64,000 nt of DNA. Source: Aeromicrobium terrae. GTDB taxonomy: Bacteria > Actinomycetota > Actinomycetes > Propionibacteriales > Nocardioidaceae. Positions 1-64,000 of this stretch are shown here, piece after piece. The notes under the pieces were generated by a model. It worked only from the letters and a program-made list of their open reading frames with translations. It did not search any database and was not told the origin of the DNA. The stretch spans positions 248,001 to 312,000 of the forward strand of contig NZ_VDUX01000003.1 of the NCBI RefSeq assembly GCF_008039565.1, written 5' to 3'. Positions within the stretch are counted from its first letter, which is position 1; each line of letters starts with the position of its first letter. Position numbers and translations under genes: made by a program.

Positions 1-2
1 AG

Positions 3-164
3 CCGGAGGAGGTCCTCGTCGTGCGGATCCCCGTCGGCAGCGCTCGGGCGTTCACCCGGCGCACGCGCGACGTCGTGCTGGCCGGCCGTCCCATCTGCCC
101 GTTGTGCGAGCAGCCCATGGACGCCGACGGCCACGTCTGCACGTTGCCCGAAGGGTTCCAGTGA
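3..164 (+). CDS. DUF3090 family protein, C-terminal fragment
   Basis: The reading frame enters from the left edge and ends at TGA (162-164). The 53 visible residues include a RIPVGSARAF-like segment and a C-terminal CPLCEQPMDADGHVC segment, whose paired cysteines and Asp-Gly-His match the zinc-ribbon-like tail of actinobacterial DUF3090 proteins. Function is unknown. The stop overlaps the GTG of the next gene, so the two are translationally coupled, as in the usual DUF3090-SCO1664 pair. The N-terminus is outside the window. Confidence 0.85.
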   Translation, partial: PEEVLVVRIPVGSARAFTRRTRDVVLAGRPICPLCEQPMDADGHVCTLPEGFQ

Positions 165-925
165 CGGTCGAGGTCGACCTGGCCGGGGAGCTCGAGCTGA
201 CCGGCCGGATCGTCCCGGCGTCCAACGCCACCTTCGTCGGCACCATCGGCGACGTCCGCGTCGTCTACAAGCCGGTCGCCGGGGAGCGCCCGCTGTGGGA
301 CTTCCCCGACGGCACGCTCGCGCTGCGGGAGGTGGCGTCGTACCTGGTGTCGGAGGCGTTCGGCTGGGACGTCGCGCCGCGCACCTGGCTGCGCGACGGC
401 CCACACGGCGTCGGCATGGTACAGCTCTGGAAGGAGCCCGACCCGGCGCAGGAGGCTGTCACGGTGGTGGCGGCCGGTGAGGTGCCCGAGGGCCTGCTGC
501 ACGTCTTCGACGGTCTCGACGGCGAGCAGCGCCCGGTGTCGCTCGTCCACGAGGACTCCCCGGCCCTGCGCCGCATGGCCGTGTTCGACGTCGTGGTCAA
601 CAACGCCGACCGCAAGGGCGGCCACGTGCTCGAGATGCCCGGCGGTCACCGGCACGGCGTCGACCACGGGCTGACGTTCCACGACGAGCCCAAGCTGCGC
701 ACCGTCCTGTGGGGCTGGCTCGGCCAGGAGCTCAGCGACGACGAGCTCGCCGGTGTCGAGCGCGTCCGGGCGGCCCTGGACAACGAGCTCACCGCGGCGG
801 TGGCCGACCTGCTCAGCCCGCCCGAGCTCGACGCCCTCGTCGCGCGCTGCGACCGCCTGCTCACCGAGCGCCGCTTCCCGGGACCCGAGGGCGACATGCC
901 CGCCGTCCCGTGGCCCCCGTTCTGA
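161..925 (+). CDS. SCO1664 family protein
   Basis: A 254-residue protein of the actinobacterial SCO1664 family, which is distantly kinase-like; its biochemical function is not established. The start is taken as GTG 161, which overlaps the upstream stop as GTGA and leads straight into TVEVDLAGELEL. A longer ATG start at 104 would run through DUF3090 coding sequence. Landmarks are VVYKPVAGERPLWDFP near residues 35-50, DVVVNNADRKGGHVL near 145-160 (reminiscent of a kinase catalytic loop) and GVDHGLTFH near 167-175. In related genomes the pair sits near mycothiol ligase genes, so a link to thiol metabolism is possible but unproven. Confidence 0.85.
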   Translation: MTVEVDLAGELELTGRIVPASNATFVGTIGDVRVVYKPVAGERPLWDFPDGTLALREVASYLVSEAFGWDVAPRTWLRDGPHGVGMVQLWKEPDPAQEAVTVVAAGEVPEGLLHVFDGLDGEQRPVSLVHEDSPALRRMAVFDVVVNNADRKGGHVLEMPGGHRHGVDHGLTFHDEPKLRTVLWGWLGQELSDDELAGVERVRAALDNELTAAVADLLSPPELDALVARCDRLLTERRFPGPEGDMPAVPWPPF

Positions 926-929
926 ACGA

Positions 930-1337
930 CTACCCCTCCGGCCCGACCAGCCGAGGCGTCCAGGTGATGGTGAACCTCACCCTGCGATCCCCGCGATGAG
1001 CGAAGACGACGTACGAACCCGTCGCGCTCATGCCGAAGTGCACGAGGCGAGCGACTTCGACGAGGCTCGGGGCGACTCCGAGCGCGCCCACGGCCGAGAG
1101 GACAGGAGCCAGGGCTTCCTCTGCCGGGCGCAGCGACCTCGACCGCATGGGCAGACCGCGGATGGCGAACCGCGCGGCGAGCCAATCGCTCGACGAGACC
1201 GCCGGAGCCGAACCCAGGTCCGGCCAGTCCGGGAACGTCGCCACCGAGCTCCGAAGCTCGTCGATTCGCTCAGGCTCGAGTCCGAGCTCGGCCTGCGACG
1301 ACAGCTGGCCGTCGTCGAACCGGGGTCGTCGAAACAT
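930..1337 (-). CDS. Hypothetical protein
   Basis: A 135-residue frame starting at ATG 1337 with high GC at third codon positions and ordinary amino-acid composition. The family is not recognised. Its stop lies a few bases beyond the convergent SCO1664 stop. The frame stays open upstream to about 1475, but the extra N-terminal residues are Arg-rich and look non-coding. Plus-strand frames over the same stretch are low-complexity. No domain, signal peptide or membrane segment is seen. It could be a remnant. Confidence 0.45.
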   Translation of the reverse strand: MFRRPRFDDGQLSSQAELGLEPERIDELRSSVATFPDWPDLGSAPAVSSSDWLAARFAIRGLPMRSRSLRPAEEALAPVLSAVGALGVAPSLVEVARLVHFGMSATGSYVVFAHRGDRRVRFTITWTPRLVGPEG

Positions 1338-1479
1338 GCAGACACCGTAGGGCTGCGAGCGAGGTGTGCACCGACGTTTGCCGCCTCGACGCCGGAGACG
1401 GGTCGGCATGAGGAGGCCCGAGCGGGCGGTGCGTAACCGGCAGACCTCGGGCCTCAGGTTCGAGGTCATTATCACTCCG

Positions 1480-2421
1480 TCAGACGCGCTCGTCGAGTTC
1501 TCGGGGGACGGCGACGACGTCGACGAGGGCGCCGTTGCGCAGCACCGTGATCTCGACGCGCTGGCCGATGGCCTCCTCGACCATGAAGCGCTGCAGCTCG
1601 GTCGCGGACCGGACCGGCTCGCCGGCGGCCGCGACGATGAGGTCGCCCCGACGCAGGCCGGACGACGCCGCCGGGCTGCCCTTCACGAGCTCGGCGACGT
1701 AGAGACCGGTGCGTTGGCGGAACCGCTCCGCGACGTCGGCGGGCAGCGGTCGCTGCGACCCGGCGACGCCCAGCCATGCGCGCCGCACCCTGCCGTTCCG
1801 GGTCAGGGCGTCGATGATCGTCCGCGTCGTGGGGTTGATCGGCACGGCCAGCCCGAGGCCGACACCCGCGACGGCGGTGTTGACGCCGACGAGGTGGCCG
1901 CGGCTGTCGGCGAGCGCTCCTCCGCTGTTGCCGGGGTTGAGCGCGGCGTCGGTCTGGATGACCTCGTCGACGACGCGACCGTTGCTCGTCGGCAGCGACC
2001 GACCGAGCGCGGACACGATGCCGGCGGTGACGCTGCCGGCCAGTCCGTGCGGGTTGCCGAGCGCGACGACGATCTGACCGACCTGCAGGGTCCCGGCGTC
2101 GCCGTACGGGACGGGCGGGGGGACGTCGCCGCGGGCGCGCAGCACCGCGAGGTCGGACAGGGGGTCGGCCCCGATCACGTCGGCCACCGTCTCGCGACCG
2201 TCGGCGAACTCGGCCAGCACCTCGGACGCGTGCCTGACCACGTGGGCACTGGTGAGCATCAGCCCGTCCTCGCCCACGACGCTCGCGCTCCCCGCACCCC
2301 GGGACCGCGCGGTGCGCACCGACAGGCTCGCGACGCTCGGCGCGACCGCCGCCGCGACGCGGGTGATCACCTGCGAGTACGCGTCCAGCGCCTCGTCGTC
2401 AGCCGGGACGTCGGGCTCCAT
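1480..2421 (-). CDS. S1C family serine protease with PDZ domain (HtrA/DegP-like)
   Basis: A 313-residue trypsin-fold protease. The catalytic triad is visible as His60 in LTSAHVV, Asp90 in DPLSDLAVL and Ser166 in NPGNSGGAL. A PDZ domain follows at about 215-305 (RTGLYVAELVKGSPAASSGL and later). HtrA enzymes normally degrade misfolded proteins outside the membrane. Here no signal peptide or transmembrane helix precedes the protease domain, so the product may be cytoplasmic, or the true start may be elsewhere. It is divergent from the ArsR gene at 2517. Confidence 0.9.
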   Translation of the reverse strand: MEPDVPADDEALDAYSQVITRVAAAVAPSVASLSVRTARSRGAGSASVVGEDGLMLTSAHVVRHASEVLAEFADGRETVADVIGADPLSDLAVLRARGDVPPPVPYGDAGTLQVGQIVVALGNPHGLAGSVTAGIVSALGRSLPTSNGRVVDEVIQTDAALNPGNSGGALADSRGHLVGVNTAVAGVGLGLAVPINPTTRTIIDALTRNGRVRRAWLGVAGSQRPLPADVAERFRQRTGLYVAELVKGSPAASSGLRRGDLIVAAAGEPVRSATELQRFMVEEAIGQRVEITVLRNGALVDVVAVPRELDERV

Positions 2422-2480
2422 GCGTCATGGAACCACGCGGCGCCGCCGGTGAATCCCACCGTTCACTCTCGGCGGAACGG

Positions 2481-2513
2481 TTGACGAGCGACTCCGTAAG
2501 TCGTAACTTACGG
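2481..2513 (+). promoter_or_regulatory. Leaderless promoter with ArsR operator
   Basis: TTGACG (2481-2486) and TAACTT (2504-2509) are separated by 17 bp and fit a sigma-A type promoter. The -10 box lies inside a perfect inverted repeat, CCGTAAGT-CGTA-ACTTACGG (2494-2513). The GTG start of the ArsR gene is at 2517, 7 nt after the -10 box, where transcription would begin. The transcript is therefore probably leaderless, and bound repressor would block polymerase. Autoregulation is inferred from this arrangement. Confidence 0.65.
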
Positions 2514-2516
2514 TTC

Positions 2517-2846
2517 GTGGCAACTAACGAAAGCGTATCACCGTGGGACCTGCTGGGTGACCCCACCCGCCGGGCCATCGTCGAGCGCCTGGCCACGCAA
2601 GCACTCGCGGTCGGGGAGCTCGCCGACCATCTCCCGGTCAGCCGCCCCGCCGTCTCCCAGCACCTCAAGGTGCTCAAGGACGCCGGCCTGGTGTCCGACC
2701 GGGCCGACGGGACCCGCCGCGTGTATCGCCTCAATCCCGCCGGCGTGAGCGCGCTGCGCGACCAGCTCGACACCTTCTGGCAACGGGCTCTGTCCGGCTA
2801 CCAGGACGTCGTCGAGGACGACACGACTACTCAGGAGGACTCATGA
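2517..2846 (+). CDS. ArsR family winged-helix transcriptional regulator
   Basis: A 109-residue regulator of the class usually coupled to SRPBCC genes. The winged HTH is seen in PWDLLGDPTRRAIVERL, SRPAVSQHLKVLKDAGLV (recognition helix) and DGTRRVYRLNP (wing). No cysteine metal site is present, so it probably senses something other than metal. The start is GTG 2517, because the promoter and operator end just before it; a longer ATG frame from 2427 would read through them. The stop overlaps the next ATG (2843-2846). Confidence 0.88.
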   Translation: MATNESVSPWDLLGDPTRRAIVERLATQALAVGELADHLPVSRPAVSQHLKVLKDAGLVSDRADGTRRVYRLNPAGVSALRDQLDTFWQRALSGYQDVVEDDTTTQEDS

Positions 2847-3322
2847 CCGAGACCACGTCCGCCCCTGTGGTGCGCCGACAGATCGTCGTCGACGCACCAC
2901 CGGAGAGGGCCTTCGACGTCTTCACCGAGCGCTTCGGCGACTTCAAGCCGAAGGAGCACAACATCATGGCGTCGCCGATCGCCGAGACGGTCTTCGAGCC
3001 GCGGGTCGGCGGCCACATCCTCGACCGCGCCGAGGACGGCACCGAGTGCCGCTGGGCCCGGATCCTCGCGTTCGACCCGCCGCACCGTGTGGTGTTCAGC
3101 TGGGACATCGGCCCGCAGTGGACCGTCGAGCCGAATGTCGAGAACTCCAGTGAGGTCGAGGTGACCTTCGTCGCGGACGGCCCCGACCGCACCCGCGTCG
3201 AGCTGGAGCACCGGAACCTCGACCGGCACGGCCCCGGCTGGCAGAGCGTCGCCGACGGCGTCGCGGGCGACGGTGGTTGGCCGCTCTACCTGGACCGCTA
3301 CTCCGCGCTGCTGTCCGGCTGA
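2843..3322 (+). CDS. SRPBCC (AHSA1-like) family protein
   Basis: A 159-residue protein of the START/AHSA1 fold, a helix-grip pocket that binds hydrophobic ligands. Typical features are VDAPPERAFDVFTERFGDF at the N-terminus, the central FEPRVGG and RILAFDPPHRVVFSW, and a C-terminal GWPLYLDRY helix. It has a strong AGGAGG ribosome site and overlaps the ArsR gene by four bases, so the pair is one operon. ArsR-SRPBCC pairs are common in actinomycetes; the ligand is unknown. Confidence 0.88.
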   Translation: MTETTSAPVVRRQIVVDAPPERAFDVFTERFGDFKPKEHNIMASPIAETVFEPRVGGHILDRAEDGTECRWARILAFDPPHRVVFSWDIGPQWTVEPNVENSSEVEVTFVADGPDRTRVELEHRNLDRHGPGWQSVADGVAGDGGWPLYLDRYSALLSG

Positions 3323-3349
3323 CCTGGAAGCGTGTGCTTGGCTGGACCG

Positions 3350-3817
3350 ATGACCATCGACGACTGGCTCGGGCAGGCGATCGATCTGGCGGTGAAGAAC
3401 GTCAGCGACCAGGGCGGTCCGTTCGGCGCGGTAGTGGTCCGCGACGGCGAGGTGATCGGCGAGGGCACCAACCGGGTCACCGCGACGCTCGACCCCACCG
3501 CCCACGCGGAGGTCGTGGCCATCCGCGACGCGTGCCGCCGGACCGGCGAGTTCGCGCTCACCGGCGCCGTCCTCTACGCGTCGTGCGAGCCGTGCCCGCT
3601 CTGCCTGGCCGCCTCGCTGTGGGCGCGGGTCGACCACGTGGTCTTCGCGGCCACGCGTGAGGACGCCGCGGCGGCGGGCTTCGACGACGCGCGCTTCCAC
3701 CGAGCCCTGACGGCAAAGCCGGAGGCGTGGGCCGACACGCTCGAGCACCGCGACCACCCCCGGAGCGGCGACCCGTTCGCCGCCTGGCACGCCGACGCCA
3801 GCCGCGTGCCCTACTGA
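3350..3817 (+). CDS. Nucleoside/guanine deaminase family protein
   Basis: A 155-residue cytidine-deaminase-fold zinc enzyme. The zinc ligands and catalytic glutamate are in the HAE motif (residues 52-54) and the PCPLC motif (81-85). QGGPFGAVVV near 21-30 and the C-terminal tail resemble guanine deaminase and related hydrolases. The start is ATG 3350; six more codons upstream lack support. It probably deaminates a purine or a related base in the cytoplasm; substrate is not decided by the sequence. Confidence 0.88.
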   Translation: MTIDDWLGQAIDLAVKNVSDQGGPFGAVVVRDGEVIGEGTNRVTATLDPTAHAEVVAIRDACRRTGEFALTGAVLYASCEPCPLCLAASLWARVDHVVFAATREDAAAAGFDDARFHRALTAKPEAWADTLEHRDHPRSGDPFAAWHADASRVPY

Positions 3818-3825
3818 CCGCAGAT

Positions 3826-3850
3826 TTTCTCCAAGCCTCACTCGTATAAA
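3826..3850. promoter_or_regulatory. Candidate operator, partner of the 5772-5796 site
   Basis: The layout is TTTCTCCAA-N7-TCGTATAAA. It matches the better site at 5772-5796 (TTTACACAA-N7-TTGTATAAA) at 6 of 9 and 8 of 9 positions, with the same 7-bp spacer. TATAAA (3845-3850) would also serve as a -10 box 8 nt before the ATG at 3859. It is probably bound by the HTH regulator encoded at 5151-5762; this is inference. Confidence 0.5.
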
Positions 3851-3858
3851 CTGGTGTC

Positions 3859-4329
3859 ATGCCGGACACCACCGAGGCGATCGTGCTCGCCGTGTTCATC
3901 CTGGCGACCAGCATCTGGATCGGCGGCTACGTCGCCATCGCGGTCGTGGGTCGCGCCGCCACCTCGACCCTCGACACAGCGTCCCGCGTCGCGTTCTTCC
4001 GTTCCCTCGGCCGGCTCTACGTCTGGGTGGGCGTCCCGGCCCTCGCCGTCGCCCTGGCCACCGGTGCGGTGCTCACCCGCGAAGTCGACGCGGACGGAAC
4101 CTACGCGGCGCTGGTCGCCGTGCTCGTCGCCCTGGTGGGCGGCCTCATGATGGCCGTCGCACAGGCGCGCCGGATGACCCGGCTGCGCCAGCGCCTGCTG
4201 GACTCCCCGGCCGACGCCTCGCTGCAGGCGCGAGTGGCCCACGGCGGCCGGACCGCCGGGCTCCTGCGCGCCGCCCTCGGCCTGCTCAGCATCGCCGCCG
4301 TGGTGCTCGGCTCCTTTCTCGCAACCTGA
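3859..4329 (+). CDS. Small integral membrane protein (DUF2269/CopD-like)
   Basis: A 156-residue protein with four predicted transmembrane helices, at about 5-28, 50-72, 80-102 and 133-153. The first contains FILATSIWIGGYVAI, and the third is followed by a basic RRMTRLRQR stretch. The helix pattern resembles small DUF2269/CopD-like membrane proteins, but no metal ligands are obvious. It precedes the hemerythrin gene by 15 bp and probably forms an operon with it. Function is unknown; context suggests NO or redox stress. Confidence 0.65.
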   Translation: MPDTTEAIVLAVFILATSIWIGGYVAIAVVGRAATSTLDTASRVAFFRSLGRLYVWVGVPALAVALATGAVLTREVDADGTYAALVAVLVALVGGLMMAVAQARRMTRLRQRLLDSPADASLQARVAHGGRTAGLLRAALGLLSIAAVVLGSFLAT

Positions 4330-4344
4330 CACGGAGGTGTCCGC

Positions 4345-4812
4345 ATGAAGACCATCGACCTGGCTGAAGTTCTGACCCAGGAGCATCGCGAGATCGATGC
4401 CGGGATCGAGGCGTTCGTCCGCAGCCTCGCCGCCGGCTCGGTCGAGCCCGACCCGCTGGTGGGCGCCATGGCCGCGCTCCGGCGCCACATCTACCTCGAG
4501 GAGACGCTCCTCTTCCCGCCGATCCGTCACGCAGGGATGTCGATGCCCCTGCTCGTGATGGCCAAGGAGCACGGTCTCCTGTGGCGGCTCATGGACCACC
4601 TCGACTCCCTGCTTGCGGCGCAGGACGTGGACGCACTGCAGGTCCGGTGCGAGGAGCTCCAGCTGATCCTCGATCAGCACAACCGCAAGGAGGAGCCGAT
4701 CGTCTACCCGCGCAGCGCCGGCGATCTCACGTCGGAAGAGGCCCAGGTGCTCGCGCAGTTCGTCGAGTCCGGGTCGACGCCCGACGGCTGGGTGTGCGAG
4801 GCCGTCGGCTGA
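4345..4812 (+). CDS. Hemerythrin domain-containing protein
   Basis: A 155-residue four-helix-bundle protein with the di-iron ligands of bacterial hemerythrins: His14 (TQEHREID), His48 and Glu52 (RRHIYLEE), His76 (AKEH), and His112 and Glu117 (DQHNRKEEP). Such proteins bind O2 or NO, or help repair iron centres. It has a GGAGGT ribosome site and follows the membrane protein gene. Next to a DUF2249 gene and a cysteine-rich HTH regulator, it points to nitrosative stress. Confidence 0.9.
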   Translation: MKTIDLAEVLTQEHREIDAGIEAFVRSLAAGSVEPDPLVGAMAALRRHIYLEETLLFPPIRHAGMSMPLLVMAKEHGLLWRLMDHLDSLLAAQDVDALQVRCEELQLILDQHNRKEEPIVYPRSAGDLTSEEAQVLAQFVESGSTPDGWVCEAVG

Positions 4813-5154
4813 TCAGCCCGGGACCGTCGCGACGGTCAGGAGCACGGCGGAGTCCTCCAGTGCCTCGAGGTCGTGCCGCATCCGAGGGATCGCGACGTGG
4901 CCTCCGGCGCTGACCTCCCACTGGTCGGAGCCCGCGGTCAGGAGCACCCGTCCGCGCAGCACCTGCAACGTCGCCTCGCCGGGACTGCCGTGCTCGCCGA
5001 GCGCGTGCCCGGCAGCCAGGGCCAGCACGGTCTGGCGCAGCGCGACGTCGGCGCCGCCGTGGATCGTCCGGGCCGCCCGGCCCGACGTCGCAGCGCGAGC
5101 CGCGTCGACCTGCGTCTCGGCGAGCTCCGTCAACAACACGACCTCGGGCGTCAT
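4813..5154 (-). CDS. Cupin domain protein
   Basis: A 113-residue single-domain cupin. The barrel motifs are GHALGEHGSPGEATLQVLRG (residues 49-68) and a C-terminal VAIPRMRHDLEAL. The start is ATG 5154, which overlaps the stop of the HTH regulator as ATGA, so the two genes are coupled. The metal ligands His and Glu are partly present (EHGSPGEA). It may bind a small ligand or metal for the regulator circuit; its role is not known. Confidence 0.75.
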   Translation of the reverse strand: MTPEVVLLTELAETQVDAARAATSGRAARTIHGGADVALRQTVLALAAGHALGEHGSPGEATLQVLRGRVLLTAGSDQWEVSAGGHVAIPRMRHDLEALEDSAVLLTVATVPG

Positions 5155-5762
5155 GACCCGACCGCCGCGAGGTGCGCCGTGCACAGGTCCGGCTGGGCGA
5201 ACGGCACGAGCCGCTCGACCGTGACGTCGGCGTCCAGCGCCTCCAGCACGCCGCGCATCAGCCCGAGGTGGACGGGGCAGACGACGTCCGCGCGATCGTC
5301 CACGAGCTCCAGGAACGGGCAGTGCCGCAGCCCGATCACGGGCAGGCCCTCGCCCTCGAGCAGCTGGGGCGCGAAGTCGAGGTCCTCAAGGACGTCGACG
5401 AGCTGCGCGACGGGCTGGCCCTTCCCTGGCACCACGCCACGTCCCCAGGCCCGTCCGGCCTCCACCGCCCGGCGTCGCGGGCTCTTCTCCGAGGCGAGTC
5501 CGGCGGCCAGCACCTCGGCCAGCATCCGGTAGTGCCGCGGCCCGGTCGGGTCCATCGCCCTCACTGCGGCGAACAGCTGCGGTGGCCGTCCCGGGCCGCG
5601 ACGCTCCGGTGCCACCTGCGCCACGCGGCCGTCCTCGACCAGCGTGTCCAGGTGGAAGCGCACCGTGTTCACGTGCGTGCCGAGCGCGTCGGCGATCTCC
5701 GCGATGCTCATCGGCGCCTCGTGGTCGCGCAGCAGGACCAGGATCTCGTCGCGTCGGCTCAT
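5151..5762 (-). CDS. Cysteine-containing HTH regulator (SufR-like)
   Basis: A 203-residue regulator. The N-terminal winged HTH is visible in APMSIAEIADALGTHVNTVR and RRGPGRPPQLF (wing). The C-terminal half has cysteines in RHCPFLEL, VVCPVHLGL and DLCTAHL, spaced like the Fe-S cluster ligands of SufR-type repressors. Fe-S sensors of this kind respond to NO, O2 or iron status. The gene is divergent from the DUF2249 gene; an inverted-repeat operator lies between them, and a TAAACT box sits 7 nt before its ATG. The cluster is inferred from spacing alone. Confidence 0.82.
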   Translation of the reverse strand: MSRRDEILVLLRDHEAPMSIAEIADALGTHVNTVRFHLDTLVEDGRVAQVAPERRGPGRPPQLFAAVRAMDPTGPRHYRMLAEVLAAGLASEKSPRRRAVEAGRAWGRGVVPGKGQPVAQLVDVLEDLDFAPQLLEGEGLPVIGLRHCPFLELVDDRADVVCPVHLGLMRGVLEALDADVTVERLVPFAQPDLCTAHLAAVGS

Positions 5763-5771
5763 GGCCTACAG

Positions 5772-5796
5772 TTTACACAAATTGGACTTGTATAAA
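5772..5796. promoter_or_regulatory. Inverted-repeat operator between HTH regulator and DUF2249 gene
   Basis: TTTACACAA (5772-5780), a 7-bp spacer and TTGTATAAA (5788-5796) form an inverted repeat matching at 8 of 9 positions. It fills the divergent intergenic region and overlaps TAAACT (minus strand, 5775-5770) and TATAAA (plus strand, 5791-5796). A similar site lies upstream of the hemerythrin operon. It is the expected binding site for the adjacent regulator. Confidence 0.65.
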
Positions 5797-5809
5797 TAGG
5801 AGGCGCGCG

Positions 5810-6433
5810 ATGACGCAGACGACGAACGAACCCGGGACCCAGGAGGTCGACGTCCGCGGCATGCGCAAGCCGGACAAGCACCCGACGATCTTCGCCGCCT
5901 ACGCCGCTCTCACGGTCGGCGACTCGTTCGTGCTGGTCAACGACCACGACCCGCAGCATCTTCACGACGAGCTCGAGGCCGACCACGCCGGCAGCTACGA
6001 CTGGGCCTACCTCAACCGGGAGCCCCGCGACTGGCGGATCCGGATCACCAAGCTCGCCAGCACTCCCCTGCCGCGCGTGCTCGTCGACACCACCGCGATC
6101 GCCGCCGACCCGACGGTCGCCGACGCCGCCGGAGCCGCGTGGCGACTCGAGGCGAAGGACCGCGACCTCGACTCCAACCTGATCGTCGTCCCGCCGAACC
6201 AGGTGATCGACGCCCACGCGGGGCCTGATCTGGACGTCCTCGTCCACGTCCTCGCCGGCCGCGGCACGCTCGCCACCGAGCTCGGCACCGTCGAGCTCAG
6301 GCCCGGCCAGCTGCTGTGGCTGCCTCGCCGGTCGCTGCGCGCGTTCACCGCCGGCCCGGACGGCCTCCGCTACCTCACGGTGCACCAGCGCCGGCAAGCA
6401 CTCGTCCTCGCGCCGACCCGCTCGGCCGACTGA
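5810..6433 (+). CDS. DUF2249-cupin fusion protein
   Basis: A 207-residue protein with two domains. Residues about 14-85 are a DUF2249/TusA-like domain (DVRGMRKPDKHPTIFAAY, DHDPQHLHDELEADHAG). Residues about 120-200 are a cupin (VHVLAGRGTLATELGTVELRPGQLLWLPR). The start is ATG 5810 with AGGAGG six bases upstream; the open frame further upstream is antisense to the regulator. DUF2249 proteins are often found with hemerythrins and NO-related genes. The cupin part may replace a separate partner. The biochemical role is unknown. Confidence 0.85.
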   Translation: MTQTTNEPGTQEVDVRGMRKPDKHPTIFAAYAALTVGDSFVLVNDHDPQHLHDELEADHAGSYDWAYLNREPRDWRIRITKLASTPLPRVLVDTTAIAADPTVADAAGAAWRLEAKDRDLDSNLIVVPPNQVIDAHAGPDLDVLVHVLAGRGTLATELGTVELRPGQLLWLPRRSLRAFTAGPDGLRYLTVHQRRQALVLAPTRSAD

Positions 6434-6434
6434 C

Positions 6435-7703
6435 TCAGCGCAGCGGGTCGAAGCTGTCGAGCAGCCGCTCCGACGAGCCGCGGGCTACCCGCTCCGCGAG
6501 CAGCCGGCCGGTGAGCGGGCCGAGCGCGATGCCCCACATGCCGTGACCACCGGCGACGTAGACACCGGGCGTCTTGGTCGCGCCGACGAGTGGCAGGCCG
6601 TCGGCCGTGCACGGGCGGGAGCCGACCCACTCGTTCGTGCGGGCGTCCCAGTCGACGCCACGCAGCAGCGGGGCTGCGGCGTCGACGATCGCGCGGATGC
6701 GGCGCGGGTCGGGCGGCGCCTTCGGCCGGCGGAACTCCATCATCCCGGCGACGCGGAGACCAGGGTTTCCGTCGGCGTCATGGATGGGCGTGCAGGCCAC
6801 ACGCTGGCTCGGGAAGTACACCGGGTTGGATGGCGGCGACTCCGGCCGCACGAAGAAGCTGTAGCCGCGGCCGGCCTGCACGATCGTCTTCACGCCGTGC
6901 GGGCGGGCCAGCCGGCCGAGCCAGGTGCCGGTCGCGACGACGACGGCGTCGGCCTCGATCACGTCGCCGTGCAGCGGTGTGACGCGCACGCCGGACCCGG
7001 CCTGCTCGACGGAGACGACCTCCGTCGCGGTCTGCATTGTCCCGCCGCGCGCCTGGACCGCCTCGGCGAGCGCGTTGACGAACCGGCCCGGGTTGATGAA
7101 CCGCTGGCCGCGCAGCAGCACGCCGTGCGTCACCTGCTCCGACAGTGCGGGCTCGATCTCGCGCAACGCCGCCCCGTCGACGAGCTCGTACTCGGTGCGG
7201 CCGCCCACCTCGGCGACGTGCTCGAACTCCTGCACCAGGCCGTCGCGGTCGCTCTCGGACAGGAAGGCCGCGACGAACGGGTCGGCCGGGAGCGTCGACG
7301 CGTCGACACCGCCCAGGGTGAGCTCGTCGAACGCGTCGAGCGCGCTGCGATTGGCCTCGGCGAAGACCGCCATCGCGGCCCGCCACTTCTTCGGCGTGCA
7401 GTGCCGCGCGAAGTCGGCGAGGAACGTCAGCAGCTGGCGGTTCGTGGTGACCGGGACGTAGACCGGCGACGACGGGTTGATCACGGCCTTCACGCCCATG
7501 CCCAGGATCGCGGGGTCCGGCAGCGGCAGCGTGAGAGCCGGCGCGAGCCAGCCCGCGTTGCCCCACGACGACCCCGCCGCGACGCCCTCACGGTCGACCA
7601 CCGTGACGCGCACGCCCTGCTCCTGCAGGAACCAGGCCGTGGCGAGCCCGACCATGCCGGCGCCCACCACGACGACGTGCTCGGGTGCGCGTGCGTCGGT
7701 CAT
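6435..7703 (-). CDS. FAD-dependent D-amino acid dehydrogenase/oxidase (DadA-like)
   Basis: A 422-residue DAO-family flavoprotein. The N-terminal Rossmann motif is [16 protein letters not shown], followed by SSWGNAGWL. The C-terminal FAD contact region is [29 protein letters not shown]. It should oxidise D-amino acids or related amines to 2-oxo acids. The ATG at 7703 is preferred over a TTG at 7715. Its stop is one base from the convergent DUF2249 stop. No alanine racemase is adjacent, so the substrate is open. Confidence 0.88.
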
Positions 7704-7762
7704 GGGGCCACTCAACCACTGTCGGGGCCCGCAGCCGCACCGGGTCGACCTACACTCCCGGC

Positions 7763-8104
7763 ATGCACCGCATCTACACCGTGAGCGTCGCGTCCGTGTA
7801 CCCGCACTACGTGACGAAGGTGGAGAAGAAGGGGCGCACGAAGGCCGAGCTCGACGAGGTCATCGAGTGGCTGACCGGCTTCGACGGGCCCGCACTCCAG
7901 CGACACCTCGACGACGGCACCACGTTCGAGGAGTTCTTCGACCAGGCGCAGCTCAACCCGAACGTCTCCCTGATCACCGGGACGGTGTGCGGCGTGCGCG
8001 TCGAGGAGATCGAGGATCCCCTGATGCAGAGGATCCGCTACCTCGACAAGCTCGTCGACGAGCTCGCCAAGGGCCGCCCGATGGAGAAGGTGCTCCGGGC
8101 CTAG
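7763..8104 (+). CDS. DUF2200 family protein
   Basis: A 113-residue protein recognisable by [21 protein letters not shown] at the N-terminus, [17 protein letters not shown], and the C-terminal [23 protein letters not shown]. These are hallmarks of DUF2200, a conserved small cytoplasmic family of unknown function. The start is ATG 7763. Its stop codon overlaps the stop of the convergent DUF2867 gene within the bases CTAG (8101-8104). Confidence 0.9.
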
Positions 8105-8709
8105 CCGCGCTGAGCAGCCCAGGTCCGCGCGAGCTGCATCTCCAGCGCCGGATAGACCACGAGGTACCGGAACGGCTTGATGAACGCCATGTACGCCTCC
8201 TCGAACAGTCCCCGCGGCTTGACGTAGACGGCCATCTGCCCCTGGTACGTCCCGTCCTCCCGGCGCGCCCAGCCGAGGTGCATGACGCCGTGCACGGTCT
8301 TGTTCGACACCTCGGCGGCCAGCTCGTCCTCGATCTTGTACAGCGGGACGAACGGGACGCTCGCGAACCGCACGTCGTCGGCCGTGCCGCGCAGGTCCGC
8401 CGGCAGTCGGCCGACCAGGCTGGTCTCCGACGTTCCCGGGATCGGATCGCCGCTCAGCCCGACGTCGTCGGAGATCTCCCCCAGGTTGAACCACCGGCCG
8501 AGCAGGTCGCGCGCCTGCCAGAGGAAGCGCGCAGCGCGGTTGTTCGCGTGCGCCGGGTCGCCCGAGGTTGCCAGCGCAACGGCCCGGTCGAAGTCGTCGA
8601 TGGTCCCGGTGATCTCCGGCAGCACCCAGACGTCCTCGAGCGTGAAGTCGCGGACGATCTCGTGGATGCGCCACGGCCGGTCGAGGTGGACCCGGTTCGG
8701 TACTCGCAT
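8101..8709 (-). CDS. DUF2867 family protein
   Basis: A 202-residue protein. [17 protein letters not shown] at the N-terminus and [31 protein letters not shown] in the middle match DUF2867, a SRPBCC-like lipid-associated family. The C-terminus has [15 protein letters not shown]. The start is ATG 8709. The TetR gene diverges from it, and two palindromes between them suggest TetR control. Function is unknown. Confidence 0.8.
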
Positions 8710-8723
8710 CGTCCTGCTCCATC

Positions 8724-8784
8724 CATACGCTGTCGTATGTTCATGTTGCCGCCGCATCGAGCGCGCGTCAATACGGTGGCGTAT
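8724..8784. promoter_or_regulatory. Two palindromic TetR operator candidates
   Basis: CATACG-CTGT-CGTATG (8724-8739) and ATACG-GTGG-CGTAT (8771-8784) are perfect palindromes with the same 4-bp spacer and the same half-site. One flanks the DUF2867 start and the other the TetR start. TATAGA (8782-8787) overlaps the second and lies 9 nt before the TetR ATG, so that transcript may be leaderless. Binding by the adjacent TetR protein is inferred. Confidence 0.6.
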
Positions 8785-8796
8785 AGATTAGGTCAC

Positions 8797-9354
8797 ATGG
8801 CGACAGTGAAAACTCCCGCCGAGGCGTGGATCAGTGCCGGCCTGCGCGCGCTCGCCCGCGGTGGTCCCGACGCCGTGCGGATCGAGCCGATCGCCGCCGA
8901 CCTCGGCGTCTCCAAGGGCGGCTTCTACTGGCACTTCGCCAACCGCGCGGCGTTCATCGAGCGCATGCTCGACACCTGGGAGAAGACGGTCGTCGAGGAT
9001 GTCATCGCCGAAATCGACAGCCACGGCGGTGCGCCGCGAGACCGCCTGCGAGAGCTGTTCCGGATGGCGCAGGCGTCAACACGGTCGACCGACGGCCTTG
9101 GCGTCGAGCTCGCGATCCGCGACTGGTCGCGTCGCGACAAGGCCGTGGCCAAGCGGCTGCGCGGCATCGACGACCGCCGCATGGCGTACATGCGTTCCCA
9201 GTTCTTGGAGTTCAGCGCCGACGACGAGGACGCCGAGGCCCGCGCCCTCCAGGTCTACGCGCTGATGGTCGGCGGCTACTTCATCGCCTCGTCGAACCCC
9301 GACCTGCCGCGAGCTCAGGTGGTGCGCCGGGCGCTCGAGCTCCTGCTCGCCTGA
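8797..9354 (+). CDS. TetR/AcrR family transcriptional regulator
   Basis: A 185-residue regulator. The N-terminal HTH is seen in EAWISAGLRALARGG, RIEPIAADLGVSKGGFYWHF and NRAAFIERMLDTWEK. The remaining helices form a ligand-binding domain of ordinary length. It is divergent from DUF2867 with two shared palindromes, so it probably represses that gene and itself. The ligand is unknown. The ATG at 8797 follows a -10-like box closely, with no clear ribosome site. Confidence 0.88.
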   Translation: MATVKTPAEAWISAGLRALARGGPDAVRIEPIAADLGVSKGGFYWHFANRAAFIERMLDTWEKTVVEDVIAEIDSHGGAPRDRLRELFRMAQASTRSTDGLGVELAIRDWSRRDKAVAKRLRGIDDRRMAYMRSQFLEFSADDEDAEARALQVYALMVGGYFIASSNPDLPRAQVVRRALELLLA

Positions 9355-9429
9355 TCCCGCCCGGCCGCCTCCAAGACCCACGGGTTCTCTGCGAGACGCT
9401 CAGTGGACCCGTCGATCAGCGAGCTGGCC

Positions 9430-12096
9430 TCATGCTCGTCGGTCAGGTTCCGGCTGCACGATCGACCGCGCAACGGCGAGATACCGCGCCAGGAAGACAT
9501 CCTCGGGCAGCTCGCCGTCCGAGTGATACCAGCTGGCCACGCCCAGACAGAGCGAGGTGATGGCCCGGCTCGCATCGATCGGGTAGGGAGTCTGGAACAG
9601 GCCGGCGGCCACGCCGTCGGAGATGACGACATCCAGCATCCGGTTCAGCTCCTCCTTGCGCGCCACGTAGCGAGCACGATGATCGGCGGAGAGGTTACGC
9701 AGCTCGTTCGCCGACAGCATGGCGCCCTTCTGCCGGTACATGTGGAACCGGAGCAGCGACTCCACGAGCAGGTCGAACTGCCCGGCCACGTCGTCGCCCG
9801 CCTCGGCTACTGCGAACCGGCTCCGCTCGATGAGCTCGTCGACCACGACCATCATGAGGTCGAAGAGGATGTCCTCCTTCGACTTGTAGTGGTGATACAA
9901 GCCGGGCACCGAAAGGCCACAGCGCTCAGCGAGCTGCCTGATCGAGGTGCCGTGGAACCCCTTCTCCGCGAACGTGTCGAGTGCAGCGGAGAGGATGCGG
10001 GAGATGCGCTGCTCCGAGTAGACCCGCCACGTCCGGTAGTCGTCGGTCGGTTCGACGTCGTCCTGACCGGCCGAGGCCGCACGCTCGCTCGCGAAGTTCA
10101 CGATCCAGTCCAGCGCCGCAGGATCATCGACGGCGGCCGCGCTGATCACCTCGCCGGTTCGTTGGCCTGCCAGGAGACGCTTGACCGGGACCTCGAGCTT
10201 CTTCCCGGTCTTGGTGTGCGGCAGGATCGGCGCCACGATGACCTCGTCCGGAACGTGTCGCGGAGAGGTGTGTTCGCGCAACCGATCCCTGACCCGCCGA
10301 TCGATCTCGGCCTCGTCGACGGCGTCTCGATCACCAGTCACGACGACGAACAGCGGCATCCAGTAGCCGCCGTCGGCACCCTCGACCCCGACCACCAGCG
10401 AGTCGAGGACCTCAGGCAAGGACTCGACGGCCTCGTAGATCTCGGCACTGCCGAGGCGGATCCCGTTGCGGTTCAGCGTCGCGTCTGACCTACCGTGGAT
10501 GATGATCGTGCCCCGGTCGGTCAGCGTGATCGAGTCGCCGTGTCGCCACACTCCCGGGAACTCGGCGAAGTAGGTGTCTCGGTAGGTAGAGCCGTCGGGG
10601 TCGTTCCAGAACCCGATCGGCATCGACGGCATCGGCTGCGTGATCACCATCTCGCCACTCACGCCCGGCGGAACCGGGCGTCCGTCATCACCCCACACCT
10701 CCAGCGCGACCCCGAGGGCCGGACCACTGATCTCCCCGTCGTAGACCGGCAGGATCGGGTTGCTCGAGACGAAGATGCCGACGATGTCGGTGCCACCGCT
10801 GGTCGAGCCGACCTGGACACTCTCACTGACGTGGTCGCGGATCCAGCGGTTGGCCGCCGAGGGCAGGATCGAACCCGTGACGCCGATCATCCGCATCTGC
10901 GAGAGATCGAGGTCACGGCCGGGCTCGCAACCCGCCTGTTCCGACGCCCGGAGGTAGCCGGGACTCGTCCCGAACACCGTGACGCCCAGGTCGGCAGCGA
11001 TCTGCCACAGCCGAGCGGCTGAGGGCTCGATCGGGTTCCCGTCGTAGAGCACGATCGTGGCCCCGTGCAACAGGCCACACACCTGCGCGTTCCACATCAT
11101 CCAGTTCGGGCTGGTGTACCAGAAGAAGATGTCGTCGGACCGAAGATCGAGGTGGAACCCCGGGGACGCGAACTGTTCCAGCAGGGCACCCCCATGACCG
11201 TGGACGATGCCCTTCGGCTTCCCCGTGGTGCCTGACGTGAACAACACCCACAAGGGGTGGTCGAAAGCCACCGGCACCACGTCGACATTCCCGACGCCGT
11301 CGACAGCCTCGTCCCACGTCATGGAGAAGTCGCCGTCGACCGGGAGGGACAGACCGGCGGTCGACACCGTGATGGTGTGTCGCACCGTCGGCAGCAGCTC
11401 ACGGAGAAGACGCACTTCATGGCGTTGGTCGTGAACGACGCCCTTGAAGAAGTAGCCGCCACCACAGATCAGCACCTTCGGCTCCAGCTGGGACAACCGG
11501 TCCGCGGCCGCCCGAGCGGTCAGGTCCAAGCCGGCCTGCGACCAGGTGGCGCCGATCCACGCGGTCGCCATGAACGCGATGACGCCTTCAATCGAGTTCG
11601 GGAGGTAGGCCACCACTCGGTCGCCGGTCTCGACGCCTAGGGCACGGAGCCGGGACGCCAGGGCCAGGACCCGGCGGCGAAGCTCCCCGTGCGAGATGGA
11701 GGTGGTGGCGCCGTCCTCAAGCACCATGACGACGGCGTCACGATCAGGATCAGGGCCACGCAGCAGGTGCTCGGCGAAGTTCAGCGTGCCGCCCGGGAAC
11801 CATCCGGTGTCCGGCATCGGCGCGCCGTCCCACACGGCGTCGGGCTCACGATGGAAGCGGACCTCGAAGTATCGCGCGACTGCCTCCCAGAATGCGTCCG
11901 GGTGCGACGCAGCCCAGTCCTGAATCTCGTGGAAGTCCGTGACGTCCTGGAACGACGCGACACCGTGGTCGATCAACCACCGTGCGAACGCGACGATCCG
12001 AGCGTTCTCGATCTGCTGTGGCGTCGGCACCCAGGACGGCTCGACCGGTTCCTCCATCACGCTCCGACTCAGGTCCGTGATCACGTTCTCGACCAT
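9430..12096 (-). CDS. Acetoacetyl-CoA synthetase fused to a TetR regulator
   Basis: One uninterrupted 888-residue frame holds a full acetoacetate-CoA ligase and a TetR protein. Residues 1-665 carry the adenylate-forming motifs: FTSGTTGKPKG (286-296), STSGGTDI (431-438), GRSDATLNRNG (535-545) and the catalytic-lysine tail TKTGKKLEVPVKR (628-640). After a short linker, residues 687-888 form a TetR regulator with the HTH in GTSIRQLAERCGLSVPGLYH. The enzyme would activate acetoacetate with ATP and CoA. It is the last gene of a minus-strand operon of monooxygenase and ABC importer. A sequencing-frame artefact joining two genes cannot be excluded. Confidence 0.85.
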   Translation of the reverse strand: MVENVITDLSRSVMEEPVEPSWVPTPQQIENARIVAFARWLIDHGVASFQDVTDFHEIQDWAASHPDAFWEAVARYFEVRFHREPDAVWDGAPMPDTGWFPGGTLNFAEHLLRGPDPDRDAVVMVLEDGATTSISHGELRRRVLALASRLRALGVETGDRVVAYLPNSIEGVIAFMATAWIGATWSQAGLDLTARAAADRLSQLEPKVLICGGGYFFKGVVHDQRHEVRLLRELLPTVRHTITVSTAGLSLPVDGDFSMTWDEAVDGVGNVDVVPVAFDHPLWVLFTSGTTGKPKGIVHGHGGALLEQFASPGFHLDLRSDDIFFWYTSPNWMMWNAQVCGLLHGATIVLYDGNPIEPSAARLWQIAADLGVTVFGTSPGYLRASEQAGCEPGRDLDLSQMRMIGVTGSILPSAANRWIRDHVSESVQVGSTSGGTDIVGIFVSSNPILPVYDGEISGPALGVALEVWGDDGRPVPPGVSGEMVITQPMPSMPIGFWNDPDGSTYRDTYFAEFPGVWRHGDSITLTDRGTIIIHGRSDATLNRNGIRLGSAEIYEAVESLPEVLDSLVVGVEGADGGYWMPLFVVVTGDRDAVDEAEIDRRVRDRLREHTSPRHVPDEVIVAPILPHTKTGKKLEVPVKRLLAGQRTGEVISAAAVDDPAALDWIVNFASERAASAGQDDVEPTDDYRTWRVYSEQRISRILSAALDTFAEKGFHGTSIRQLAERCGLSVPGLYHHYKSKEDILFDLMMVVVDELIERSRFAVAEAGDDVAGQFDLLVESLLRFHMYRQKGAMLSANELRNLSADHRARYVARKEELNRMLDVVISDGVAAGLFQTPYPIDASRAITSLCLGVASWYHSDGELPEDVFLARYLAVARSIVQPEPDRRA

Positions 12097-12112
12097 GGCC
12101 GCCCCCTGCTCG

Positions 12113-13288
12113 TCACGCTCGCCGGGGCCACAGCGAGCCCCGGGTGATCACGACATCCATGGCGACGGCCACCACGAGCACCCCACCTGTGGCGAAGTTC
12201 TGAACCTCAGGCGAGTATCCGAGGAGCTGCACACCATTGCTGATCGATCCGATCACCAGCGCGCCGAGGAGAGCGGACCAGACCGATCCTCGCCCGCCGA
12301 ACAGGCTGGTGCCACCCACGACCGCTGCCGCGATCGCATTCAGCATCAGGGGTCCTCCGCCTGACGAGTTCGACACACTCAGAAGCCTCGCCGCGTCGAC
12401 CACGCCCGCGATCGCTGCGCAGAACCCCAGGATCGCGAACGAGTAGATGATCATGCGACTCACCGGGATTCCCGCCCGCCTGGCCGCGTCCCGGTCACCG
12501 CCGACCGCATAGAGATGGATGCCATACCGGGTGCGCGTCGTGACGTACGCGGCGACGATCAGCATGGCACCGAGGATGACGACTGGCAGCGGGAGACCGT
12601 CGGCCCTGGACAGGACCGTCACACCGCCGAACACGGCCACACCGATGACCAGCGACAGGACACCGGCCCAGATCCGGTCGTTCGACGAGCCTCGGGCATG
12701 GATCCACCGGCTGATCGTGTAGCCGACCCAGACGACTCCGGCCACGAGGTAGGCGACTGTCGTCGGAACGTCCGCGCTCGCGATCTCGGCATAGTCCGTT
12801 CCGCCGACGCTGACGGTGAACTCCGGCGGCAGGACGACGAGCAGCAAGCCCTGGAACACCACCATGCCGCCCAGCGTGACGATCAGGGACGGCACTCCGA
12901 AGACCACGATCACGGCTTGGATCACCATGGCGATCATGCCGAGTGCGATGCCCGCCGCCAAGGCCAGATAGATGTTCCATCCCGACGTGACGGCATAGTT
13001 CGCCACGACCGTCGCGCAGACGCCCGACAGGATCGCCGACGACAGGTCGATCTCGCCGACGAGAAGGACGAACACGATGCCCAGGGCGAGCATCGCGGTG
13101 GTGGCGATCTGAAGGATCAAGTTGGTGATGTTCTGCGAGCTGAGAAATGCCTCGTTGCGCGTGTAGAAGAAAAGCCAGATCGCCCCGAGAACCATCAGGA
13201 CCGGAATGTTGCTGAGACGGTCCTCGAAGATCCCCGCGAGCCGCGACCAGGCTGGCGCGCCGTCAGTGCGGCCGATCTGGGTGCTCAT
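12113..13288 (-). CDS. Sugar ABC transporter permease (XylH/RbsC-like)
   Basis: A 391-residue inner-membrane permease with about ten hydrophobic segments. Family signatures are LALGIVFVLLVGEIDLSSA and VGGTSLFGGRGSVWSALLGAL, seen in CUT2-class permeases for xylose, ribose and similar compounds. The ATG overlaps the stop of the ATPase gene (13285-13288), and the next gene starts 16 bp downstream. It probably forms the channel for the substrate bound by the 14153-15295 lipoprotein. CUT2 importers also carry non-sugar compounds, so the substrate is open. Confidence 0.9.
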   Translation of the reverse strand: MSTQIGRTDGAPAWSRLAGIFEDRLSNIPVLMVLGAIWLFFYTRNEAFLSSQNITNLILQIATTAMLALGIVFVLLVGEIDLSSAILSGVCATVVANYAVTSGWNIYLALAAGIALGMIAMVIQAVIVVFGVPSLIVTLGGMVVFQGLLLVVLPPEFTVSVGGTDYAEIASADVPTTVAYLVAGVVWVGYTISRWIHARGSSNDRIWAGVLSLVIGVAVFGGVTVLSRADGLPLPVVILGAMLIVAAYVTTRTRYGIHLYAVGGDRDAARRAGIPVSRMIIYSFAILGFCAAIAGVVDAARLLSVSNSSGGGPLMLNAIAAAVVGGTSLFGGRGSVWSALLGALVIGSISNGVQLLGYSPEVQNFATGGVLVVAVAMDVVITRGSLWPRRA

Positions 13289-14073
13289 GCGACACCCTCG
13301 TGTGCGCCGGTGATCGCAGCGACGAGGTCGCTGGACGTGTAGTCGCCGCGGGAGAACTCCGCAACCTTCGACCCGAGCCGAAGGACCACCACGCGATCGG
13401 CCACGTGCTGGACGTCCTTGAGGTCGTGAGAGATCACCAGGACGCCTCGGTTGTCCTCCTTCAGTCGCAGGATCAGATCGAGCACCTCAGCGCGTTGCGA
13501 GACCCCCAACGCTGCCGTGGGCTCGTCGAGCAACACGAGGCTCGGATCGGAGACCAGCGCCCGGCAGATGGCGATTCCTTGCCGCTGCCCACCGGACATG
13601 CCCCCGACGGGCGCCGTGAAGGACCGCAGTCGCACGGACATGCTGTCCAGGACCTCGCGCGCTCGGCGCTCCATGGCACGCCGACGCAATGTCCGCCCCC
13701 TCCACCAGGGATCCGTCTCTTCCAGGCCGAGGAAGAGGTTCTTGACGGCGTCCAGGTTGTCGCACAGCGAAAGGTCCTGGTAGACGGTGTGGATTCCGAC
13801 CGCCGCGGCGGCGCGGGGCGAATCCAGTCGCACCTCGACACCGTTGACGTGCAGGACGCCACTGTCGGGGCGCTGGACGCCTGAGACGACGTTCACGAGC
13901 GTCGACTTGCCAGCACCGTTGTCACCCACGAGAGCGATCACCTCTCCCCGTCGCAGGTCGAGATCGACCTCGTGGAGGGCCCGGACGCCGCCGAAATGCT
14001 TGGACACACCGGAGATCTGGAGGAATGGGGTCGTCGTCGCGCTGTCGGCCGATGGTGGCACGGCGGGAGGCAT
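13285..14073 (-). CDS. Sugar ABC transporter ATP-binding protein, single-domain (XylG-like)
   Basis: A 262-residue ATPase with Walker A GDNGAGKST, signature MSGGQRQ and Walker B VLLDEPTAAL, followed by VISHDLKDV. The signature begins with Met instead of the usual Leu. CUT2 ATPases are normally double (about 500 residues), but this one has a single nucleotide domain and would act as a homodimer. The start is ATG 14073; the longer open frame reads through an intercistronic hairpin. It overlaps the permease gene. Confidence 0.9.
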   Translation of the reverse strand: MPPAVPPSADSATTTPFLQISGVSKHFGGVRALHEVDLDLRRGEVIALVGDNGAGKSTLVNVVSGVQRPDSGVLHVNGVEVRLDSPRAAAAVGIHTVYQDLSLCDNLDAVKNLFLGLEETDPWWRGRTLRRRAMERRAREVLDSMSVRLRSFTAPVGGMSGGQRQGIAICRALVSDPSLVLLDEPTAALGVSQRAEVLDLILRLKEDNRGVLVISHDLKDVQHVADRVVVLRLGSKVAEFSRGDYTSSDLVAAITGAHEGVA

Positions 14074-14097
14074 GTGAGGTCCTTTGGTCGGGGTGAT

Positions 14098-14131
14098 GGC
14101 GGGGCGGCCGTGGAGGTACGACCGCCCCGCC
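14098..14131. terminator. Intercistronic hairpin after the substrate-binding protein gene
   Basis: GGCGGGGCGG (14098-14107) pairs perfectly with CCGCCCCGCC (14122-14131). An inner CGT/ACG pair leaves a 6-nt loop. It lies between the binding-protein stop and the ATPase start and has no T-run after it. Such hairpins commonly cause partial termination or 3' protection, raising binding-protein levels over transporter levels. Confidence 0.6.
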
Positions 14132-14152
14132 GATCGAGGCAGATCGGCCGGA

Positions 14153-15295
14153 CTACCCGACCTTCTCCTTGCAGGTCGGCGTGTCCTTCGCCGGGCCGGT
14201 GCAGATCTGCTTCCAGGTGAAGATGCCGAGATCGACGGCGGTCTGGACGGCGTCACCGGGATCCTTGCCCTTCTCCAGGTGGATCAACGTCGACGGAAGC
14301 TTGGCGGTCGGCACCTGGGCGCCGCCGTTGTCGACCACGTCCTTCACCAGGTCGGCCGGCGGCTTGTCGCCCGCGATGGCAGCCAGGGTGATCTTCGCGG
14401 CCGCCTCGGCCTCGACGGAGAACGCCTTGAGCACGTTGTCCTGCTGGTCGCCGGTGAGCATGTACTGCAGGCCGGTCAGCTCCGGATTCTGGCCGCCGTA
14501 GACAGGGATCTTCGCGTCCTTGCTCTTGAGAGCGGCGATGACACCTGCCGTGATGCCGTCGTAGAAGCCGAGGAACGCATCGACCTTGCCCTGCGTCTTC
14601 GTCAGGCACTGGTCAGCCGCCTTCTGAGCGTTGTCGGGCGCCCAGTCCTTCACGTAGTCCTCGCAGACGACCTCGATGGAGCCGTCGTCGATGAGGGGCT
14701 TGAGCGCACTGTCCTGACCCTTGAGCATCTGAGTGGTGTAGACGTCGCCCTTGTTGCCGTAGAGACGAGCGATCTTGACCGGGGTGTCACCGAGTGCCCC
14801 GCTCTTGACCTGCGAGGCGAAGTAGTCACCCTGCAGCACGCCGACGGCGTCCGGATCGAAGATGACCTGCGCGTACATCTCACCCTTCAGCGGTGGGTTC
14901 TCGTAGCCGATGACGGGGACCTTCGCGGCCTTGGCCGCGTTCAGCAGGCCCTCGCTGGTGTTCGGATCTGCGGCGACCACGACCAGCGCATCCGCACCGG
15001 CAGCGATCGCGGCGTTCGCCTGCGACAGCTGCGTGGCAGAGTCGCCCGCGGCGTTGACGAACTTCACCTCGACGTCGCCATCGAGCTTCTGGATGGCCGC
15101 CTTGAAGTCGGGACCGTCCTGCTCGATGTATCGCGTCGGCGTGGTGTTCGGCGCCATGAAGTACACCAGCTTCTTGTCGCCGCCCCCGCTCTTGTCATCC
15201 CCCGAGCTTCCCCCACAGGCCGACAGCACCAGGCTTGCGCCGGCACCGATCGCGAGGATCTTCAGCGCCACGCGCCACCTCTTGGTCTGGGACAT
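14153..15295 (-). CDS. Sugar ABC transporter substrate-binding lipoprotein (XylF-like)
   Basis: A 380-residue secreted lipoprotein. The signal peptide ends in the lipobox LSAC with Cys about residue 27, followed by a Gly/Ser/Asp linker. The mature part is a periplasmic-binding type 1 fold (DGDVEVKFVNAAGDSATQLSQ, DALVVVAADPNTS, KVDAFLGFYDGITAGV) resembling xylose-binding XylF. The ATG at 15295 has AAGGAG upstream. It delivers a substrate to the permease/ATPase encoded next in the operon. The monooxygenase gene precedes it by 93 bp. Confidence 0.9.
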   Translation of the reverse strand: MSQTKRWRVALKILAIGAGASLVLSACGGSSGDDKSGGGDKKLVYFMAPNTTPTRYIEQDGPDFKAAIQKLDGDVEVKFVNAAGDSATQLSQANAAIAAGADALVVVAADPNTSEGLLNAAKAAKVPVIGYENPPLKGEMYAQVIFDPDAVGVLQGDYFASQVKSGALGDTPVKIARLYGNKGDVYTTQMLKGQDSALKPLIDDGSIEVVCEDYVKDWAPDNAQKAADQCLTKTQGKVDAFLGFYDGITAGVIAALKSKDAKIPVYGGQNPELTGLQYMLTGDQQDNVLKAFSVEAEAAAKITLAAIAGDKPPADLVKDVVDNGGAQVPTAKLPSTLIHLEKGKDPGDAVQTAVDLGIFTWKQICTGPAKDTPTCKEKVG

Positions 15296-15388
15296 CGCTT
15301 GCTCCTTCACCTATTTCCTACGAGCTGAGTGTTGACGACGGATGACGCCAGAGCGCCGCGCCGCCGCTGCCCGCGAACGGGCCGGTGT

Positions 15389-17152
15389 TCAACGGGGCAC
15401 GACTCCCTTCTGTCGGGCAGTGATCTGCAGGGCGAGATGCTTGGAGTAGATGCGCACCCACGCGAGCGGGCCGGCCATGAACCAGAAGCCGGGCGCCCCG
15501 GTGCGCCGGTACAGGCCACTGATCTCGCCGTCCTCGTCGATGCCCAGGACAGGCGGACAACGGTCGGCGACCTCGTCACCGAACAGCCGCCTCGCGGTCT
15601 CGCGCATGTTCTTGTACCCGGTCGCGAGCACGACGAGGTCCGCATCGATCTCGCGGCCGTCCGTCAGGCGCACTCCTGCGTCGGTGAACTCCGCCAGACC
15701 GGCACCCTGGACCAAGCTGACCTTGCGCTCGGCGATCAGCCGCGAGCAGCCGACATCGATGTAGTAGCCACCGCCACGAGCCAACGCGTACCCCATGAGG
15801 CCGGTGCCGTCCGGCCCGTCGTTGCGCCGGAACCCGACGGCATCCAGGGAGGCCAGCAGGTCGGCATCGAGCGCGGCGGTCGCCTTGGTTCCCTCGACGG
15901 CGTACTCCAGCACCAACGGCCACGGGGTGGCGCTCGCCATCAGATCGGCGTACTCGGTCGGCGGGCCGCCCTCGACGAAGTTGGCGCCGAAGAGCGCCGG
16001 GATCCCGAACTCCTGGCTCATGATGTACGTGGACGAGCGCTGCACCAGCGTGACGTCGGCGCCCGACTCGAAGAGGTCCTGGACGATGTCGTGCGCGCTG
16101 TTGCCGGCGCCGATGACGACCACCTTCTTGCCGCTCCAGTCTGCGCCCGACGTGTGGGCGCTGGAGTGGTAGGTGACGCCTGCGAATCGATCACGGCCCG
16201 GCACCTCGGGAAGGTTCACCTCAGCTGCCGCACCGGTTGCCAGGATCACGTCCTGGGGGCGCACCACCCGCTCGCCGTGCGGAGTGCGGATCCGAAGGGT
16301 CCAGCGGCCGTCCCCGGCGTCGTACGAGCTGTCGAACATGTCCGCCTCGGTCCAAACGTTGAGCTCCATCGCCTCGGCGTAGAACTCGAACCAGTCGGCG
16401 ATCTTGTCCTTCGCGGAGTAGATCGGCCATGAGTCCGGGAACGGCAGGTAGGGGAGGTGGTCGGCCCAGACCGGGTCGTGCAGGACCAGAGAGTGGTACC
16501 GCTTGCGCCAGCCGTCACCCACCCGCTCGCTCTTCTCGAGCACCAAGGTGTCCAGACCCATGAGGGTGAGGTTGGCTGCGACGGCCAACCCACCCTGCCC
16601 GGCACCGATCACGACCACGTCCGGTTCGCGATCCGCGAAGCTCACGTCGACGAGACGCTGGTCCTTCCAGTTGTGCGTCGATCTCGCCCCCTCCACGTGC
16701 CGGGGCCCGATCGGACGCCGGCTGCCGAGCGCGCGCTCGTGACCCTTCACGTCCTCCATGCCGGTCATCACGGTGGACGCCCGCCAGCCACCGTCGACCT
16801 GGGTCAGCCGTGCCACTCCTCGGCACCATGCCGTGGTGGTCTCAAAGGTGAAGACACCTTCGACTCCGCCCTCGATCGGGTGCGGCTCGAATCCAGCATC
16901 GAGCTCAAAGCGGGTTGGCCGAGCTTGCCGCACGTGGACGTCGAGCAGCGACGTGATGCGCTCCGAGCCGTGATACGTCCCGAGGTCCCACGACAGGGCC
17001 AACAGGTCCCGCCACCAGCACTCCTTCGTCAGCGTTGCCGTGGCCTCCGTGACGGATCCCGACTCCATCGCCGCAGCGAAGTCCCGAAGCCAGTCAACGA
17101 ATACGCGCGCAGCATCGTGGTCGACCGCAACGCGAGTGGTATCCACCGACAT
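15389..17152 (-). CDS. Flavin-containing monooxygenase with N-terminal NTF2-like domain
   Basis: A 587-residue protein. Residues about 1-140 form an NTF2/SnoaL-like domain. The rest is a group B flavoprotein with FAD motif VIGAGQGG (181-188), a Baeyer-Villiger/FMO-type fingerprint FAGVTYHSSAH (323-333) and NADPH motif GAGNSA (348-353). It should oxygenate a ketone, amine or sulfide with NADPH and O2. It is the first gene of the ABC importer/acetoacetyl-CoA synthetase operon, so a ketone substrate is plausible. A strong palindrome lies 18 bp upstream. Confidence 0.88.
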   Translation of the reverse strand: MSVDTTRVAVDHDAARVFVDWLRDFAAAMESGSVTEATATLTKECWWRDLLALSWDLGTYHGSERITSLLDVHVRQARPTRFELDAGFEPHPIEGGVEGVFTFETTTAWCRGVARLTQVDGGWRASTVMTGMEDVKGHERALGSRRPIGPRHVEGARSTHNWKDQRLVDVSFADREPDVVVIGAGQGGLAVAANLTLMGLDTLVLEKSERVGDGWRKRYHSLVLHDPVWADHLPYLPFPDSWPIYSAKDKIADWFEFYAEAMELNVWTEADMFDSSYDAGDGRWTLRIRTPHGERVVRPQDVILATGAAAEVNLPEVPGRDRFAGVTYHSSAHTSGADWSGKKVVVIGAGNSAHDIVQDLFESGADVTLVQRSSTYIMSQEFGIPALFGANFVEGGPPTEYADLMASATPWPLVLEYAVEGTKATAALDADLLASLDAVGFRRNDGPDGTGLMGYALARGGGYYIDVGCSRLIAERKVSLVQGAGLAEFTDAGVRLTDGREIDADLVVLATGYKNMRETARRLFGDEVADRCPPVLGIDEDGEISGLYRRTGAPGFWFMAGPLAWVRIYSKHLALQITARQKGVVPR

Positions 17153-17169
17153 TTCGTTGCCCTTTCAGT

Positions 17170-17193
17170 CCGACCGAGCGCTCGCTCGGTCGG
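17170..17193. promoter_or_regulatory. Perfect 24-bp palindrome, TetR-type operator
   Basis: CCGACCGAGCG and CGCTCGGTCGG, separated by CT, form 11-bp perfect arms. It lies 18 bp upstream of the monooxygenase ATG at the head of the minus-strand operon. Palindromes with GACCGAGCG-type half-sites are common TetR targets in actinomycetes. The best candidate binder is the TetR half of the acetoacetyl-CoA synthetase fusion at the operon's end; an effect of the AraC regulator cannot be excluded. Confidence 0.7.
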
Positions 17194-17300
17194 CTGAGTG
17201 TGACACGGCCCACACAGGCTTGGCAAGGGTTCTCGGGCGAAGGCCATGAGCACGTCGCGACGAGGCAGTGCAGCTGTCGACCGGCCGCGAGGGATCCTCG

Positions 17301-18305
17301 TCAGCCAGAGCCGCGTGCCGCACGAACCTCCTTCGGCGGCGCGTCGAACCAGCGACGGCACGCGCGGGTGAACGCGCTCTGCTCGCTGAACCCGAGGAGC
17401 CCGGACAGCTGACCGAACGACATGTCCGTCTCCTGGAGCCGCCGCAGCGCCTCCTCGCGACGCACCTCGTCGACGAGCGTGGCGAACGTCGTGCCCTGCT
17501 CGGCGAGCTGGCGCTGGAGCGTGCGTCGATGTTGCGCGAGATGGCCGGCGACGAGGTCGAGGTCGAGCGTCCCGGTCGGGAGCATCCGGCGAATCAGCTG
17601 CACCACGGCGTCCGTCGTCGCGGTCTCGACCGGGACGGCGATCGTGCTCAGGTAGTCCTGCACGACCGCGTGCACCGAGCCGTCGGCGCTCAGCCGCCGG
17701 GTCAGCACGGACGCGGGGAACCGGAAGCCGTAGACGTCGGCGGAGCAGTCCACACGGCAGCCGAAGTATTCCGCGTAGCTCTCCGGGTCGACGAGCGGCT
17801 CGTGCCGCAGCTGTACCGAGACCGGGTGGAAGTCGGATCCGGCAAGCAGCTGGAACACCCGGACCGAGACGCCCAGCCCGAGCTCGGCCGCCTGGCGGTG
17901 CGGCGGTGGCCGCTCGTCCACCAGGCGCCAGGTGAGCTGAGCCATCGACTCGCCCGGGACCGCCTGGACTCCCACGGCGAGCGCCGGGCTGTAGACGTTC
18001 ATGTACCGCTCGATCGACTGCAGCGCGGCGCCCACGGTGGCCGCGGTCCGGGCCGCGACGCCGAGCGGTCCGAGGATCTCCAGGCCCTGACGCTCGGCGA
18101 GCCGCCGGCCGAGGTCGCCCGCACCGGTCGCCGTGGCCGCCGCCTCGAGCACCGCGACGACGCTGCGGTAGCTGATGAAGCTGTCGTGGTCGCCGATCGT
18201 GTCGGGGCTGAGGTGAGCCATCCGCAGCAGCGCGTCACTGTCGCCGCCGAGGTCGTCGACGAGCTCGCGAAAGCCCAGCAGCGACGTGCCACGGATCAAC
18301 GCCAT
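17301..18305 (-). CDS. AraC family transcriptional regulator
   Basis: A 334-residue regulator from ATG 18305; a TTG at 18341 would add 12 residues. An N-terminal arabinose-binding-like domain (RGTSLLGFRELVDDLGGD, QSIERYMNVYSPA) precedes a C-terminal double HTH (HRRTLQRQLAEQGTTF, EEALRRLQETDMSFGQLSGLLGFSEQSAFTRAC). This OruR-type architecture often controls lipid or steroid catabolic genes. It diverges from the NTF2-fold gene at 18376 and is downstream-facing of the monooxygenase operon. Confidence 0.9.
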   Translation of the reverse strand: MALIRGTSLLGFRELVDDLGGDSDALLRMAHLSPDTIGDHDSFISYRSVVAVLEAAATATGAGDLGRRLAERQGLEILGPLGVAARTAATVGAALQSIERYMNVYSPALAVGVQAVPGESMAQLTWRLVDERPPPHRQAAELGLGVSVRVFQLLAGSDFHPVSVQLRHEPLVDPESYAEYFGCRVDCSADVYGFRFPASVLTRRLSADGSVHAVVQDYLSTIAVPVETATTDAVVQLIRRMLPTGTLDLDLVAGHLAQHRRTLQRQLAEQGTTFATLVDEVRREEALRRLQETDMSFGQLSGLLGFSEQSAFTRACRRWFDAPPKEVRAARGSG

Positions 18306-18375
18306 GTCGTCCAGAGTCAAGAACGTGTCGTGTGAAGTCAAGACTCAGACCCCATCCCGTCGTCACCGTGGAGTC

Positions 18376-18966
18376 ATGACCCGTTTCGACATCACCCAGA
18401 CGAACGCCGCCGTCGAGCGGCTCATCGAGACCACCGAGAACCCCCGGCACCGGTGGCTGCTGCACGCCTACAACCGGCACCGCTACCTGGAGATGGCCGG
18501 CCGTTGGCAGGAGATCTTCGCGCCGGAGATGACGGTCGAGCACCCCGTCTACCACTTCAACGTCTTCGGCATCAACACTGTGCTCGACGGTGCCGAGGCC
18601 GTGCAGGCGGTCTACGACGAGTGGGCCCGCACCGCGCAGTGCGTGTTCTACGCTGGCGACGAGAAGCTGGCCGTCGGCGACAACATGATCTGCTCGACCG
18701 CCACGATCTACCAGCAGACCCCCGGCGCCCTGCTCGCCGAGGCCGGCGCGCCCGTCGACCCCGGCGCGCACTACCTCGTCGGCAACGTCGAGCACATGAT
18801 CTGGCCGTACGACGACGAGGGCCGGCTCGTCGGCGAGGACGTGTGGGAGATCGACGAGTCCACGCGACAGATCATCCCGCTCGACCCGACCGAGGTGCTC
18901 ACCGTCGAGATGTCCGCGAAGCTGCTCGACCCGCTGATCAAGCCGCTGCCCGCTCGCACCTTCTGA
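18376..18966 (+). CDS. NTF2-fold (SnoaL-like) hypothetical protein
   Basis: A 196-residue protein. FDITQTNAAVERLIETTENPRHRWLL leads into YLEMAGRWQEIFAPEMTVEHPVYHF, which resembles an NTF2-like cone fold used by many ligand-binding or isomerase proteins. The C-terminal part holds GNVEHMIWPYDDEGRLVGEDVWE. No catalytic set could be assigned. It diverges from the AraC gene by 70 bp, so AraC is its probable regulator. Confidence 0.65.
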   Translation: MTRFDITQTNAAVERLIETTENPRHRWLLHAYNRHRYLEMAGRWQEIFAPEMTVEHPVYHFNVFGINTVLDGAEAVQAVYDEWARTAQCVFYAGDEKLAVGDNMICSTATIYQQTPGALLAEAGAPVDPGAHYLVGNVEHMIWPYDDEGRLVGEDVWEIDESTRQIIPLDPTEVLTVEMSAKLLDPLIKPLPARTF

Positions 18967-19049
18967 GCACAGAGCAGTGGGGGCGACGCCGCCCGCGTCG
19001 CCACCCAGAGCGACAGCGGATCCGGCCGTGCCGGCTCTACACTGTCGCG

Positions 19050-20099
19050 ATGGTGAGCGGCACCCCGCAGGCGGCACGTGAGGCGCGGTTCTGCCGCGCC
19101 GACGACGGCGTGCGGCTCGCCTGGGCCCGGCACGGATCGGGGCCGCCGCTGCTGATCGCGTCGTGCTGGCTCAGCCACCTGCAGCACGACTGGGAGAGCC
19201 CGGTCTGGCGGCACTTCCTCGACGCCCTCGGCGACGTGGCCACGGTCGTCCGCTTCGACGAGCGCGGGTTCGGGCTGTCGGAGTGGGAGGTTGACGACTT
19301 CTCCCTCGAGCGTCGGGTCGCCGACCTCGAGACCGTGGTGGAGGCCGCAGGCCTCGACCGGTTCGCGCTGATGGGCATGTCCGGCGGCGCGCCCGTCGCT
19401 CTTGCCTACGCGCACGCGCACCCCGAGCGGGTGTCGCAGATGATCCTCTACGGCGGGATGGCCGGCGCCGGCATGAACGACGACCCCGAGGCCGAGACCG
19501 CCTTCCTCGCGATGATCCGTGCGGGCTGGCAGCGACCCGACTCCACGTTCCGCCGCGTCTTCACCACGTCGTTCATCCCGGACGCCACGGAGGAGCAGAT
19601 GACGTGGATGGACGAGCTGCAGCGCACGTCCACGAACACCGAGAACGCCGTCTGCAGCCGTGTCGCCCGGCACCAGACCGACGTGACGCCGCTGCTTCCC
19701 GAGATCGCGACGCCCACGCTGGTGCTGCACGCCGACGGTGACCGCGTCGCCTCCACCTGGGGGCCGAAGCTGGCGACGCAGCTGCCGAACGCACGACTCG
19801 TCATGCTCCAGTCGCGGAACCACATCCTGCTCGCCGACGAGCCGGCCTGGCCGGTGTTCCGCGACGAGGTCACCGCTTTCCTGGCCGACGGCCAGCCGAG
19901 GACGACGGTCGAGAACCTGTCGGCTCGTGAGCGGGAGATCCTGCTGCTCGCTGCCGAGGGCCTCGACAACACCGAGATCGCCGAGCGGCTCACGCTGAGC
20001 GTGCGCACGGTCGAGCGGCACTTCCAGAACGTCTACCTCAAGCTCGGTCTGCAGGGCCGCACCGCGCGGGCCGCCGCCGTCGCCCGCGTGCTCGCCTGA
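19050..20099 (+). CDS. Alpha/beta hydrolase fused to LuxR-type HTH
   Basis: A 349-residue two-domain protein. Residues about 15-280 are an alpha/beta hydrolase with VRFDERGFGLSE, nucleophile elbow LMGMSGGAP, acid HADGDRV and histidine SRNHILL. Residues about 285-349 are a LuxR/GerE HTH (NLSAREREILLLAAEGLDNTEIAERL, SVRTVERHFQNVYLKLG). The hydrolase part may act as a ligand sensor for the DNA-binding part. This architecture recurs in actinobacteria, but targets are unknown. ATG 19050 is the first in-frame start after the upstream stop region. Confidence 0.88.
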   Translation: MVSGTPQAAREARFCRADDGVRLAWARHGSGPPLLIASCWLSHLQHDWESPVWRHFLDALGDVATVVRFDERGFGLSEWEVDDFSLERRVADLETVVEAAGLDRFALMGMSGGAPVALAYAHAHPERVSQMILYGGMAGAGMNDDPEAETAFLAMIRAGWQRPDSTFRRVFTTSFIPDATEEQMTWMDELQRTSTNTENAVCSRVARHQTDVTPLLPEIATPTLVLHADGDRVASTWGPKLATQLPNARLVMLQSRNHILLADEPAWPVFRDEVTAFLADGQPRTTVENLSAREREILLLAAEGLDNTEIAERLTLSVRTVERHFQNVYLKLGLQGRTARAAAVARVLA

Positions 20100-20148
20100 C
20101 CGCGTACGCGTCAGCCGCCATCAGGCCATGAACGACAGCGAATAGCTA

Positions 20149-20166
20149 CGCGTCCGCGCGGACGCG
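20149..20166. other. 18-bp perfect palindrome upstream of DsrE gene
   Basis: CGCGTCCGC-GCGGACGCG is a perfect 18-bp palindrome 45 bp before the DsrE-family start. In 70% GC DNA some such palindromes arise by chance. It could be an operator or the stem of a weak hairpin after the hydrolase-LuxR gene. There is no T-run. Confidence 0.35.
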
Positions 20167-20211
20167 ACCGAGGGTCCCCGATTCATAGCGTCTCCGTCAT
20201 CACCGCCCCGG

Positions 20212-20592
20212 ATGAAGGAGACAGAGATATCACGCAAGGCAGTGGTCAGCCTGACCACCGGCATGGAGGATCCCGAGAAGGTCATGGTGGCCATGCTGGT
20301 CGCGGTCGGTGCGGCGGAGCAGGGCCGACCGACGCTGATGTTCCTCACCAAGGACGCCGTGCGTCTCGTGCAGCGCGGCGTCGCGGTGGGCCAGGCGTGC
20401 GAGGGCTGCCCGCCGCTGCCCGACCTGTTCGCCCGCTACGCGGCGGCCGGCGGCACGTTCCTCGCCTGCCCGATCTGCGTCAACGCCCGTGCGCTCGACC
20501 CCGACCAGTTCCTCGAGAACGCGACGGTGGGCGGCACGGTGCCGATGTGGGAGTGGATCGGCGACGAGGGCGCGACGGCGTTCAGCTACTGA
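20212..20592 (+). CDS. DsrE family protein
   Basis: A 126-residue protein with the DsrE/DsrF-like fold. VVSLTTGMEDPEKVMVAMLVAVGAAEQG and the later PTLMFLTKDAVRLV are typical. Cysteines occur in ACEGCPPLPDLF and ACPICVNARAL; the second corresponds to the usual single active cysteine. Such proteins handle sulfane sulfur or act as peroxiredoxin-like factors. An AAGGAG lies within the first codons (ATGAAGGAG), so the start used here is uncertain. It stands alone between LuxR-hydrolase and VOC genes. Confidence 0.8.
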   Translation: MKETEISRKAVVSLTTGMEDPEKVMVAMLVAVGAAEQGRPTLMFLTKDAVRLVQRGVAVGQACEGCPPLPDLFARYAAAGGTFLACPICVNARALDPDQFLENATVGGTVPMWEWIGDEGATAFSY

Positions 20593-20624
20593 CCGCGTCC
20601 ATGCGCTCGATTAACGTCAGGGTC

Positions 20625-21059
20625 ATGGCAATCGAGCGCATGGACAACGTCGGCATCGTCGTGGAGGACCTCGACGAGACCATCGCCTTCTTCACCGAGC
20701 TCGGGATGGAGCTGGAAGGGCGAATGGTCGTCGAGGGCGACTGGGCGGAGACCGCGGTCGGCGTCAGGGACATGACGTGCGAGATCGCGATGATGAAGCT
20801 GCCCGACGGCCCGGGGCGGCTCGAGCTCTGCACGTACCACTCCCCCGACATGGTGCGGCCCGGCCCGCCGGTGCCCAACACCGTCGGCTTCCACCGGGTG
20901 ATGTTCGCCGTCCACGACCTCGACGACACGATCGAGCGTCTGCAGGCGCTCGGCGGCGAGCTGCTCGACGGGGTCGGCGACTACCAGGGCGCGATCCGGA
21001 TCTGCTACCTCCGTGGACCGTCCGGGGTCGTCATCGGGCTGGCCGACGACGTCGGCTGA
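20625..21059 (+). CDS. VOC (glyoxalase/bleomycin resistance) family protein
   Basis: A 144-residue protein with paired beta-alpha-beta-beta-beta units. DNVGIVVEDLDETIAFFTELG starts the first and RVMFAVHDLDDTIERLQALG the second. Metal ligands typical of the fold are partly visible (His in FHRVMF, Glu in RLELCTYHSP). Members are glyoxalases, dioxygenases or epimerases. The start is ATG 20625, shortly after the DsrE stop. Substrate is not predictable. Confidence 0.85.
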   Translation: MAIERMDNVGIVVEDLDETIAFFTELGMELEGRMVVEGDWAETAVGVRDMTCEIAMMKLPDGPGRLELCTYHSPDMVRPGPPVPNTVGFHRVMFAVHDLDDTIERLQALGGELLDGVGDYQGAIRICYLRGPSGVVIGLADDVG

Positions 21060-21174
21060 GGGTCCGGCAGCGCTCGACGGACTTCTCCAAAGCTCCGCGC
21101 GGGTTGGTTGCGTCGTGCGACCCTCCACATACGCGTCAATCGGGTGACGACTCATCCCCCTCCTAGGAGTAGTC

Positions 21175-21687
21175 ATGAAGACACGACTGATCGGCGTGGC
21201 CGCCGCGACCTGCGCTGCCGCCTTCGCCCTGAGCACCAGCCCCGCTGCAGCCGAGGCTCCTCAGCCCACGGCCCAGGTCGCCGGGCACCTCGTCGCCGGA
21301 CCCGGAGCCGCCAACGTGAAGGTCACCTACAGCTGCTCCAGCAGCCCAGGCTCGGTCTCCCACCTGTACGTCGGCGTCAAGCAGGGTCCGCAGGTCAACG
21401 CGACGAATCACACGTCCAGCCAGTGGGCGAACACCTTCTACAGCACGAACTGGAAGTCCGACGCCGGACCGAACGCGCTGGTCTGCGACGGCAAGACCCA
21501 CACGCAGAACATCATCCTGAAGAAGCAGCCGGGCTTCCCGGCCGCAGTGCCGAACCTGCACAAGGGCACGGTACTCGTGCAGCTCTGCGTCTACGACAAC
21601 GTGACCGCGTTCAGCGAGCAGGGTGAGCCTCTCGACGGCGGCTTCGCGTTCGACTACTCGATGCACGACGTCCAGGCCGGCAAGTAG
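21175..21687 (+). CDS. Secreted hypothetical protein
   Basis: A 170-residue protein with a clear Sec signal peptide: basic MKTRLIG, a hydrophobic Ala-rich core and a cleavage site near AAAEA (residues 23-27). The mature part is small, with two cysteines (TYSCSSS and ALVCDG) that may pair, and Asn/Thr-rich beta-like sequence. No known domain is recognised. A good ribosome site (AGGAG) precedes the ATG, and a terminator follows. Confidence 0.75.
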   Translation: MKTRLIGVAAATCAAAFALSTSPAAAEAPQPTAQVAGHLVAGPGAANVKVTYSCSSSPGSVSHLYVGVKQGPQVNATNHTSSQWANTFYSTNWKSDAGPNALVCDGKTHTQNIILKKQPGFPAAVPNLHKGTVLVQLCVYDNVTAFSEQGEPLDGGFAFDYSMHDVQAGK

Positions 21688-21697
21688 CACGGCCCGC

Positions 21698-21727
21698 GGG
21701 TGGGGTCGTCTCCGGACGGCCCCACCC
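21698..21727. terminator. Hairpin terminator after the secreted protein gene
   Basis: GGGTGGGGTCGTC pairs with GACGGCCCCACCC around a TCCG loop, with one T-G wobble. It starts 11 bp after the stop at 21687. No strong T-run follows, as is usual for actinobacterial terminators. Confidence 0.65.
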
Positions 21728-21772
21728 GTTCGACGTCGTGACGGCGTCTGCGGGCCGATCTAGAGTTGAGGC

Positions 21773-22084
21773 ATGTGCCGGAACATCATCCCGCTGAACA
21801 ACCTGGAGCCGGCGGCGACGGACGACGAGTGCCAGGACGCGGCGCTGCAGTTCGTGCGCAAGATCTCCGGCTCCAACAAGCCGTCCAAGGCCAACGAAGA
21901 GGTCTTCAACCAGGCCGTCGACGAGATCGCCCAGTCGGTGCGCCACCTCCTCGACCACCTGGTGACGCCTGCCAAGCCCAAGAACCGCGAGGCCGAGGCG
22001 AAGAAGCGGCAGGCCCGGTCCGCCGACCGCTACGAGGCGATCCGCGTCTACCAAGAGGCCAAGAAGAAGGCCAGGAGCGCCTGA
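21773..22084 (+). CDS. DUF2277 family protein
   Basis: A 103-residue protein with the DUF2277 opening MCRNI, followed by FVRKISGSNKPSKANEEVFNQAV. The C-terminal third is a Lys/Glu/Ala-rich helix. The function is unknown; the invariant Met-Cys-Arg-Asn start is striking and well conserved in the family. Its stop abuts the stop of the convergent hydrolase gene. Confidence 0.9.
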   Translation: MCRNIIPLNNLEPAATDDECQDAALQFVRKISGSNKPSKANEEVFNQAVDEIAQSVRHLLDHLVTPAKPKNREAEAKKRQARSADRYEAIRVYQEAKKKARSA

Positions 22085-22085
22085 C

Positions 22086-22868
22086 TCAGAGCTCGAGGAA
22101 CACCCGCAGCGCGGACACGAACGCCTCGGGCTGCTCGGAGTGCACCCAGTGGCCCGCGCCCTTGATGGTGACGAGGCGCGTGCGCGGGAAGTAGGAGCGC
22201 ATCCGCTCGGCGTGCCGGTCCTGGATGTAGTCGGAGTGCTCGCCGGCCACCCACAGCACGGGGTGGTCGAACGTCGCGTCGACGAACGGGAAGTCGCCGA
22301 TCGTCGGCAGGTCGCGCCGCAGGACGTCGAGGTTCGCCTGCCACTCGTAGCCGTCGGGTGCCGACCGCAGGTTCTGCAGGAGGAACCCGCGGACGGTGTC
22401 GTCGGGGATCTTCTCGCGGAGCTGCTCGTCGGCGTCGGAACGCCGCTTCAGGGTCTTCACGTCGATGGACGCGAGGCTGCTGAGCAGGTGCTCGAACTCG
22501 CCGGACCCGCCGTTCGGCTCCGGCGCGATGTCGGCGACGACGAGGCGGTCGACGAGCTCCGGACGTGTCAGCGCGAGCACCATCGCGACCTTGCCGCCCA
22601 TCGAGTGCCCGATCACGTGCACCGGCCCGTCGGCGGCGAACCCGCGCTCGAGGTGCTCGGCGACGTCGGCGGCCATGTCGCGGTAGTCGGCGCGCTGGGT
22701 CCAGGCGGAACGGCCGTGGTTGGGCAGGTCCACGAGCAGCGACGTCGCCTCGGGCTGCAACGCCTTGGCCACGCGGGTGAAGTTCTTGCCCTGGCCGAAC
22801 AGGCCGTGGAGGAAGACGACCCGGGCCCCCGACTCGCCGATCTGGGTGGAGTGGATCGCCGCGCTCAC
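22086..22868 (-). CDS. Alpha/beta fold hydrolase (YbfF-like esterase)
   Basis: A 260-residue hydrolase. Motifs are VVFLHGLFGQGKNF, DLPNHGRSAWT, nucleophile elbow VIGHSMGGKVA, acid WVAGEHSDYI and histidine GAGHWVHSEQP. The closest recognisable group is the YbfF/acyl-CoA esterase type. The start is taken as GTG 22868; upstream the frame stays open but is low-complexity. It acts in the cytoplasm on an unidentified ester. Confidence 0.88.
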   Translation of the reverse strand: MSAAIHSTQIGESGARVVFLHGLFGQGKNFTRVAKALQPEATSLLVDLPNHGRSAWTQRADYRDMAADVAEHLERGFAADGPVHVIGHSMGGKVAMVLALTRPELVDRLVVADIAPEPNGGSGEFEHLLSSLASIDVKTLKRRSDADEQLREKIPDDTVRGFLLQNLRSAPDGYEWQANLDVLRRDLPTIGDFPFVDATFDHPVLWVAGEHSDYIQDRHAERMRSYFPRTRLVTIKGAGHWVHSEQPEAFVSALRVFLEL

Positions 22869-22956
22869 GCGCCTGAGCCTACGGGTCGCGCTGGTTGAGG
22901 GCCGGTCCGGCGGGTACTCCACCCGGGACCGCATCACTTCACTCACAGGGGAGCTC

Positions 22957-23412
22957 ATGTCCAGCACTGCATCCGACAGCCAGGCCGAGAAGCTCGCGCG
23001 CAGCGCAGCGGCGGCGGTCGGGGTCGTCTTCCTGCTCGTCGGCGTCCTCGGGCTCATCCCGGGCATCACGACGGACTACGACACGATGACCTTCGCCAGC
23101 CATGACAGCGAGGCCCAGCTGCTCGGCATCTTCCAGGTGTCGATCCTGCACAACATCGTGCACATCCTGTTCGGCATCGCCGGCCTCGTCGCCGCCCGCA
23201 ACGCCCGCGACGTCCCGACGTTCCTGTTCGGCGCCGCCGCGGTCTACGCCGTGCTCACCGTCTACGGCATCGTGATCGACAAGACCAGCGACGCGAACTT
23301 CGTGCCGCTCGACTCCGCCGACAACTGGCTGCACCTCGTGCTGACCGTCGCGCTCGCCGGCCTCGGCCTGGTCGTGCGTCGCCGCCTCGCGGCGCCCGCG
23401 TCGACGCGGTAG
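22957..23412 (+). CDS. DUF4383 domain membrane protein
   Basis: A 151-residue protein with four transmembrane helices at about 16-36, 61-80, 88-107 and 121-142. The ILHNIVHILFGIAGL motif in the second helix is typical of DUF4383. Actinobacteria often carry several such small proteins of unknown function. It has a GGGGAG ribosome site, and its stop faces the ABC ATPase stop 3 bp away. Confidence 0.82.
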   Translation: MSSTASDSQAEKLARSAAAAVGVVFLLVGVLGLIPGITTDYDTMTFASHDSEAQLLGIFQVSILHNIVHILFGIAGLVAARNARDVPTFLFGAAAVYAVLTVYGIVIDKTSDANFVPLDSADNWLHLVLTVALAGLGLVVRRRLAAPASTR

Positions 23413-23415
23413 CTC

Positions 23416-24495
23416 TCAGGTCGACAGCCTCTGTCCGGTTTCCGTGTCGAACACATGGGCCTTGTCGAGGTCGACGGCCAGGCGCAGGACGTCGCCCTTG
23501 CGGACCGAGTAGCGATTCGCGACGCGCACGATGACGTGGTGGGGCGTGGCCTCGTTGCTGCTCGTGCCGTAGGCGAAACCGTCGGCACCCAGCTCCTCGA
23601 CGACGTTCACCTCGATGGAGATGCCGTCCTCCTCGGCCGGGACGATCCGCCAAGCCTCGGGGCGCACGCCGATGGTCACGCGCCCGTTCCGCGGCCAGCT
23701 ACCGGGCGTGCCGGACAGGGTGTATCCGCCGACGCGCACCGCACCGTCGTCGATCACGCCGTCGAGCAGATTCATCTGCGGCGAGCCGATGAACCCTGCG
23801 ACGAACAGGTTGGCCGGACGGTCGTAGAGCGCGAGCGGTGTGTCGACCTGCTGCAGCACACCCTCGTTCATGACGGCCACGCGATCGCCCATCGTCATGG
23901 CCTCGACCTGGTCGTGCGTGACGTACACCGTGGTGACGCCGAGCTCACGCTGCAGGCTCGCGATGTCCGTTCTGGTGCGGACGCGCATCTTGGCGTCGAG
24001 ATTCGACAGAGGTTCGTCCATGCAGAATACCGACGGCTCGCGCACGATCGCACGACCCATGGCGACCCGCTGACGCTGTCCGCCGGACAGCTGCTTGGGC
24101 TTGCGGTCGAGATACTCCTCGAGACCCAGCAGCTTCGCTGCCTCCTGGATCTTCCGATCCCGCTCCGACTTCGGGACCTTGGCCATCCGAAGGGCGAAGC
24201 CCATGTTGTCGCCCACCGTCATGTGCGGGTAGAGCGCGTAGTTCTGGAACACCATCGCGATGTCACGAGCCGCCGGCGGCAGCTGCGAGACCTCACGGTC
24301 GCCGATGTAGATCTCGCCGGTGTCGACCTCCTCGAGGCCGGCCAGCATCCGGAGAGTCGTCGACTTTCCGCAGCCGGACGGACCGACCAGCACCATGAAC
24401 TCGCCGTCGTGGATCTCCAGGTTTAGGCCGGACACCGCCGCGGCGTTCGTGCCGGCGTAGCGGCGCGTGGCGTCTCGAAAGCTGATGCCTGCCAT
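23416..24495 (-). CDS. Carbohydrate ABC transporter ATP-binding protein (UgpC/MsmX-like)
   Basis: A 359-residue CUT1-class ATPase. It has Walker A GPSGCGKST, signature LSGGQRQRVAMGRA, Walker B VFCMDEPLSNLDAKMR and H-loop VYVTHDQVEAMTM. A C-terminal TOBE/OB domain follows from about 240. It forms the motor of the transporter encoded by the three genes upstream, the last of which ends 11 bp before its start. Whether it serves only this importer is unknown, as MsmX-type ATPases may be shared. Confidence 0.92.
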   Translation of the reverse strand: MAGISFRDATRRYAGTNAAAVSGLNLEIHDGEFMVLVGPSGCGKSTTLRMLAGLEEVDTGEIYIGDREVSQLPPAARDIAMVFQNYALYPHMTVGDNMGFALRMAKVPKSERDRKIQEAAKLLGLEEYLDRKPKQLSGGQRQRVAMGRAIVREPSVFCMDEPLSNLDAKMRVRTRTDIASLQRELGVTTVYVTHDQVEAMTMGDRVAVMNEGVLQQVDTPLALYDRPANLFVAGFIGSPQMNLLDGVIDDGAVRVGGYTLSGTPGSWPRNGRVTIGVRPEAWRIVPAEEDGISIEVNVVEELGADGFAYGTSSNEATPHHVIVRVANRYSVRKGDVLRLAVDLDKAHVFDTETGQRLST

Positions 24496-24506
24496 CTCAG
24501 TTCTCC

Positions 24507-25364
24507 CTATTCATTGGCGAGCGCTCCTCCGGTGAGCCCGGCAACCATGTACTTCTGCACCGCGAACGCGAAGATGCAGATCGGCACCACCGTGACGGTC
24601 GCGACGGCGGCGATCTGGCCCCAGAAGGTGCCGATCGGGGTAAGGAGGTTCGGGATGCCGACCGGCAGCGTGGCGGTGTCACGGCTGGTCAGGATCAGCG
24701 CGAAGAGGAATTCGTTCCAGGAGTTGATGAGCAGGAAGATCGCGGTGGCAGCGATGCCTCCCTTGGTCAGAGGCAGGACGACGCGGAAGAACGCCGCGGT
24801 CTCCGAGCAGCCGTCGAGTCGAGCCGCCTCGTCGAGCGATGTCGGCACCGCGAGGAAGAACCCGCGCATCATCCACACCGTGAACGGGATGGCGAACGTG
24901 AGGTGCGCGGCGACCACGGCAAGGTAAGTGCCGGACAGCCCCACCTTGTTGGCGAGCACGAACAGCGGCACCGAGAGCACCATCGCCGGCAGCAGGCGGG
25001 CGGACAGCAGTGCGAGCAGGAAGGCGCCCTGGAACCGCGACCCGTGCCGGCTCAGCCGGTAGGCCGCCGGGATCCCGACGAGCAGCGCGACGGCGCTGGA
25101 GATGACCGCGATGATCACCGAGTTCTGAAGGTTGGCGCCGAAGCCCTTGTCCTGGAACGCCACCGTGTAGTTGTCGAGTGTCGGCTTGAAGAACACCGTC
25201 GGCGACGTGGTGAAGATGTCGACCCGATTCTTGAACGAGCTCATGACCAGCCAGATGACCGGCGACAGGTACGCAAGGAACAGCGCGACCACGACGAGGG
25301 CGATCAGCATGCGTCCGGTGCGACCCATACGGCGGGCTTTCGGGTTGACGGTCGTGGCGGTCAC
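24507..25364 (-). CDS. Carbohydrate ABC transporter permease (MalG-type)
   Basis: A 285-residue permease with six hydrophobic helices. The EAA loop, which docks the ATPase, reads SLDEAARLDGCSETAAFFRVVLPLTKGGI. The start is GTG 25364, which overlaps the stop of the MalF-type permease gene as GTGA; the longer open frame is antisense or shadow. It pairs with that permease to form the channel. Confidence 0.9.
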   Translation of the reverse strand: MTATTVNPKARRMGRTGRMLIALVVVALFLAYLSPVIWLVMSSFKNRVDIFTTSPTVFFKPTLDNYTVAFQDKGFGANLQNSVIIAVISSAVALLVGIPAAYRLSRHGSRFQGAFLLALLSARLLPAMVLSVPLFVLANKVGLSGTYLAVVAAHLTFAIPFTVWMMRGFFLAVPTSLDEAARLDGCSETAAFFRVVLPLTKGGIAATAIFLLINSWNEFLFALILTSRDTATLPVGIPNLLTPIGTFWGQIAAVATVTVVPICIFAFAVQKYMVAGLTGGALANE

Positions 25365-26320
25365 CGTGCCGTCTCCTTCCTGCGCAACGAGCGGTACATG
25401 AGGAAGCTGAGGGCCAGCACCGCCGCGAACGTCACGAGGCCGAGCGCTGCGCCATAGCTGAGGTCCCAGTTCAGGAAGCTGACGCGGTACTGGTACAGGT
25501 CGTTGACCGCCGTGGCGGAGCCAGGCCCGCCGCCGGTGAGCACGAAGACCTTGTCGAACTCGCGGATCGCCTCGGTGGCTCGGAACAGGATCGCGATGCC
25601 CAGGATCGGGCGGAGCAGCGGCAGGGTGATGTGCCAGTACACCTGTCTCGTCGAAGCTCCGTCGATGCTGGCGGCTTCGAGCGGCTCCTTCGGGATCGTC
25701 TGCAAACCGGCCACCACCATCAGCGCGACGAACGGGAACCACTCCCACACGTCGATGAAGATCAGGGCGACGAGCGCGCCCACCGAACCATTGAGCACGC
25801 CGTCCCCTCCGGCGACGTGCAGGGTGTTGAACACCCAGGTCAGGTAACCGAACTGGGCGTTGAGCGCGAAGTTGAACATCAGGCCGACCACGAGCGGGGT
25901 CAGGATCATCGGGAGCAGCAGCGCCGACGTCGCGAACCGACGCATCCGACGCAACCGGTCGATCGCGATCCCGACCACGACACCCAGGACCGTCTCGAGG
26001 CTGACGGCGACGACGACGAAGATCGCCGTGACGATCAGCGAGTGGTGGAAGTCGCCGTCATGGAGGATCCGCTGGTAGTTGTCCATCCCGACCCACTGGC
26101 CCGTGTGGTTCGGGATGATCGGGCTGTACGACTGGAAGCTGAGCTTGATGCTGTAGGCCAGCGGGAACAGCACCACCAGACCCAGCACGAGCAGGCTCGG
26201 GCCCTGCGTGACGATCGGAGCCAGCCACCGGCGCCGCCGAGGGACACCGGGCCGGCCTCCCGGCCGCACCGGCGACGGCAGGCGCCGGTGCGGCCGTTCA
26301 GCCAGCTGGGCCTCGGTCAC
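25361..26320 (-). CDS. Carbohydrate ABC transporter permease (MalF-type)
   Basis: A 319-residue permease with a cytoplasmic basic N-terminus (about residues 1-35) and six helices. The EAA loop is EPLEAASIDGASTRQVYWHITLPLLRPI. It starts 9 bp downstream of the lipoprotein gene's stop and overlaps the MalG-type gene. The pair forms the membrane part of a CUT1 importer next to transaminase and alanine dehydrogenase genes, so the cargo may be an amine or amino sugar. Confidence 0.9.
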   Translation of the reverse strand: MTEAQLAERPHRRLPSPVRPGGRPGVPRRRRWLAPIVTQGPSLLVLGLVVLFPLAYSIKLSFQSYSPIIPNHTGQWVGMDNYQRILHDGDFHHSLIVTAIFVVVAVSLETVLGVVVGIAIDRLRRMRRFATSALLLPMILTPLVVGLMFNFALNAQFGYLTWVFNTLHVAGGDGVLNGSVGALVALIFIDVWEWFPFVALMVVAGLQTIPKEPLEAASIDGASTRQVYWHITLPLLRPILGIAILFRATEAIREFDKVFVLTGGGPGSATAVNDLYQYRVSFLNWDLSYGAALGLVTFAAVLALSFLMYRSLRRKETAR

Positions 26321-26329
26321 GGTTCGTCC

Positions 26330-27748
26330 TCACTGGTAGGTGACGGGCAGGGATCCAGACATCAGGTCTTCGATCTTGGACTGCGCGTCGTCCAGTGCGG
26401 ACTGGGGGCTGGTCTGACCGCTGAGGGCCCGGGAGAGCGCCAGCGCCATTGCGTCAGAGATGCCGCTCCACTGCGGGATCCGCGGTCGCGACTTCGCCTC
26501 CTTCAGGCTCTGGAGCTCCTGCTTCCAGTACGGAAGCGAGCTCACCAGACTTGCGTCGGTGAACGTCGAGGTGAGCGCCGGGAGGCCACCCTGCTCGGCC
26601 AGCGCCTTCTGCGTGGTCGTCGACAGTGCCCACGCCATGAACAGCCGGCCCGCCTCCTCGTTCTTGGAGTCGGCGTTGATGGAGTACGTCCAGCTGCCGA
26701 GGTGCGCCTCGGGCTTGTCGCCCTCCTTCTCGACCGGGATGTCGGCGTAGCCCATCTTCCCGACGACCTTCGACGCCGACTTGTCCTCCATCGCGCCGGC
26801 CGTGTCACCCCAGGTGATGGCCTGCGCGGCGAGGCCTTGCTGCAGGTCGGCGGTGGTCTCGTCCCACGTGGCGGAGGTGAAGCCCTTGGGGGCGAACTTC
26901 GTCAGCTCCTTCTCGTAGGTCAGCGCGTCGACATTGGCCTGCGAGTTGATCGCCGGCTTGCCGTCGGTGAACAGGTCGCCGCCCTTGGTCCAGCTGTAGT
27001 TCATCCACTCCAGCACGGTGGCGACGTGCCGCTTGCCGGCGACCGTCACGCCGTGGAGCGCGTCCTTCAGCTTCGCGCCGCCGGCCTCCGCGCCCTTCGG
27101 GCGGTTGAAGAACTCGGCGATGTCGCGGTATTGGTCCCAGGTCTTGGCCGGCGCCAGGTCGTAGCCGTACTTCTTCTTGAACGCGACCTTCTCGTCGGCG
27201 TTGTCGAACAGGTCCTTGCGGTAGAACATCATCATCACGGCGCTGTTCGACGGCATGCCGTACCAGTTGTCCTTCCACTTCGACGACGCCTCCCACAACG
27301 CAGGGATGATGTCATCGGCGGAGAAGTCGTCTCCGGCACCCTTCGCGTCACCCTTCAGGAAGTCGTTCTCCGGGGCGATGTACTTCTTCTCCGCGAACGC
27401 GCCGAGGTACTCGTACGGGATCGAGAGAACGTCGTAGTTGCCCTTGTGTGTCGTGAAGTCGAGCACGGCCTTCTGCACGAGGCTGTCGTACGGCGCCTGC
27501 TCGAGGTTGACGGTGATGCCGGTCTTCTTCTCGAAGTCGGGCAGCTGCTTCTCGAGGATCTGGGTGTTGGCGGTGGCTTCGCCGATGACGTTCAGCTGCG
27601 TGCCCTCGTAGGCACGGCTCCAGCCGTCAGCGCCGGTCTCGGAGCTCCCGGAGTCGCCCGAGCCGCTGGAGCAGCCGGCCATCGTGACGGAGAGCGCGGC
27701 CGCGACGACGGCGGCGAGGATGGAGGTCTTGCGATTCCTGCGGGTCAT
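26330..27748 (-). CDS. ABC transporter substrate-binding lipoprotein (CUT1)
   Basis: A 472-residue extracellular binding protein. The lipobox MAGC places the lipidated Cys at residue 26, followed by a Ser/Gly linker. The fold is of extracellular solute-binding family 1: ILEKQLPDFEKKTGITVNLEQ near 65-85, and GLAAQAITWGDTAGAMED in the hinge region. Ligand is not predictable. It is first of the four-gene importer and lies 122 bp downstream of alanine dehydrogenase; a 13-mer shared with the transaminase region lies in that gap. Confidence 0.9.
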   Translation of the reverse strand: MTRRNRKTSILAAVVAAALSVTMAGCSSGSGDSGSSETGADGWSRAYEGTQLNVIGEATANTQILEKQLPDFEKKTGITVNLEQAPYDSLVQKAVLDFTTHKGNYDVLSIPYEYLGAFAEKKYIAPENDFLKGDAKGAGDDFSADDIIPALWEASSKWKDNWYGMPSNSAVMMMFYRKDLFDNADEKVAFKKKYGYDLAPAKTWDQYRDIAEFFNRPKGAEAGGAKLKDALHGVTVAGKRHVATVLEWMNYSWTKGGDLFTDGKPAINSQANVDALTYEKELTKFAPKGFTSATWDETTADLQQGLAAQAITWGDTAGAMEDKSASKVVGKMGYADIPVEKEGDKPEAHLGSWTYSINADSKNEEAGRLFMAWALSTTTQKALAEQGGLPALTSTFTDASLVSSLPYWKQELQSLKEAKSRPRIPQWSGISDAMALALSRALSGQTSPQSALDDAQSKIEDLMSGSLPVTYQ

Positions 27749-27823
27749 GCCTGGCTCCTTCGAGTGGTCGGCCTGCGTGGGAATCTACGTGCGCCCGGAG
27801 TGGTGGTGAAGTTGCAAGATCGC

Positions 27824-27836
27824 ATCGGCTGATAAC
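27824..27836. promoter_or_regulatory. Shared 13-mer upstream of the importer operon
   Basis: ATCGGCTGATAAC matches ATCCGGTGATAAC at 30167-30179 at 11 of 13 positions, in the same orientation. It lies 76-88 bp before the binding-protein start. A LysR gene is nearby, so it may be a LysR half-site or box. This is inference from two copies only. Confidence 0.4.
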
Positions 27837-27870
27837 CGCAGGCTATGGATGACCGCCGAGGCCGGTGGCG

Positions 27871-28986
27871 TCAGGCGAGGACGTCGTCGAGGGTGACGGC
27901 CTCGATGTCGTGCGCCTCGCCGACCGGTGCGTTCGTCAGCGACCCGGCGTGCGTGTTCAGACCAAGGGCGAGCGACCGGTCGTCGCGGCACGCCTGTTGC
28001 CAGCCCTTGTCGGCGAGGGCCGTCACGTACGGGAGCGTCGCGTTGGTGAGCGCGTAGGTCGACGTGTTGGGCACCGCGCCGGGCATGTTCGCGACGCAGT
28101 AGAACGTCGAGCCGTGCACTTGATAGACCGGGTCATCGTGCGTGGTGGCGTGGGTGTCCTCGAAGCAGCCGCCCTGGTCGACGGCGATGTCCACGAGCAC
28201 CGATCCCGGCTTCATCTCCGCGACCAGGTCGTTGGTGACGAGCTTCGGCGCCTTCGCGCCCGGGATGAGCACCGCGCCGATCACGAGGTCGGCCTCGAGC
28301 ACCTGCTGCCGGATCGCGAGCTTCGACGACGCGAGCCCGTGCACCCGGTTGTTGTAGCGCCAGAAGGACATGCGCAGCTTGTCGAGGTCGGTGTCGAGCA
28401 GCGTGACGTCGGCGCCCATGCCGAGCGCGATATTCGCCGCGTTCTGCCCCGCCACCCCCGCGCCGATGACGACGACCTTCGCATTCGCCACTCCCCCGAC
28501 GCCGCCGAGCAGCACCCCGCGGCCGCCGTGCGCCCGCTGCAGGAAGTACGCGCCGACCTGCGGCGCCAGGCAGCCGGCCACCTCGGACATCGGGTAGAGC
28601 AGCGGCAGCCCGCCGGACGGCAGCTGCACGGTCTCGTAGGCGATGGCAGTGATCTTGCTGCTCATCAGCTCGTCGGTGAGCGGCCGGTCGGCCGCCAGGT
28701 GCAGGTAGGTGAAGAGGACGAGATCCTCACGCAAGCGGTGGTACTCCTCGGCGACCGGCTCCTTGACCTTGAGCACCATGTCCGCGGCGCCCCAGACCTC
28801 CTCGGCCGACGGCAGGATCGTCGCGCCCTCCCCGACGTACTCCTCGTCGTGGATGGAGGAGCCTTCTCCGGCGCCCCGCTCGACGAGCACCTCGTGCCCG
28901 TGGGCCACCAGCTCGTGGACCCCGACGGGCGTGATCGCCACCCGGTACTCGTGGTTCTTGACTTCCTTGGGCACGCCAACGCGCAC
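27871..28986 (-). CDS. ald: Alanine dehydrogenase
   Basis: A 371-residue enzyme that interconverts L-alanine with pyruvate and ammonia using NAD. Conserved residues are Arg15 (EYRVAI), Lys75 (LKVKEP) and His96 (YLHLAAD), with the NAD motif VVIGAGVAGQNAANIALGMGA and the signature VDIAVDQGGCFE. Length and motifs match the family exactly. It lies between the transaminase and an ABC importer on the same strand. It would regenerate pyruvate, the amino acceptor, from the alanine formed by the transaminase. Confidence 0.95.
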   Translation of the reverse strand: MRVGVPKEVKNHEYRVAITPVGVHELVAHGHEVLVERGAGEGSSIHDEEYVGEGATILPSAEEVWGAADMVLKVKEPVAEEYHRLREDLVLFTYLHLAADRPLTDELMSSKITAIAYETVQLPSGGLPLLYPMSEVAGCLAPQVGAYFLQRAHGGRGVLLGGVGGVANAKVVVIGAGVAGQNAANIALGMGADVTLLDTDLDKLRMSFWRYNNRVHGLASSKLAIRQQVLEADLVIGAVLIPGAKAPKLVTNDLVAEMKPGSVLVDIAVDQGGCFEDTHATTHDDPVYQVHGSTFYCVANMPGAVPNTSTYALTNATLPYVTALADKGWQQACRDDRSLALGLNTHAGSLTNAPVGEAHDIEAVTLDDVLA

Positions 28987-29058
28987 GATCGACTCCTTCG
29001 GTTCAGGTCAAGCCATCCTCACCCCGCACGTGGGTCGATGAGTAGACGTGAAGAGGTA

Positions 29059-30078
29059 TCAGTACTGGATGGCTTCGATCAGGTCCGACGGCTCGTCCAT
29101 GAGCGCCCAGAACCGGTCGCGGATCTCAGTCGTCAGCGGACCCGGCTTGCCACCGGACTGCGGCTCACCGTCGAGCTCGATGATCGGCGTGACGCCGCCG
29201 GCCGTCGTGACGGCCATCAGCTCATCCGCCTCGTAGAGCTCGCGGCTGGTCACGTCGCGCAGGGTGGCGGGCACGCCCATGACGTCGGCGAGCTCGAACA
29301 CGGTCTTGCGGGTGATCCCGGGCAGGGCGTTGCGCGACGGCGAGAACAGCTCGCCGTCCTTGACGAGGACGACGTTGAAGCCAGGACCCTCCGCGACGCA
29401 GTTGTCTGCGTCGAGCAGGATCGCCGACCGGGCCCCGCGCTCCTTGGCCTCGAAGCTCGCGGCGGTGAGGTCGCCCCACTGGTAGTTCTTGATCGTGGGG
29501 TCGATCGTGCTGCGGCTCGCACGGCGGACATGGCGGGGCACGATCACCGAGGTGCCGAAGATCTGCTCGTCCGGTGGGAACGCCCACAGGTACGGGATGG
29601 CGTAGATGTACACCTGGTGAGTCAGCTTGCTGAGGTCCTTCTCGCCGCGACGTTGGCCGAATCCGCGCGTGATCGTGATGTTGACGAAGGACTCACGGAG
29701 CTGCGAGAGGCTCACGCACTTCTTCACGACGTCCGCGAGCTCCTCCTTCGTGTAGCCGGGGTCGAGGTACAGCCGCCGTGCCCCGTCGAGGAGCCGGTCC
29801 AGATGGTCGCCGAGCCGGAAGATGTTGCCGTGCCAGACGTGCGGGACGGTGTACGTCAGGTCGGAGTGCCCGAAACCGGTGTCGAAGATCGAGATACGCG
29901 CTTCCGATGCGGGGACGTACTCGCCCTCGATCCAGGCGACGCCGCCGGCGAACTCGCTCGATGTATCGAGCTCGTAGTCGCTGTACTGGATCACCGACCC
30001 TTCCGGCGTCGCCTCACGGATCGCGCCGGGCTCGACACTCACGAGGTTGCTCATGGAGTGGTCGATGCTTGCGGTCAT
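29059..30078 (-). CDS. Class IV aminotransferase, (R)-amine transaminase-like
   Basis: A 339-residue PLP enzyme of fold type IV. Lys197 in DPTIKNYQWGDL is the PLP lysine. YSDYELD, GGVAWIEGEYVP and SEARISIFDTGFGHSD followed by TYTVPHVWHGN agree closely, from memory, with the (R)-selective amine transaminase of Arthrobacter sp. (ATA-117 type), more than with branched-chain or D-alanine aminotransferases. It should move an amino group from an (R)-amine to pyruvate. Next to ald, it suggests amine catabolism. Substrate preference needs testing. Confidence 0.85.
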   Translation of the reverse strand: MTASIDHSMSNLVSVEPGAIREATPEGSVIQYSDYELDTSSEFAGGVAWIEGEYVPASEARISIFDTGFGHSDLTYTVPHVWHGNIFRLGDHLDRLLDGARRLYLDPGYTKEELADVVKKCVSLSQLRESFVNITITRGFGQRRGEKDLSKLTHQVYIYAIPYLWAFPPDEQIFGTSVIVPRHVRRASRSTIDPTIKNYQWGDLTAASFEAKERGARSAILLDADNCVAEGPGFNVVLVKDGELFSPSRNALPGITRKTVFELADVMGVPATLRDVTSRELYEADELMAVTTAGGVTPIIELDGEPQSGGKPGPLTTEIRDRFWALMDEPSDLIEAIQY

Positions 30079-30166
30079 GGCGGAGCCTCCCTCGTCGGAT
30101 TCTCACCGTCGGTGAGCTGAGCCCAGCCAACCGCCTGGCTCGTGAGCAGGGAAGTTCCGATAGTTG

Positions 30167-30179
30167 ATCCGGTGATAAC
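30167..30179. promoter_or_regulatory. Shared 13-mer upstream of the transaminase gene
   Basis: ATCCGGTGATAAC lies 89-101 bp before the transaminase start, directly after the lysR stop. The near copy at 27824-27836 stands at a similar distance before the importer operon. It is a candidate site for the LysR regulator encoded next door. Confidence 0.4.
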
Positions 30180-31124
30180 TCAGATCGATGAGTAGTTCAG
30201 GTCCGGCGGCTTTAGCTCGGAGCCACCGCGGCTGACCGCGTCACGGCACGCGAGGTCGACCAGGGCTTCACCCGCCCGCGTAAGGCGGTCGGGCGCCCAG
30301 GCCAGCGCGACGTAGCTGAGCGGACGATCCTCGATCGGGACGTACGCGATGCCCGGCCGGTCGTAGAGGCGCGCGCTCGACTCGGTGGTGAAGCTGATGC
30401 CGAGCCCGCGCGAGACCATCGTCATCTCGCTCTCGTACGTCGCCGCCACGCCGCCGATGATCGCCGGCTTCCCGCCGCGATGCTCCATGGCCATCCAGTA
30501 GTCGCGCCAGATGCCGGCGCTCTCGGGGGCGCAGATGATCGGCTCGTCGAGCAGGTCCTGCAGGAGAAGCTGCTCACGAGACGCCAGGCGATGATCCACC
30601 GGCAGGCATGCGACCCAGTGCTCGGACTCGAGCGTCACCATCTGGTGATTCCGGAGGTCGACGGGCGGCCGGATGAGCGCGATGTCCGTCGCGCCGTCGG
30701 CGAGCCCGGCCGTCGGGTCGGAGAAGTCGAACTCGGTCGCCTCGATGGACACGTCCGGGTGGCTGGACTCAAGCTCGCGGATCAGGCGGAACAACAGGTC
30801 GGCGCCGGTGCCGATCAAGTAGCCGAGCCGCAGCTCGCCCTGGCTGCGACCGGCCAACGCGAGCAGTTCCTCGACGGCGACGTCGACGCCCCCGAGCGCC
30901 TCTCGCACCCGCGGCAGCCACGACGCCCCGACCTCGGAGAGCACGACGCCTCGCGTGTTGCGGTTGAAGAGGGTGACGCGGAACTGCTGCTCGAGCTGCT
31001 TGATGGCCGTCGACAGCGCCGGCTGCGTGATGAAGAGCCGCTCCGCAGCGCGGCGGTAGTTCAGCTCCTCGCTCAGCACGACGAAGTACCGGAGCTGGCG
31101 GAGCGTGACGTCAGCGCTGGTCAT
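30180..31124 (-). CDS. LysR family transcriptional regulator
   Basis: A 314-residue regulator. The N-terminal HTH is TLRQLRYFVVLSEELNYRRAAERLFITQPALSTAIKQLEQQF. The C-terminal periplasmic-binding-like domain spans about 90-300. The start is ATG 31124. It is followed on the same strand, after 101 bp, by the transaminase gene, so it may activate the transaminase, ald and importer genes when an amine is present. The effector is unknown. Confidence 0.9.
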   Translation of the reverse strand: MTSADVTLRQLRYFVVLSEELNYRRAAERLFITQPALSTAIKQLEQQFRVTLFNRNTRGVVLSEVGASWLPRVREALGGVDVAVEELLALAGRSQGELRLGYLIGTGADLLFRLIRELESSHPDVSIEATEFDFSDPTAGLADGATDIALIRPPVDLRNHQMVTLESEHWVACLPVDHRLASREQLLLQDLLDEPIICAPESAGIWRDYWMAMEHRGGKPAIIGGVAATYESEMTMVSRGLGISFTTESSARLYDRPGIAYVPIEDRPLSYVALAWAPDRLTRAGEALVDLACRDAVSRGGSELKPPDLNYSSI

Positions 31125-31207
31125 GGTCTTCAGTATGACGCCGGTCTGCGCACGAGCCTGTGGACGACGAGAACCGCGTTGCAGGTCTTGGACGCAGACT
31201 GCCGCAC

Positions 31208-31633
31208 ATGAATCCACCAGACCGACCGATCCGAGACCTTGACGACCTGACTGAGGCGTGGCGCTTCGTCGACGGAGGTCACGGCTACAGCGCACCTCAG
31301 CTGTTCGCCCTGTTGATCGACGCCGACGGGCACGTCCTTCCGACGATCATCCAGATGTACGACGAGGAGCTCGACTCAGCACCCGACGATCCGTTGCTCG
31401 AGATGTTCGTGGATCGCCTGGGCCAGGCCCTCGACGTCCACGCGCCGGGAGGGGCCGTGGCGATCATGAAGGCTAGGCCCGGGTCGTCGGAGATGACCAG
31501 CCTCGACCGCCGCTGGTGTCGGGCATTGCATGGACACCTCTACGCGGCATCGTTCGCGTCCAAGCCGCTGTTCTTCGCCACCGACACCTCGTTGGGGGTC
31601 GTTCCACCCGACGTCCTGGTAGCCGCCTCATGA
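31208..31633 (+). CDS. Hypothetical protein
   Basis: A 141-residue protein with no recognised domain. It has normal actinobacterial codon use and ends 3 bp before the next gene, so the two probably form an operon. DRLGQALDVHAPGGAVAIMKARPG and SLDRRWCRALHGHLYAAS suggest a globular cytoplasmic fold; a JAB-like or regulatory role is only a guess. It diverges from the LysR gene. Confidence 0.65.
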   Translation: MNPPDRPIRDLDDLTEAWRFVDGGHGYSAPQLFALLIDADGHVLPTIIQMYDEELDSAPDDPLLEMFVDRLGQALDVHAPGGAVAIMKARPGSSEMTSLDRRWCRALHGHLYAASFASKPLFFATDTSLGVVPPDVLVAAS

Positions 31634-31636
31634 GCG

Positions 31637-31972
31637 ATGCACACTGGAGGCGTGATTGATCTGCAGATCCTCACCACCGTGCTCAGTGTGCTGGCGGCGT
31701 TCATCGGCATCGCCGCCTACCTGCATGCCATCAAGCAGGACCTGACGGTGCAGATCACCGGAATCGAGTCCCGCATGACCGACAGGGTCGATGGAGTCGA
31801 GTCCCACATGACCGACAGGGTCGATCGACTTGAGTCGAGCCTGACCGCCAAGATCGACGACGTGAAGACTGACGTCGTCGACCTGCGGGCCGCCGTGCGC
31901 GTGCTGGAACAGCGGACGTTCGAGATGGTTCATCGAGGTACAGCGACGGACGCCGGCCAGCATCCGACCTAA
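31637..31972 (+). CDS. Membrane-anchored coiled-coil protein with hendecad repeats
   Basis: A 111-residue protein. One transmembrane helix at residues about 9-29 (LTTVLSVLAAFIGIAAYLHAI) precedes a coiled coil built on 11-residue repeats: MTDRVDGVESH, MTDRVDRLESS, LTAKIDDVKTD and VVDLRAAVRVL. It probably oligomerises at the inner face of the membrane. It follows the 31208 gene by 3 bp, and its end overlaps the convergent HNH gene. Function is unknown. Confidence 0.7.
   Translation: MHTGGVIDLQILTTVLSVLAAFIGIAAYLHAIKQDLTVQITGIESRMTDRVDGVESHMTDRVDRLESSLTAKIDDVKTDVVDLRAAVRVLEQRTFEMVHRGTATDAGQHPT
31764..31825. repeat. Two near-identical 29-bp units at 33-bp spacing
   Basis: The units at 31764-31792 and 31797-31825 differ at one position and are offset by 33 bp, i.e. 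11 codons. They encode the repeat MTDRVD twice. The repeat arose by an in-frame duplication within the coiled coil. Confidence 0.8.
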
Positions 31973-33123
31973 CCCGTGAGCTGGAGCTGTCCGGTGTGGA
32001 CGAGGGTGTGGCATTTCCGGCAGAGGCCGATGAGGTTGTCGAGGTCGGTGGGGCCGCCTCGTGACCACCATCGTTCGTGGTGGAGGTGGGCGATGGGGTG
32101 GTGACAGCCCGGTGATGCGCATTGGCCGTGTTGTCGGTGTCTGATGGCTTTGGCTTGTCGCATGGTGGCGTAGCGCTCGGTGCGGCCGACGTCGAGAACC
32201 TCGGTGTTGCGGCCGATGGTCCTGATGAGGATCGGGGTGATCTCGGCCCCGCAGAGGAGGTGGTCGAGGAGCTGGGGTCCGATCGGGCCGAACCCTTCGA
32301 GGTGCGCCGGCTTCAGATCGAGATCCAAGGCGCGGGCCGCGGACTGGTCGGCCATGGCCTGCAACGTGTCGGCCTCGACGGTGACGAAGACGTGCGGCTT
32401 GATGCCGTTGTCGGCCGGCAGACCGTTCTCCAGGACGCTGGTGCAGACGTCGTCGAGGGCATCCATCCGGCGCTCGGCCGGGCTGCGCTCGTCGCCGGCG
32501 TCGCGCGGGACGGACAGGTTGGTCAGGATCGTCTTGAGCTTGGCGCCGGTCTCGATGTCCAGGAAACCCGTCACGTGCCAGCCGTCGCCGCAGCGGATGA
32601 TCTTGAGGTCGCGCTTGGCCATGCCACGCAGCCAGGCCTTGTCCAGGTCCTCGCCGTGGATCACGGCCTTGGCCTGACGGACCTTCGCGAACAGCTCACC
32701 GGGCGTGACAGTCTTCGCGACCTCGAGCAACGGCTCGGCCAACGCGATGGTCTCGGCGCGACCGACGTGCTTGAGCGCGAACGTGAACGCCTGGACGTGC
32801 TCGAAGCTGATCTGGCTCGCCCGAGCCGCCACAGCCACCGCCGGCAGATCCCGGAACGTCGACGCGGCGCGCACCATCGCCGCCGTGCGACCGGCGTCCT
32901 GGTGCAGCTCACGGCGACCCCAGGTCCGGATCGACGACGCACCCTCGTCCTCGTGCGCCTTGGTCTGGTCCATCTCGGCCAGCCGCTCGCACATCGCCGC
33001 CTCGATCGCGTCGCGCGCGGCCGCCAGCGCCCGGACCTCGTCGGCCGTGGAGACCGCCACCGACGTCATCGCCCGCGCTGCGTCGCGCATCGCCGCGATG
33101 GTGGTGGTCGTTCCCCCGAACAT
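31969..33123 (-). CDS. DUF222/HNH endonuclease family protein (13E12-like)
   Basis: A 384-residue protein of the 13E12-repeat family common in actinobacteria. A DUF222 domain fills most of the N-terminal 280 residues. The C-terminal HNH nuclease motif spans CASPGCHHPIAHLHHE, WWSRGGPTDLDNLIGLC and RKCHTLVH. HNH residues and zinc-binding cysteines are intact. The family's role is unclear; it is often multicopy and mobile-like. Its stop overlaps the end of the coiled-coil gene by four bases. Confidence 0.9.
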   Translation of the reverse strand: MFGGTTTTIAAMRDAARAMTSVAVSTADEVRALAAARDAIEAAMCERLAEMDQTKAHEDEGASSIRTWGRRELHQDAGRTAAMVRAASTFRDLPAVAVAARASQISFEHVQAFTFALKHVGRAETIALAEPLLEVAKTVTPGELFAKVRQAKAVIHGEDLDKAWLRGMAKRDLKIIRCGDGWHVTGFLDIETGAKLKTILTNLSVPRDAGDERSPAERRMDALDDVCTSVLENGLPADNGIKPHVFVTVEADTLQAMADQSAARALDLDLKPAHLEGFGPIGPQLLDHLLCGAEITPILIRTIGRNTEVLDVGRTERYATMRQAKAIRHRQHGQCASPGCHHPIAHLHHERWWSRGGPTDLDNLIGLCRKCHTLVHTGQLQLTG

Positions 33124-33255
33124 GCTCTCAACCTATCAGAACAGATGTTCGATCACCACCGTTTTCCACTGATATTCCAGAGAATTTTCACGGCCCGGCC
33201 TAGCACGACCCTCCGACATCCGCCGCGAGCGATCCACACCTGTCATGATCCCGGC

Positions 33256-33639
33256 ATGCCCGACAACCCGGACGTCCCCGACGCGTTCGACGTCTACACC
33301 GTGGTCGTGCTCCGCCGCCCCGACGACGCCCCGGACATGACCGACGACGAGCTCGACGCCCTCCAGCGCGAGCACCTCGTCTACCGCGCCGACCTCCGCC
33401 GCCGCGGGCTGACCGTCGCCAACGGCCCGTTCCTCGAGCAGAGCGACGACTCGTACCGCGGCATGTCGGTCTTCGCCTGCTCCCCCGCCGAGGCCGCCCG
33501 CCTCTCCGACGCCGACCCCTCCGTCGTCGCCGGCCGCCTCGCCTACGACGTCATGGAGTGGTGGGTCGCCGCCGACTCCCTCGCCTTCCCGAAGGCCGAA
33601 GGCCCCGTCGGTGACCGCCGCTCCCTGCCCGACGACTGA
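33256..33639 (+). CDS. YCII-related domain protein
   Basis: A 127-residue protein with the ferredoxin-like fold of the YciI family. VYTVVVLRRPDD, LQREHLVYRADLRRRGLTVANGPF and SVFACSPAEAARLSDADP are typical. The conserved His in REHLVY is present. It may act as a small catalytic or ligand-binding domain; function is unknown. The ATG at 33256 follows an unremarkable leader. A DUF4386 gene starts 14 bp later. Confidence 0.82.
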   Translation: MPDNPDVPDAFDVYTVVVLRRPDDAPDMTDDELDALQREHLVYRADLRRRGLTVANGPFLEQSDDSYRGMSVFACSPAEAARLSDADPSVVAGRLAYDVMEWWVAADSLAFPKAEGPVGDRRSLPDD

Positions 33640-33652
33640 GGTGACTGAGACC

Positions 33653-34339
33653 ATGACCAGCTCCCGTCGCATCGCCTTGTGGGGCGGCATCGCCTACCTC
33701 GTCACCTTCGCCGCCGCCATCCCGGCGCTCCCTCTGCTCGAGCCGGTCACCGACCACCCCGACTACGTGCTCGGCGCCGGCTCCGACAACCGGGTCGTCC
33801 TGGGCGGCCTCCTCGAGGTCGTCGCCGCGCTCGCCGGGGTCGCAACGGCGGTCATCCTCTACCCGGTGATCCGACGCGTGAGCCGGACCTGCGCCCTCGG
33901 CTTCCTCTCCTCGCGCGTCGTGGAGGCCGGCATCCTGATCGCCGGCGCCATCAGCGTCCTGACCGTGGTCACGCTGCGCCAGGACCTCGGCGACGACGCG
34001 CCGGCCGGCCTCGTCACCGTCGCCCAGGCCCTGATCGACGTCCGCGAGTGGACCTTCCTCCTCGGCCCCGGCCTCTTCCCCGCGATCAACGCCGGCTTCC
34101 TCGGCATCGCGCTCTACCGAGCCGGTCTCGTCCCGCGGATCCTCCCGCTCGTCGGCTTCGTCGGCGCTCCCTTCCTCGTCGGGAAGACCCTCGCCGTGGC
34201 CTTCGGCGCCTTCGACGAGCTCAGCACCGCGGCCGTCCTGCTCGCCCTCCCCATCGCGGCGTGGGAGCTCGGCCTCGGCCTCTGGCTGACCGTCAAGGGG
34301 TTCCGCCCTCCCCGGCTCTCAACGAATCCTGATCATTGA
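33653..34339 (+). CDS. DUF4386 domain membrane protein (paralogue 1)
   Basis: A 228-residue protein with about six transmembrane helices, beginning SSRRIALWGGIAYLVTF. The conserved core is LEPVTDHPDYVLGAGSDN and VVTLRQDLGDD. It is clearly a duplicate of the gene at 43017, with long runs of identity. ATG 33653 is used; GTG 33641 is an alternative. DUF4386 is of unknown function. It precedes the TetR-controlled NTF2 gene, but a separate promoter stands between. Confidence 0.8.
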   Translation: MTSSRRIALWGGIAYLVTFAAAIPALPLLEPVTDHPDYVLGAGSDNRVVLGGLLEVVAALAGVATAVILYPVIRRVSRTCALGFLSSRVVEAGILIAGAISVLTVVTLRQDLGDDAPAGLVTVAQALIDVREWTFLLGPGLFPAINAGFLGIALYRAGLVPRILPLVGFVGAPFLVGKTLAVAFGAFDELSTAAVLLALPIAAWELGLGLWLTVKGFRPPRLSTNPDH

Positions 34340-34341
34340 CG

Positions 34342-34387
34342 GTAGACCAGTCGTTCTACTATGGTTTAAGTAGAACGACTGGTCTAC
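34342..34387. promoter_or_regulatory. Perfect 19-bp inverted repeat with two TetR half-sites
   Basis: GTAGACCAGTCGTTCTACT (34342-34360) and AGTAGAACGACTGGTCTAC (34369-34387) are exact reverse complements around an 8-bp loop. Each arm is itself a near palindrome of the form TAGAMC-N4-GTKCTA. A -35-like TTGACG (34336-34341) and a -10-like TATGGT (34360-34365) are placed so that a bound repressor would cover the promoter. A near copy stands before the TetR gene at 35786-35803, identifying the likely binder. Confidence 0.8.
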
Positions 34388-34403
34388 TTTGGAGATGACG
34401 ATC

Positions 34404-34850
34404 ATGAACGCATCAGCAACCGACCCGCAGACCCTGGCGGACTTCACCGCCCGCTGGTTCGAGCTCTGGACGGAGTCCGACCCGGATGCCCGGACGGCAC
34501 AGGTCGCCGACCTGTGGGCGACGACCGGTACCCAGGTCCTCGTCGACCCGCCTGAGGCGATGCGCGACGCCGTCGCCGAGCTGGCCTTCCCACTGCCCCG
34601 CCTCGAGGTCCGCGGTCACGCCGAGATGGACAGCCGCGTCACCCGCGCGTACGAGATGTTCATCGAGCCGGGCGAGCACACGTTCCAGGCGACCGACGGT
34701 GACGCCGTCCCGCTCGCTCCGGGCATGGTCGGTCTGGGTTGGGACATGGTGGCGCTCGCCGACGGGTCCGTCGTCGGTCGCGGCTACGACGTGTTCGTGC
34801 TCGACGAGGACGGCCGCATCCTCATGGACCACCAGCACATCCTGGGCTGA
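34404..34850 (+). CDS. NTF2-like (SnoaL) family protein
   Basis: A 148-residue protein with a cone-like NTF2 fold: TLADFTARWFELWTESDPD, VADLWATTGTQVLVDPP and a C-terminal MVALADGSVVGRGYDVFVLDEDGRI. The ATG at 34404 has GGAG nine bases before it; ATG 34395 is an alternative. It is under an operator shared with the TetR gene at 35215. Ligand or enzymatic role is unknown. Confidence 0.8.
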   Translation: MNASATDPQTLADFTARWFELWTESDPDARTAQVADLWATTGTQVLVDPPEAMRDAVAELAFPLPRLEVRGHAEMDSRVTRAYEMFIEPGEHTFQATDGDAVPLAPGMVGLGWDMVALADGSVVGRGYDVFVLDEDGRILMDHQHILG

Positions 34851-34853
34851 CTG

Positions 34854-35213
34854 TCAGCCCGGACCGTCCGGATGCGTGAGGTCGTAGGCACGCTGGAGCT
34901 TCTGCGGAACGCACAGCCGCCACGCGTCGACGACGAACTCACGAGCCTCGACCGGATCAAGCGCCGCGAGGTTCGCGTGGACCCAGTGGAACCGCATGTC
35001 GGACTCCGACGGCATCGAGAACTTGTGCGGCTCTCCCCCGACCAGCGCCTCCCGCTCCTCCTTGGGGAACCCGAAGCCCATCGTCTGCTCGTCGAGCGAG
35101 AACGCGACGTAGACGATCTGCTTGACCCGGAACTTCAGCCGGCCCCGGACGTAGACCTCATACGAGCGCTCGAGCTCCGAGCCCAGGTACCGGACGTCGT
35201 CGAGGACCGCCAT
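34854..35213 (-). CDS. MmcQ/YjbR family protein
   Basis: A 119-residue protein. IVYVAFSLDEQTMGFGFPKEEREALV, EPHKFSMPSESDMRFHWV and AREFVVDAWRLCVPQKLQRAY are the hallmarks of the MmcQ/YjbR fold, a CyaY-like DNA-binding-type small family. It starts 1 bp after the TetR stop on the same strand, so the two are cotranscribed. Its role is unknown. Confidence 0.85.
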   Translation of the reverse strand: MAVLDDVRYLGSELERSYEVYVRGRLKFRVKQIVYVAFSLDEQTMGFGFPKEEREALVGGEPHKFSMPSESDMRFHWVHANLAALDPVEAREFVVDAWRLCVPQKLQRAYDLTHPDGPG

Positions 35214-35214
35214 G

Positions 35215-35781
35215 TCAGGCCTGATCGAGCACGACGGCGGCCAATTCGCGCGCTTCCCGGCCGGGGTGCCGGGCGTCGCCGGTCGCTCCCCTGACCAAGG
35301 TGCCCTCGATGAGCAGGTGCAGCTGCTCGGCCGCGCGCGGCGGGTCGGGATGGCCGAGCCCCTCGAGCTCGCGGACGAGGATCTCTTGCAGCCGGCGGCG
35401 GAACGCCGTTGTCTCGGCGTGCGCCGGGTGGTCGGGCTCGGAGAAGGCGAGGTCGGTGGCGAAGTAGCGGCAACCGCGGAAGGTCTTGGTGGATACGAGG
35501 TCGTCGAGCTGGTCGAAGACGCCGAGCAGCCGGTCGCGCGGGTCCGTGGCCTTAGCCAGCGCCGCCTCGTACCACGCGATGTCCTCCTCCACGGCGCGCT
35601 GGAGCACGGCCGTCACCAGGCCGTCCTTGTCGCCGAAGTGCACGTACAGCGACCGACGGGCGACGTCCGCGTGCTTGAGGATCGCGTCGACGCCGACGCC
35701 GGGGCCCTGCGCGTAAAAGAGGTCCTGTGCGGCGTCGAGCAGCCGGTCGCGGGGTCCGGCAGCCTTCGTCACCATGCCCAT
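35215..35781 (-). CDS. TetR/AcrR family transcriptional regulator
   Basis: A 188-residue regulator. The HTH is PRDRLLDAAQDLFYAQGPGV, VDAILKHADVARRSLYVHFGDKDGL. The C-terminal domain (LDDLVSTKTFRGCRYFATDLAF) is typical of the YcdC-like group. The start ATG 35781 lies 5 bp from an 18-bp operator; a second ATG follows two codons later. The same operator type, doubled, precedes the NTF2-like gene at 34404, so the regulator probably represses both that gene and itself. Confidence 0.9.
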   Translation of the reverse strand: MGMVTKAAGPRDRLLDAAQDLFYAQGPGVGVDAILKHADVARRSLYVHFGDKDGLVTAVLQRAVEEDIAWYEAALAKATDPRDRLLGVFDQLDDLVSTKTFRGCRYFATDLAFSEPDHPAHAETTAFRRRLQEILVRELEGLGHPDPPRAAEQLHLLIEGTLVRGATGDARHPGREARELAAVVLDQA

Positions 35782-35785
35782 TAGT

Positions 35786-35803
35786 GTAGACCAATTGTTC
35801 TAC
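35786..35803. promoter_or_regulatory. TetR autoregulatory operator
   Basis: GTAGACCAA-TTGTTCTAC is an 18-bp palindrome with one mismatch. It shares TAGACCA and GTTCTAC with each arm of the 34342-34387 repeat and lies just upstream of the TetR start. Autoregulation is inferred. Confidence 0.7.
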
Positions 35804-35816
35804 TTGGTGGTCCCGC

Positions 35817-36407
35817 TCAGTGCGGGTCCGGAGCCGCGGCCTCGCCCGCCGCCGCTCGCACGAGCATCCGCTCCCCTGGGCGGCCGAAGATGCTGAGCAC
35901 CTCCGCCGGCTCGTCGCCGGTGCTGCCGAACCAGTGCGGGACCTGGGTGTCGAACTCGGCGGCCTCACCCGGGCCGAGCACCAGGTCCTGGTCGCCGAGG
36001 ACGAGGCGCATCCGGCCGGACAGGACGTAGAGCCACTCGAACCCGTCGTGCGCGCGGCGGGCGGGCGTCGACTGCGTCCGCGGGATCAGGATCTTCCACG
36101 CCTGCACGCCGCCGGCGCCGGTCAGCGGCAGCACGGTGCGGCCCTTCACCCTGCGCGGCTTGGGCCGGATCCGCGGGTCGCCGACCTCGGGTGCACCGAC
36201 GAGGTCGTCGAGCGGCACGCGGTAGACCTGCGCCAGCGGCAGCAGCAGCTCGAGGCTGGGCTTCCGCTGCCCGGTCTCCAGGCGCGACAAGGTGCTCTTC
36301 GAGATCCCAGTCGCGGCGGAGACGCCGGTGAGGGTCAGGCCCCGCTGCTTGCGCACGCGCTGCAGCCGCTGACCCACCTCGTCGAGGGCACGGGCGATGT
36401 CACTCAT
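35817..36407 (-). CDS. XRE-family HTH regulator with cupin domain
   Basis: A 196-residue regulator from ATG 36407. The XRE HTH is at about 5-60 (QRVRKQRGLTLTGVSAATGI, SKSTLSRLETGQRKPS). A cupin at about 110-180 (HDGFEWLYVLSGRMRLVLGDQDLVLGPGEAAEFDTQVPH) should bind a small ligand. Such proteins often control amino-acid or redox genes next to them. It diverges from the thioredoxin-reductase-like gene by 77 bp, which is the likely target. Confidence 0.9.
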   Translation of the reverse strand: MSDIARALDEVGQRLQRVRKQRGLTLTGVSAATGISKSTLSRLETGQRKPSLELLLPLAQVYRVPLDDLVGAPEVGDPRIRPKPRRVKGRTVLPLTGAGGVQAWKILIPRTQSTPARRAHDGFEWLYVLSGRMRLVLGDQDLVLGPGEAAEFDTQVPHWFGSTGDEPAEVLSIFGRPGERMLVRAAAGEAAAPDPH

Positions 36408-36484
36408 GCCTCCATCGTGACGCACGATTCCCAGTATCGGCAACATAGATTGAGCAGAGAGGAACGGCGCGGGACGCTGGGTCC

Positions 36485-37393
36485 ATGAACCACTACGACG
36501 TCATCGTGATCGGCGGAGGAGCCGCCGGCCTCTCCGGCGCACTCGTCCTCGCCCGGGCTCGGCGCTCGGTGCTCGTCGTCGACGGCGGCGAGCCCCGCAA
36601 CGCCCCCGCGGCGCACATGCAGGGCTTCCTCTCCCGCGACGGCATGCCGCCCAGCGAGCTGCTCGCCGCTGGCCGCACCGAGATCGAGGGCTACGGCGCC
36701 GAGATCGTCCGCGCCCACGTCACCAAGACCATCCAGCGCGACGACCACGTCGAGGTGCAGCTGGACGACGGCCGCTCCGTCACCGCCCGCCGCCTGCTGG
36801 TCGCCACCGGCCTGCGCGACGAGCTGCCCGACGTCCCGGGCCTGCGCGAGCGCTGGGGCCGCGACGTCCTGCACTGCCCCTACTGCCACGGTCACGAGGT
36901 CCGCGACCAGCGACTCGGCGTCCTCGGCTGGACGCCGGGTGCCGCGCACTACGCGCAGATCGTCCGCCAGTGGTCGCACGACGTCGTCCTCTTCGCCGCC
37001 CACGGCACCCTCACCGCCGACGACCGCGAGCGCCTGACCGCCCGCGCCATCGGGATCGTCGAGGGCGACGTCGCCTCGGTCGACGACGGCCTGCGGATCA
37101 CGATGGCCGACGGCCGCGCCGTCGAGCGCGACGCCCTGTTCGTCCCGCCCCGCTTCGTCCCGAACAACCACGTCCTCGTCGACCTCGGCTGCGAGCTCGA
37201 CGACGCCGGCTGGGTCGTCACCGACCCGACCGGCCGCACCAGCGTCCAGACCGTCTGGACCGCCGGCAACGTCCGCAACTCCCGCGCCCAGGTCATCACG
37301 GCCGCCGGCGAGGGGTCGGCGGCCGCCATCGCCCTCAACGCCGACCTCGTCGACGACGACGTGCGCATCGCCGTCCGCGAGTACCGCGCCTGA
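36485..37393 (+). CDS. NAD(P)/FAD-dependent thioredoxin-reductase-like protein
   Basis: A 302-residue flavoprotein. The FAD motif is VIGGGAAGLSGALV (8-21), and the active disulfide is CPYCHG (131-136, Cys131 and Cys134). The dinucleotide site LGVLGWTPGAAHYA has lost the usual GxGxxA glycines. That, and the Tyr between the cysteines, set it apart from genuine thioredoxin reductases, so the redox partner is uncertain. It diverges from the XRE-cupin gene. A 71-residue membrane protein follows. Confidence 0.85.
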   Translation: MNHYDVIVIGGGAAGLSGALVLARARRSVLVVDGGEPRNAPAAHMQGFLSRDGMPPSELLAAGRTEIEGYGAEIVRAHVTKTIQRDDHVEVQLDDGRSVTARRLLVATGLRDELPDVPGLRERWGRDVLHCPYCHGHEVRDQRLGVLGWTPGAAHYAQIVRQWSHDVVLFAAHGTLTADDRERLTARAIGIVEGDVASVDDGLRITMADGRAVERDALFVPPRFVPNNHVLVDLGCELDDAGWVVTDPTGRTSVQTVWTAGNVRNSRAQVITAAGEGSAAAIALNADLVDDDVRIAVREYRA

Positions 37394-37415
37394 CCCCACC
37401 TGAAAGAGAGAACCC

Positions 37416-37631
37416 ATGTCCCCCACCCCGCCCAGCAAGCACGAGCTCGCCCTGATGATCTGGGTCGCCGTCTTCCCGACGCTCACCGTGCTCAACCTGA
37501 CCCTCACCCCGCACCTCGCCGGCCAGGGCACCGTGCTCCGCACGTTCGTGCTCGCCACCGTCGCCGTGCCGATCGTCATCTACGGCCTGATGCCCCGCCT
37601 CCACCGGCTTCGGGCCCGCATCCGTCGGTAG
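37416..37631 (+). CDS. Small two-helix membrane protein
   Basis: A 71-residue protein. Two transmembrane helices at about 11-30 and 41-58 are joined by a short polar loop (TPHLAGQGTVL), and a basic tail (RLHRLRARIRR) is cytoplasmic. AGAGAG precedes the ATG, and it follows the reductase gene by 22 bp, so both are likely cotranscribed. The family was not identified; resemblance to small DUF2798-like proteins is weak. Confidence 0.65.
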   Translation: MSPTPPSKHELALMIWVAVFPTLTVLNLTLTPHLAGQGTVLRTFVLATVAVPIVIYGLMPRLHRLRARIRR

Positions 37632-37742
37632 GTGGTCTCGATACACGCCCAGCTCGCTGGCGCGCGCGGGCGCGCTCGACCACCGGGACACCTCGGTGAT
37701 CGAGTGCCTGCGAGCTCTGCGAGCAGGCGTATCGAGATCACC
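37631..37742. repeat. Nested inverted-repeat intergenic element
   Basis: GGTGGTCTCGATAC (37631-37644) and GTATCGAGATCACC (37729-37742) are inverted copies with one mismatch. Inside, CTCGACCACCG and CGGTGATCGAG form a second pair. The element can fold into a cruciform-like structure. Related palindromic elements appear, from memory, scattered between genes in Nocardioidaceae genomes. It starts within the stop codon of the 37416 gene and may serve as a terminator. Confidence 0.65.
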
Positions 37743-37787
37743 TCGAAACCGCCACCCGGCCGCCCCGCGCGTCTCTATGCTCGATCA

Positions 37788-40451
37788 ATGCCCGTGCTGG
37801 CCACCAAGCTGCACGTCCCGGAGCCGCGGGCGGACCTGGTCCCCCGGCCCCGGCTGCAGGAGCGCCTCGCGGACGCCGATCTCGGCTCGACGCGGCTGGT
37901 GCTCGTCTCCGCCCCGGCGGGCTTCGGCAAGACCACGGTCGTCACCCAGTGGCTCGCGGCGAACGACGCCCGACGCATCGCGTGGGTCTCGCTCGACACG
38001 ACGGACGACGACGTCCGCCAGCTGCTCGACCACGTGATCGCGGCGCTCCGCACCACGAACCCCGACCTCGGCCAGGAGGCGCAGACCCTGGTGGACGGCG
38101 CGAGCAGCGTCCCCGTACCCGCCGTGATGACCAGCCTGGTCAACGACCTCGACACCCTCGCCGCGCCGACCGTCCTCGTGCTCGACGACTACCACGTCAT
38201 CGACGCCGCTCCCGTCCACGAGGCGCTCGGCTTCCTGCTCGACCACCTCCCGCCGCACGTCTGCGTCGTCCTCACCACCCGCTCCGACCCGCCACTCCCC
38301 CTCGCCCGCCTGCGCAGCACTGGCGGACTCGTCGAACTCCGCGCCGCCGACCTCCGCTTCACCCCCGACGAGGCGGGCACCCTCCTCAACGACGTCATGG
38401 GCCTCGGCCTCGGGCCCGACGCGATCGGCACCCTCGACGAGCGCACCGAGGGCTGGGCCGCCGGCCTGCAGCTGGCCGCCCTGTCGATGCGCGGCCGCGA
38501 CGACACCGCCGCGTTCGTCGACGCGTTCGCCGGCAGCCACCGCTTCGTCCTCGACTACCTCGTCGAGGAGGTGCTCGCCGGCCAGCCCGACGACGTCAGC
38601 GACTTCCTGCTCACCACGTCGGTGCTGCGCGAGATGGACGCGTCACTCGCCGACGCCATCACCGGCCGCTCCGACGCGCGCGACGTGCTTGCCGCGCTCG
38701 ACCGCGGCAACGTCTTCGTCGTCCCGCTCGACGACGACCGCACCTGGTACCGCTACCACCACCTGTTCGCCGACGCCCTCCGCGCGCGGCTGCAGGCGCA
38801 GGACCCGGACCGCGTCGCGGCGATCCATCGCGCAGCCAGCCGGTGGTTCGCCGAGCACGGCTACCTCGACGACGCCGTCCGTCACGCCTTCGCCGGCGAC
38901 GACCCCGAACGCACCGCCGACCTCGTCGCGCTCGCCTTCCCTGACCTGCGCAAACAACGCCGCGACGACACCATCCGGCAGTGGGTCCGCGACCTCCCCG
39001 AGGACACGGTCCGCCGGCGCCCGCTGCTGGCCACCGCGATGGGCTGGACGCGGCTCGCCGAGGGCGACCTGGACGGCGTCGAGGCGTGGCTCGACGTCGC
39101 CGAGCAGGCGCTCGACCCCGCGCCGGCGGTCGCCGACGACCTGCACGTCCCGGCGCTCGCCGCCGCCGTCGCCGCCCGTGACCAGGAGCTGCGCGAGCTG
39201 CCGGCGATGATCGAGGCCTACCGGGCGTCGGTCGCGCAGGGGCGCGGCGACGTCGACGGCACCACCGCGCACGCCCAGCGCGCGCTCGACCTGGCCGGCC
39301 CGGACGACCACTTCTCCCGCGGCGCCGCGGCCGGCTTCCTCGGCCTCGCCGCCTGGGCCGAGGGCGACCTCGCCCGCGCGGTCGACACGTTCAGCGGCGC
39401 CGTCGCCAGCCTCCGCGCCGCCGGCAACCACGCGGACGCCCTGGGCTCGAGCGTGGTGCTCGCGAACATGTGGCTCGGCCGCGGCCGCCCCGACGAGGCT
39501 CGCCGCCTCTACGAGCAGGCGCTCGCCGCCGCGGGCGGAGCCGTCCTGTCCACCTCCGGCGACCTGCACGTCGGGCTGGCCAAGATCCTCCGCGAGGCCG
39601 GCGACCTCGCCGGCGCCGACGAGCACCTCGACGCCGCATCCCGGCTCGGCGACGAGGCGTCGCTGCCGGAGAACCGGCACCGCTGGTTCACCGCGAAGTC
39701 CGGCGTCCTGCGCGCGCGGGGCGACCTCGAGGGCGCGCTCGCGTTGCTGGACGAGGCCGAGGCCTGCTTCCAGCCCGGCTTCTTCCCCGACGTGCACCCG
39801 CTCGCAGCCACCAAGGCGCGGATCGCCGTAGCGCTCGGCCGTCTCGACGACGCCGAGCACTGGGCGGCGTCGAGCGGGGTGAGCGCCACCGACGACGTCG
39901 CCTACTCGCTGGAGCACGCGCACCTCACCCTCGCCCTGCTCCTCGTCGCCCAGCACGACCCGGCCGCTCTGGGACTGCTCGACCGCATCGTCGACGCCGC
40001 CACCTCCGCCGGACGCGACGGCAGCGTCATCGAGGCCCGCACCATCCGCGCACTCGCCCACGCGTCGGCCGGCTCCACCAGCGCGGCCCTCGACGACCTG
40101 TCCGCCGCGATCGCGATGGGCGTCCCCGTCGGCTACGCGCGGATCTTCCTCGACCACGACGAGCCGGTGCTCGACCTCCTGCGCGCGATCGACAGCCCCG
40201 AGGCGGCCCAGCTCCTCGCCCTCGCCGACGGCCCGATCCCCTCGACGTCGAGCGAGGACCACGACCTCAGCGAGCGTGAGCTCGAGGTGCTTCGCCTGCT
40301 GGCCACCGACCTGACCGGCCCGGACATCTCCGACCGGCTGTTCATCTCGGTCAACACGCTCCGCACGCACACCAAGCACATCTTCACGAAGCTCGACGTG
40401 AACACCCGTCGCGCCGCCGTCTCCCGGGCCGCTGACCTGGGCCTTCTCTGA
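37788..40451 (+). CDS. MalT-type LuxR family ATP-dependent transcriptional regulator
   Basis: An 887-residue STAND-class regulator. The N-terminus has Walker A SAPAGFGKTTV (41-51) and Walker B VLVLDDYHVI. A winged-helix region follows (ERTEGWAAGLQLAALSM) and a long TPR-like helical array from about 400 to 800. The C-terminal LuxR HTH is LSERELEVLRLLATDLTGPDIS followed by SVNTLRTHTKHIFTKL. ATP and an inducer would drive oligomerisation. It precedes a run of membrane protein genes, its probable targets. Confidence 0.92.
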   Translation: MPVLATKLHVPEPRADLVPRPRLQERLADADLGSTRLVLVSAPAGFGKTTVVTQWLAANDARRIAWVSLDTTDDDVRQLLDHVIAALRTTNPDLGQEAQTLVDGASSVPVPAVMTSLVNDLDTLAAPTVLVLDDYHVIDAAPVHEALGFLLDHLPPHVCVVLTTRSDPPLPLARLRSTGGLVELRAADLRFTPDEAGTLLNDVMGLGLGPDAIGTLDERTEGWAAGLQLAALSMRGRDDTAAFVDAFAGSHRFVLDYLVEEVLAGQPDDVSDFLLTTSVLREMDASLADAITGRSDARDVLAALDRGNVFVVPLDDDRTWYRYHHLFADALRARLQAQDPDRVAAIHRAASRWFAEHGYLDDAVRHAFAGDDPERTADLVALAFPDLRKQRRDDTIRQWVRDLPEDTVRRRPLLATAMGWTRLAEGDLDGVEAWLDVAEQALDPAPAVADDLHVPALAAAVAARDQELRELPAMIEAYRASVAQGRGDVDGTTAHAQRALDLAGPDDHFSRGAAAGFLGLAAWAEGDLARAVDTFSGAVASLRAAGNHADALGSSVVLANMWLGRGRPDEARRLYEQALAAAGGAVLSTSGDLHVGLAKILREAGDLAGADEHLDAASRLGDEASLPENRHRWFTAKSGVLRARGDLEGALALLDEAEACFQPGFFPDVHPLAATKARIAVALGRLDDAEHWAASSGVSATDDVAYSLEHAHLTLALLLVAQHDPAALGLLDRIVDAATSAGRDGSVIEARTIRALAHASAGSTSAALDDLSAAIAMGVPVGYARIFLDHDEPVLDLLRAIDSPEAAQLLALADGPIPSTSSEDHDLSERELEVLRLLATDLTGPDISDRLFISVNTLRTHTKHIFTKLDVNTRRAAVSRAADLGLL

Positions 40452-40558
40452 ATCACCACCTGGAATCACATCGTCTGGTGATGTCAGGTCACCACGTCGA
40501 TTCCTAGCGTCCTCGACGTGGCCGGACACCCCGCCCGGCCCGAGGACCAGGAGTCACG

Positions 40559-41221
40559 ATGACCATCACCACCGACCGCCTCACCCGCGCCGCCGGCGTC
40601 AGCGCCGTGCTCGCCGGGCTGCTGTTCATCGGCGTCCAGCTCAACCACCCGCACCTGGACACGACGTCGATCACGACCACCGAGGTGCAGCTGCGCAACG
40701 GCCTGAAGATCCTGATGGCCGCCTTCGGGCTCGCCGGCATCACCGGCATGTACGTCAGCCAGGTGCGCCGCAACGGCGTGCTCGGCCTGGTCGGCTACCT
40801 GCTGCTCTCCGTCGGCTACCTCGTGATCGCCGGCACCTGCTACATGGCCGCGTTCGTCCTCCCGCACGTCGCCGGCGCCGACCCGTCGTTCGTCAGCGAC
40901 GTCATCGCCGCCACCACCGGCAAGACCCCCGACGGCGACCTCGGCGCGCTCGGCGTCGTGCTCAAGGTGCAGGACGCCAGCTACCTGGCCGGCGGCCTCG
41001 TGTTCGGCATCGCGCTGTTCCGCGCCGGCGTCCTCGCTCGCTGGGCGACCGTGCTGCTGGCCGTCGGCGGCGTCGTGACCGTGGCGCTCGCCGTGATGCC
41101 CGACGCGTTCTACCGGCTGCTGGCCTTCCCGAACGGCATCGCGATGGTGGCGCTCGGCTGGTCGCTGTGGTACACCGCGCGTCGCGACGCCGCGGTCGAG
41201 ACCGTGGCGGTGGCGGCATGA
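40559..41221 (+). CDS. Hypothetical six-helix membrane protein
   Basis: A 220-residue integral membrane protein with about six helices and an AGGAG ribosome site. DRLTRAAGVSAVLAGLLFIGVQLNHPH at the N-terminus and DASYLAGGLVFGIALFRAGVLARWA are recognisable in many actinobacterial proteins of unknown function near LuxR-type regulators. The stop overlaps the next ATG (ATGA, 41218-41221). It is the first of an overlapping gene run. Confidence 0.75.
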   Translation: MTITTDRLTRAAGVSAVLAGLLFIGVQLNHPHLDTTSITTTEVQLRNGLKILMAAFGLAGITGMYVSQVRRNGVLGLVGYLLLSVGYLVIAGTCYMAAFVLPHVAGADPSFVSDVIAATTGKTPDGDLGALGVVLKVQDASYLAGGLVFGIALFRAGVLARWATVLLAVGGVVTVALAVMPDAFYRLLAFPNGIAMVALGWSLWYTARRDAAVETVAVAA

Positions 41222-41601
41222 CCCGCACCCGGCTGGCCTTCCTGCGCGGCGGCTACCTCTTCATGGGGCTCGGCCTCGCGCTGGTGAAGTGGCCCGACCT
41301 GGCCGACGCCGCCGACCTGCCCGTCTACGAGGGCGTCACGCTCAGCCTGCTCACCGCGATGTCGGTGCTGGCGCTGCTCGGCGCGCTCCGCCCGGTCGCG
41401 CTGCTCCCGGTGCTGGTGCTCGAGACGCTCTGGAAGCTGATCTGGCTCGCCCTGGTCGCGCTCCCCCTCGCGATCGACGGGGATCTCGACGGGCAGGCCG
41501 CCGAGATCGCGGTCAATTGCTCGCTCGTCGTCGTGATCATCGCCGTCGTCCCGTGGCGGTACGTCTGGCGGCAGATGAGCACGGCGGAGGTGTCGCGATG
41601 A
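41218..41601 (+). CDS. Hypothetical four-helix membrane protein
   Basis: A 127-residue protein from ATG 41218, with four hydrophobic helices. It begins RTRLAFLRGGYLFMGLGLALVKWPDL and has a LLPVLVLETLWKLIWLAL helix. Both ends overlap neighbours by four bases, so its translation is coupled to theirs. Function is unknown. Confidence 0.75.
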   Translation: MTRTRLAFLRGGYLFMGLGLALVKWPDLADAADLPVYEGVTLSLLTAMSVLALLGALRPVALLPVLVLETLWKLIWLALVALPLAIDGDLDGQAAEIAVNCSLVVVIIAVVPWRYVWRQMSTAEVSR

Positions 41602-42242
41602 GCTCCCGCTCCGGCTGGCGGACGGGCGTTGCGCTGCTCGTGCTGAGCGTGGTGCCGCTCACCGCCGGCGCGCTCCGGCTGCTCCAGGTGTTCGGCGGCC
41701 CGGACGTCCTGCCTCACGACGACCGGTTCACCGCCGGCTTCCCCGTCGCCCTCGTGCTGCACATCGTCGGCGCCGCGGTCTTCGCGCTGGTCGGCATCCT
41801 CCAGCTGGTCCCGGCGTTCCGCCGCCGGCACTGGACCTGGCACCGTCGGGCCGGCCGCGTCCTCGCGGTCACCGGGCTGCTCGTCGCCGGCTCGGCCATC
41901 TGGTTGACCCTGTTCTACGCGGCCCAGCCCGGCACCGGCCTGCTGCTGTTCGCGTTCCGCATCGTCGTCGCGCCCGCGACGATCGCGTTCATCGTGCTGG
42001 GGTTCACGGCGATCCGTCGTCGCGACGTCGCCGCCCACCGCGCCTGGATGATCCGCGCCTACGCGCTCGGCCTCGGCGCCGGCACACAGGTCTTCACCGA
42101 GGGCTTCGGGGAGGCGTTCTTCGGCACCGGCGAGGTCGCCGGCGACCTCGCGAAGGGCATCGCCTGGGTCATCAACCTGGCCGTCGCCGAGTGGGCCATC
42201 CGCCGCTCGCCCTCCCCCGCCCGGGAGCTGGTGCGCGCATGA
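41598..42242 (+). CDS. DUF2306 domain membrane protein
   Basis: A 214-residue protein with about six helices. HIVGAAVFALVGILQLVPAFRRRHWTWHRRAGR and RDVAAHRAWMIRAYALGLGAGTQVF are the recognisable DUF2306 core, with conserved His residues that may bind haem or metal. It overlaps the genes on both sides. Function is unknown; the context suggests a membrane stress response under the LuxR regulator. Confidence 0.8.
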   Translation: MSSRSGWRTGVALLVLSVVPLTAGALRLLQVFGGPDVLPHDDRFTAGFPVALVLHIVGAAVFALVGILQLVPAFRRRHWTWHRRAGRVLAVTGLLVAGSAIWLTLFYAAQPGTGLLLFAFRIVVAPATIAFIVLGFTAIRRRDVAAHRAWMIRAYALGLGAGTQVFTEGFGEAFFGTGEVAGDLAKGIAWVINLAVAEWAIRRSPSPARELVRA

Positions 42243-43012
42243 CCACCTACACGTTCGGCATCCGCGGACACCTCGACGACCACTGGGCCGCCTGGCTCGG
42301 CGACCTCCGCGTCACCCGCTCCGCCGACGGCACGTCGACACTCACCGGACCCGTCCGCGACCAGGCCCACCTGCACGGCATCCTCGGCGGCCTGCGCGAC
42401 ATCGGCGCCGAGCTCTGCTCGCTGAACGTCGTCGAGGACGTCGCGCCGACGCTCCCGCACCCGGTCCGCACCAAGCGCCTCACCCTCCGCGCCGCCCGCC
42501 CGGACGACGCCGACGCCATCTGGCAGTACCGCCGCCTGCCCGAGGTGGGCGCGTGGCTGACCGAGATCCCCACCGACCTCGACGCCTACCGCGCCACCTT
42601 CACCGACCCCGGCCGCCTGGCGACGACGGTGATCGTCGAGCTCGACGGCACGATCATCGGCGACTTCATGCTCCGCGTCGACGACGCCTGGGCCCAGGCC
42701 GAGGTGCGCGACCAGGCGCGCGGCACGCAGGCCGAGCTCGGGAGCGTCCTCGACCCGGCGTTCCACGGCCACGGCTACGCCACCGAGGCGATGCGCGCGC
42801 TGCTGCGCGTCTGCTTCGACGACCTCGGCGTCCGCCGCGTCACCGCCAACGCCTTCCTCGCGAACGAGGCGTCCTGCCGCCTGATGGAGCGCCTCGGGAT
42901 GCGCCGCGAGCACCACGCCGTCGCCGAGTCCCTCCACCGCTCCGGCGCGTGGCTGGACACCGTCGACTACGCCCTGTTGTCCCACGAGTTCACCCACCAC
43001 ACCAAGGAGTAA
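42239..43012 (+). CDS. GNAT family N-acetyltransferase (RimJ/RimL-type)
   Basis: A 257-residue protein. Residues 75-250 form the GNAT fold: TKRLTLRAARPDDADAIWQY, the acetyl-CoA loop DPAFHGHGYATEAMRALLRV and NEASCRLMERLGMRRE. The first 70 or so residues form a small additional domain (TYTFGIRGHLDDHWAAWL) not needed for GNAT activity. It overlaps the DUF2306 gene by four bases. Substrate is unknown; it may acetylate a protein N-terminus or an antibiotic. Confidence 0.85.
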   Translation: MTTYTFGIRGHLDDHWAAWLGDLRVTRSADGTSTLTGPVRDQAHLHGILGGLRDIGAELCSLNVVEDVAPTLPHPVRTKRLTLRAARPDDADAIWQYRRLPEVGAWLTEIPTDLDAYRATFTDPGRLATTVIVELDGTIIGDFMLRVDDAWAQAEVRDQARGTQAELGSVLDPAFHGHGYATEAMRALLRVCFDDLGVRRVTANAFLANEASCRLMERLGMRREHHAVAESLHRSGAWLDTVDYALLSHEFTHHTKE

Positions 43013-43016
43013 TCAC

Positions 43017-43703
43017 ATGAGCACCACACGACGCGTCGCCCTCCTGGGCGGCATCGCCTACCTCGTCACGTTCCTCGCGTCCATTCCAGCCCTCGCGCTG
43101 CTGGAGCCGGTGACCGACCACGCCGACTACGTGCTCGGCGCCGGCTCCGACAACCAGGTCGTCCTGGGCGGCCTGTTCGAGCTGGTCACCGCCCTGGCTG
43201 GCGTCGCCACCGCACTCGCGCTGTATCCCGTGACCCGACGGGTGAGCAGGACCGGCGCCCTCGGCTTCGTCGCCTCACGCCTGGTCGAGGCCGGGATCAT
43301 CATCCTCGGCGTTGTGAGCATCCTGACGATCGTCACGCTCCGCCAGGACCTCGGCGGCAGCGCCGACGCCCCTGCCGGCCTGATGGCGGTCTCTGCCGCC
43401 CTCGTCGACGTCCGCGAGTGGACCTTCCAGTTCGGCCCCAACCTGATGGCCGCGATCAACGCCTCGTTCCTCGCGACGATGCTCTACCGCGCCCACCTCG
43501 TCCCGAAGATCCTCCCGATCCTCGGCTTCATCGGCATCCCGCTGCTCGTCGGCAAGATGCTGGCGGTCTCGTTCGACGTCATGGACGAGCTGACCGTGAC
43601 GGCGTTCCTGCTCGCCCTCCCCATCGCCGCCTGGGAGCTCGGCCTCGGCCTCTGGCTCACCCTCAAGGGCTTCCGCCCCTCCCCGGTCCTCGACGAGGCC
43701 TGA
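43017..43703 (+). CDS. DUF4386 domain membrane protein (paralogue 2)
   Basis: A 228-residue protein with about six helices. It is the near-duplicate of the gene at 33653: both share AYVLGAGSDN-like, VTLRQDLG and LPIAAWELGLGLWLT sequences at the same positions. The start ATG follows the GNAT stop by 4 bp, so it closes that operon. A hairpin terminator follows. Function is unknown. Confidence 0.82.
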   Translation: MSTTRRVALLGGIAYLVTFLASIPALALLEPVTDHADYVLGAGSDNQVVLGGLFELVTALAGVATALALYPVTRRVSRTGALGFVASRLVEAGIIILGVVSILTIVTLRQDLGGSADAPAGLMAVSAALVDVREWTFQFGPNLMAAINASFLATMLYRAHLVPKILPILGFIGIPLLVGKMLAVSFDVMDELTVTAFLLALPIAAWELGLGLWLTLKGFRPSPVLDEA

Positions 43704-43710
43704 CCGCGAC

Positions 43711-43732
43711 GGCCGCCGCTCGGGCGGCGGCC
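43711..43732. terminator. GC-rich hairpin terminator
   Basis: GGCCGCCGC pairs exactly with GCGGCGGCC around the loop TCGG, 7 bp after the DUF4386 stop. No T-run. It marks the end of the membrane-gene operon and the left edge of the BREX region. Confidence 0.75.
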
Positions 43733-43853
43733 AGGCGCTACTTGACGGTGCGGAGGCTTGGGCGATGTACCGAGGGCGGCGCGAACTCGGACTAGCTCGA
43801 ACCCAGACCTGAAACCCGATTACCTGTCAAACCTCGAGCAGATACTGCATCAC

Positions 43854-46841
43854 TCAGCTCAAGCGAATTCGCAGCCGACGCGCTCGCTCTTCGAACGCAT
43901 ACTGGCCGCCCTCCAATATTTCGCAAACCTCCTGCCGGATTTCCGGGTTTTCCAAGCCACCGCTCGTGTAGGTCATCTCCGGCAACTGGCCCGGCCGATG
44001 GGGGCCGGCGTTCGCCACAATCACTTGGTCGGCATCGGTATTGACGACCAGGTTCGCGTTGTGCGTCACGATGATGATCTGCCGCCTGCGCCGGGTCTCG
44101 ACGAATCGTCCGACCAGCTCGTCGAAGATCGACTTGGGGTCGAGGTTCTCCTCAGGCTGATCAATAATCAGAGGTCGGTCATCGGACTGGTCAACCGCCA
44201 AGTAGAGCAAGAGCAGGACGATGCCCCGCGTTCCCGGCGAGAGCTGTTCGATCTCTACGTCGTCGTACTGCACGCCGTACTTGACCGAGATATGGCTTGT
44301 GTCGTTCAGCCAGGCCGCAACCTCAGCTGCCCACCGCGCGTAGTCGTGCTTCTCAAGGCGCGAAACCTTCGCCTGCTCGACGAAGTGCGGGTCGTGCTCT
44401 TCGCGGAACGCTGCCATAGCCTCGGCGACCTCGGCGCTCGCGACCCTTTCCCAGGCGGGAAGCAGCTTGGTGCGCGCCTGACTGAGCAACTCGCCGTGAC
44501 CACGGAACACACCCGTGCGAAGGTCGAGAAGAGCCTCGCCTTGCTTGGCCCAGCTTTCGACGTCTACAACACGCCGCACGCTGAAGGTCAGCTTCCCGAG
44601 CGTGCCCACCTCGGCGCCGAGTGCGTCCTTGAGCGGCGCATACATCGCCTCGAGCTGCTCCTGCTCAGAAGCAAAGCCGTCAAAGAGCGAGGCGTACGCC
44701 TGCTTTCGCTTGAGTCTCAGGGCCTTCATGCGATCAGACGCACCCTCTGCCCTCGCGATGTTGGCATTCACCGAAGCCAGTGCCGCCTCGGTCTTCGCAA
44801 TCTTGTCGTTGAGGGCCTGCAATTGGCGCTGTCGATTCGCATCGAGCCCGATCAGCTCGCCCAGCCGCCACGCCTCCGCGCGGAGCGCCGCCAAAGTCAC
44901 CTGCGTAAGGTCTGCGTCGTCTGGCACATAGGGCGGCAGCTCATGCGCTGGCTGTGTCGGCTTGGGAAGCGCCTGACCGACAAGGCGTCCGATGTCCGCG
45001 CGAACAGCTTCAAGCCGCCCTTCAACGAGTTCCCGCGGGTCTCCCGCGTACTTGAGCCGAAATGCCTGCCACTCGGTAGCGGTCAACGCTGCACTCGCGT
45101 ACTCGCGCTCCAACTCCGACTGGATCGCGGGGAGCCGGCGATCCGAAATGTCCGTAACGGCGTCCAGGAGATCGCCAAGCGCCTTCTCGCGCCGCTTGAG
45201 GGCATCGACCTCGCCCTGCTTGAGAACGAGTGCACCGTTCAGCGTCTCGAGCCGCTTAGCTCTGTCCTCGCCCCCGCGGACTACCAAGCCACCACGTGCC
45301 TTCTTGTCCTCGGCAAGTAGACCCGTGAGCCTCGTCTGCTCATTCTTCAAGTCGGGAAGGCTCTCCCCAGTGACTCGCTCGGCCTCGATCTGGATGGCGA
45401 GATCGTCCATCTCACTTTGGGCGAACCGGCGGAGGTCGCGTCCATGACTGGCTCGCAAGTCGAGCAGCTCACGGAAATTGGAGGCTCCAAGCCGATCCTC
45501 GTATGGGTGAGCCTCGAAGATGACACGCTCGATCTCAGTCAACAGTTCGTCCGTGATTCCCTCGGACGAGCAAAGCCGTTCCACGAACTGCTGGGATAGG
45601 TACTGGACGCGTGGCGTGTCGTCCAACGCGAAGCTGGGCGGGAGATCCGCTTCAGAGGCCCCACCATCAGCCCATGCGAGCGCGACACTGCTTCCAGCGA
45701 GGTGATGCCTTGCCCGTTGCAGGAATGTCTGGTCCGACGCATCCGTGCTCGCCGCACCGCCGCCGGCGGCGATCAAATCGGCAAGGGCGGTCTTGCCTGA
45801 ACCACGTGCGCCGATGATTGCGACAAGTCCCGGTGCAAGTGGAAGGTCGGGCGTTGCAACCCAGTCCGCGCCGCGTACGGTGACACGCTCAATGACGCGA
45901 TAGTCGAGAGCTCCGCGGGGCGGCTGCTCGGCGACGAGCACCCGCTCCTTGGGCTCTAGACAGGCTTGCCGAAGCGACTCGAACGTGGCGTCACCCTTGA
46001 TCCAGGTGTAGCGGTTCATATCCGGCCGGCCGACATCATCGAGCCTGTGCGCGTCACTGCCGTGAATGCAGGCCTTAAGCCCGTCGTAGCGTCTGACGAG
46101 TTCCGCCGGCTCAAGGACACCTTCGCCCGTCCAGAAACTGCGCTGGGCGGGTGAGCCCGCGAAGATCACACGCGCCAGACGTTCGATCTCCACCCTGACA
46201 GCTTCGAGCGAGCCGCCCGCGTCACGCACCCCGGAGGTGCCGTCTGTGCTCCCCGCAGCGACTCCGACGATGATGTTCGCCTGGGCCCACGCGCTCTCTT
46301 CAAGCGAATGCTTCAAGTTTTCGATGGTGACCTTGAACAAGTTCGTGCCAGTCGCGAGTGCGGCCGTCTCGTCCGTGATCGTCGGATCGTACGCCTTGCC
46401 CAAGCGAATCAGGTCGTTCCGATCGCACACGTAGGATTCGCGGCCCACCGAGAACTTCAGGGTCCGGAGAAACCGCCTGATCTCCTCGACGTGGTTGGGA
46501 TCTTCGGGAGAAACCAACAGGTGAATGTTGACCGGATGGTCGCTCTTCGTCGCGGTCGGCAGCCGCAGCTCGATGTTCGGGAAGATCAGACCGACGTCGG
46601 GGAGCCTGCCTGCGATCTGGAAGTCGAGCACTTTCGCATACTCATCGACGCTGCAATAGTCGGTAATGCCGAGCGCCTCGATCGGCGGGTCGGCACTTTC
46701 GAGCTGGGTCAAGTACTCGTCCCACGCGTCCTCGCCGAACTGATTGTTCATGGCAGTGCCAGGCGTGTGGATATGCGGATCCCAACGCCGCCAGACAGAC
46801 CCGCGAGGGTCAGCTTGGGCCTCCCCAGCTGTGCTAGTCAT
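43854..46841 (-). CDS. trlF: PHP-domain/SMC-like ATPase (TrlF family), BREX-linked
   Basis: A 995-residue protein. The N-terminal PHP phosphoesterase domain (about 20-300) has metal ligands in DPHIHTPG (21-28), ITDYCSV (59-65) and HGSDAHRLDD (260-269). An ABC/SMC-like ATPase follows, with Walker A GARGSGKT (344-351), a long coiled coil (about 480-760), the signature-like LSPGTRGIVLLLLYLAV, Walker B PLIIDQPEENLDPKS and H-loop IVTHNANLVV. Its ATG overlaps the brxL stop as ATGA, so it is translated with the BREX operon. A nuclease/phosphoesterase role in defence is inferred; the name TrlF is from memory. Confidence 0.85.
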   Translation of the reverse strand: MTSTAGEAQADPRGSVWRRWDPHIHTPGTAMNNQFGEDAWDEYLTQLESADPPIEALGITDYCSVDEYAKVLDFQIAGRLPDVGLIFPNIELRLPTATKSDHPVNIHLLVSPEDPNHVEEIRRFLRTLKFSVGRESYVCDRNDLIRLGKAYDPTITDETAALATGTNLFKVTIENLKHSLEESAWAQANIIVGVAAGSTDGTSGVRDAGGSLEAVRVEIERLARVIFAGSPAQRSFWTGEGVLEPAELVRRYDGLKACIHGSDAHRLDDVGRPDMNRYTWIKGDATFESLRQACLEPKERVLVAEQPPRGALDYRVIERVTVRGADWVATPDLPLAPGLVAIIGARGSGKTALADLIAAGGGAASTDASDQTFLQRARHHLAGSSVALAWADGGASEADLPPSFALDDTPRVQYLSQQFVERLCSSEGITDELLTEIERVIFEAHPYEDRLGASNFRELLDLRASHGRDLRRFAQSEMDDLAIQIEAERVTGESLPDLKNEQTRLTGLLAEDKKARGGLVVRGGEDRAKRLETLNGALVLKQGEVDALKRREKALGDLLDAVTDISDRRLPAIQSELEREYASAALTATEWQAFRLKYAGDPRELVEGRLEAVRADIGRLVGQALPKPTQPAHELPPYVPDDADLTQVTLAALRAEAWRLGELIGLDANRQRQLQALNDKIAKTEAALASVNANIARAEGASDRMKALRLKRKQAYASLFDGFASEQEQLEAMYAPLKDALGAEVGTLGKLTFSVRRVVDVESWAKQGEALLDLRTGVFRGHGELLSQARTKLLPAWERVASAEVAEAMAAFREEHDPHFVEQAKVSRLEKHDYARWAAEVAAWLNDTSHISVKYGVQYDDVEIEQLSPGTRGIVLLLLYLAVDQSDDRPLIIDQPEENLDPKSIFDELVGRFVETRRRRQIIIVTHNANLVVNTDADQVIVANAGPHRPGQLPEMTYTSGGLENPEIRQEVCEILEGGQYAFEERARRLRIRLS

Positions 46842-48991
46842 CCTTCGCTCTCCCGGACGTAGGTCACGCCGAAGGCCTTGACCTGGCGGTACTGCTGGAG
46901 CTTCACCGCGAGGTCGAACGCGTCGTTCGGGACGTACTGAAAGATGTCGAGCCCCCGCCCGAGATTGATGCGCCAGCCGGAGTCGGCCACGATCGAGCGG
47001 TCGTGGATCGTGCCATCGAACTTCACGTCGAGCGTGATCCCCGCTACCGCAGCTGCCTGCTTCACACGAAGCAGGAACTCCATCTGCTTCTGCAGCTTCT
47101 CCGGACCGTCAGTGTTCTCGCTCGTCACGAGGAAGACCTTCAGCTCATCCGCCGGGTCCTTCACGAGGGCCAGCGCCTCGATCAGCTCCATGAGGTTGCG
47201 AGCTTGGTGGAACTGCCGGATGTACGGATCGACGATCGTGATCTCAGAGGCCCCTGCGAGATACGGCAACAGGAGCGTTTCGTAGGAGACGCCGCGCTGG
47301 TTCTCCTGGAACTCGCGATGGCCCTCGAAGAGTGGCTCGGGGCTGGAGGCTTCCTCGCCGGGCGCCGAAACCGCTTCCTCTCCCCCTTCAGGTGCACTGG
47401 CGCCCGTCGTGTCACCCTCGCCATGGTCGGGACGGCTCTGGTGGTAGTAGGCGGGGTACTCGTCTTCCTCCAAGGTCGTGACTGCGTGCCACTCGCCGCC
47501 CTTGTCGAGGTAACCGAACCTCACGTCGGCCATCGTGGTGTCGATGCGCAGGATCTGGTCCTTAACCCGCTTGCGCCCCTCGACGGCAAACCGGAGGATC
47601 TCCTCGATCTCGTCCTTCGTGGCCCCACCGTGTGGGTAGATGATCTTCATCAGGCCCGAGAACGTCTTGTGGATGCCATCGCGGTCACGCGTGGAGATGT
47701 CGGAGCCGAGCGTGAAGTGCTCCTGGTAGCGGTCGGAGTAGTCGGCGTTCCGCATCGACTTGAGCACTTCGGCGATGTAGTCGACGACGAACCCATACCC
47801 GTCCGAGAACATCTCGCCGCGGATGGTGTCGACTTCCCAGCCCGGGATGTAGAAGTGCAGGCGGTCGAGGTACGCCGAGTCGTGGTAGCTCTCGGGCAGC
47901 TCATCGAACAGGTCCGAGTGCTTGAGCATGTGTGGCACGTTGTGAGAGGTGTTGCCCACGAAGACCATCGATGCCTCGGCGCCCAAGGTCTCCACACCGC
48001 GCGAGAACGACTTGTTCGCCATGTAGTTCTTCATGATGTCGACGAGCGCCTTGTCCGTGCGCTTCTTCTTGCCCGCGAACTCGTCGAAGGCCACGACATC
48101 CCAGTAGCCGACGAGGCCGATGCGGCCGTTGGAGTTGTTGACGAAGAGCTTGGGGACGGTGACCTCTCCGCCGGAGATCAGCATTCCGTGCGGAGAGAAC
48201 TCCGAGAAGATGTGCGACTTGCCGGTTCCCTTGGGGCCGAGCTCGACCAGGTTGTAGTTGCGCTCGACGAAGGGGATCAGCCGCACGAGCTGGATGAGCT
48301 TGGCGCGCCGGCCGAACAGCTCGGGGTTGAATCCGATGGACTGAATCAGCAGGTCGATCCACTCATCGGTGGTGAACTCCCGCCTGGCAGAGGTGTAGCT
48401 GTCGAAGTCAAAGTTCGAGAGCTGGATCGGCTTGAGGGAACCGAGTTGCCACGGAACGACGCGAGCGTCGTCGAAGTGGAAGTAGTCGATGTCGCAGATG
48501 CACCAGACGCCGCCGACGAGCAGCTTGGGGTGGGCGTTGACGGTGGCCGCCTCGACGATGACGCCCTTGATCCCGAGGTTGGAGAACTCGGCCTCGTATC
48601 GGTCTTCCTTGTCGTTGAGGGTGACCGTGACCTTGTCGATGATCTTGTAGCGACCGCGTTCGCGGATGGTCGACTTCACGAGCTCGGACTGGTTCCGGTG
48701 GACGTAGTGGTCGGCCAGGATCTGGCGCACTGAGCCGATGCCGGCCTGGATCGTGGCCTCGTCGTCGGACGCGGCGTACTGACCGAGGAGGTACTCCAGG
48801 ACGTACGACGGGACGATGGCGTTGCCCTTGACGGCCTTCACCAGATCCTTGCGAACCACGACGCCGGCGAAGTGCCGGTTGATCTTCTTGTCGAGGTCGG
48901 ACTGTTCGGGCGTCTGGTCGTCGGCCTCCTTCGCCGCCAGGTCGTCGGGGAAGTCGTCGTCGATCACATGGAGATCGGTGTCTTCTGTCAT
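46838..48991 (-). CDS. brxL: BREX system Lon protease-like protein BrxL
   Basis: A 717-residue AAA+ protein and the last core gene of type 1 BREX. Walker A GPKGTGKSH (252-260) and Walker B VVAFDEF (299-305) are intact. A low-complexity acidic linker at about 521-555 (Gly/Glu/Ser/Pro-rich) leads to a C-terminal domain from about 565 to the end (ITIVDPYIRQFHQARNLMELI), resembling the MIT-type tail of BrxL. The start is ATG 48991; the longer frame runs into pglZ. BrxL acts in phage restriction. Confidence 0.93.
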   Translation of the reverse strand: MTEDTDLHVIDDDFPDDLAAKEADDQTPEQSDLDKKINRHFAGVVVRKDLVKAVKGNAIVPSYVLEYLLGQYAASDDEATIQAGIGSVRQILADHYVHRNQSELVKSTIRERGRYKIIDKVTVTLNDKEDRYEAEFSNLGIKGVIVEAATVNAHPKLLVGGVWCICDIDYFHFDDARVVPWQLGSLKPIQLSNFDFDSYTSARREFTTDEWIDLLIQSIGFNPELFGRRAKLIQLVRLIPFVERNYNLVELGPKGTGKSHIFSEFSPHGMLISGGEVTVPKLFVNNSNGRIGLVGYWDVVAFDEFAGKKKRTDKALVDIMKNYMANKSFSRGVETLGAEASMVFVGNTSHNVPHMLKHSDLFDELPESYHDSAYLDRLHFYIPGWEVDTIRGEMFSDGYGFVVDYIAEVLKSMRNADYSDRYQEHFTLGSDISTRDRDGIHKTFSGLMKIIYPHGGATKDEIEEILRFAVEGRKRVKDQILRIDTTMADVRFGYLDKGGEWHAVTTLEEDEYPAYYHQSRPDHGEGDTTGASAPEGGEEAVSAPGEEASSPEPLFEGHREFQENQRGVSYETLLLPYLAGASEITIVDPYIRQFHQARNLMELIEALALVKDPADELKVFLVTSENTDGPEKLQKQMEFLLRVKQAAAVAGITLDVKFDGTIHDRSIVADSGWRINLGRGLDIFQYVPNDAFDLAVKLQQYRQVKAFGVTYVRESEG

Positions 48992-49002
48992 GTCAGGTCG
49001 CC

Positions 49003-51501
49003 CTAGAAGTCGAAGTCCGAGGTGAAGGAGCGCTTGAGGGTGTAGATCGCCTTCTCGTAGACGCGCCACTGGTTCGTGTTGGGGATGCGCTCTTCGAGCC
49101 GGAACTCGACGGCGCGGTTGTTGTAGTCATTGGCATCCTTGTTCAGCAGAAGCTGGATGCTCTGGTACCGGTCGCGCTGCTCGCCCGAAGCGGAGTCAAA
49201 AGTCAGCTCCGGCTGAGGGTCGTTGGAGATCAGGGTCTCCCCGACGTAGAGGCCAGCTCGCAGCACGCGCGCCTGAACCTTGTCGCTCACCGGCTCGGAC
49301 TGGAACAACTTCACAACAAGCTGACCGGTGGTGATCTTGTCGGTGTCGGGCAGCACCTTGACGTTGACCAACCGGGTGTCGCTCTTGCGCTTCTTGTTGA
49401 TCGCGAGCACCGGCACGACGACCTCCTGCAAGGTCGCTCCCCCGTGCACGAAGCGTGTACCCCCGCCGGGCAGGCGGAGCCGGTGGATCGACTTGGGGAT
49501 CTGCACTTCGATGTCGCTGTCGAGTTCGAGCTGGACTCCACTGAACGTGGTGAACGCGAAGTCGACCTTGAGTCCGTGACCAAGCACGTAGCGCTTGTTC
49601 TTGACCAGGATCTTGTCTCCGTGGGGCGCCTCAGAGAGGAAGAACTGTTGGGGCAGTTCTTCGTCTTGGAACAGGAAGCCGTGGTCGGCGGTGACGAAGA
49701 TGTTGGTGGCGTTGGCGTTCGCCGCCTTCTTCACCAGGTCGACCAGCTCGCCGAGGGCCTGCTCAGCCGCCTCAAACACTCGACGCTCGGTGCCCTGCTT
49801 GTCACCGGTGGCGTCGATGACGTCGTGGTACACGTACAAGACGCGGTTGTTCCTGAAGAGCTCACGCCGTTCCTCCGGGCTCAGCGCCTTGAAGTCCTCG
49901 GCCTGGATCGCCGTCCCGCCGACCGTCTCCAGGATCTTCTTGCGGAATGCGGTCCCGTTGGTCGGCTGGTCGTCAGCAAGGACAGTCTTGCCGTCCGGTG
50001 AGTGCTTGAGCGTCCGGTGCGGCAAGAGGGCCGCCATCCCCAACTGGGTGTAGCTGGGCAGGACCCCCAGAACGGCCTCGAGTTCTGCGTCGAATCGGTC
50101 CTCCTGCCGGATCCGCGAGCCCAACTCCTCCGCGACCTCATAGCGGAGCGCGTCGGACACGATGACGACCGCCTTCTTGTCCTCGCGGACCAGCTGCTCG
50201 ACGTAGTCGCCGTAGAACGATCTCTGCGACCTGACTGTGGCCGAGCGCCACGACTCGGCTTCATCGACCTGCTTCTGCCACGCATTGCCCAGCTCGTAGA
50301 CGAACTTGTTGGTGTAGCGCTTCTCGACCTGCTCCCGCAGCGGGTCAAGTGGGTGGGGTCCCTCGAAGGTTCGGCGGGCGTAGGTGAACTGGCGGTAGAG
50401 CTGGTCGATTCGGAACCACTCGCTGCGGTATCGCTCCAACGCCTCGTCGAACGTCGAGAACGTGAAGTCGATCGTGCTCAGCTCCGACATCAGGTCTGCG
50501 GCTGCTGCGATGGCCGTGTAGAGCTGGCGATAGCCGTCGATCCACACGCTGCTCTGGCGGGCACGGACCACTTCGGCTACCTCACGGGCGGTGACCGTCT
50601 GTTCCGTTACTGCGCGCGCGAGGTCCGCGATGATCTTGCGATCGGTTTCCTCGAACAGGTCGACGGCTACCAGCTCGCGGAATCCGGCTTCCTCGATACT
50701 TGCCTTGTAGTCGAGGTCGGCGGACGCGCGCCTCGCCAGGGTCGCGAGTGCCTGCTGGCTGCGCCGGTCGTTGCGGAAGCTCGCAAAGTCCAGCTGGATG
50801 TTCTGGAGTCCGCCGGGGCGGTCGGACCTAAAGCCATCGATGGCCTTGCGGAAGATCCAGAGAATGAAGTCGTCAATGCTCGGCGAGGTCGCCTCGTAGC
50901 CATAGATCGAGGCGACGCCCCGCCAGTAAAAGTCGTCCAGGCCGTAGTCGAGAAGCGCGTCGTACTTGGTGCGCACACCCTTGGCGTTCTCGATCAGCAG
51001 CGTTCGAGTGATCTCAAGAAGACTGTGCTCCTTCTGGCCGATCACAACGGCAGACATCTTGGCTAGAAGCCGGGCTGCGTCATCGTCAGCCGTCAGCAGT
51101 GCCTTGAGGCTCTGGACGCGCTTGCTCGCGTTGAAGAACTTCTCGTGAGCCTGGACAACATCCTCGATGCCGTCCGCGCTCAGGCCGAGGTCCTGCGACA
51201 CCAGCGAACTTCGGTCGGCGGTGAACACGCCGTAGGCAAGCTCGAGATCGAGTAGCCAGTTGCTTGTGCCCGCGCGTGGCTGACCGGTGCGGTAAACAAG
51301 GAACTTGTCGTCAGGCTGTTGGTGCAGCAACCGATGCTTGATGCCGTACTCGTCATTGGCGACACGCAGGATCGTGACCCCCGGCAAGTCGAGGCCGTCG
51401 AGGTCGGCGGCGTACTGACCAAGAGGGTCGTGCCAGAACACGACTCGTTGGTCCGCGAATCGACGCTCCAGGTGCGGACGGATAGCGGAGGCTTCGCTCA
51501 T
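49003..51501 (-). CDS. pglZ: BREX alkaline-phosphatase-like protein PglZ (type A)
   Basis: An 832-residue protein of the PglZ family, required for both host methylation and phage defence. The alkaline-phosphatase superfamily motifs are VIVSDALRYE (446-455) and FVTADHGFL (602-610). N-terminal RVVFWHDPLGQY and central sequences match type A. It overlaps the upstream pglX stop by four bases. GC at third positions is somewhat below that of the flanking genes. Confidence 0.95.
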   Translation of the reverse strand: MSEASAIRPHLERRFADQRVVFWHDPLGQYAADLDGLDLPGVTILRVANDEYGIKHRLLHQQPDDKFLVYRTGQPRAGTSNWLLDLELAYGVFTADRSSLVSQDLGLSADGIEDVVQAHEKFFNASKRVQSLKALLTADDDAARLLAKMSAVVIGQKEHSLLEITRTLLIENAKGVRTKYDALLDYGLDDFYWRGVASIYGYEATSPSIDDFILWIFRKAIDGFRSDRPGGLQNIQLDFASFRNDRRSQQALATLARRASADLDYKASIEEAGFRELVAVDLFEETDRKIIADLARAVTEQTVTAREVAEVVRARQSSVWIDGYRQLYTAIAAAADLMSELSTIDFTFSTFDEALERYRSEWFRIDQLYRQFTYARRTFEGPHPLDPLREQVEKRYTNKFVYELGNAWQKQVDEAESWRSATVRSQRSFYGDYVEQLVREDKKAVVIVSDALRYEVAEELGSRIRQEDRFDAELEAVLGVLPSYTQLGMAALLPHRTLKHSPDGKTVLADDQPTNGTAFRKKILETVGGTAIQAEDFKALSPEERRELFRNNRVLYVYHDVIDATGDKQGTERRVFEAAEQALGELVDLVKKAANANATNIFVTADHGFLFQDEELPQQFFLSEAPHGDKILVKNKRYVLGHGLKVDFAFTTFSGVQLELDSDIEVQIPKSIHRLRLPGGGTRFVHGGATLQEVVVPVLAINKKRKSDTRLVNVKVLPDTDKITTGQLVVKLFQSEPVSDKVQARVLRAGLYVGETLISNDPQPELTFDSASGEQRDRYQSIQLLLNKDANDYNNRAVEFRLEERIPNTNQWRVYEKAIYTLKRSFTSDFDF

Positions 51502-54500
51502 ACAGTCGCCTCCAAGCCCACGATCTTCTTGAGGGCACTGCCGAACTTCGGGTAGTTGACCTTCACACCGTCGTCGAGGTCGATGGCGATGTTCTGCGAC
51601 GCCAGGGGGTAGAGCACGTCGTGCTCGTACTCGTCCAGCTCCAGCAGGATCTTGCGGAGCCGATCGGCTTCCTTCGCATTGTTCGAACGCTCGGCGTGGT
51701 CGAGGCTCGCCTTGAGCTTGGCCTGGAACTCGCGAAGGTACTCGTTCAGCACCGTCGAGACGGTCGATGGCGTGTACCGGTGCATGTAGATGAGGGCGTT
51801 GAACGAGCCCCTCGGGCTGGAGAAGAGCCAGTAGATCGGGCGCTTCTTGTAGCGCTTCCAGTGGTCGTCGAAGAACGACCTCGTGAAGTAGTCTCGCAAG
51901 TTCCTGACACCAAGAGCGTCGTTGACGAAGCGAAGATTCTCCTCGAAGTGCTCGTCGCCGAACGCCACGCGGAGGAAGTGTCGGAAACGCTCGACAATGT
52001 CGTCCTCGAACCAGTCCCCGTCGACGATCGGGATGACGTTGTCCGCGTCCGGCGTGAAGCTCGGCGACGCAATCCTTTCGAGGTAATCCCGCAGCGTCGC
52101 ACCCTGATCGGCCAGAATCAGGCCCGGCTGATCGAGCGCGAAACGACCGAACATGCAGCCAACCGCGTACGACACAAGGTCAATCACGGCGTCCCGACGT
52201 TCCAACGAATGGAGATCACCCTCCGCTCGCCTGCTGAATCGGAACGCCGGATCGGCGAGCAGCGAACTTGGAGCCTTGCCGGTAGCGGAGGTTGCGCCCA
52301 CGAGGCCAACGGCACGACGCATCACATCGTTAACCGTCGCCTCGATTGACTTCATTTCACTCACGCAGTCTCGCCGAGCTCGAACCATCTGTTCGAAAGC
52401 AGCTTCCAACGACCTGCCTGCGGCCCGGTGGGCCACCAACTCTGAGCCAACGAAGTCTGGAGACGTTTCCTGTGTGTCCCAATCGGCCTTCGACAGCGCA
52501 ACCGCCCGTGTCGAGAGTGCCCGAAGGTTGGAAGCCACGTCACTGTCGACCTCGACAATCGGCAACTCCGCGACCATCCCCGTTTGAACGTTCAGGGTCG
52601 AGCCCTTCACCTCGACGAGCTGTCGACCAACATCTGAGTTCAGCTGCGCAAGCAGGTCAAACGATCCCGAGCCGAAGATGGCCGGCGCCGCATCATTGAA
52701 GCCGTGCCCTGCCGGACGCCACCTGAAACTGGTGGCTCCAGTACCGACCTTTCCCCAGGTCACGCCCTCGCGGAACATGTACTGCACGTTTTGCGGACGT
52801 GACTTCAACGAACCATCAGGATTCCGATAGTTCTTAATGCGATAGCCGTCGTTCTCCCAATCCATCACGTAGATACACCCGGCGTACCACTTACGAAACT
52901 CGCCAGCCTTGTCGGTATGGACCCATCGCCTTTCCCGACCCACGCGATCACTCGAAACTTCCCAATGGAAACGCATAAACAGGTCGTCATTACGCGTCCC
53001 GACCCCTGCCTTGATCTCGAACTTGTCGCCGATCAGCGGCCCGCCATACAGCTCCACCAACTGGGGATCGGCCCAGTAGGCGATGGGGGCTCCTGGGATG
53101 GCCGTGAGGTCGACGTCGAGGCGGTAGGCCCACTCGCAATCTTCAGTGCGGATTGCCTCGAGAAGGCGGTTCCGTTTGGCGGCCTCACTCAACGGCTCCA
53201 AGCGTACGAAGATGCAGTCGTGGTGTCCCACCGACGGCATGTTCGTGAAAGCGAAGGCCGTGTTCGCGCCGAAGATGTCGGGGTGGTTAGAGACGTCGCG
53301 GAGGTGAACGAACGAGTGAAGCGTTCGCTGCCTAAGCAGGTCCTCACGGAAGCTTTCGAACGACTTGATCGTCATCCAGGTATCCCCGACGATCATTGCC
53401 ACAACGCCTGAACCTTGAGCAAAACGGGCGGCGCGCGAGACGAAGCACGCGTACAGGTCCTGCTTCTCTCTTGGGTAGGCATTCTTCAGCAGATCAGACA
53501 GTTCGCCTGACATGTTGCCAGCTCCCATATAGGGCGGGTTGGCAACCACGACGGCGTACGTGCGAGCGAGAAAGCCCGCTTGATGTAGCACTCGCCTAGC
53601 CCGCTCGATTGTGTCCGCGTTGAGTATGTCGCCGGCGTCATCAACAGACTCGAGGCGGCGCGTGAGCTCAACGGTCAACTCTGGGGCCGGCTCGATCAGC
53701 GCGCCCATCAGGTCTGCGTGCTCGAACTGACTCCAGAACGCGATTTCCTCGTCGCGATCACCACCGCGAGAAACAAGGAAGTTCAGTTCGTCTGGGCCAA
53801 ACCGAATCGGCTCGATCACGCATATCTTCGGCTCGATCTGCTTGTTGAAGAACGTGCGCTGTTTGGCGCGAGCCTTCATCGTCAGCGCGAAGGCCGCGAG
53901 CGCTCCTGCGCGGGGGTCGATCTCTGTGCCGTATAGGTTGTGCGCGAGGATCAATCCCGGGATGCCGGACGGGCCGTAGCCCTCCTCCTCGTAAATCGCG
54001 TAAAGCAGGTCGAAAGCATACGTGAGCATATGTCCGGAGCCGCATGCCGGGTCGATGACCTTGAGCTCCTCTGGCCCCGCGAGCTTAAGGAAGTCTGGCT
54101 CCCCGTCCGGGGGGATGTAGAAGGCCATCTGCTTCGCCAGCTGCGACGCGGGCCGGTTGAGCATCCAGAGACGCCCCAGTGAGTTCTCGACAAGGTAGCG
54201 GACGATCCAATCGGGGGTGAAAAGCTGAGTTGCCGCAGGGATTTCGCCTGCCCCAGCTCGACGCTTCTTCTTGAAGCCCCCAAAGATCTCCTCCTTCCTA
54301 TCCTCGATATAGAACTGGTAGAGCCAGCCGATGACCTCGACGTCCGTGCACACGTCGTCGGTCAGCACCTTGACCGAACGGTTGAGGACCGAGTCGTCGG
54401 CGAGCAGATTGGCCGGAATAAGAAGTTCGGTGAAGTCGCCCTCACGCTCGAACATGAACGGCATGGCCTTGTGCCAGTAGTTGCAGTATGCCTCGAGCAG

Positions 54501-54941
54501 CAGCGCGTACGCCTCGCCTTGCGGATCACCACTCGCGCGGGTCCCGTCCAGCAATGCGGCGACGGTCTTGCGCGTCGCGATGCCGACGACCTCGTTGTCC
54601 ATCACCCCACGCTTGGCCTCGGCGAGGATCTCCGGCTGGCCGACCTCCACGCCGGCCTGGGGCGAGACAACACCGATACCGGTGTAGCCGTTGGCATCCA
54701 TGAAGCGCAGCGCGATGATCCGGTTGAACCAGGTGTAGGCGACTTTGTCGGCGACCGCAGCTCGGCCCTTGTCTCCGCCGCCCGCGACCGAAACTGCCTT
54801 CTCCAAGGCGGCAACCGCCTTCGCCAGCTCCACTCGCTCCGACGATCCGGGCGCCAGCACCGCAGCGATGCGCGCGGTGACCTCGCGGATGAGCTCCTTG
54901 CGAGCCCAGGTCGCGAAGTTCTTCAGTGGTGCGGTTTCCAT
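51498..54941 (-). CDS. pglX: BREX adenine-specific DNA methyltransferase PglX
   Basis: An 1147-residue methyltransferase that marks host DNA at a non-palindromic adenine site. The SAM motif I is DPACGSGH (297-304) and the catalytic motif IV is NPPY (468-471). A long C-terminal specificity region follows. The start ATG shares one base with the brxC stop (TGATG at 54941). Codon use is visibly less GC-rich than in flanking host genes, consistent with transfer. No internal stop or frameshift is seen, so phase-variable loss is not evident. Confidence 0.95.
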   Translation of the reverse strand: METAPLKNFATWARKELIREVTARIAAVLAPGSSERVELAKAVAALEKAVSVAGGGDKGRAAVADKVAYTWFNRIIALRFMDANGYTGIGVVSPQAGVEVGQPEILAEAKRGVMDNEVVGIATRKTVAALLDGTRASGDPQGEAYALLLEAYCNYWHKAMPFMFEREGDFTELLIPANLLADDSVLNRSVKVLTDDVCTDVEVIGWLYQFYIEDRKEEIFGGFKKKRRAGAGEIPAATQLFTPDWIVRYLVENSLGRLWMLNRPASQLAKQMAFYIPPDGEPDFLKLAGPEELKVIDPACGSGHMLTYAFDLLYAIYEEEGYGPSGIPGLILAHNLYGTEIDPRAGALAAFALTMKARAKQRTFFNKQIEPKICVIEPIRFGPDELNFLVSRGGDRDEEIAFWSQFEHADLMGALIEPAPELTVELTRRLESVDDAGDILNADTIERARRVLHQAGFLARTYAVVVANPPYMGAGNMSGELSDLLKNAYPREKQDLYACFVSRAARFAQGSGVVAMIVGDTWMTIKSFESFREDLLRQRTLHSFVHLRDVSNHPDIFGANTAFAFTNMPSVGHHDCIFVRLEPLSEAAKRNRLLEAIRTEDCEWAYRLDVDLTAIPGAPIAYWADPQLVELYGGPLIGDKFEIKAGVGTRNDDLFMRFHWEVSSDRVGRERRWVHTDKAGEFRKWYAGCIYVMDWENDGYRIKNYRNPDGSLKSRPQNVQYMFREGVTWGKVGTGATSFRWRPAGHGFNDAAPAIFGSGSFDLLAQLNSDVGRQLVEVKGSTLNVQTGMVAELPIVEVDSDVASNLRALSTRAVALSKADWDTQETSPDFVGSELVAHRAAGRSLEAAFEQMVRARRDCVSEMKSIEATVNDVMRRAVGLVGATSATGKAPSSLLADPAFRFSRRAEGDLHSLERRDAVIDLVSYAVGCMFGRFALDQPGLILADQGATLRDYLERIASPSFTPDADNVIPIVDGDWFEDDIVERFRHFLRVAFGDEHFEENLRFVNDALGVRNLRDYFTRSFFDDHWKRYKKRPIYWLFSSPRGSFNALIYMHRYTPSTVSTVLNEYLREFQAKLKASLDHAERSNNAKEADRLRKILLELDEYEHDVLYPLASQNIAIDLDDGVKVNYPKFGSALKKIVGLEATV

Positions 54942-57900
54942 CAGAGGGTGATTCGCTTTCCGTCGTTGAGGGTCTGGATGAGCGCGCTTCGCAGCGCGGC
55001 GATGTACCTGTCGACGTCCTCGTCAGACTCGAGAACGCCGGAAGCACCCGGAACCGCGATCGTCTTCACGGACACTGTCTGCTTCTTGGGCGCCGGCTCC
55101 GGGTCGGGCTGCGCGGGGGAAGCAGCGAGCAGGTCGAGCAACGACGGGTAGTCACTCGCCTCGAAGTTCGAGCCGATCTGGAGGAGGAGGGCCACCTGGC
55201 TCTCGTGGGCGACGCGGGAAAGCGTCTGGTCGATGCGTTGCGTCACCCTCTGCTGCGCCTCTGGCGTGGCCTTGGCGTAGTAGGTGCCGCCGAGCAACTC
55301 GGTCTTGCGGCCCTCGATGGCTGCCGTCACCGTCGCTCGGTTCGTGGCAACGATGCCGTCAATCTGGCTGCGAAGGTGATCGGTTGCCTGCTTGAGCTGG
55401 GCCATCTTGTTGCCGCGGAATGCATTGGGGTCGGCGAGAGCGGTCTTGATGGGCTCGTCACTGCCCTGCGGCAGGTAGCTGAGGTTGCTGCTGTGCGTCG
55501 AAAGGAGCGTCGCCGCCTCGTCGTAGATCGACCTCTGCGCTCCGTTCAGGAACGACTGGATGGGGTCGATCAGGTTCTCCTTGGCTTCCAGCAGGTCGTC
55601 ACCGAGGTTGAAGCTACTGAGGTACCAATCGTCGGGCTTGCCCACGACCTCCTCGAGGAGGCTGATGGGGCCGCTGAGCTGCTCGACGAATGCGTACTTC
55701 GAACCACTGATCGTCGCCTTCAGCTCGTCGAGCTTGCCCGTCAGCTTGTCTGCCCCGTGGCGAGCAAGCTCTAGCGGATCCTTCGGCGCGTTGCCCTCGT
55801 CGAAGAAGTCGGTGCAGAACTTGCGGAAGCTAGCGACCTTGCGCTCATCGAAGCTCTTCTGCGGCGCGAGGATCTCGTGGCCGTGCTTCTGGGTGTTGCG
55901 CAGCGCGTTTGCGACCTCGCTGCGCTTCAGGACGTTGCCATCGACTGTCACGGTGATCTTCGAGGCACCGATCAGTGAAGCCACGATGACCTCGATCGAC
56001 CCGAGATCCCAGCCGTAGGGCTTCGCCTGGAAGGTGTCGACGATGGTCTTCATCGTCACCTGCTCGCCCTGAGCGTCCTTGCGGAGGATCGTCGACAAGA
56101 CCTCCTCGGCGGGCTGACTGATCTTGAGCAGCGCGTCGGCGTCGAACAGGCCGCTGTCCGGATTTGCGGCATCCGCGACCTGCTGCTCGCTGTAGGTGAC
56201 GCCACCCAGCAGCTTGAGCTGCGTGTAGGTGCGACTGATGAGTTCCTGGAACCCTTCGGTCACGCGGCCGACTGCATCCTGTGAGGACGCGGGAACATCG
56301 GCGGCGTTGATGACGAGGGAGGCCTTGCCCACCGCGCTCCGGATCCGCTGCACAATTTCCTTCTCGCGCTCGCGGTTCAGAGTGGCCTTCGACTGAAGGA
56401 TCTGCTCCTCGATCGCTGATAGCGATGTTGTCCGCTTGCGCTTGGTGTACTTGTCGGTCTTCAGCAGCAGTCGAAGGTCCGAGAGCAGGCGCTCGTCCGG
56501 GTCGAGGATGACCCGGAGTTCGTCCTTGCCCGCGCTATGCATCCGGATCTGCTCCGGCTCGTACGGGTATTCCGGGGTGATGAAGTGGACCGAGAGTTCC
56601 TTCTGCGGGCCGTGGACCTGGTCATCGAGCTTGAAGCCGAACGAGAAGTCCTGGCCGTTCTTGGCGTATCGGATCCTGTTCGTCTTGATCACGTCGCCGG
56701 ACAGGATCTTGAAGAGCTGGGCGCTGACCTCAGAGGCGTCGATGTCGACGTTCTTGATCTCCTCCTCGATGACTTGCTCTTCGTTGGTCAGGTACTCGTA
56801 GGCGTTCCCGTTGCGCTGGATATAGGTCTGCCGCTCCAGCTCGGCAAGCGCCTCCTTGACGTCCTCGGCGAGCGCGGGCAAGTCGAGGCCGAACCGGTCG
56901 TAGACGAGCACAGTCAGGTTGCGCGGGGTGGCCTGGAAGCTGTCGACGTACTTCACGAGGAAGAGCGCCTTGAGGAGCCGGATGGCCAGCTGGTTGTCCA
57001 GGTTGCGCTCCGCAACGTCGATGGACCGTTGCGCAGCAGACTTCAGAGAGGCTCGGATGCCGGCGAACATGTGGTCGAAGGTGGCCAACGTGCCGACCTC
57101 GACATCACCGATGTCCTTGGCAACCTGCTGGACGACACCGAGCATCGACCGCTCGCCGACCGAGCTGTTGCGACCCTCGAACACGTTGTGGTCTGAGATG
57201 CCCTCGATAGCCGCCTGGAACAGCGGGAACTGGTAGCTGACGAACGGGTAGGTGCCGACGAAGTGTGCCTCGTCGGTGTAGTTGCGGTAGGTCTTCGCAC
57301 CATCGACGAAGTCGAATAGCGTCTTGAAGTTGGCCGACTCGACGGCGTAGATCGCCTGGAGGGCAGTCTCGCCGGTGCCGTTCTTCTCCAGCAGGCGCTT
57401 GCGGATGACTTCCTCGACGTCTGCGCTGGTGAGCTTCACGCGGGTCTTGAAGCGTGCCTGGATCTTGGAGAAGTCGTTCCCTTGCTGCCGAGTGCGGTCG
57501 CCGACGACCTTGTCCATATCTTCCTGCGAGGTGACCATCACCCAGGCGCGCCCGCCGCACTTGGTGTTGAGGCTCTCGGCAATGGTCTGGAGGTTGAGCA
57601 TCAGGTGCGTGTTGGAGCCGATGAACTGGCCGACCTCATCGACGTAGAAGTTGAGGCGGTAGCCGTCGGGCTGCTTGTCGAGCCATGCCTTGACCTCGTC
57701 CGCGAAGTCCTCGATCGAGACGGCGTATGACGCCTGGTACTGCTTGATGATGCCGGTGGTCGCCTCACCGTTGACCTCAGCGAACGCGGCGTCGATGTTC
57801 GCGCCCTCGAGGGCACTCTGCTCCCGACCCTGCGACCACGGGATACCGGCGATGCGCTCGAACGCCTCCTTGAACGCATCGTACTGACCCCTCGCATCGA

Positions 57901-58405
57901 GGTCCCGCTCAAAGCGCGCGACATGGCCCTGGTTGCCGTAGTAGCCCCGGCTCTCGTCGAAGACCTTCACGAAGACCTTGAGCAAGGCGTCGGTCTGATC
58001 CTTGGTGATGAGCGTTGCCTTCTGGTCGATGTTGAACAGAAGGCTCTTGGCTGGCATGCGCTCAGCCTTGGTCAGTAGGGCGGGCAGGAATGCACCCGTC
58101 GCCTTGGACCGGAAGCTCTCGGAGACCTGTGCACGGTCGAACTCCTGACCCTCGACGTCCCCGAGGAGATGCGCGAGCATCTTGAGCAGGTGCGACTTAC
58201 CGGAGCCGAAGAAGCCCGAGATCCAGACACCGTTGGCGTTGGTGTAGTTCGTGTAGGCCTCGAGAAGAAGCTCGAGGCCCTTGGCGGCCTCGTTGGTGAG
58301 GACATACTCCTCAACCTCGGTGCCCAGGTGTGCGACGTCGTCCGCCTTGATGACGCCCTCGATTGGGCGCTGGACGTCCTTGGCGAAGATTTCGTTCAGC
58401 TGCAT
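54941..58405 (-). CDS. brxC: BREX ATPase BrxC
   Basis: An 1154-residue P-loop ATPase of the BrxC/PglY family (DUF499-like). Walker A is GFFGSGKSH (64-72), and DEVGQFIG near 255 is the likely Walker B. Long helical segments dominate the second half. It starts 4 bp after brxB and shares one base with pglX. It is required for BREX defence. Confidence 0.95.
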   Translation of the reverse strand: MQLNEIFAKDVQRPIEGVIKADDVAHLGTEVEEYVLTNEAAKGLELLLEAYTNYTNANGVWISGFFGSGKSHLLKMLAHLLGDVEGQEFDRAQVSESFRSKATGAFLPALLTKAERMPAKSLLFNIDQKATLITKDQTDALLKVFVKVFDESRGYYGNQGHVARFERDLDARGQYDAFKEAFERIAGIPWSQGREQSALEGANIDAAFAEVNGEATTGIIKQYQASYAVSIEDFADEVKAWLDKQPDGYRLNFYVDEVGQFIGSNTHLMLNLQTIAESLNTKCGGRAWVMVTSQEDMDKVVGDRTRQQGNDFSKIQARFKTRVKLTSADVEEVIRKRLLEKNGTGETALQAIYAVESANFKTLFDFVDGAKTYRNYTDEAHFVGTYPFVSYQFPLFQAAIEGISDHNVFEGRNSSVGERSMLGVVQQVAKDIGDVEVGTLATFDHMFAGIRASLKSAAQRSIDVAERNLDNQLAIRLLKALFLVKYVDSFQATPRNLTVLVYDRFGLDLPALAEDVKEALAELERQTYIQRNGNAYEYLTNEEQVIEEEIKNVDIDASEVSAQLFKILSGDVIKTNRIRYAKNGQDFSFGFKLDDQVHGPQKELSVHFITPEYPYEPEQIRMHSAGKDELRVILDPDERLLSDLRLLLKTDKYTKRKRTTSLSAIEEQILQSKATLNREREKEIVQRIRSAVGKASLVINAADVPASSQDAVGRVTEGFQELISRTYTQLKLLGGVTYSEQQVADAANPDSGLFDADALLKISQPAEEVLSTILRKDAQGEQVTMKTIVDTFQAKPYGWDLGSIEVIVASLIGASKITVTVDGNVLKRSEVANALRNTQKHGHEILAPQKSFDERKVASFRKFCTDFFDEGNAPKDPLELARHGADKLTGKLDELKATISGSKYAFVEQLSGPISLLEEVVGKPDDWYLSSFNLGDDLLEAKENLIDPIQSFLNGAQRSIYDEAATLLSTHSSNLSYLPQGSDEPIKTALADPNAFRGNKMAQLKQATDHLRSQIDGIVATNRATVTAAIEGRKTELLGGTYYAKATPEAQQRVTQRIDQTLSRVAHESQVALLLQIGSNFEASDYPSLLDLLAASPAQPDPEPAPKKQTVSVKTIAVPGASGVLESDEDVDRYIAALRSALIQTLNDGKRITL

Positions 58406-58409
58406 CGGG

Positions 58410-59012
58410 TCACGCTTCCTGTTCCAAGATGTTCTTGGCTCGGTAGTACTGGTCGTCCTTCAAGCGCCCGAAGAGCACAAGTGACGACCCGAGGGTGTCG
58501 GACTGCTCGTAGCGGCCGGGGAAGAACATGAGCATGGGCTTGCCGGTCACGATGCTCTGAAGGTTGTTGAGCACGTTGTGGGACCGGATGTACGGGAAGA
58601 CCTCGCCGATACCGGTGAGGAAGAAGATGTCGAACTCGCCGTCCTCGATCTTGGCGCGAATCGCCGGCGCGATGTGGAGCTGAGGGTCCAGCATCCCTTG
58701 GAGCATCTCGCGAAAGTCGTCCTTGTCCTGGTCTGGTTCGGCCTGGAGGACCCGCTCCCAGACGCCGCGCTCCATGAGGATCTCGACGGCCAGGTCGTAG
58801 AGGTTGACCTCGCGCACGGTGATGCCGTGCTTCGTCGAGAGCTTGCTCTTGATGCGCTTCTTAGCCTGCGCGACCGCGAGGGACGCCTCGGGTGGGTAGG
58901 GGTAGATGAAGAACGGGACCTCGTTGCTCAGGCCCTCCATCTGAAGGAAGCGCTTCCCGCTGAGGACAGCGAACAGGTGCTCCTCCTGCTTGTGGGTATC
59001 GGCATTCGTCAT
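58410..59012 (-). CDS. brxB: BREX protein BrxB (DUF1788)
   Basis: A 200-residue protein. EVPFFIYPYPPEASLAVAQAKKRIKSKL, REVNLYDLAVEIL and DIFFLTGIGEVFPYIRSHNVLNNLQ are DUF1788 hallmarks of BrxB. It overlaps brxA by four bases (ATGA) and stands 4 bp before brxC. It is essential for BREX activity; the biochemical role is not established. Confidence 0.95.
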   Translation of the reverse strand: MTNADTHKQEEHLFAVLSGKRFLQMEGLSNEVPFFIYPYPPEASLAVAQAKKRIKSKLSTKHGITVREVNLYDLAVEILMERGVWERVLQAEPDQDKDDFREMLQGMLDPQLHIAPAIRAKIEDGEFDIFFLTGIGEVFPYIRSHNVLNNLQSIVTGKPMLMFFPGRYEQSDTLGSSLVLFGRLKDDQYYRAKNILEQEA

Positions 59013-59602
59013 GCGGTGCCGCCCGTCGGAAAGAAGCGGAGGTCGTCGAACAGGGCGTCCTTGAGCCGTGCGGACAGAACGGCCTGATTGATGCGGCCGT
59101 CGTCGGAGATCAGGCCCGCCTCGACGAGCATGCGGAAGACGGTGGAGCGGAGCTTGCGCAAGGTGGTGTCCTTGAGGTTGGCCACTTCTTCATGCCAGAG
59201 CGCCTTGCCCCGGATGAAGCTGTTGAAGTCGTCATGGCCGAGCGTTTGCGCCAGAACGAGGTACCGCTCGCGTACAACCTCCTCAGCGAACTCGCCGATC
59301 AAGTCATAACGGCGGCAGGCAGCGGCCCACATCAGGTAGCCACGCTCGGTCGGCGTGGCGTCGATGAGCAGCTCGAGCTCGGCATCAGTAAGCACGGAGA
59401 GTCGCTGAGCGATCTCACGGGCGAGCCGGAAGCCCGACGAGCGCGTGCGGGCCTGGAGGAGATTGTCTTCCTCGATCAGTTCACGGACCTTCGCCCAATC
59501 CTGCACCTGGAGGTAGAGCGGCGCGGCCACCAGCGCTTCGCGCACGAGAAGGGCGCCAGTCGTGAACGACAGCGCGTACCGCGGACTCGGTCTATTCGTC
59601 AT
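59009..59602 (-). CDS. brxA: BREX protein BrxA (DUF1819)
   Basis: A 197-residue protein. RYALSFTTGALLVREALVAAPLYLQ followed by EIAQRLSVLTDAELELL fits BrxA, a DUF1819 helical protein related to RNA-binding antiterminator NusB-like folds. The start is ATG 59602 with AGGAGG about nine bases before it; a TTG at 59617 is less likely. It is the first gene of the BREX operon. Confidence 0.93.
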   Translation of the reverse strand: MTNRPSPRYALSFTTGALLVREALVAAPLYLQVQDWAKVRELIEEDNLLQARTRSSGFRLAREIAQRLSVLTDAELELLIDATPTERGYLMWAAACRRYDLIGEFAEEVVRERYLVLAQTLGHDDFNSFIRGKALWHEEVANLKDTTLRKLRSTVFRMLVEAGLISDDGRINQAVLSARLKDALFDDLRFFPTGGTA

Positions 59603-59873
59603 GCGGTCCCTCCTCAAAATGCAAAGTCGATCAGGCTATCCCATTGATCAGACACTCTGCGCTGCCCATGACGTGAAAGTTCGAACGATCTAGCCTCGGC
59701 CTGTCACACCCGCGCGGGCGTCACATGGGTATACCGGTCGGTTTCGCCCATTCGAGCCTAATGAAGCGGTGGACCGGATTTCACGGAATCGTTGCACCGG
59801 CAAACATCGAGCCAAAGCAACTACGCGGCGAGCAGACAAGAGATTCCGTGAGGTCCTGAGCCAAACCTCCGCG
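59603..59873. other. 271-bp BREX leader/intergenic region
   Basis: This stretch separates brxA from the MEDS-STAS gene, both on the minus strand. It has lower GC than its surroundings, the palindrome CCCGCGCGGG near 59709-59718 flanked by GTCACA-type repeats, and a GTTCGAAC palindrome near 59680. No convincing -35/-10 pair or BrxR-type regulator gene was found. The BREX promoter must lie here. Confidence 0.5.
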
Positions 59874-60722
59874 CTACTCCCAGGCCGGCGGGAGCGACGC
59901 GACGTCGACGCCGAGGAGATCGGTGAGGCGGCGGAAGACCTCGGGCTCGTCGCGGATCATGAGGTGGCGGCCGGCGTCGCGGAGGCGGTCGGCGAAGCGC
60001 TGGACGGCGACGACGCCGTGGTGGTCGATGAAGGTCAGCTCGGCCAGGTCGAGGACGACGTCCTCGGTGGTGCCGTCGTCGATTGTCAGGAGCTGCTCGA
60101 ACAAGTCAGCAGAAGCGGAGTCGACCTCGCCGGCGACGGCGATGCCGTCGGAGTTGGTGAACAGCTGGAACGGGACGAGCGGGCGGAGGCGGCGGTCGGC
60201 GACCGGGTGGGCGCTGGCGATCGACCCGAGGGCGTCGTCGTCAGTGAGGGACCGGTCGAAGCAGCAGAGGGCGGCGAGCTGGCGGCCGGCCATGCGGCGG
60301 TCGGCGTAGGCCTCCCAGGCGACGTGGTGCAGCCACGCCTCGGCCGGGCCGACGAGTGACGTGACCTCAGCCAGGACGCGCAGGCCGGTGAAGCCGTCGG
60401 CGATGGCCTGGTCGGTGGCGCCCGAGTACAACGCCCACTGGTCCTGGTTCGACATGCGTCGCCCGCCCGGGTAGATCGCGTCGAACGGCATGACCTGCAG
60501 CGTCCCGTCGTCGACGAGCGAGCGCATCGGCTCGAGCTCGCGCACGGCTTTCTCGGCCTCCGGGCCGCCGACGAACGCGAGGCGCTGCCCGAGATCGAGG
60601 CCCTCGTGGAGGAACGGCACGGCCGCGGCGGCGAAGTCGCCGTCCAGCGAGTTGTAGCCCCAGCACGCGTGGCCGTTCAGCCCGATGCCGCCTGGCCGAT
60701 CGGCCAGTCCGTGGAGGCGCAC
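59874..60722 (-). CDS. MEDS-STAS domain protein (anti-sigma factor antagonist-like)
   Basis: A 282-residue protein with a GTG start. Residues 15-165 form a MEDS sensory domain (NGHACWGYNSLDGDFAAAAVPFLHEGLDLGQRLAFVG). Residues about 180-280 form a STAS domain (VVLDLAELTFIDHHGVVAVQRFADRL). In SpoIIAA-like antagonists the loop reads DSSG with a phosphorylatable serine; here it reads DHHG, so regulation by serine phosphorylation seems lost. It may act as a ligand-driven partner of an anti-sigma factor. Confidence 0.88.
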   Translation of the reverse strand: MRLHGLADRPGGIGLNGHACWGYNSLDGDFAAAAVPFLHEGLDLGQRLAFVGGPEAEKAVRELEPMRSLVDDGTLQVMPFDAIYPGGRRMSNQDQWALYSGATDQAIADGFTGLRVLAEVTSLVGPAEAWLHHVAWEAYADRRMAGRQLAALCCFDRSLTDDDALGSIASAHPVADRRLRPLVPFQLFTNSDGIAVAGEVDSASADLFEQLLTIDDGTTEDVVLDLAELTFIDHHGVVAVQRFADRLRDAGRHLMIRDEPEVFRRLTDLLGVDVASLPPAWE

Positions 60723-60803
60723 GTTCGCAGCCTATGCCCGTTCCGTTACCTGTGTCACAGGACTGACACGTGTGCGACGGCCGGGATCGGGAACGTCCTA
60801 GGT

Positions 60804-61343
60804 ATGAGTCACGACAACGGAGAATCCGCAGCCGAGGCCCGCCACGGCCTCATCGACGGCATTGCCGGCAAGGTCAAGGAAGTCGCTGGCGCCGTGACCG
60901 GCAAGGACGACCTCGTCGAAGAGGGACGTCTGCAGCAGGCCGAGGCGCAGCAGCGCAAGGAGGCCGCCACCGAGCAGGCCGTGGCCGACGCGAAGCGCGA
61001 CCAGGCTGCCGAGAACCTGATGGAGACCAACCAGGAAGCGACCGCCGAGAAGGAGGCCGCGCACGACCAGGCCGACGCGGCGCAGCGCGCCGCCGAGCGG
61101 CAGCGGGCCGAGGAGCACTCGGCCGCCGAGCGTGTCGCCGCCGACCAGGAGGAGGCCGAGCGTCGTGCCGCGGAGCATCGCGCCGACGCCGTCGCCGACT
61201 CCAGCCTCCAGGAGGCCCAGGCCGAGACCCGCGACGCCGCTGCCACCGAGCAGCAGGCCGTCAGCGAGCAGGTCCGCCTCGAGCAGGAGGCCACGGCCGC
61301 CGAGCAGGAGGCCGCTCGGCTGCGGTCCGAGACCAACCACTAA
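60804..61343 (+). CDS. CsbD-like coiled-coil stress protein
   Basis: A 179-residue Ala/Glu/Gln-rich protein. The N-terminal GKVKEVAGAVTGKDDLVEEGR resembles CsbD, a general stress motif. The remainder is a single long charged coiled coil without hydrophobic core motifs of known families. GGTATG precedes the start, with no strong ribosome site. The next gene begins 8 bp downstream with AAGGAG, so both are one operon. Confidence 0.75.
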   Translation: MSHDNGESAAEARHGLIDGIAGKVKEVAGAVTGKDDLVEEGRLQQAEAQQRKEAATEQAVADAKRDQAAENLMETNQEATAEKEAAHDQADAAQRAAERQRAEEHSAAERVAADQEEAERRAAEHRADAVADSSLQEAQAETRDAAATEQQAVSEQVRLEQEATAAEQEAARLRSETNH

Positions 61344-61351
61344 GGAGCAGC

Positions 61352-61990
61352 ATGAGCCTCAAGACCCTCCCCTACAAGCTGGCGCGACTGCCGCTCGCGA
61401 CCCTCGACCGCGGCCTGAGCCGCCTGCCCGAGACGTCGCTCCCCCGCACGACGCTGGACAAGGCGATCGGGTCGGCCGACGTGTTCGCGGGCTCGCTGCT
61501 GGGCGACCAGGAGATCGCCGACCGCGGCGCCGAGCGCATCGAGCGTGCGGAGAAGCTCGCCGAGAGTGCGCACCTGAAGCACGAGGCCAAGGATCGACGC
61601 CGCAAGGCCGAGAAGGTCAACGAGGCCGCCCGTGAGGAGGCCGCGGAGAAGCGGCAGAAGGCTGCGGCGAACGTGAAGGACGGCCTAGACCAGGCCAAGG
61701 AGGTCGAGACCGAGGCCAAGAAGCAGGCCGCGGCCAACGCCACCAAGACCAAGGCCGCGAGGAAGGCTGCTGCCGACAAGAAGGCCGAGGAGCGCCAGAA
61801 GACCGTCGAGCAGCGCAAGAAGCGGGTCGCCAGCCAGGCCGAGGCGAAGAAGAAGGCGGCTCGCCAGCAGGCGTCGAGCGAGCTCAAGGACGCCAAGGAG
61901 TCCAGCCAGTCCGCCGCCGAGGCCAAGGCCGACGCCGAGGTCCTCAGCGAGCTGCAGGACGCCAAGAAGGACGAGCGTCAGCAGGACTGA
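61352..61990 (+). CDS. Ala/Lys-rich coiled-coil protein
   Basis: A 212-residue protein. SLKTLPYKLARLPLATLDRGL at the N-terminus leads to SADVFAGSLLGDQEIADRGAERIERA and then a long Ala/Lys/Glu helix similar in composition to IF-2 N-terminal regions; similarity hits of that kind reflect composition only. It follows the CsbD-like gene and is probably its partner in stress protection. A good terminator follows. Confidence 0.75.
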   Translation: MSLKTLPYKLARLPLATLDRGLSRLPETSLPRTTLDKAIGSADVFAGSLLGDQEIADRGAERIERAEKLAESAHLKHEAKDRRRKAEKVNEAAREEAAEKRQKAAANVKDGLDQAKEVETEAKKQAAANATKTKAARKAAADKKAEERQKTVEQRKKRVASQAEAKKKAARQQASSELKDAKESSQSAAEAKADAEVLSELQDAKKDERQQD

Positions 61991-61999
61991 TCACGACGT

Positions 62000-62036
62000 C
62001 GACGGGCACCGATCCACGCAGGATCGGGGCCCGTCG
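62000..62036. terminator. Hairpin terminator between convergent genes
   Basis: CGACGGGC-A-CCGATCC (62000-62015) pairs with GGATCGG-G-GCCCGTCG (62021-62036) around ACGCA, with one internal mismatch. It lies between the coiled-coil operon and the aquaporin gene and may serve both. Confidence 0.8.
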
Positions 62037-62044
62037 TCGTGCTG

Positions 62045-62770
62045 CTAGTCGCGCTCGCCGGTGATGAGCGCGTGGGTGATGCCGGCGATGATCGCGCCGA
62101 CCGCCGGGGCGAGGATGAACACCCACACCTGGCCGAGGGCGTCGCCGCCGCCGAACCACGCGACCCCGAGCGACCGCGCCGGGTTGACCGACGTGTTGCT
62201 GATCGGGATCGAGATCAGGTGGATGAGCGTCAGCGCGAGGCCGATGGTCATGCCCGCGAACGCCGGCGTAGCGCGCTTGGACGTCACGCCGATGATCACG
62301 TACAGGAACATCGCCGTGAGCAGGACCTCGGCGATGATCACCGACCACAGCTCGTAGCCGCCGGGTGAGTGGTCGCCGTAGCCGTTGAGGGCGAAGTTGT
62401 TCGTCGCGTCGAACCCGTCCTTGCCGTTGGCGATGGCGAGGAGGGCCGCACCGGCGACCGTCGCGCCTACGACCTGCGCGACCACGTAGGCCGGCACGTC
62501 CTTCCACGCGAAACGACCGGCCGCTGCGAGACCGACGGTGATGGCGGGGTTGAAGTGGGCGCCGGACACGTGGCCCAGCGCGTAGGCGCCGGTGAGCACC
62601 GTGAGGCCGAAGGCCAAGGCGACACCGAGGTTGCCGACCTGGTCGCCGGCGAAGATCGCCGTTCCGCAGCCGCCGAGGACGAGCCAGAAGGTGCCGAGTG
62701 CCTCGGCCCCGAGCCTGGAGCTCCCCGTGGGTGGAACGGTCTCAACAGGTGTTGCGGACTGATCGGTCAT
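62045..62770 (-). CDS. aqpZ: Aquaporin Z-type water channel
   Basis: A 241-residue MIP channel with six helices and both NPA boxes (74-76 and 196-198). The selectivity filter residues match AqpZ: Phe in ALAFGLTVL, His184 in LIHLISIPI, Thr193 in NTSVNPARS and Arg199. It therefore conducts water rather than glycerol. The start is ATG 62770. Confidence 0.93.
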   Translation of the reverse strand: MTDQSATPVETVPPTGSSRLGAEALGTFWLVLGGCGTAIFAGDQVGNLGVALAFGLTVLTGAYALGHVSGAHFNPAITVGLAAAGRFAWKDVPAYVVAQVVGATVAGAALLAIANGKDGFDATNNFALNGYGDHSPGGYELWSVIIAEVLLTAMFLYVIIGVTSKRATPAFAGMTIGLALTLIHLISIPISNTSVNPARSLGVAWFGGGDALGQVWVFILAPAVGAIIAGITHALITGERD

Positions 62771-62913
62771 GAGAATTCCTCTCTCCGAGCAGGAGGTACC
62801 GCTTCTCGGAAGGTACTCCCGGGAAATCAGGTGCTCCAAGCACCGAGTCGGAGTGTCGGAGGGAGAGCCCATGATGAGGACCTGACAGAGCGGCGGCTAC
62901 GAAGGAGGCCTCG

Positions 62914-63324
62914 ATGGCATCGCTGATCCAGGAGACGACGATCGACGCGTCGCCCGACCACGTGTGGGACGCGCTCCGCGACTTCGGCGCCCTGCACCGG
63001 CGACTCGTGCCCGGTTTCGTCACGGACGCCGTGACCGATGGCGACGTCCGGACGGTGACGTTCTTCAACGGTGGGGTGGCCAAGGAGCAGCTCGTAGGTG
63101 TCGACGACCAGGCCCGCCGCTTGGCCTACTCGATCATCGATAGCGGTGTCGGGCTCACGTGCCACATGGCGTCCGCCCAGGTCCTCGACGCCGGCGACGG
63201 CACGAGCCGGTTCGTGTGGACTGCCGACTTCCTGCCCGACGCCGCGGCACCGACCGTCGACGCGCTCATGGCGAAGGGGCTGAGCGTCATCAAGCAGCAC
63301 CTCGAGGAGCAGGCGGCACGCTGA
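62914..63324 (+). CDS. SRPBCC family protein (polyketide cyclase-like)
   Basis: A 136-residue START-fold protein. LIQETTIDASPDHVWDALRDFGALHRRLVPGFV, YSIIDSGVGLTCHMASAQV and SRFVWTADFLPD follow the polyketide cyclase/dehydrase pattern. A GAAGGAGG ribosome site lies just before the ATG. It stands alone between the aquaporin and the small toxin pair. Ligand is unknown. Confidence 0.85.
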   Translation: MASLIQETTIDASPDHVWDALRDFGALHRRLVPGFVTDAVTDGDVRTVTFFNGGVAKEQLVGVDDQARRLAYSIIDSGVGLTCHMASAQVLDAGDGTSRFVWTADFLPDAAAPTVDALMAKGLSVIKQHLEEQAAR

Positions 63325-63355
63325 CTCAGCGCCGGCCCGGGCGGGGCTCAGACCG

Positions 63356-63610
63356 TCAGGCTGGTTGCTTGAAGCGCTTCATCGCTGCCTGATGACTGAC
63401 ACCGAGTGCCTCGCCGATCTGCGTCCACGTCGCCCCGGACTCGCGCGCTTCAGCGACGACATCTGACAGCTGCTGATCGATGTACTCACGAAACTGCGCA
63501 GCCCAGTGCAGCGCCCGCAGCGGATCACGACCCGAGCTGACAGCAGCGTCGACGTCGAAGTCCTCGAAACGCGAAGCGAGCTCGTCATCAGTCATCTTTT
63601 GCTTTGCCAT
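63356..63610 (-). CDS. Small HTH DNA-binding protein, putative antitoxin
   Basis: An 84-residue acidic protein from ATG 63610. The C-terminal HTH reads SGATWTQIGEALGVSHQAAMKRF, a sigma-region-4-like motif seen in small antitoxins. It starts 5 bp after the upstream gene's stop, and two palindromes upstream of that gene are its likely binding sites. Antitoxin function is inferred. Confidence 0.7.
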   Translation of the reverse strand: MAKQKMTDDELASRFEDFDVDAAVSSGRDPLRALHWAAQFREYIDQQLSDVVAEARESGATWTQIGEALGVSHQAAMKRFKQPA

Positions 63611-63615
63611 GATCA

Positions 63616-63864
63616 TCACCGCTTCTTGAGTCTGCGAAGGAACGTGGGACGGGCAGGCATCACGTGAACGACCGTCTCGATGGTGATGCCATCTGGGGCA
63701 AACACGACCCCGACTTCGAGGAGGTCGCCCGATTGAGTTGGTCCAACGAGGATCGCCAGTGAGTGATCATCTTGGTCGTGAAACTCGTCGATGTGGTGGA
63801 TCACGGCGTGCTCGATCTGTTCCAGGGTGTAGCCGCGCTTCAGCGCGGCATCCGTGACCCTCAC
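63616..63864 (-). CDS. Putative toxin (BrnT/DUF4258-like)
   Basis: An 82-residue basic-ended protein from GTG 63864. SGDLLEVGVVFAPDGITIETVVHVMPAR resembles the beta-sheet and terminal Arg region of BrnT/RelE-like RNase toxins, but the match is weak. It is the first gene of the pair, before the HTH protein, as in BrnTA-type modules. The promoter has no room for a ribosome site, so the transcript is probably leaderless. Confidence 0.55.
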   Translation of the reverse strand: MRVTDAALKRGYTLEQIEHAVIHHIDEFHDQDDHSLAILVGPTQSGDLLEVGVVFAPDGITIETVVHVMPARPTFLRRLKKR

Positions 63865-63866
63865 AT

Positions 63867-63910
63867 TGCAACTTTAGTTGCATCCGCCCAGTCATGCAAC
63901 CAGGGTTGCA
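63867..63910 (-). promoter_or_regulatory. Toxin-antitoxin promoter with two tandem operators
   Basis: TGCAACT-TT-AGTTGCA (63867-63882) and TGCAACC-AG-GGTTGCA (63895-63910) are perfect 16-bp palindromes with centres 28 bp apart. On the minus strand, TTGCAT (63899-63894), a 17-bp spacer and TAAAGT (63876-63871) form a promoter, and the GTG starts 6 nt later. One operator covers each promoter element, as expected for autorepression by an HTH antitoxin. Confidence 0.75.
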
Positions 63911-63916
63911 ATCTTG

Positions 63917-64000
63917 CTATCTCCAGCCGAGGCCAGGCGCGACGTGCAGGATGACCGACTCCAGGATGTGCGCGTTGTACTCAACGCCCAGCTGGTTGGG
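63917..64000 (-). CDS. C-terminal fragment of a minus-strand gene
   Basis: A frame runs in from the right edge and ends at TAG (63919-63917). The 27 visible residues include QLGVEYNAHILESV and VAPGLGWR, with normal codon use. The family is not recognised from this tail. The toxin operators begin just after its stop. Confidence 0.5.
   Translation of the reverse strand, partial: PNQLGVEYNAHILESVILHVAPGLGWR

Follow-up and report, generated by a model that had tools for sequence, protein, structure and literature searches.

A TetR repressor fused to an acetoacetate-CoA-ligase-type enzyme at the end of a monooxygenase-importer operon in Aeromicrobium and its relatives

Our analysis revealed that one gene in the window, which here means the whole 64,000-nucleotide stretch of Aeromicrobium terrae DNA analysed (genome of 3.1 Mb, 14 contigs), encodes an acetoacetate-CoA-ligase-type enzyme, a linker and a TetR repressor in a single protein of 888 residues (9430-12096, minus strand). 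The fusion, its conservation, its operon and its association with a palindromic site are all read directly from the genomes compared. It is probable, in our opinion, that the protein is bifunctional, being a CoA ligase and at the same time the autorepressor of its own operon, that repression would be relieved by a CoA ester, and that the fusion was formed in place.

The fused gene and its join

The first-pass annotation of this DNA had described one open frame of 888 codons with a complete acetoacetate-CoA ligase, a linker of about 20 residues and a complete TetR protein with an intact helix-turn-helix (HTH), and this description was borne out. The frame holds 888 residues and a stop. The enzyme part, of the ANL adenylating type (about residues 1-675; 10072-12096, minus strand), exceeded both curated cut-offs over residues 19-672: PRK03584 (NCBIfam) with 802.9 bits versus a cut-off of 639, and TIGR01217 with 694.8 versus 520.9. 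SGTTGKPKG, GRSDATLNRNG and HTKTGKKLEVPVK, which we take to be the adenylation motifs and the catalytic lysine segment, were present and aligned with 4wd1, the acetoacetyl-CoA synthetase of Streptomyces lividans. The enzyme part aligned with that protein over residues 16-661 (phmmer, 637 bits), and 4wd1 was the best PDB fold match to the model of the fused protein (E 2.2e-57). However, 4wd1 is without a TetR part. In the TetR part (about residues 698-888; 9433-10005, minus strand), TetR_N (701-745) and TetR_C_24 (769-878) both exceeded the Pfam gathering scores. In the AlphaFold2 model (30 sequences, mean pLDDT 74.4, pTM 0.68) the enzyme part closed with a helix at 659-675 and the TetR helices began at 698; the linker of about 22 residues between them (about residues 676-697; 10006-10071, minus strand) was of low confidence (pLDDT below 50 at 677-700). 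Across the fused relatives its length was 22-24 residues, and the stretch P-T-D-x-Y-x-x-W-R was common to 11 of 12 fused linkers. A TetR-like gene, read by eye, is convergent with the fusion; its frame ends at 9354 (plus strand), 75 bases from the fusion stop.

A sequencing error at the join had been named in the first-pass annotation as a finding that would undo its reading. Such an assembly or frameshift artefact was dismissed and we regard it as scarcely conceivable, because the same join reads through in frame in 12 genomes, window included, out of at least 24 that have the operon. It is also very improbable that the TetR part acts, additionally or mainly, as a separate protein made by internal initiation or linker cleavage. 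The linker is flexible, and in-frame GTG, ATG or TTG codons occur near the junction in all 12 fused genes; in one of them (L155) a GTG at +14 is preceded by AGGAG, though inside the first TetR helix. However, no in-frame start between -45 and +12 codons around the TetR match had a Shine-Dalgarno match longer than 3 bases in the 12 fused genes, and the window is without a candidate start between -20 and +30 codons. Free TetR genes showed 4-6 Shine-Dalgarno bases in seven cases and 0-3 in the other five of 12, a contrast that is incomplete.

The operon and the acid used

As the first-pass annotation had claimed, the fused gene is the last of an operon headed by a TetR-type palindrome (17170-17193), which lies upstream of the first gene. 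All the genes are on the minus strand: a flavin monooxygenase (15389-17152), a substrate-binding protein (Peripla_BP_4, sugar-type; 14153-15310), an ABC ATPase (13285-14256), an ABC permease (BPD_transp_2; 12113-13288) and the ligase-TetR gene. The three importer genes were assigned by profile matches and their places are conserved. The binding protein was closest to sugar-binding proteins. The ATPase, with its single ABC domain, matched only the N-terminal half of the two-domain ATPases of sugar importers. Its longest frame, given here, overlaps the binding-protein gene, so the true start is probably further in. The order monooxygenase, binding protein, ATPase, permease, ligase, TetR was found in all 24 loci, as far as each extends. 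All six parts were present in 22 of these; L160 and L046 run into the ends of their contigs, and the L160 genome has the first two operon genes and the palindrome on another contig.

The first operon gene aligned with JsFMO (8acs) over residues 25-584 of 587 (421.6 bits), thus showing the whole-length similarity, N-terminal extension included, of a type II flavin monooxygenase. If the chain numbering is offset by 16, an HD pair and the GYYIDVG stretch of the window monooxygenase would contain the residues reported as catalytic in JsFMO. The type II motif is printed as FxGxxxHxxx[YF][KR] in the accessible part of PMC10028610. The window monooxygenase differs from it in having FAGVTYHSSAHT, with H where the motif ends [YF][KR], and 8acs aligned there also has H. 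The presence of such a monooxygenase in one operon with an importer and CoA ligase narrows the possible pathways.

Acetoacetate as the ligase substrate is a guess from family membership, because the window genome has a second ligase (L002, 44% identical) and because ten fixed positions separate 22 operon-type ligases from 92 other, canonical ligases. The fixed substitutions include N331, Q338 and C340 within PNWMMWNAQVC, and the operon-type ligase may use an acid other than acetoacetate. The neighbours gave no clue to the substrate, since ten flanking genes at four loci belonged to DNA repair, kinase, hydrolase, P450 and other unrelated families. No link to steroids was found either: the accessible part of a transcriptome paper on Nocardioides simplex (PMC7807495) has no 'acetoacet', 'Baeyer-Villiger' or 'sugar ABC'. 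Directly upstream of the window's operon lies a gene for an AraC-type regulator (Arabinose_bd and HTH_18; 17301-18341, minus strand), which had no match in the other 23 operon loci.

The predicted operator

A putative palindromic operator at the regulated promoter, as expected of a TetR-family repressor, was found by comparison. The 24-base palindrome at 17170-17193 has the 18-mer core ACCGAGCGAGCGCTCGGT (17173-17190). The predicted promoter (17197-17226, minus strand), a consensus match, consists of TTGCCA (17221-17226), 18 bases and CACACT (17197-17202), and the predicted operator starts 6 bases past the CACACT hexamer. The sequence ACCGAGCGAKCGCTCGG was found upstream of the monooxygenase in all 21 loci that cover this region. 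A promoter-like hexamer pair, of weak consensus in several of these loci, precedes the site by 4-14 bases. In anchored columns the core was 0.97 alike versus 0.33-0.36 in the 60-base flanks. When the anchoring was removed, each of the 20 other loci yielded 16-mers of the palindrome, at no more than two mismatches, upstream of the monooxygenase, whereas the median 16-mer from that 150-bp stretch was recovered in none of the 20, so the conservation of the palindrome goes beyond chance. The window genome has one place with the perfect palindrome; the next best has two mismatches. At one split locus, a second palindrome copy (L151:8698-8713) follows the TetR stop at a distance of about 60 bases.

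The distribution of the site also bears on its reader. The 18-mer occurred in 22 of 341 genomes of the window's family, namely in all 14 operon genomes and in 8 of 327 others. In those eight, the site adjoins a gene for acyl-CoA synthetase (L185, L186, L188, L189, L191) or acyl-CoA dehydrogenase (L187, L190, L192), and in seven of them also a TetR 39-51% identical to that of the window; the L186 locus was assigned from blastp and layout only. In L191 no such TetR was seen within the 9 kb examined, and the contig ends 1.6 kb from the site. This independent pairing of site and TetR is the best evidence for assigning the palindrome to this TetR and for tying the subfamily to acyl-CoA metabolism. 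There is thus a strong case, by sequence comparison, that the fused TetR would read this palindrome. For the TetR subfamily this supplies an operator and makes acyl-CoA compounds the likely class of effector. An invariable pairing of this TetR with acyl-CoA synthetase was considered and rejected, as it held in 3 of 28 wider relatives (motif test, about 1.5 kb each side).

Effector and proposed mechanism

A CoA ester as the effector of the TetR part has fair support from the neighbour genes of homologues and from fold neighbours. The latter include the CoA-ester-sensing regulators AibR, KstR2 and FadR (5k7h, 4w97, 3whc), at only 19-23% identity; their chains stand alone, whereas the TetR of the window is fused to a ligase. 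Alternatively, the TetR part could sense the compound that is imported or the product of the monooxygenase, given that both an importer and a monooxygenase acting on small molecules belong to the operon and that TetR pockets are versatile. However, homologues with the identical operator adjoin acyl-CoA synthetase or dehydrogenase genes in eight of eight cases, and three of these (L187, L190, L192) are without an importer among the genes examined beside the site. We consider this alternative rather unlikely.

Under the preferred reading, a ligase that doubles as CoA-ester-relieved autorepressor, the TetR part would bind as a dimer to the palindrome just downstream of the monooxygenase-importer-ligase promoter and block the operon; both the DNA binding and the repression are inferred. 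The imported compound would then be processed until the ligase, or the next step, forms a CoA ester, which would bind the TetR C-terminal domain and free the operator. The fusion would fix one sensor per enzyme and may also place the sensor beside the source of its signal. Should the effector indeed be a CoA ester, the protein would act as a compact natural biosensor producing the inducer to which it responds.

One polypeptide serves as enzyme and as repressor of its own pathway in BirA and PutA, and BirA also forms an acyl adenylate. In those proteins the DNA-binding domains and the enzymes are unrelated to those of the window, in which the regulator is a C-terminal TetR, and unlike them the window fusion has relatives in which split, ancestor-like pairs survive. 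A bolder proposal would be self-sensing: the ligase would hand its acyl-adenylate or CoA ester on to the TetR part within one polypeptide or dimer, and transcription would then follow enzyme turnover and not the bulk metabolite pool. The logic of BirA would then have been reached independently through fusion of an ANL synthetase and a TetR. We put this forward tentatively and consider it rather unlikely.

Fused and separate forms

In a scan with one genome per species, from which the best 80 ligase loci were taken, the ligase and this TetR occurred together in 16, of which 4 were fused and 12 separate. A search of the 341 genomes of the window's family gave 16 with E ≤1e-200: 12 fused, window included, two split and two with the ligase alone; in G025 and G212 only the ligase was present within the 19 kb examined. 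Both searches pooled gave at least 24 distinct operon genomes, at least 12 fused and at least 12 split. Among the matches listed, the fused genomes were all in the window's family, the split genomes were mostly Micromonosporaceae, and the closest named relative at the fused gene was Aeromicrobium ginsengisoli (L150, 76%). The first-pass annotation had called for homologues with both domains in one protein, which these 12 genomes supply, and had made its reading depend on close relatives. A. ginsengisoli carries the fusion too, but within the genus it was found only in the window and G021. In G025, of the same genus, a ligase 62-63% identical (L163:12207-14264) lies outside such an operon, without a TetR and adjoining a P450 gene.

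The split genes adjoin each other: in 9 of 12 pairs the TetR start and the ligase stop share 4 bases, and in the remaining three the TetR start lies 6, 7 or 72 bases beyond the ligase stop. This suggests that the fusion came about by in-place joining of a coupled neighbouring gene pair. Since the split form spreads wider, it would be the ancestral one and the fusion the later. Both parts of the fusion appear to be under purifying selection: across 9 pairs of fused genes the ligase, HTH and TetR C-terminal parts each had a dN/dS no higher than 0.20, and the linker, which is a short region, ranged from 0 to about 0.67. Unconstrained trees placed two fused clades apart (Aeromicrobium, 2; Nocardioides/Pimelobacter, 10), needing two changes, while a single fused clade was not rejected by the AU test (p 0.243, LG+G4 without mixture). 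The likeness of the linkers hints at a single origin.

Alternatively, the fusion could be structurally neutral, a stop having been lost in a coupled pair, with the TetR working just as the free TetR of relatives does, without crosstalk, and with enzyme and repressor held at 1:1. Such an origin agrees with the operon and operator being the same in split relatives, with the 4-base overlaps and with the low pLDDT of the linker. On the other side, two clades have kept the join, purifying selection acts on it, and the linkers have 22-24 residues and, in 11 of 12, a shared stretch, which is weak evidence of benefit, or simply of descent. The chance that the fusion is neutral is, to our mind, only a little short of even, and a benefit from tethering would be an inference. 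Because fused and split versions of the operon coexist with the same operator, these matched proteins allow a direct look at the effect of attaching a metabolic enzyme to its own transcriptional repressor.

The first-pass annotation had called such enzyme-TetR fusions unusual, which held in part. According to the accessible part of PMC5882156, TetR proteins occur with 70 kinds of companion domain, so the novelty is limited to this pairing, and only the ligase-TetR combination looks new. No earlier description of it was found in the open-access literature, in which subscription papers are mostly missing.

No plasmid-borne fusion was seen among the 60 listed of the 135 plasmid records (out of 72,556) that matched at 1e-50; these 60 were all below 60% identity. 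At least five plasmid matches covered at least 80% of the query, reaching residue 751 or 790, and those five records have an SDR oxidoreductase or acyl-CoA thioesterase, and no TetR, annotated after the ligase. Two further features were observed at related loci: in Paractinoplanes (L060, L062) about 350 inserted bases interrupt the ligase match, and the N-terminus of the L049 TetR is the repeated peptide SRPGSSTEEAQGQAA.
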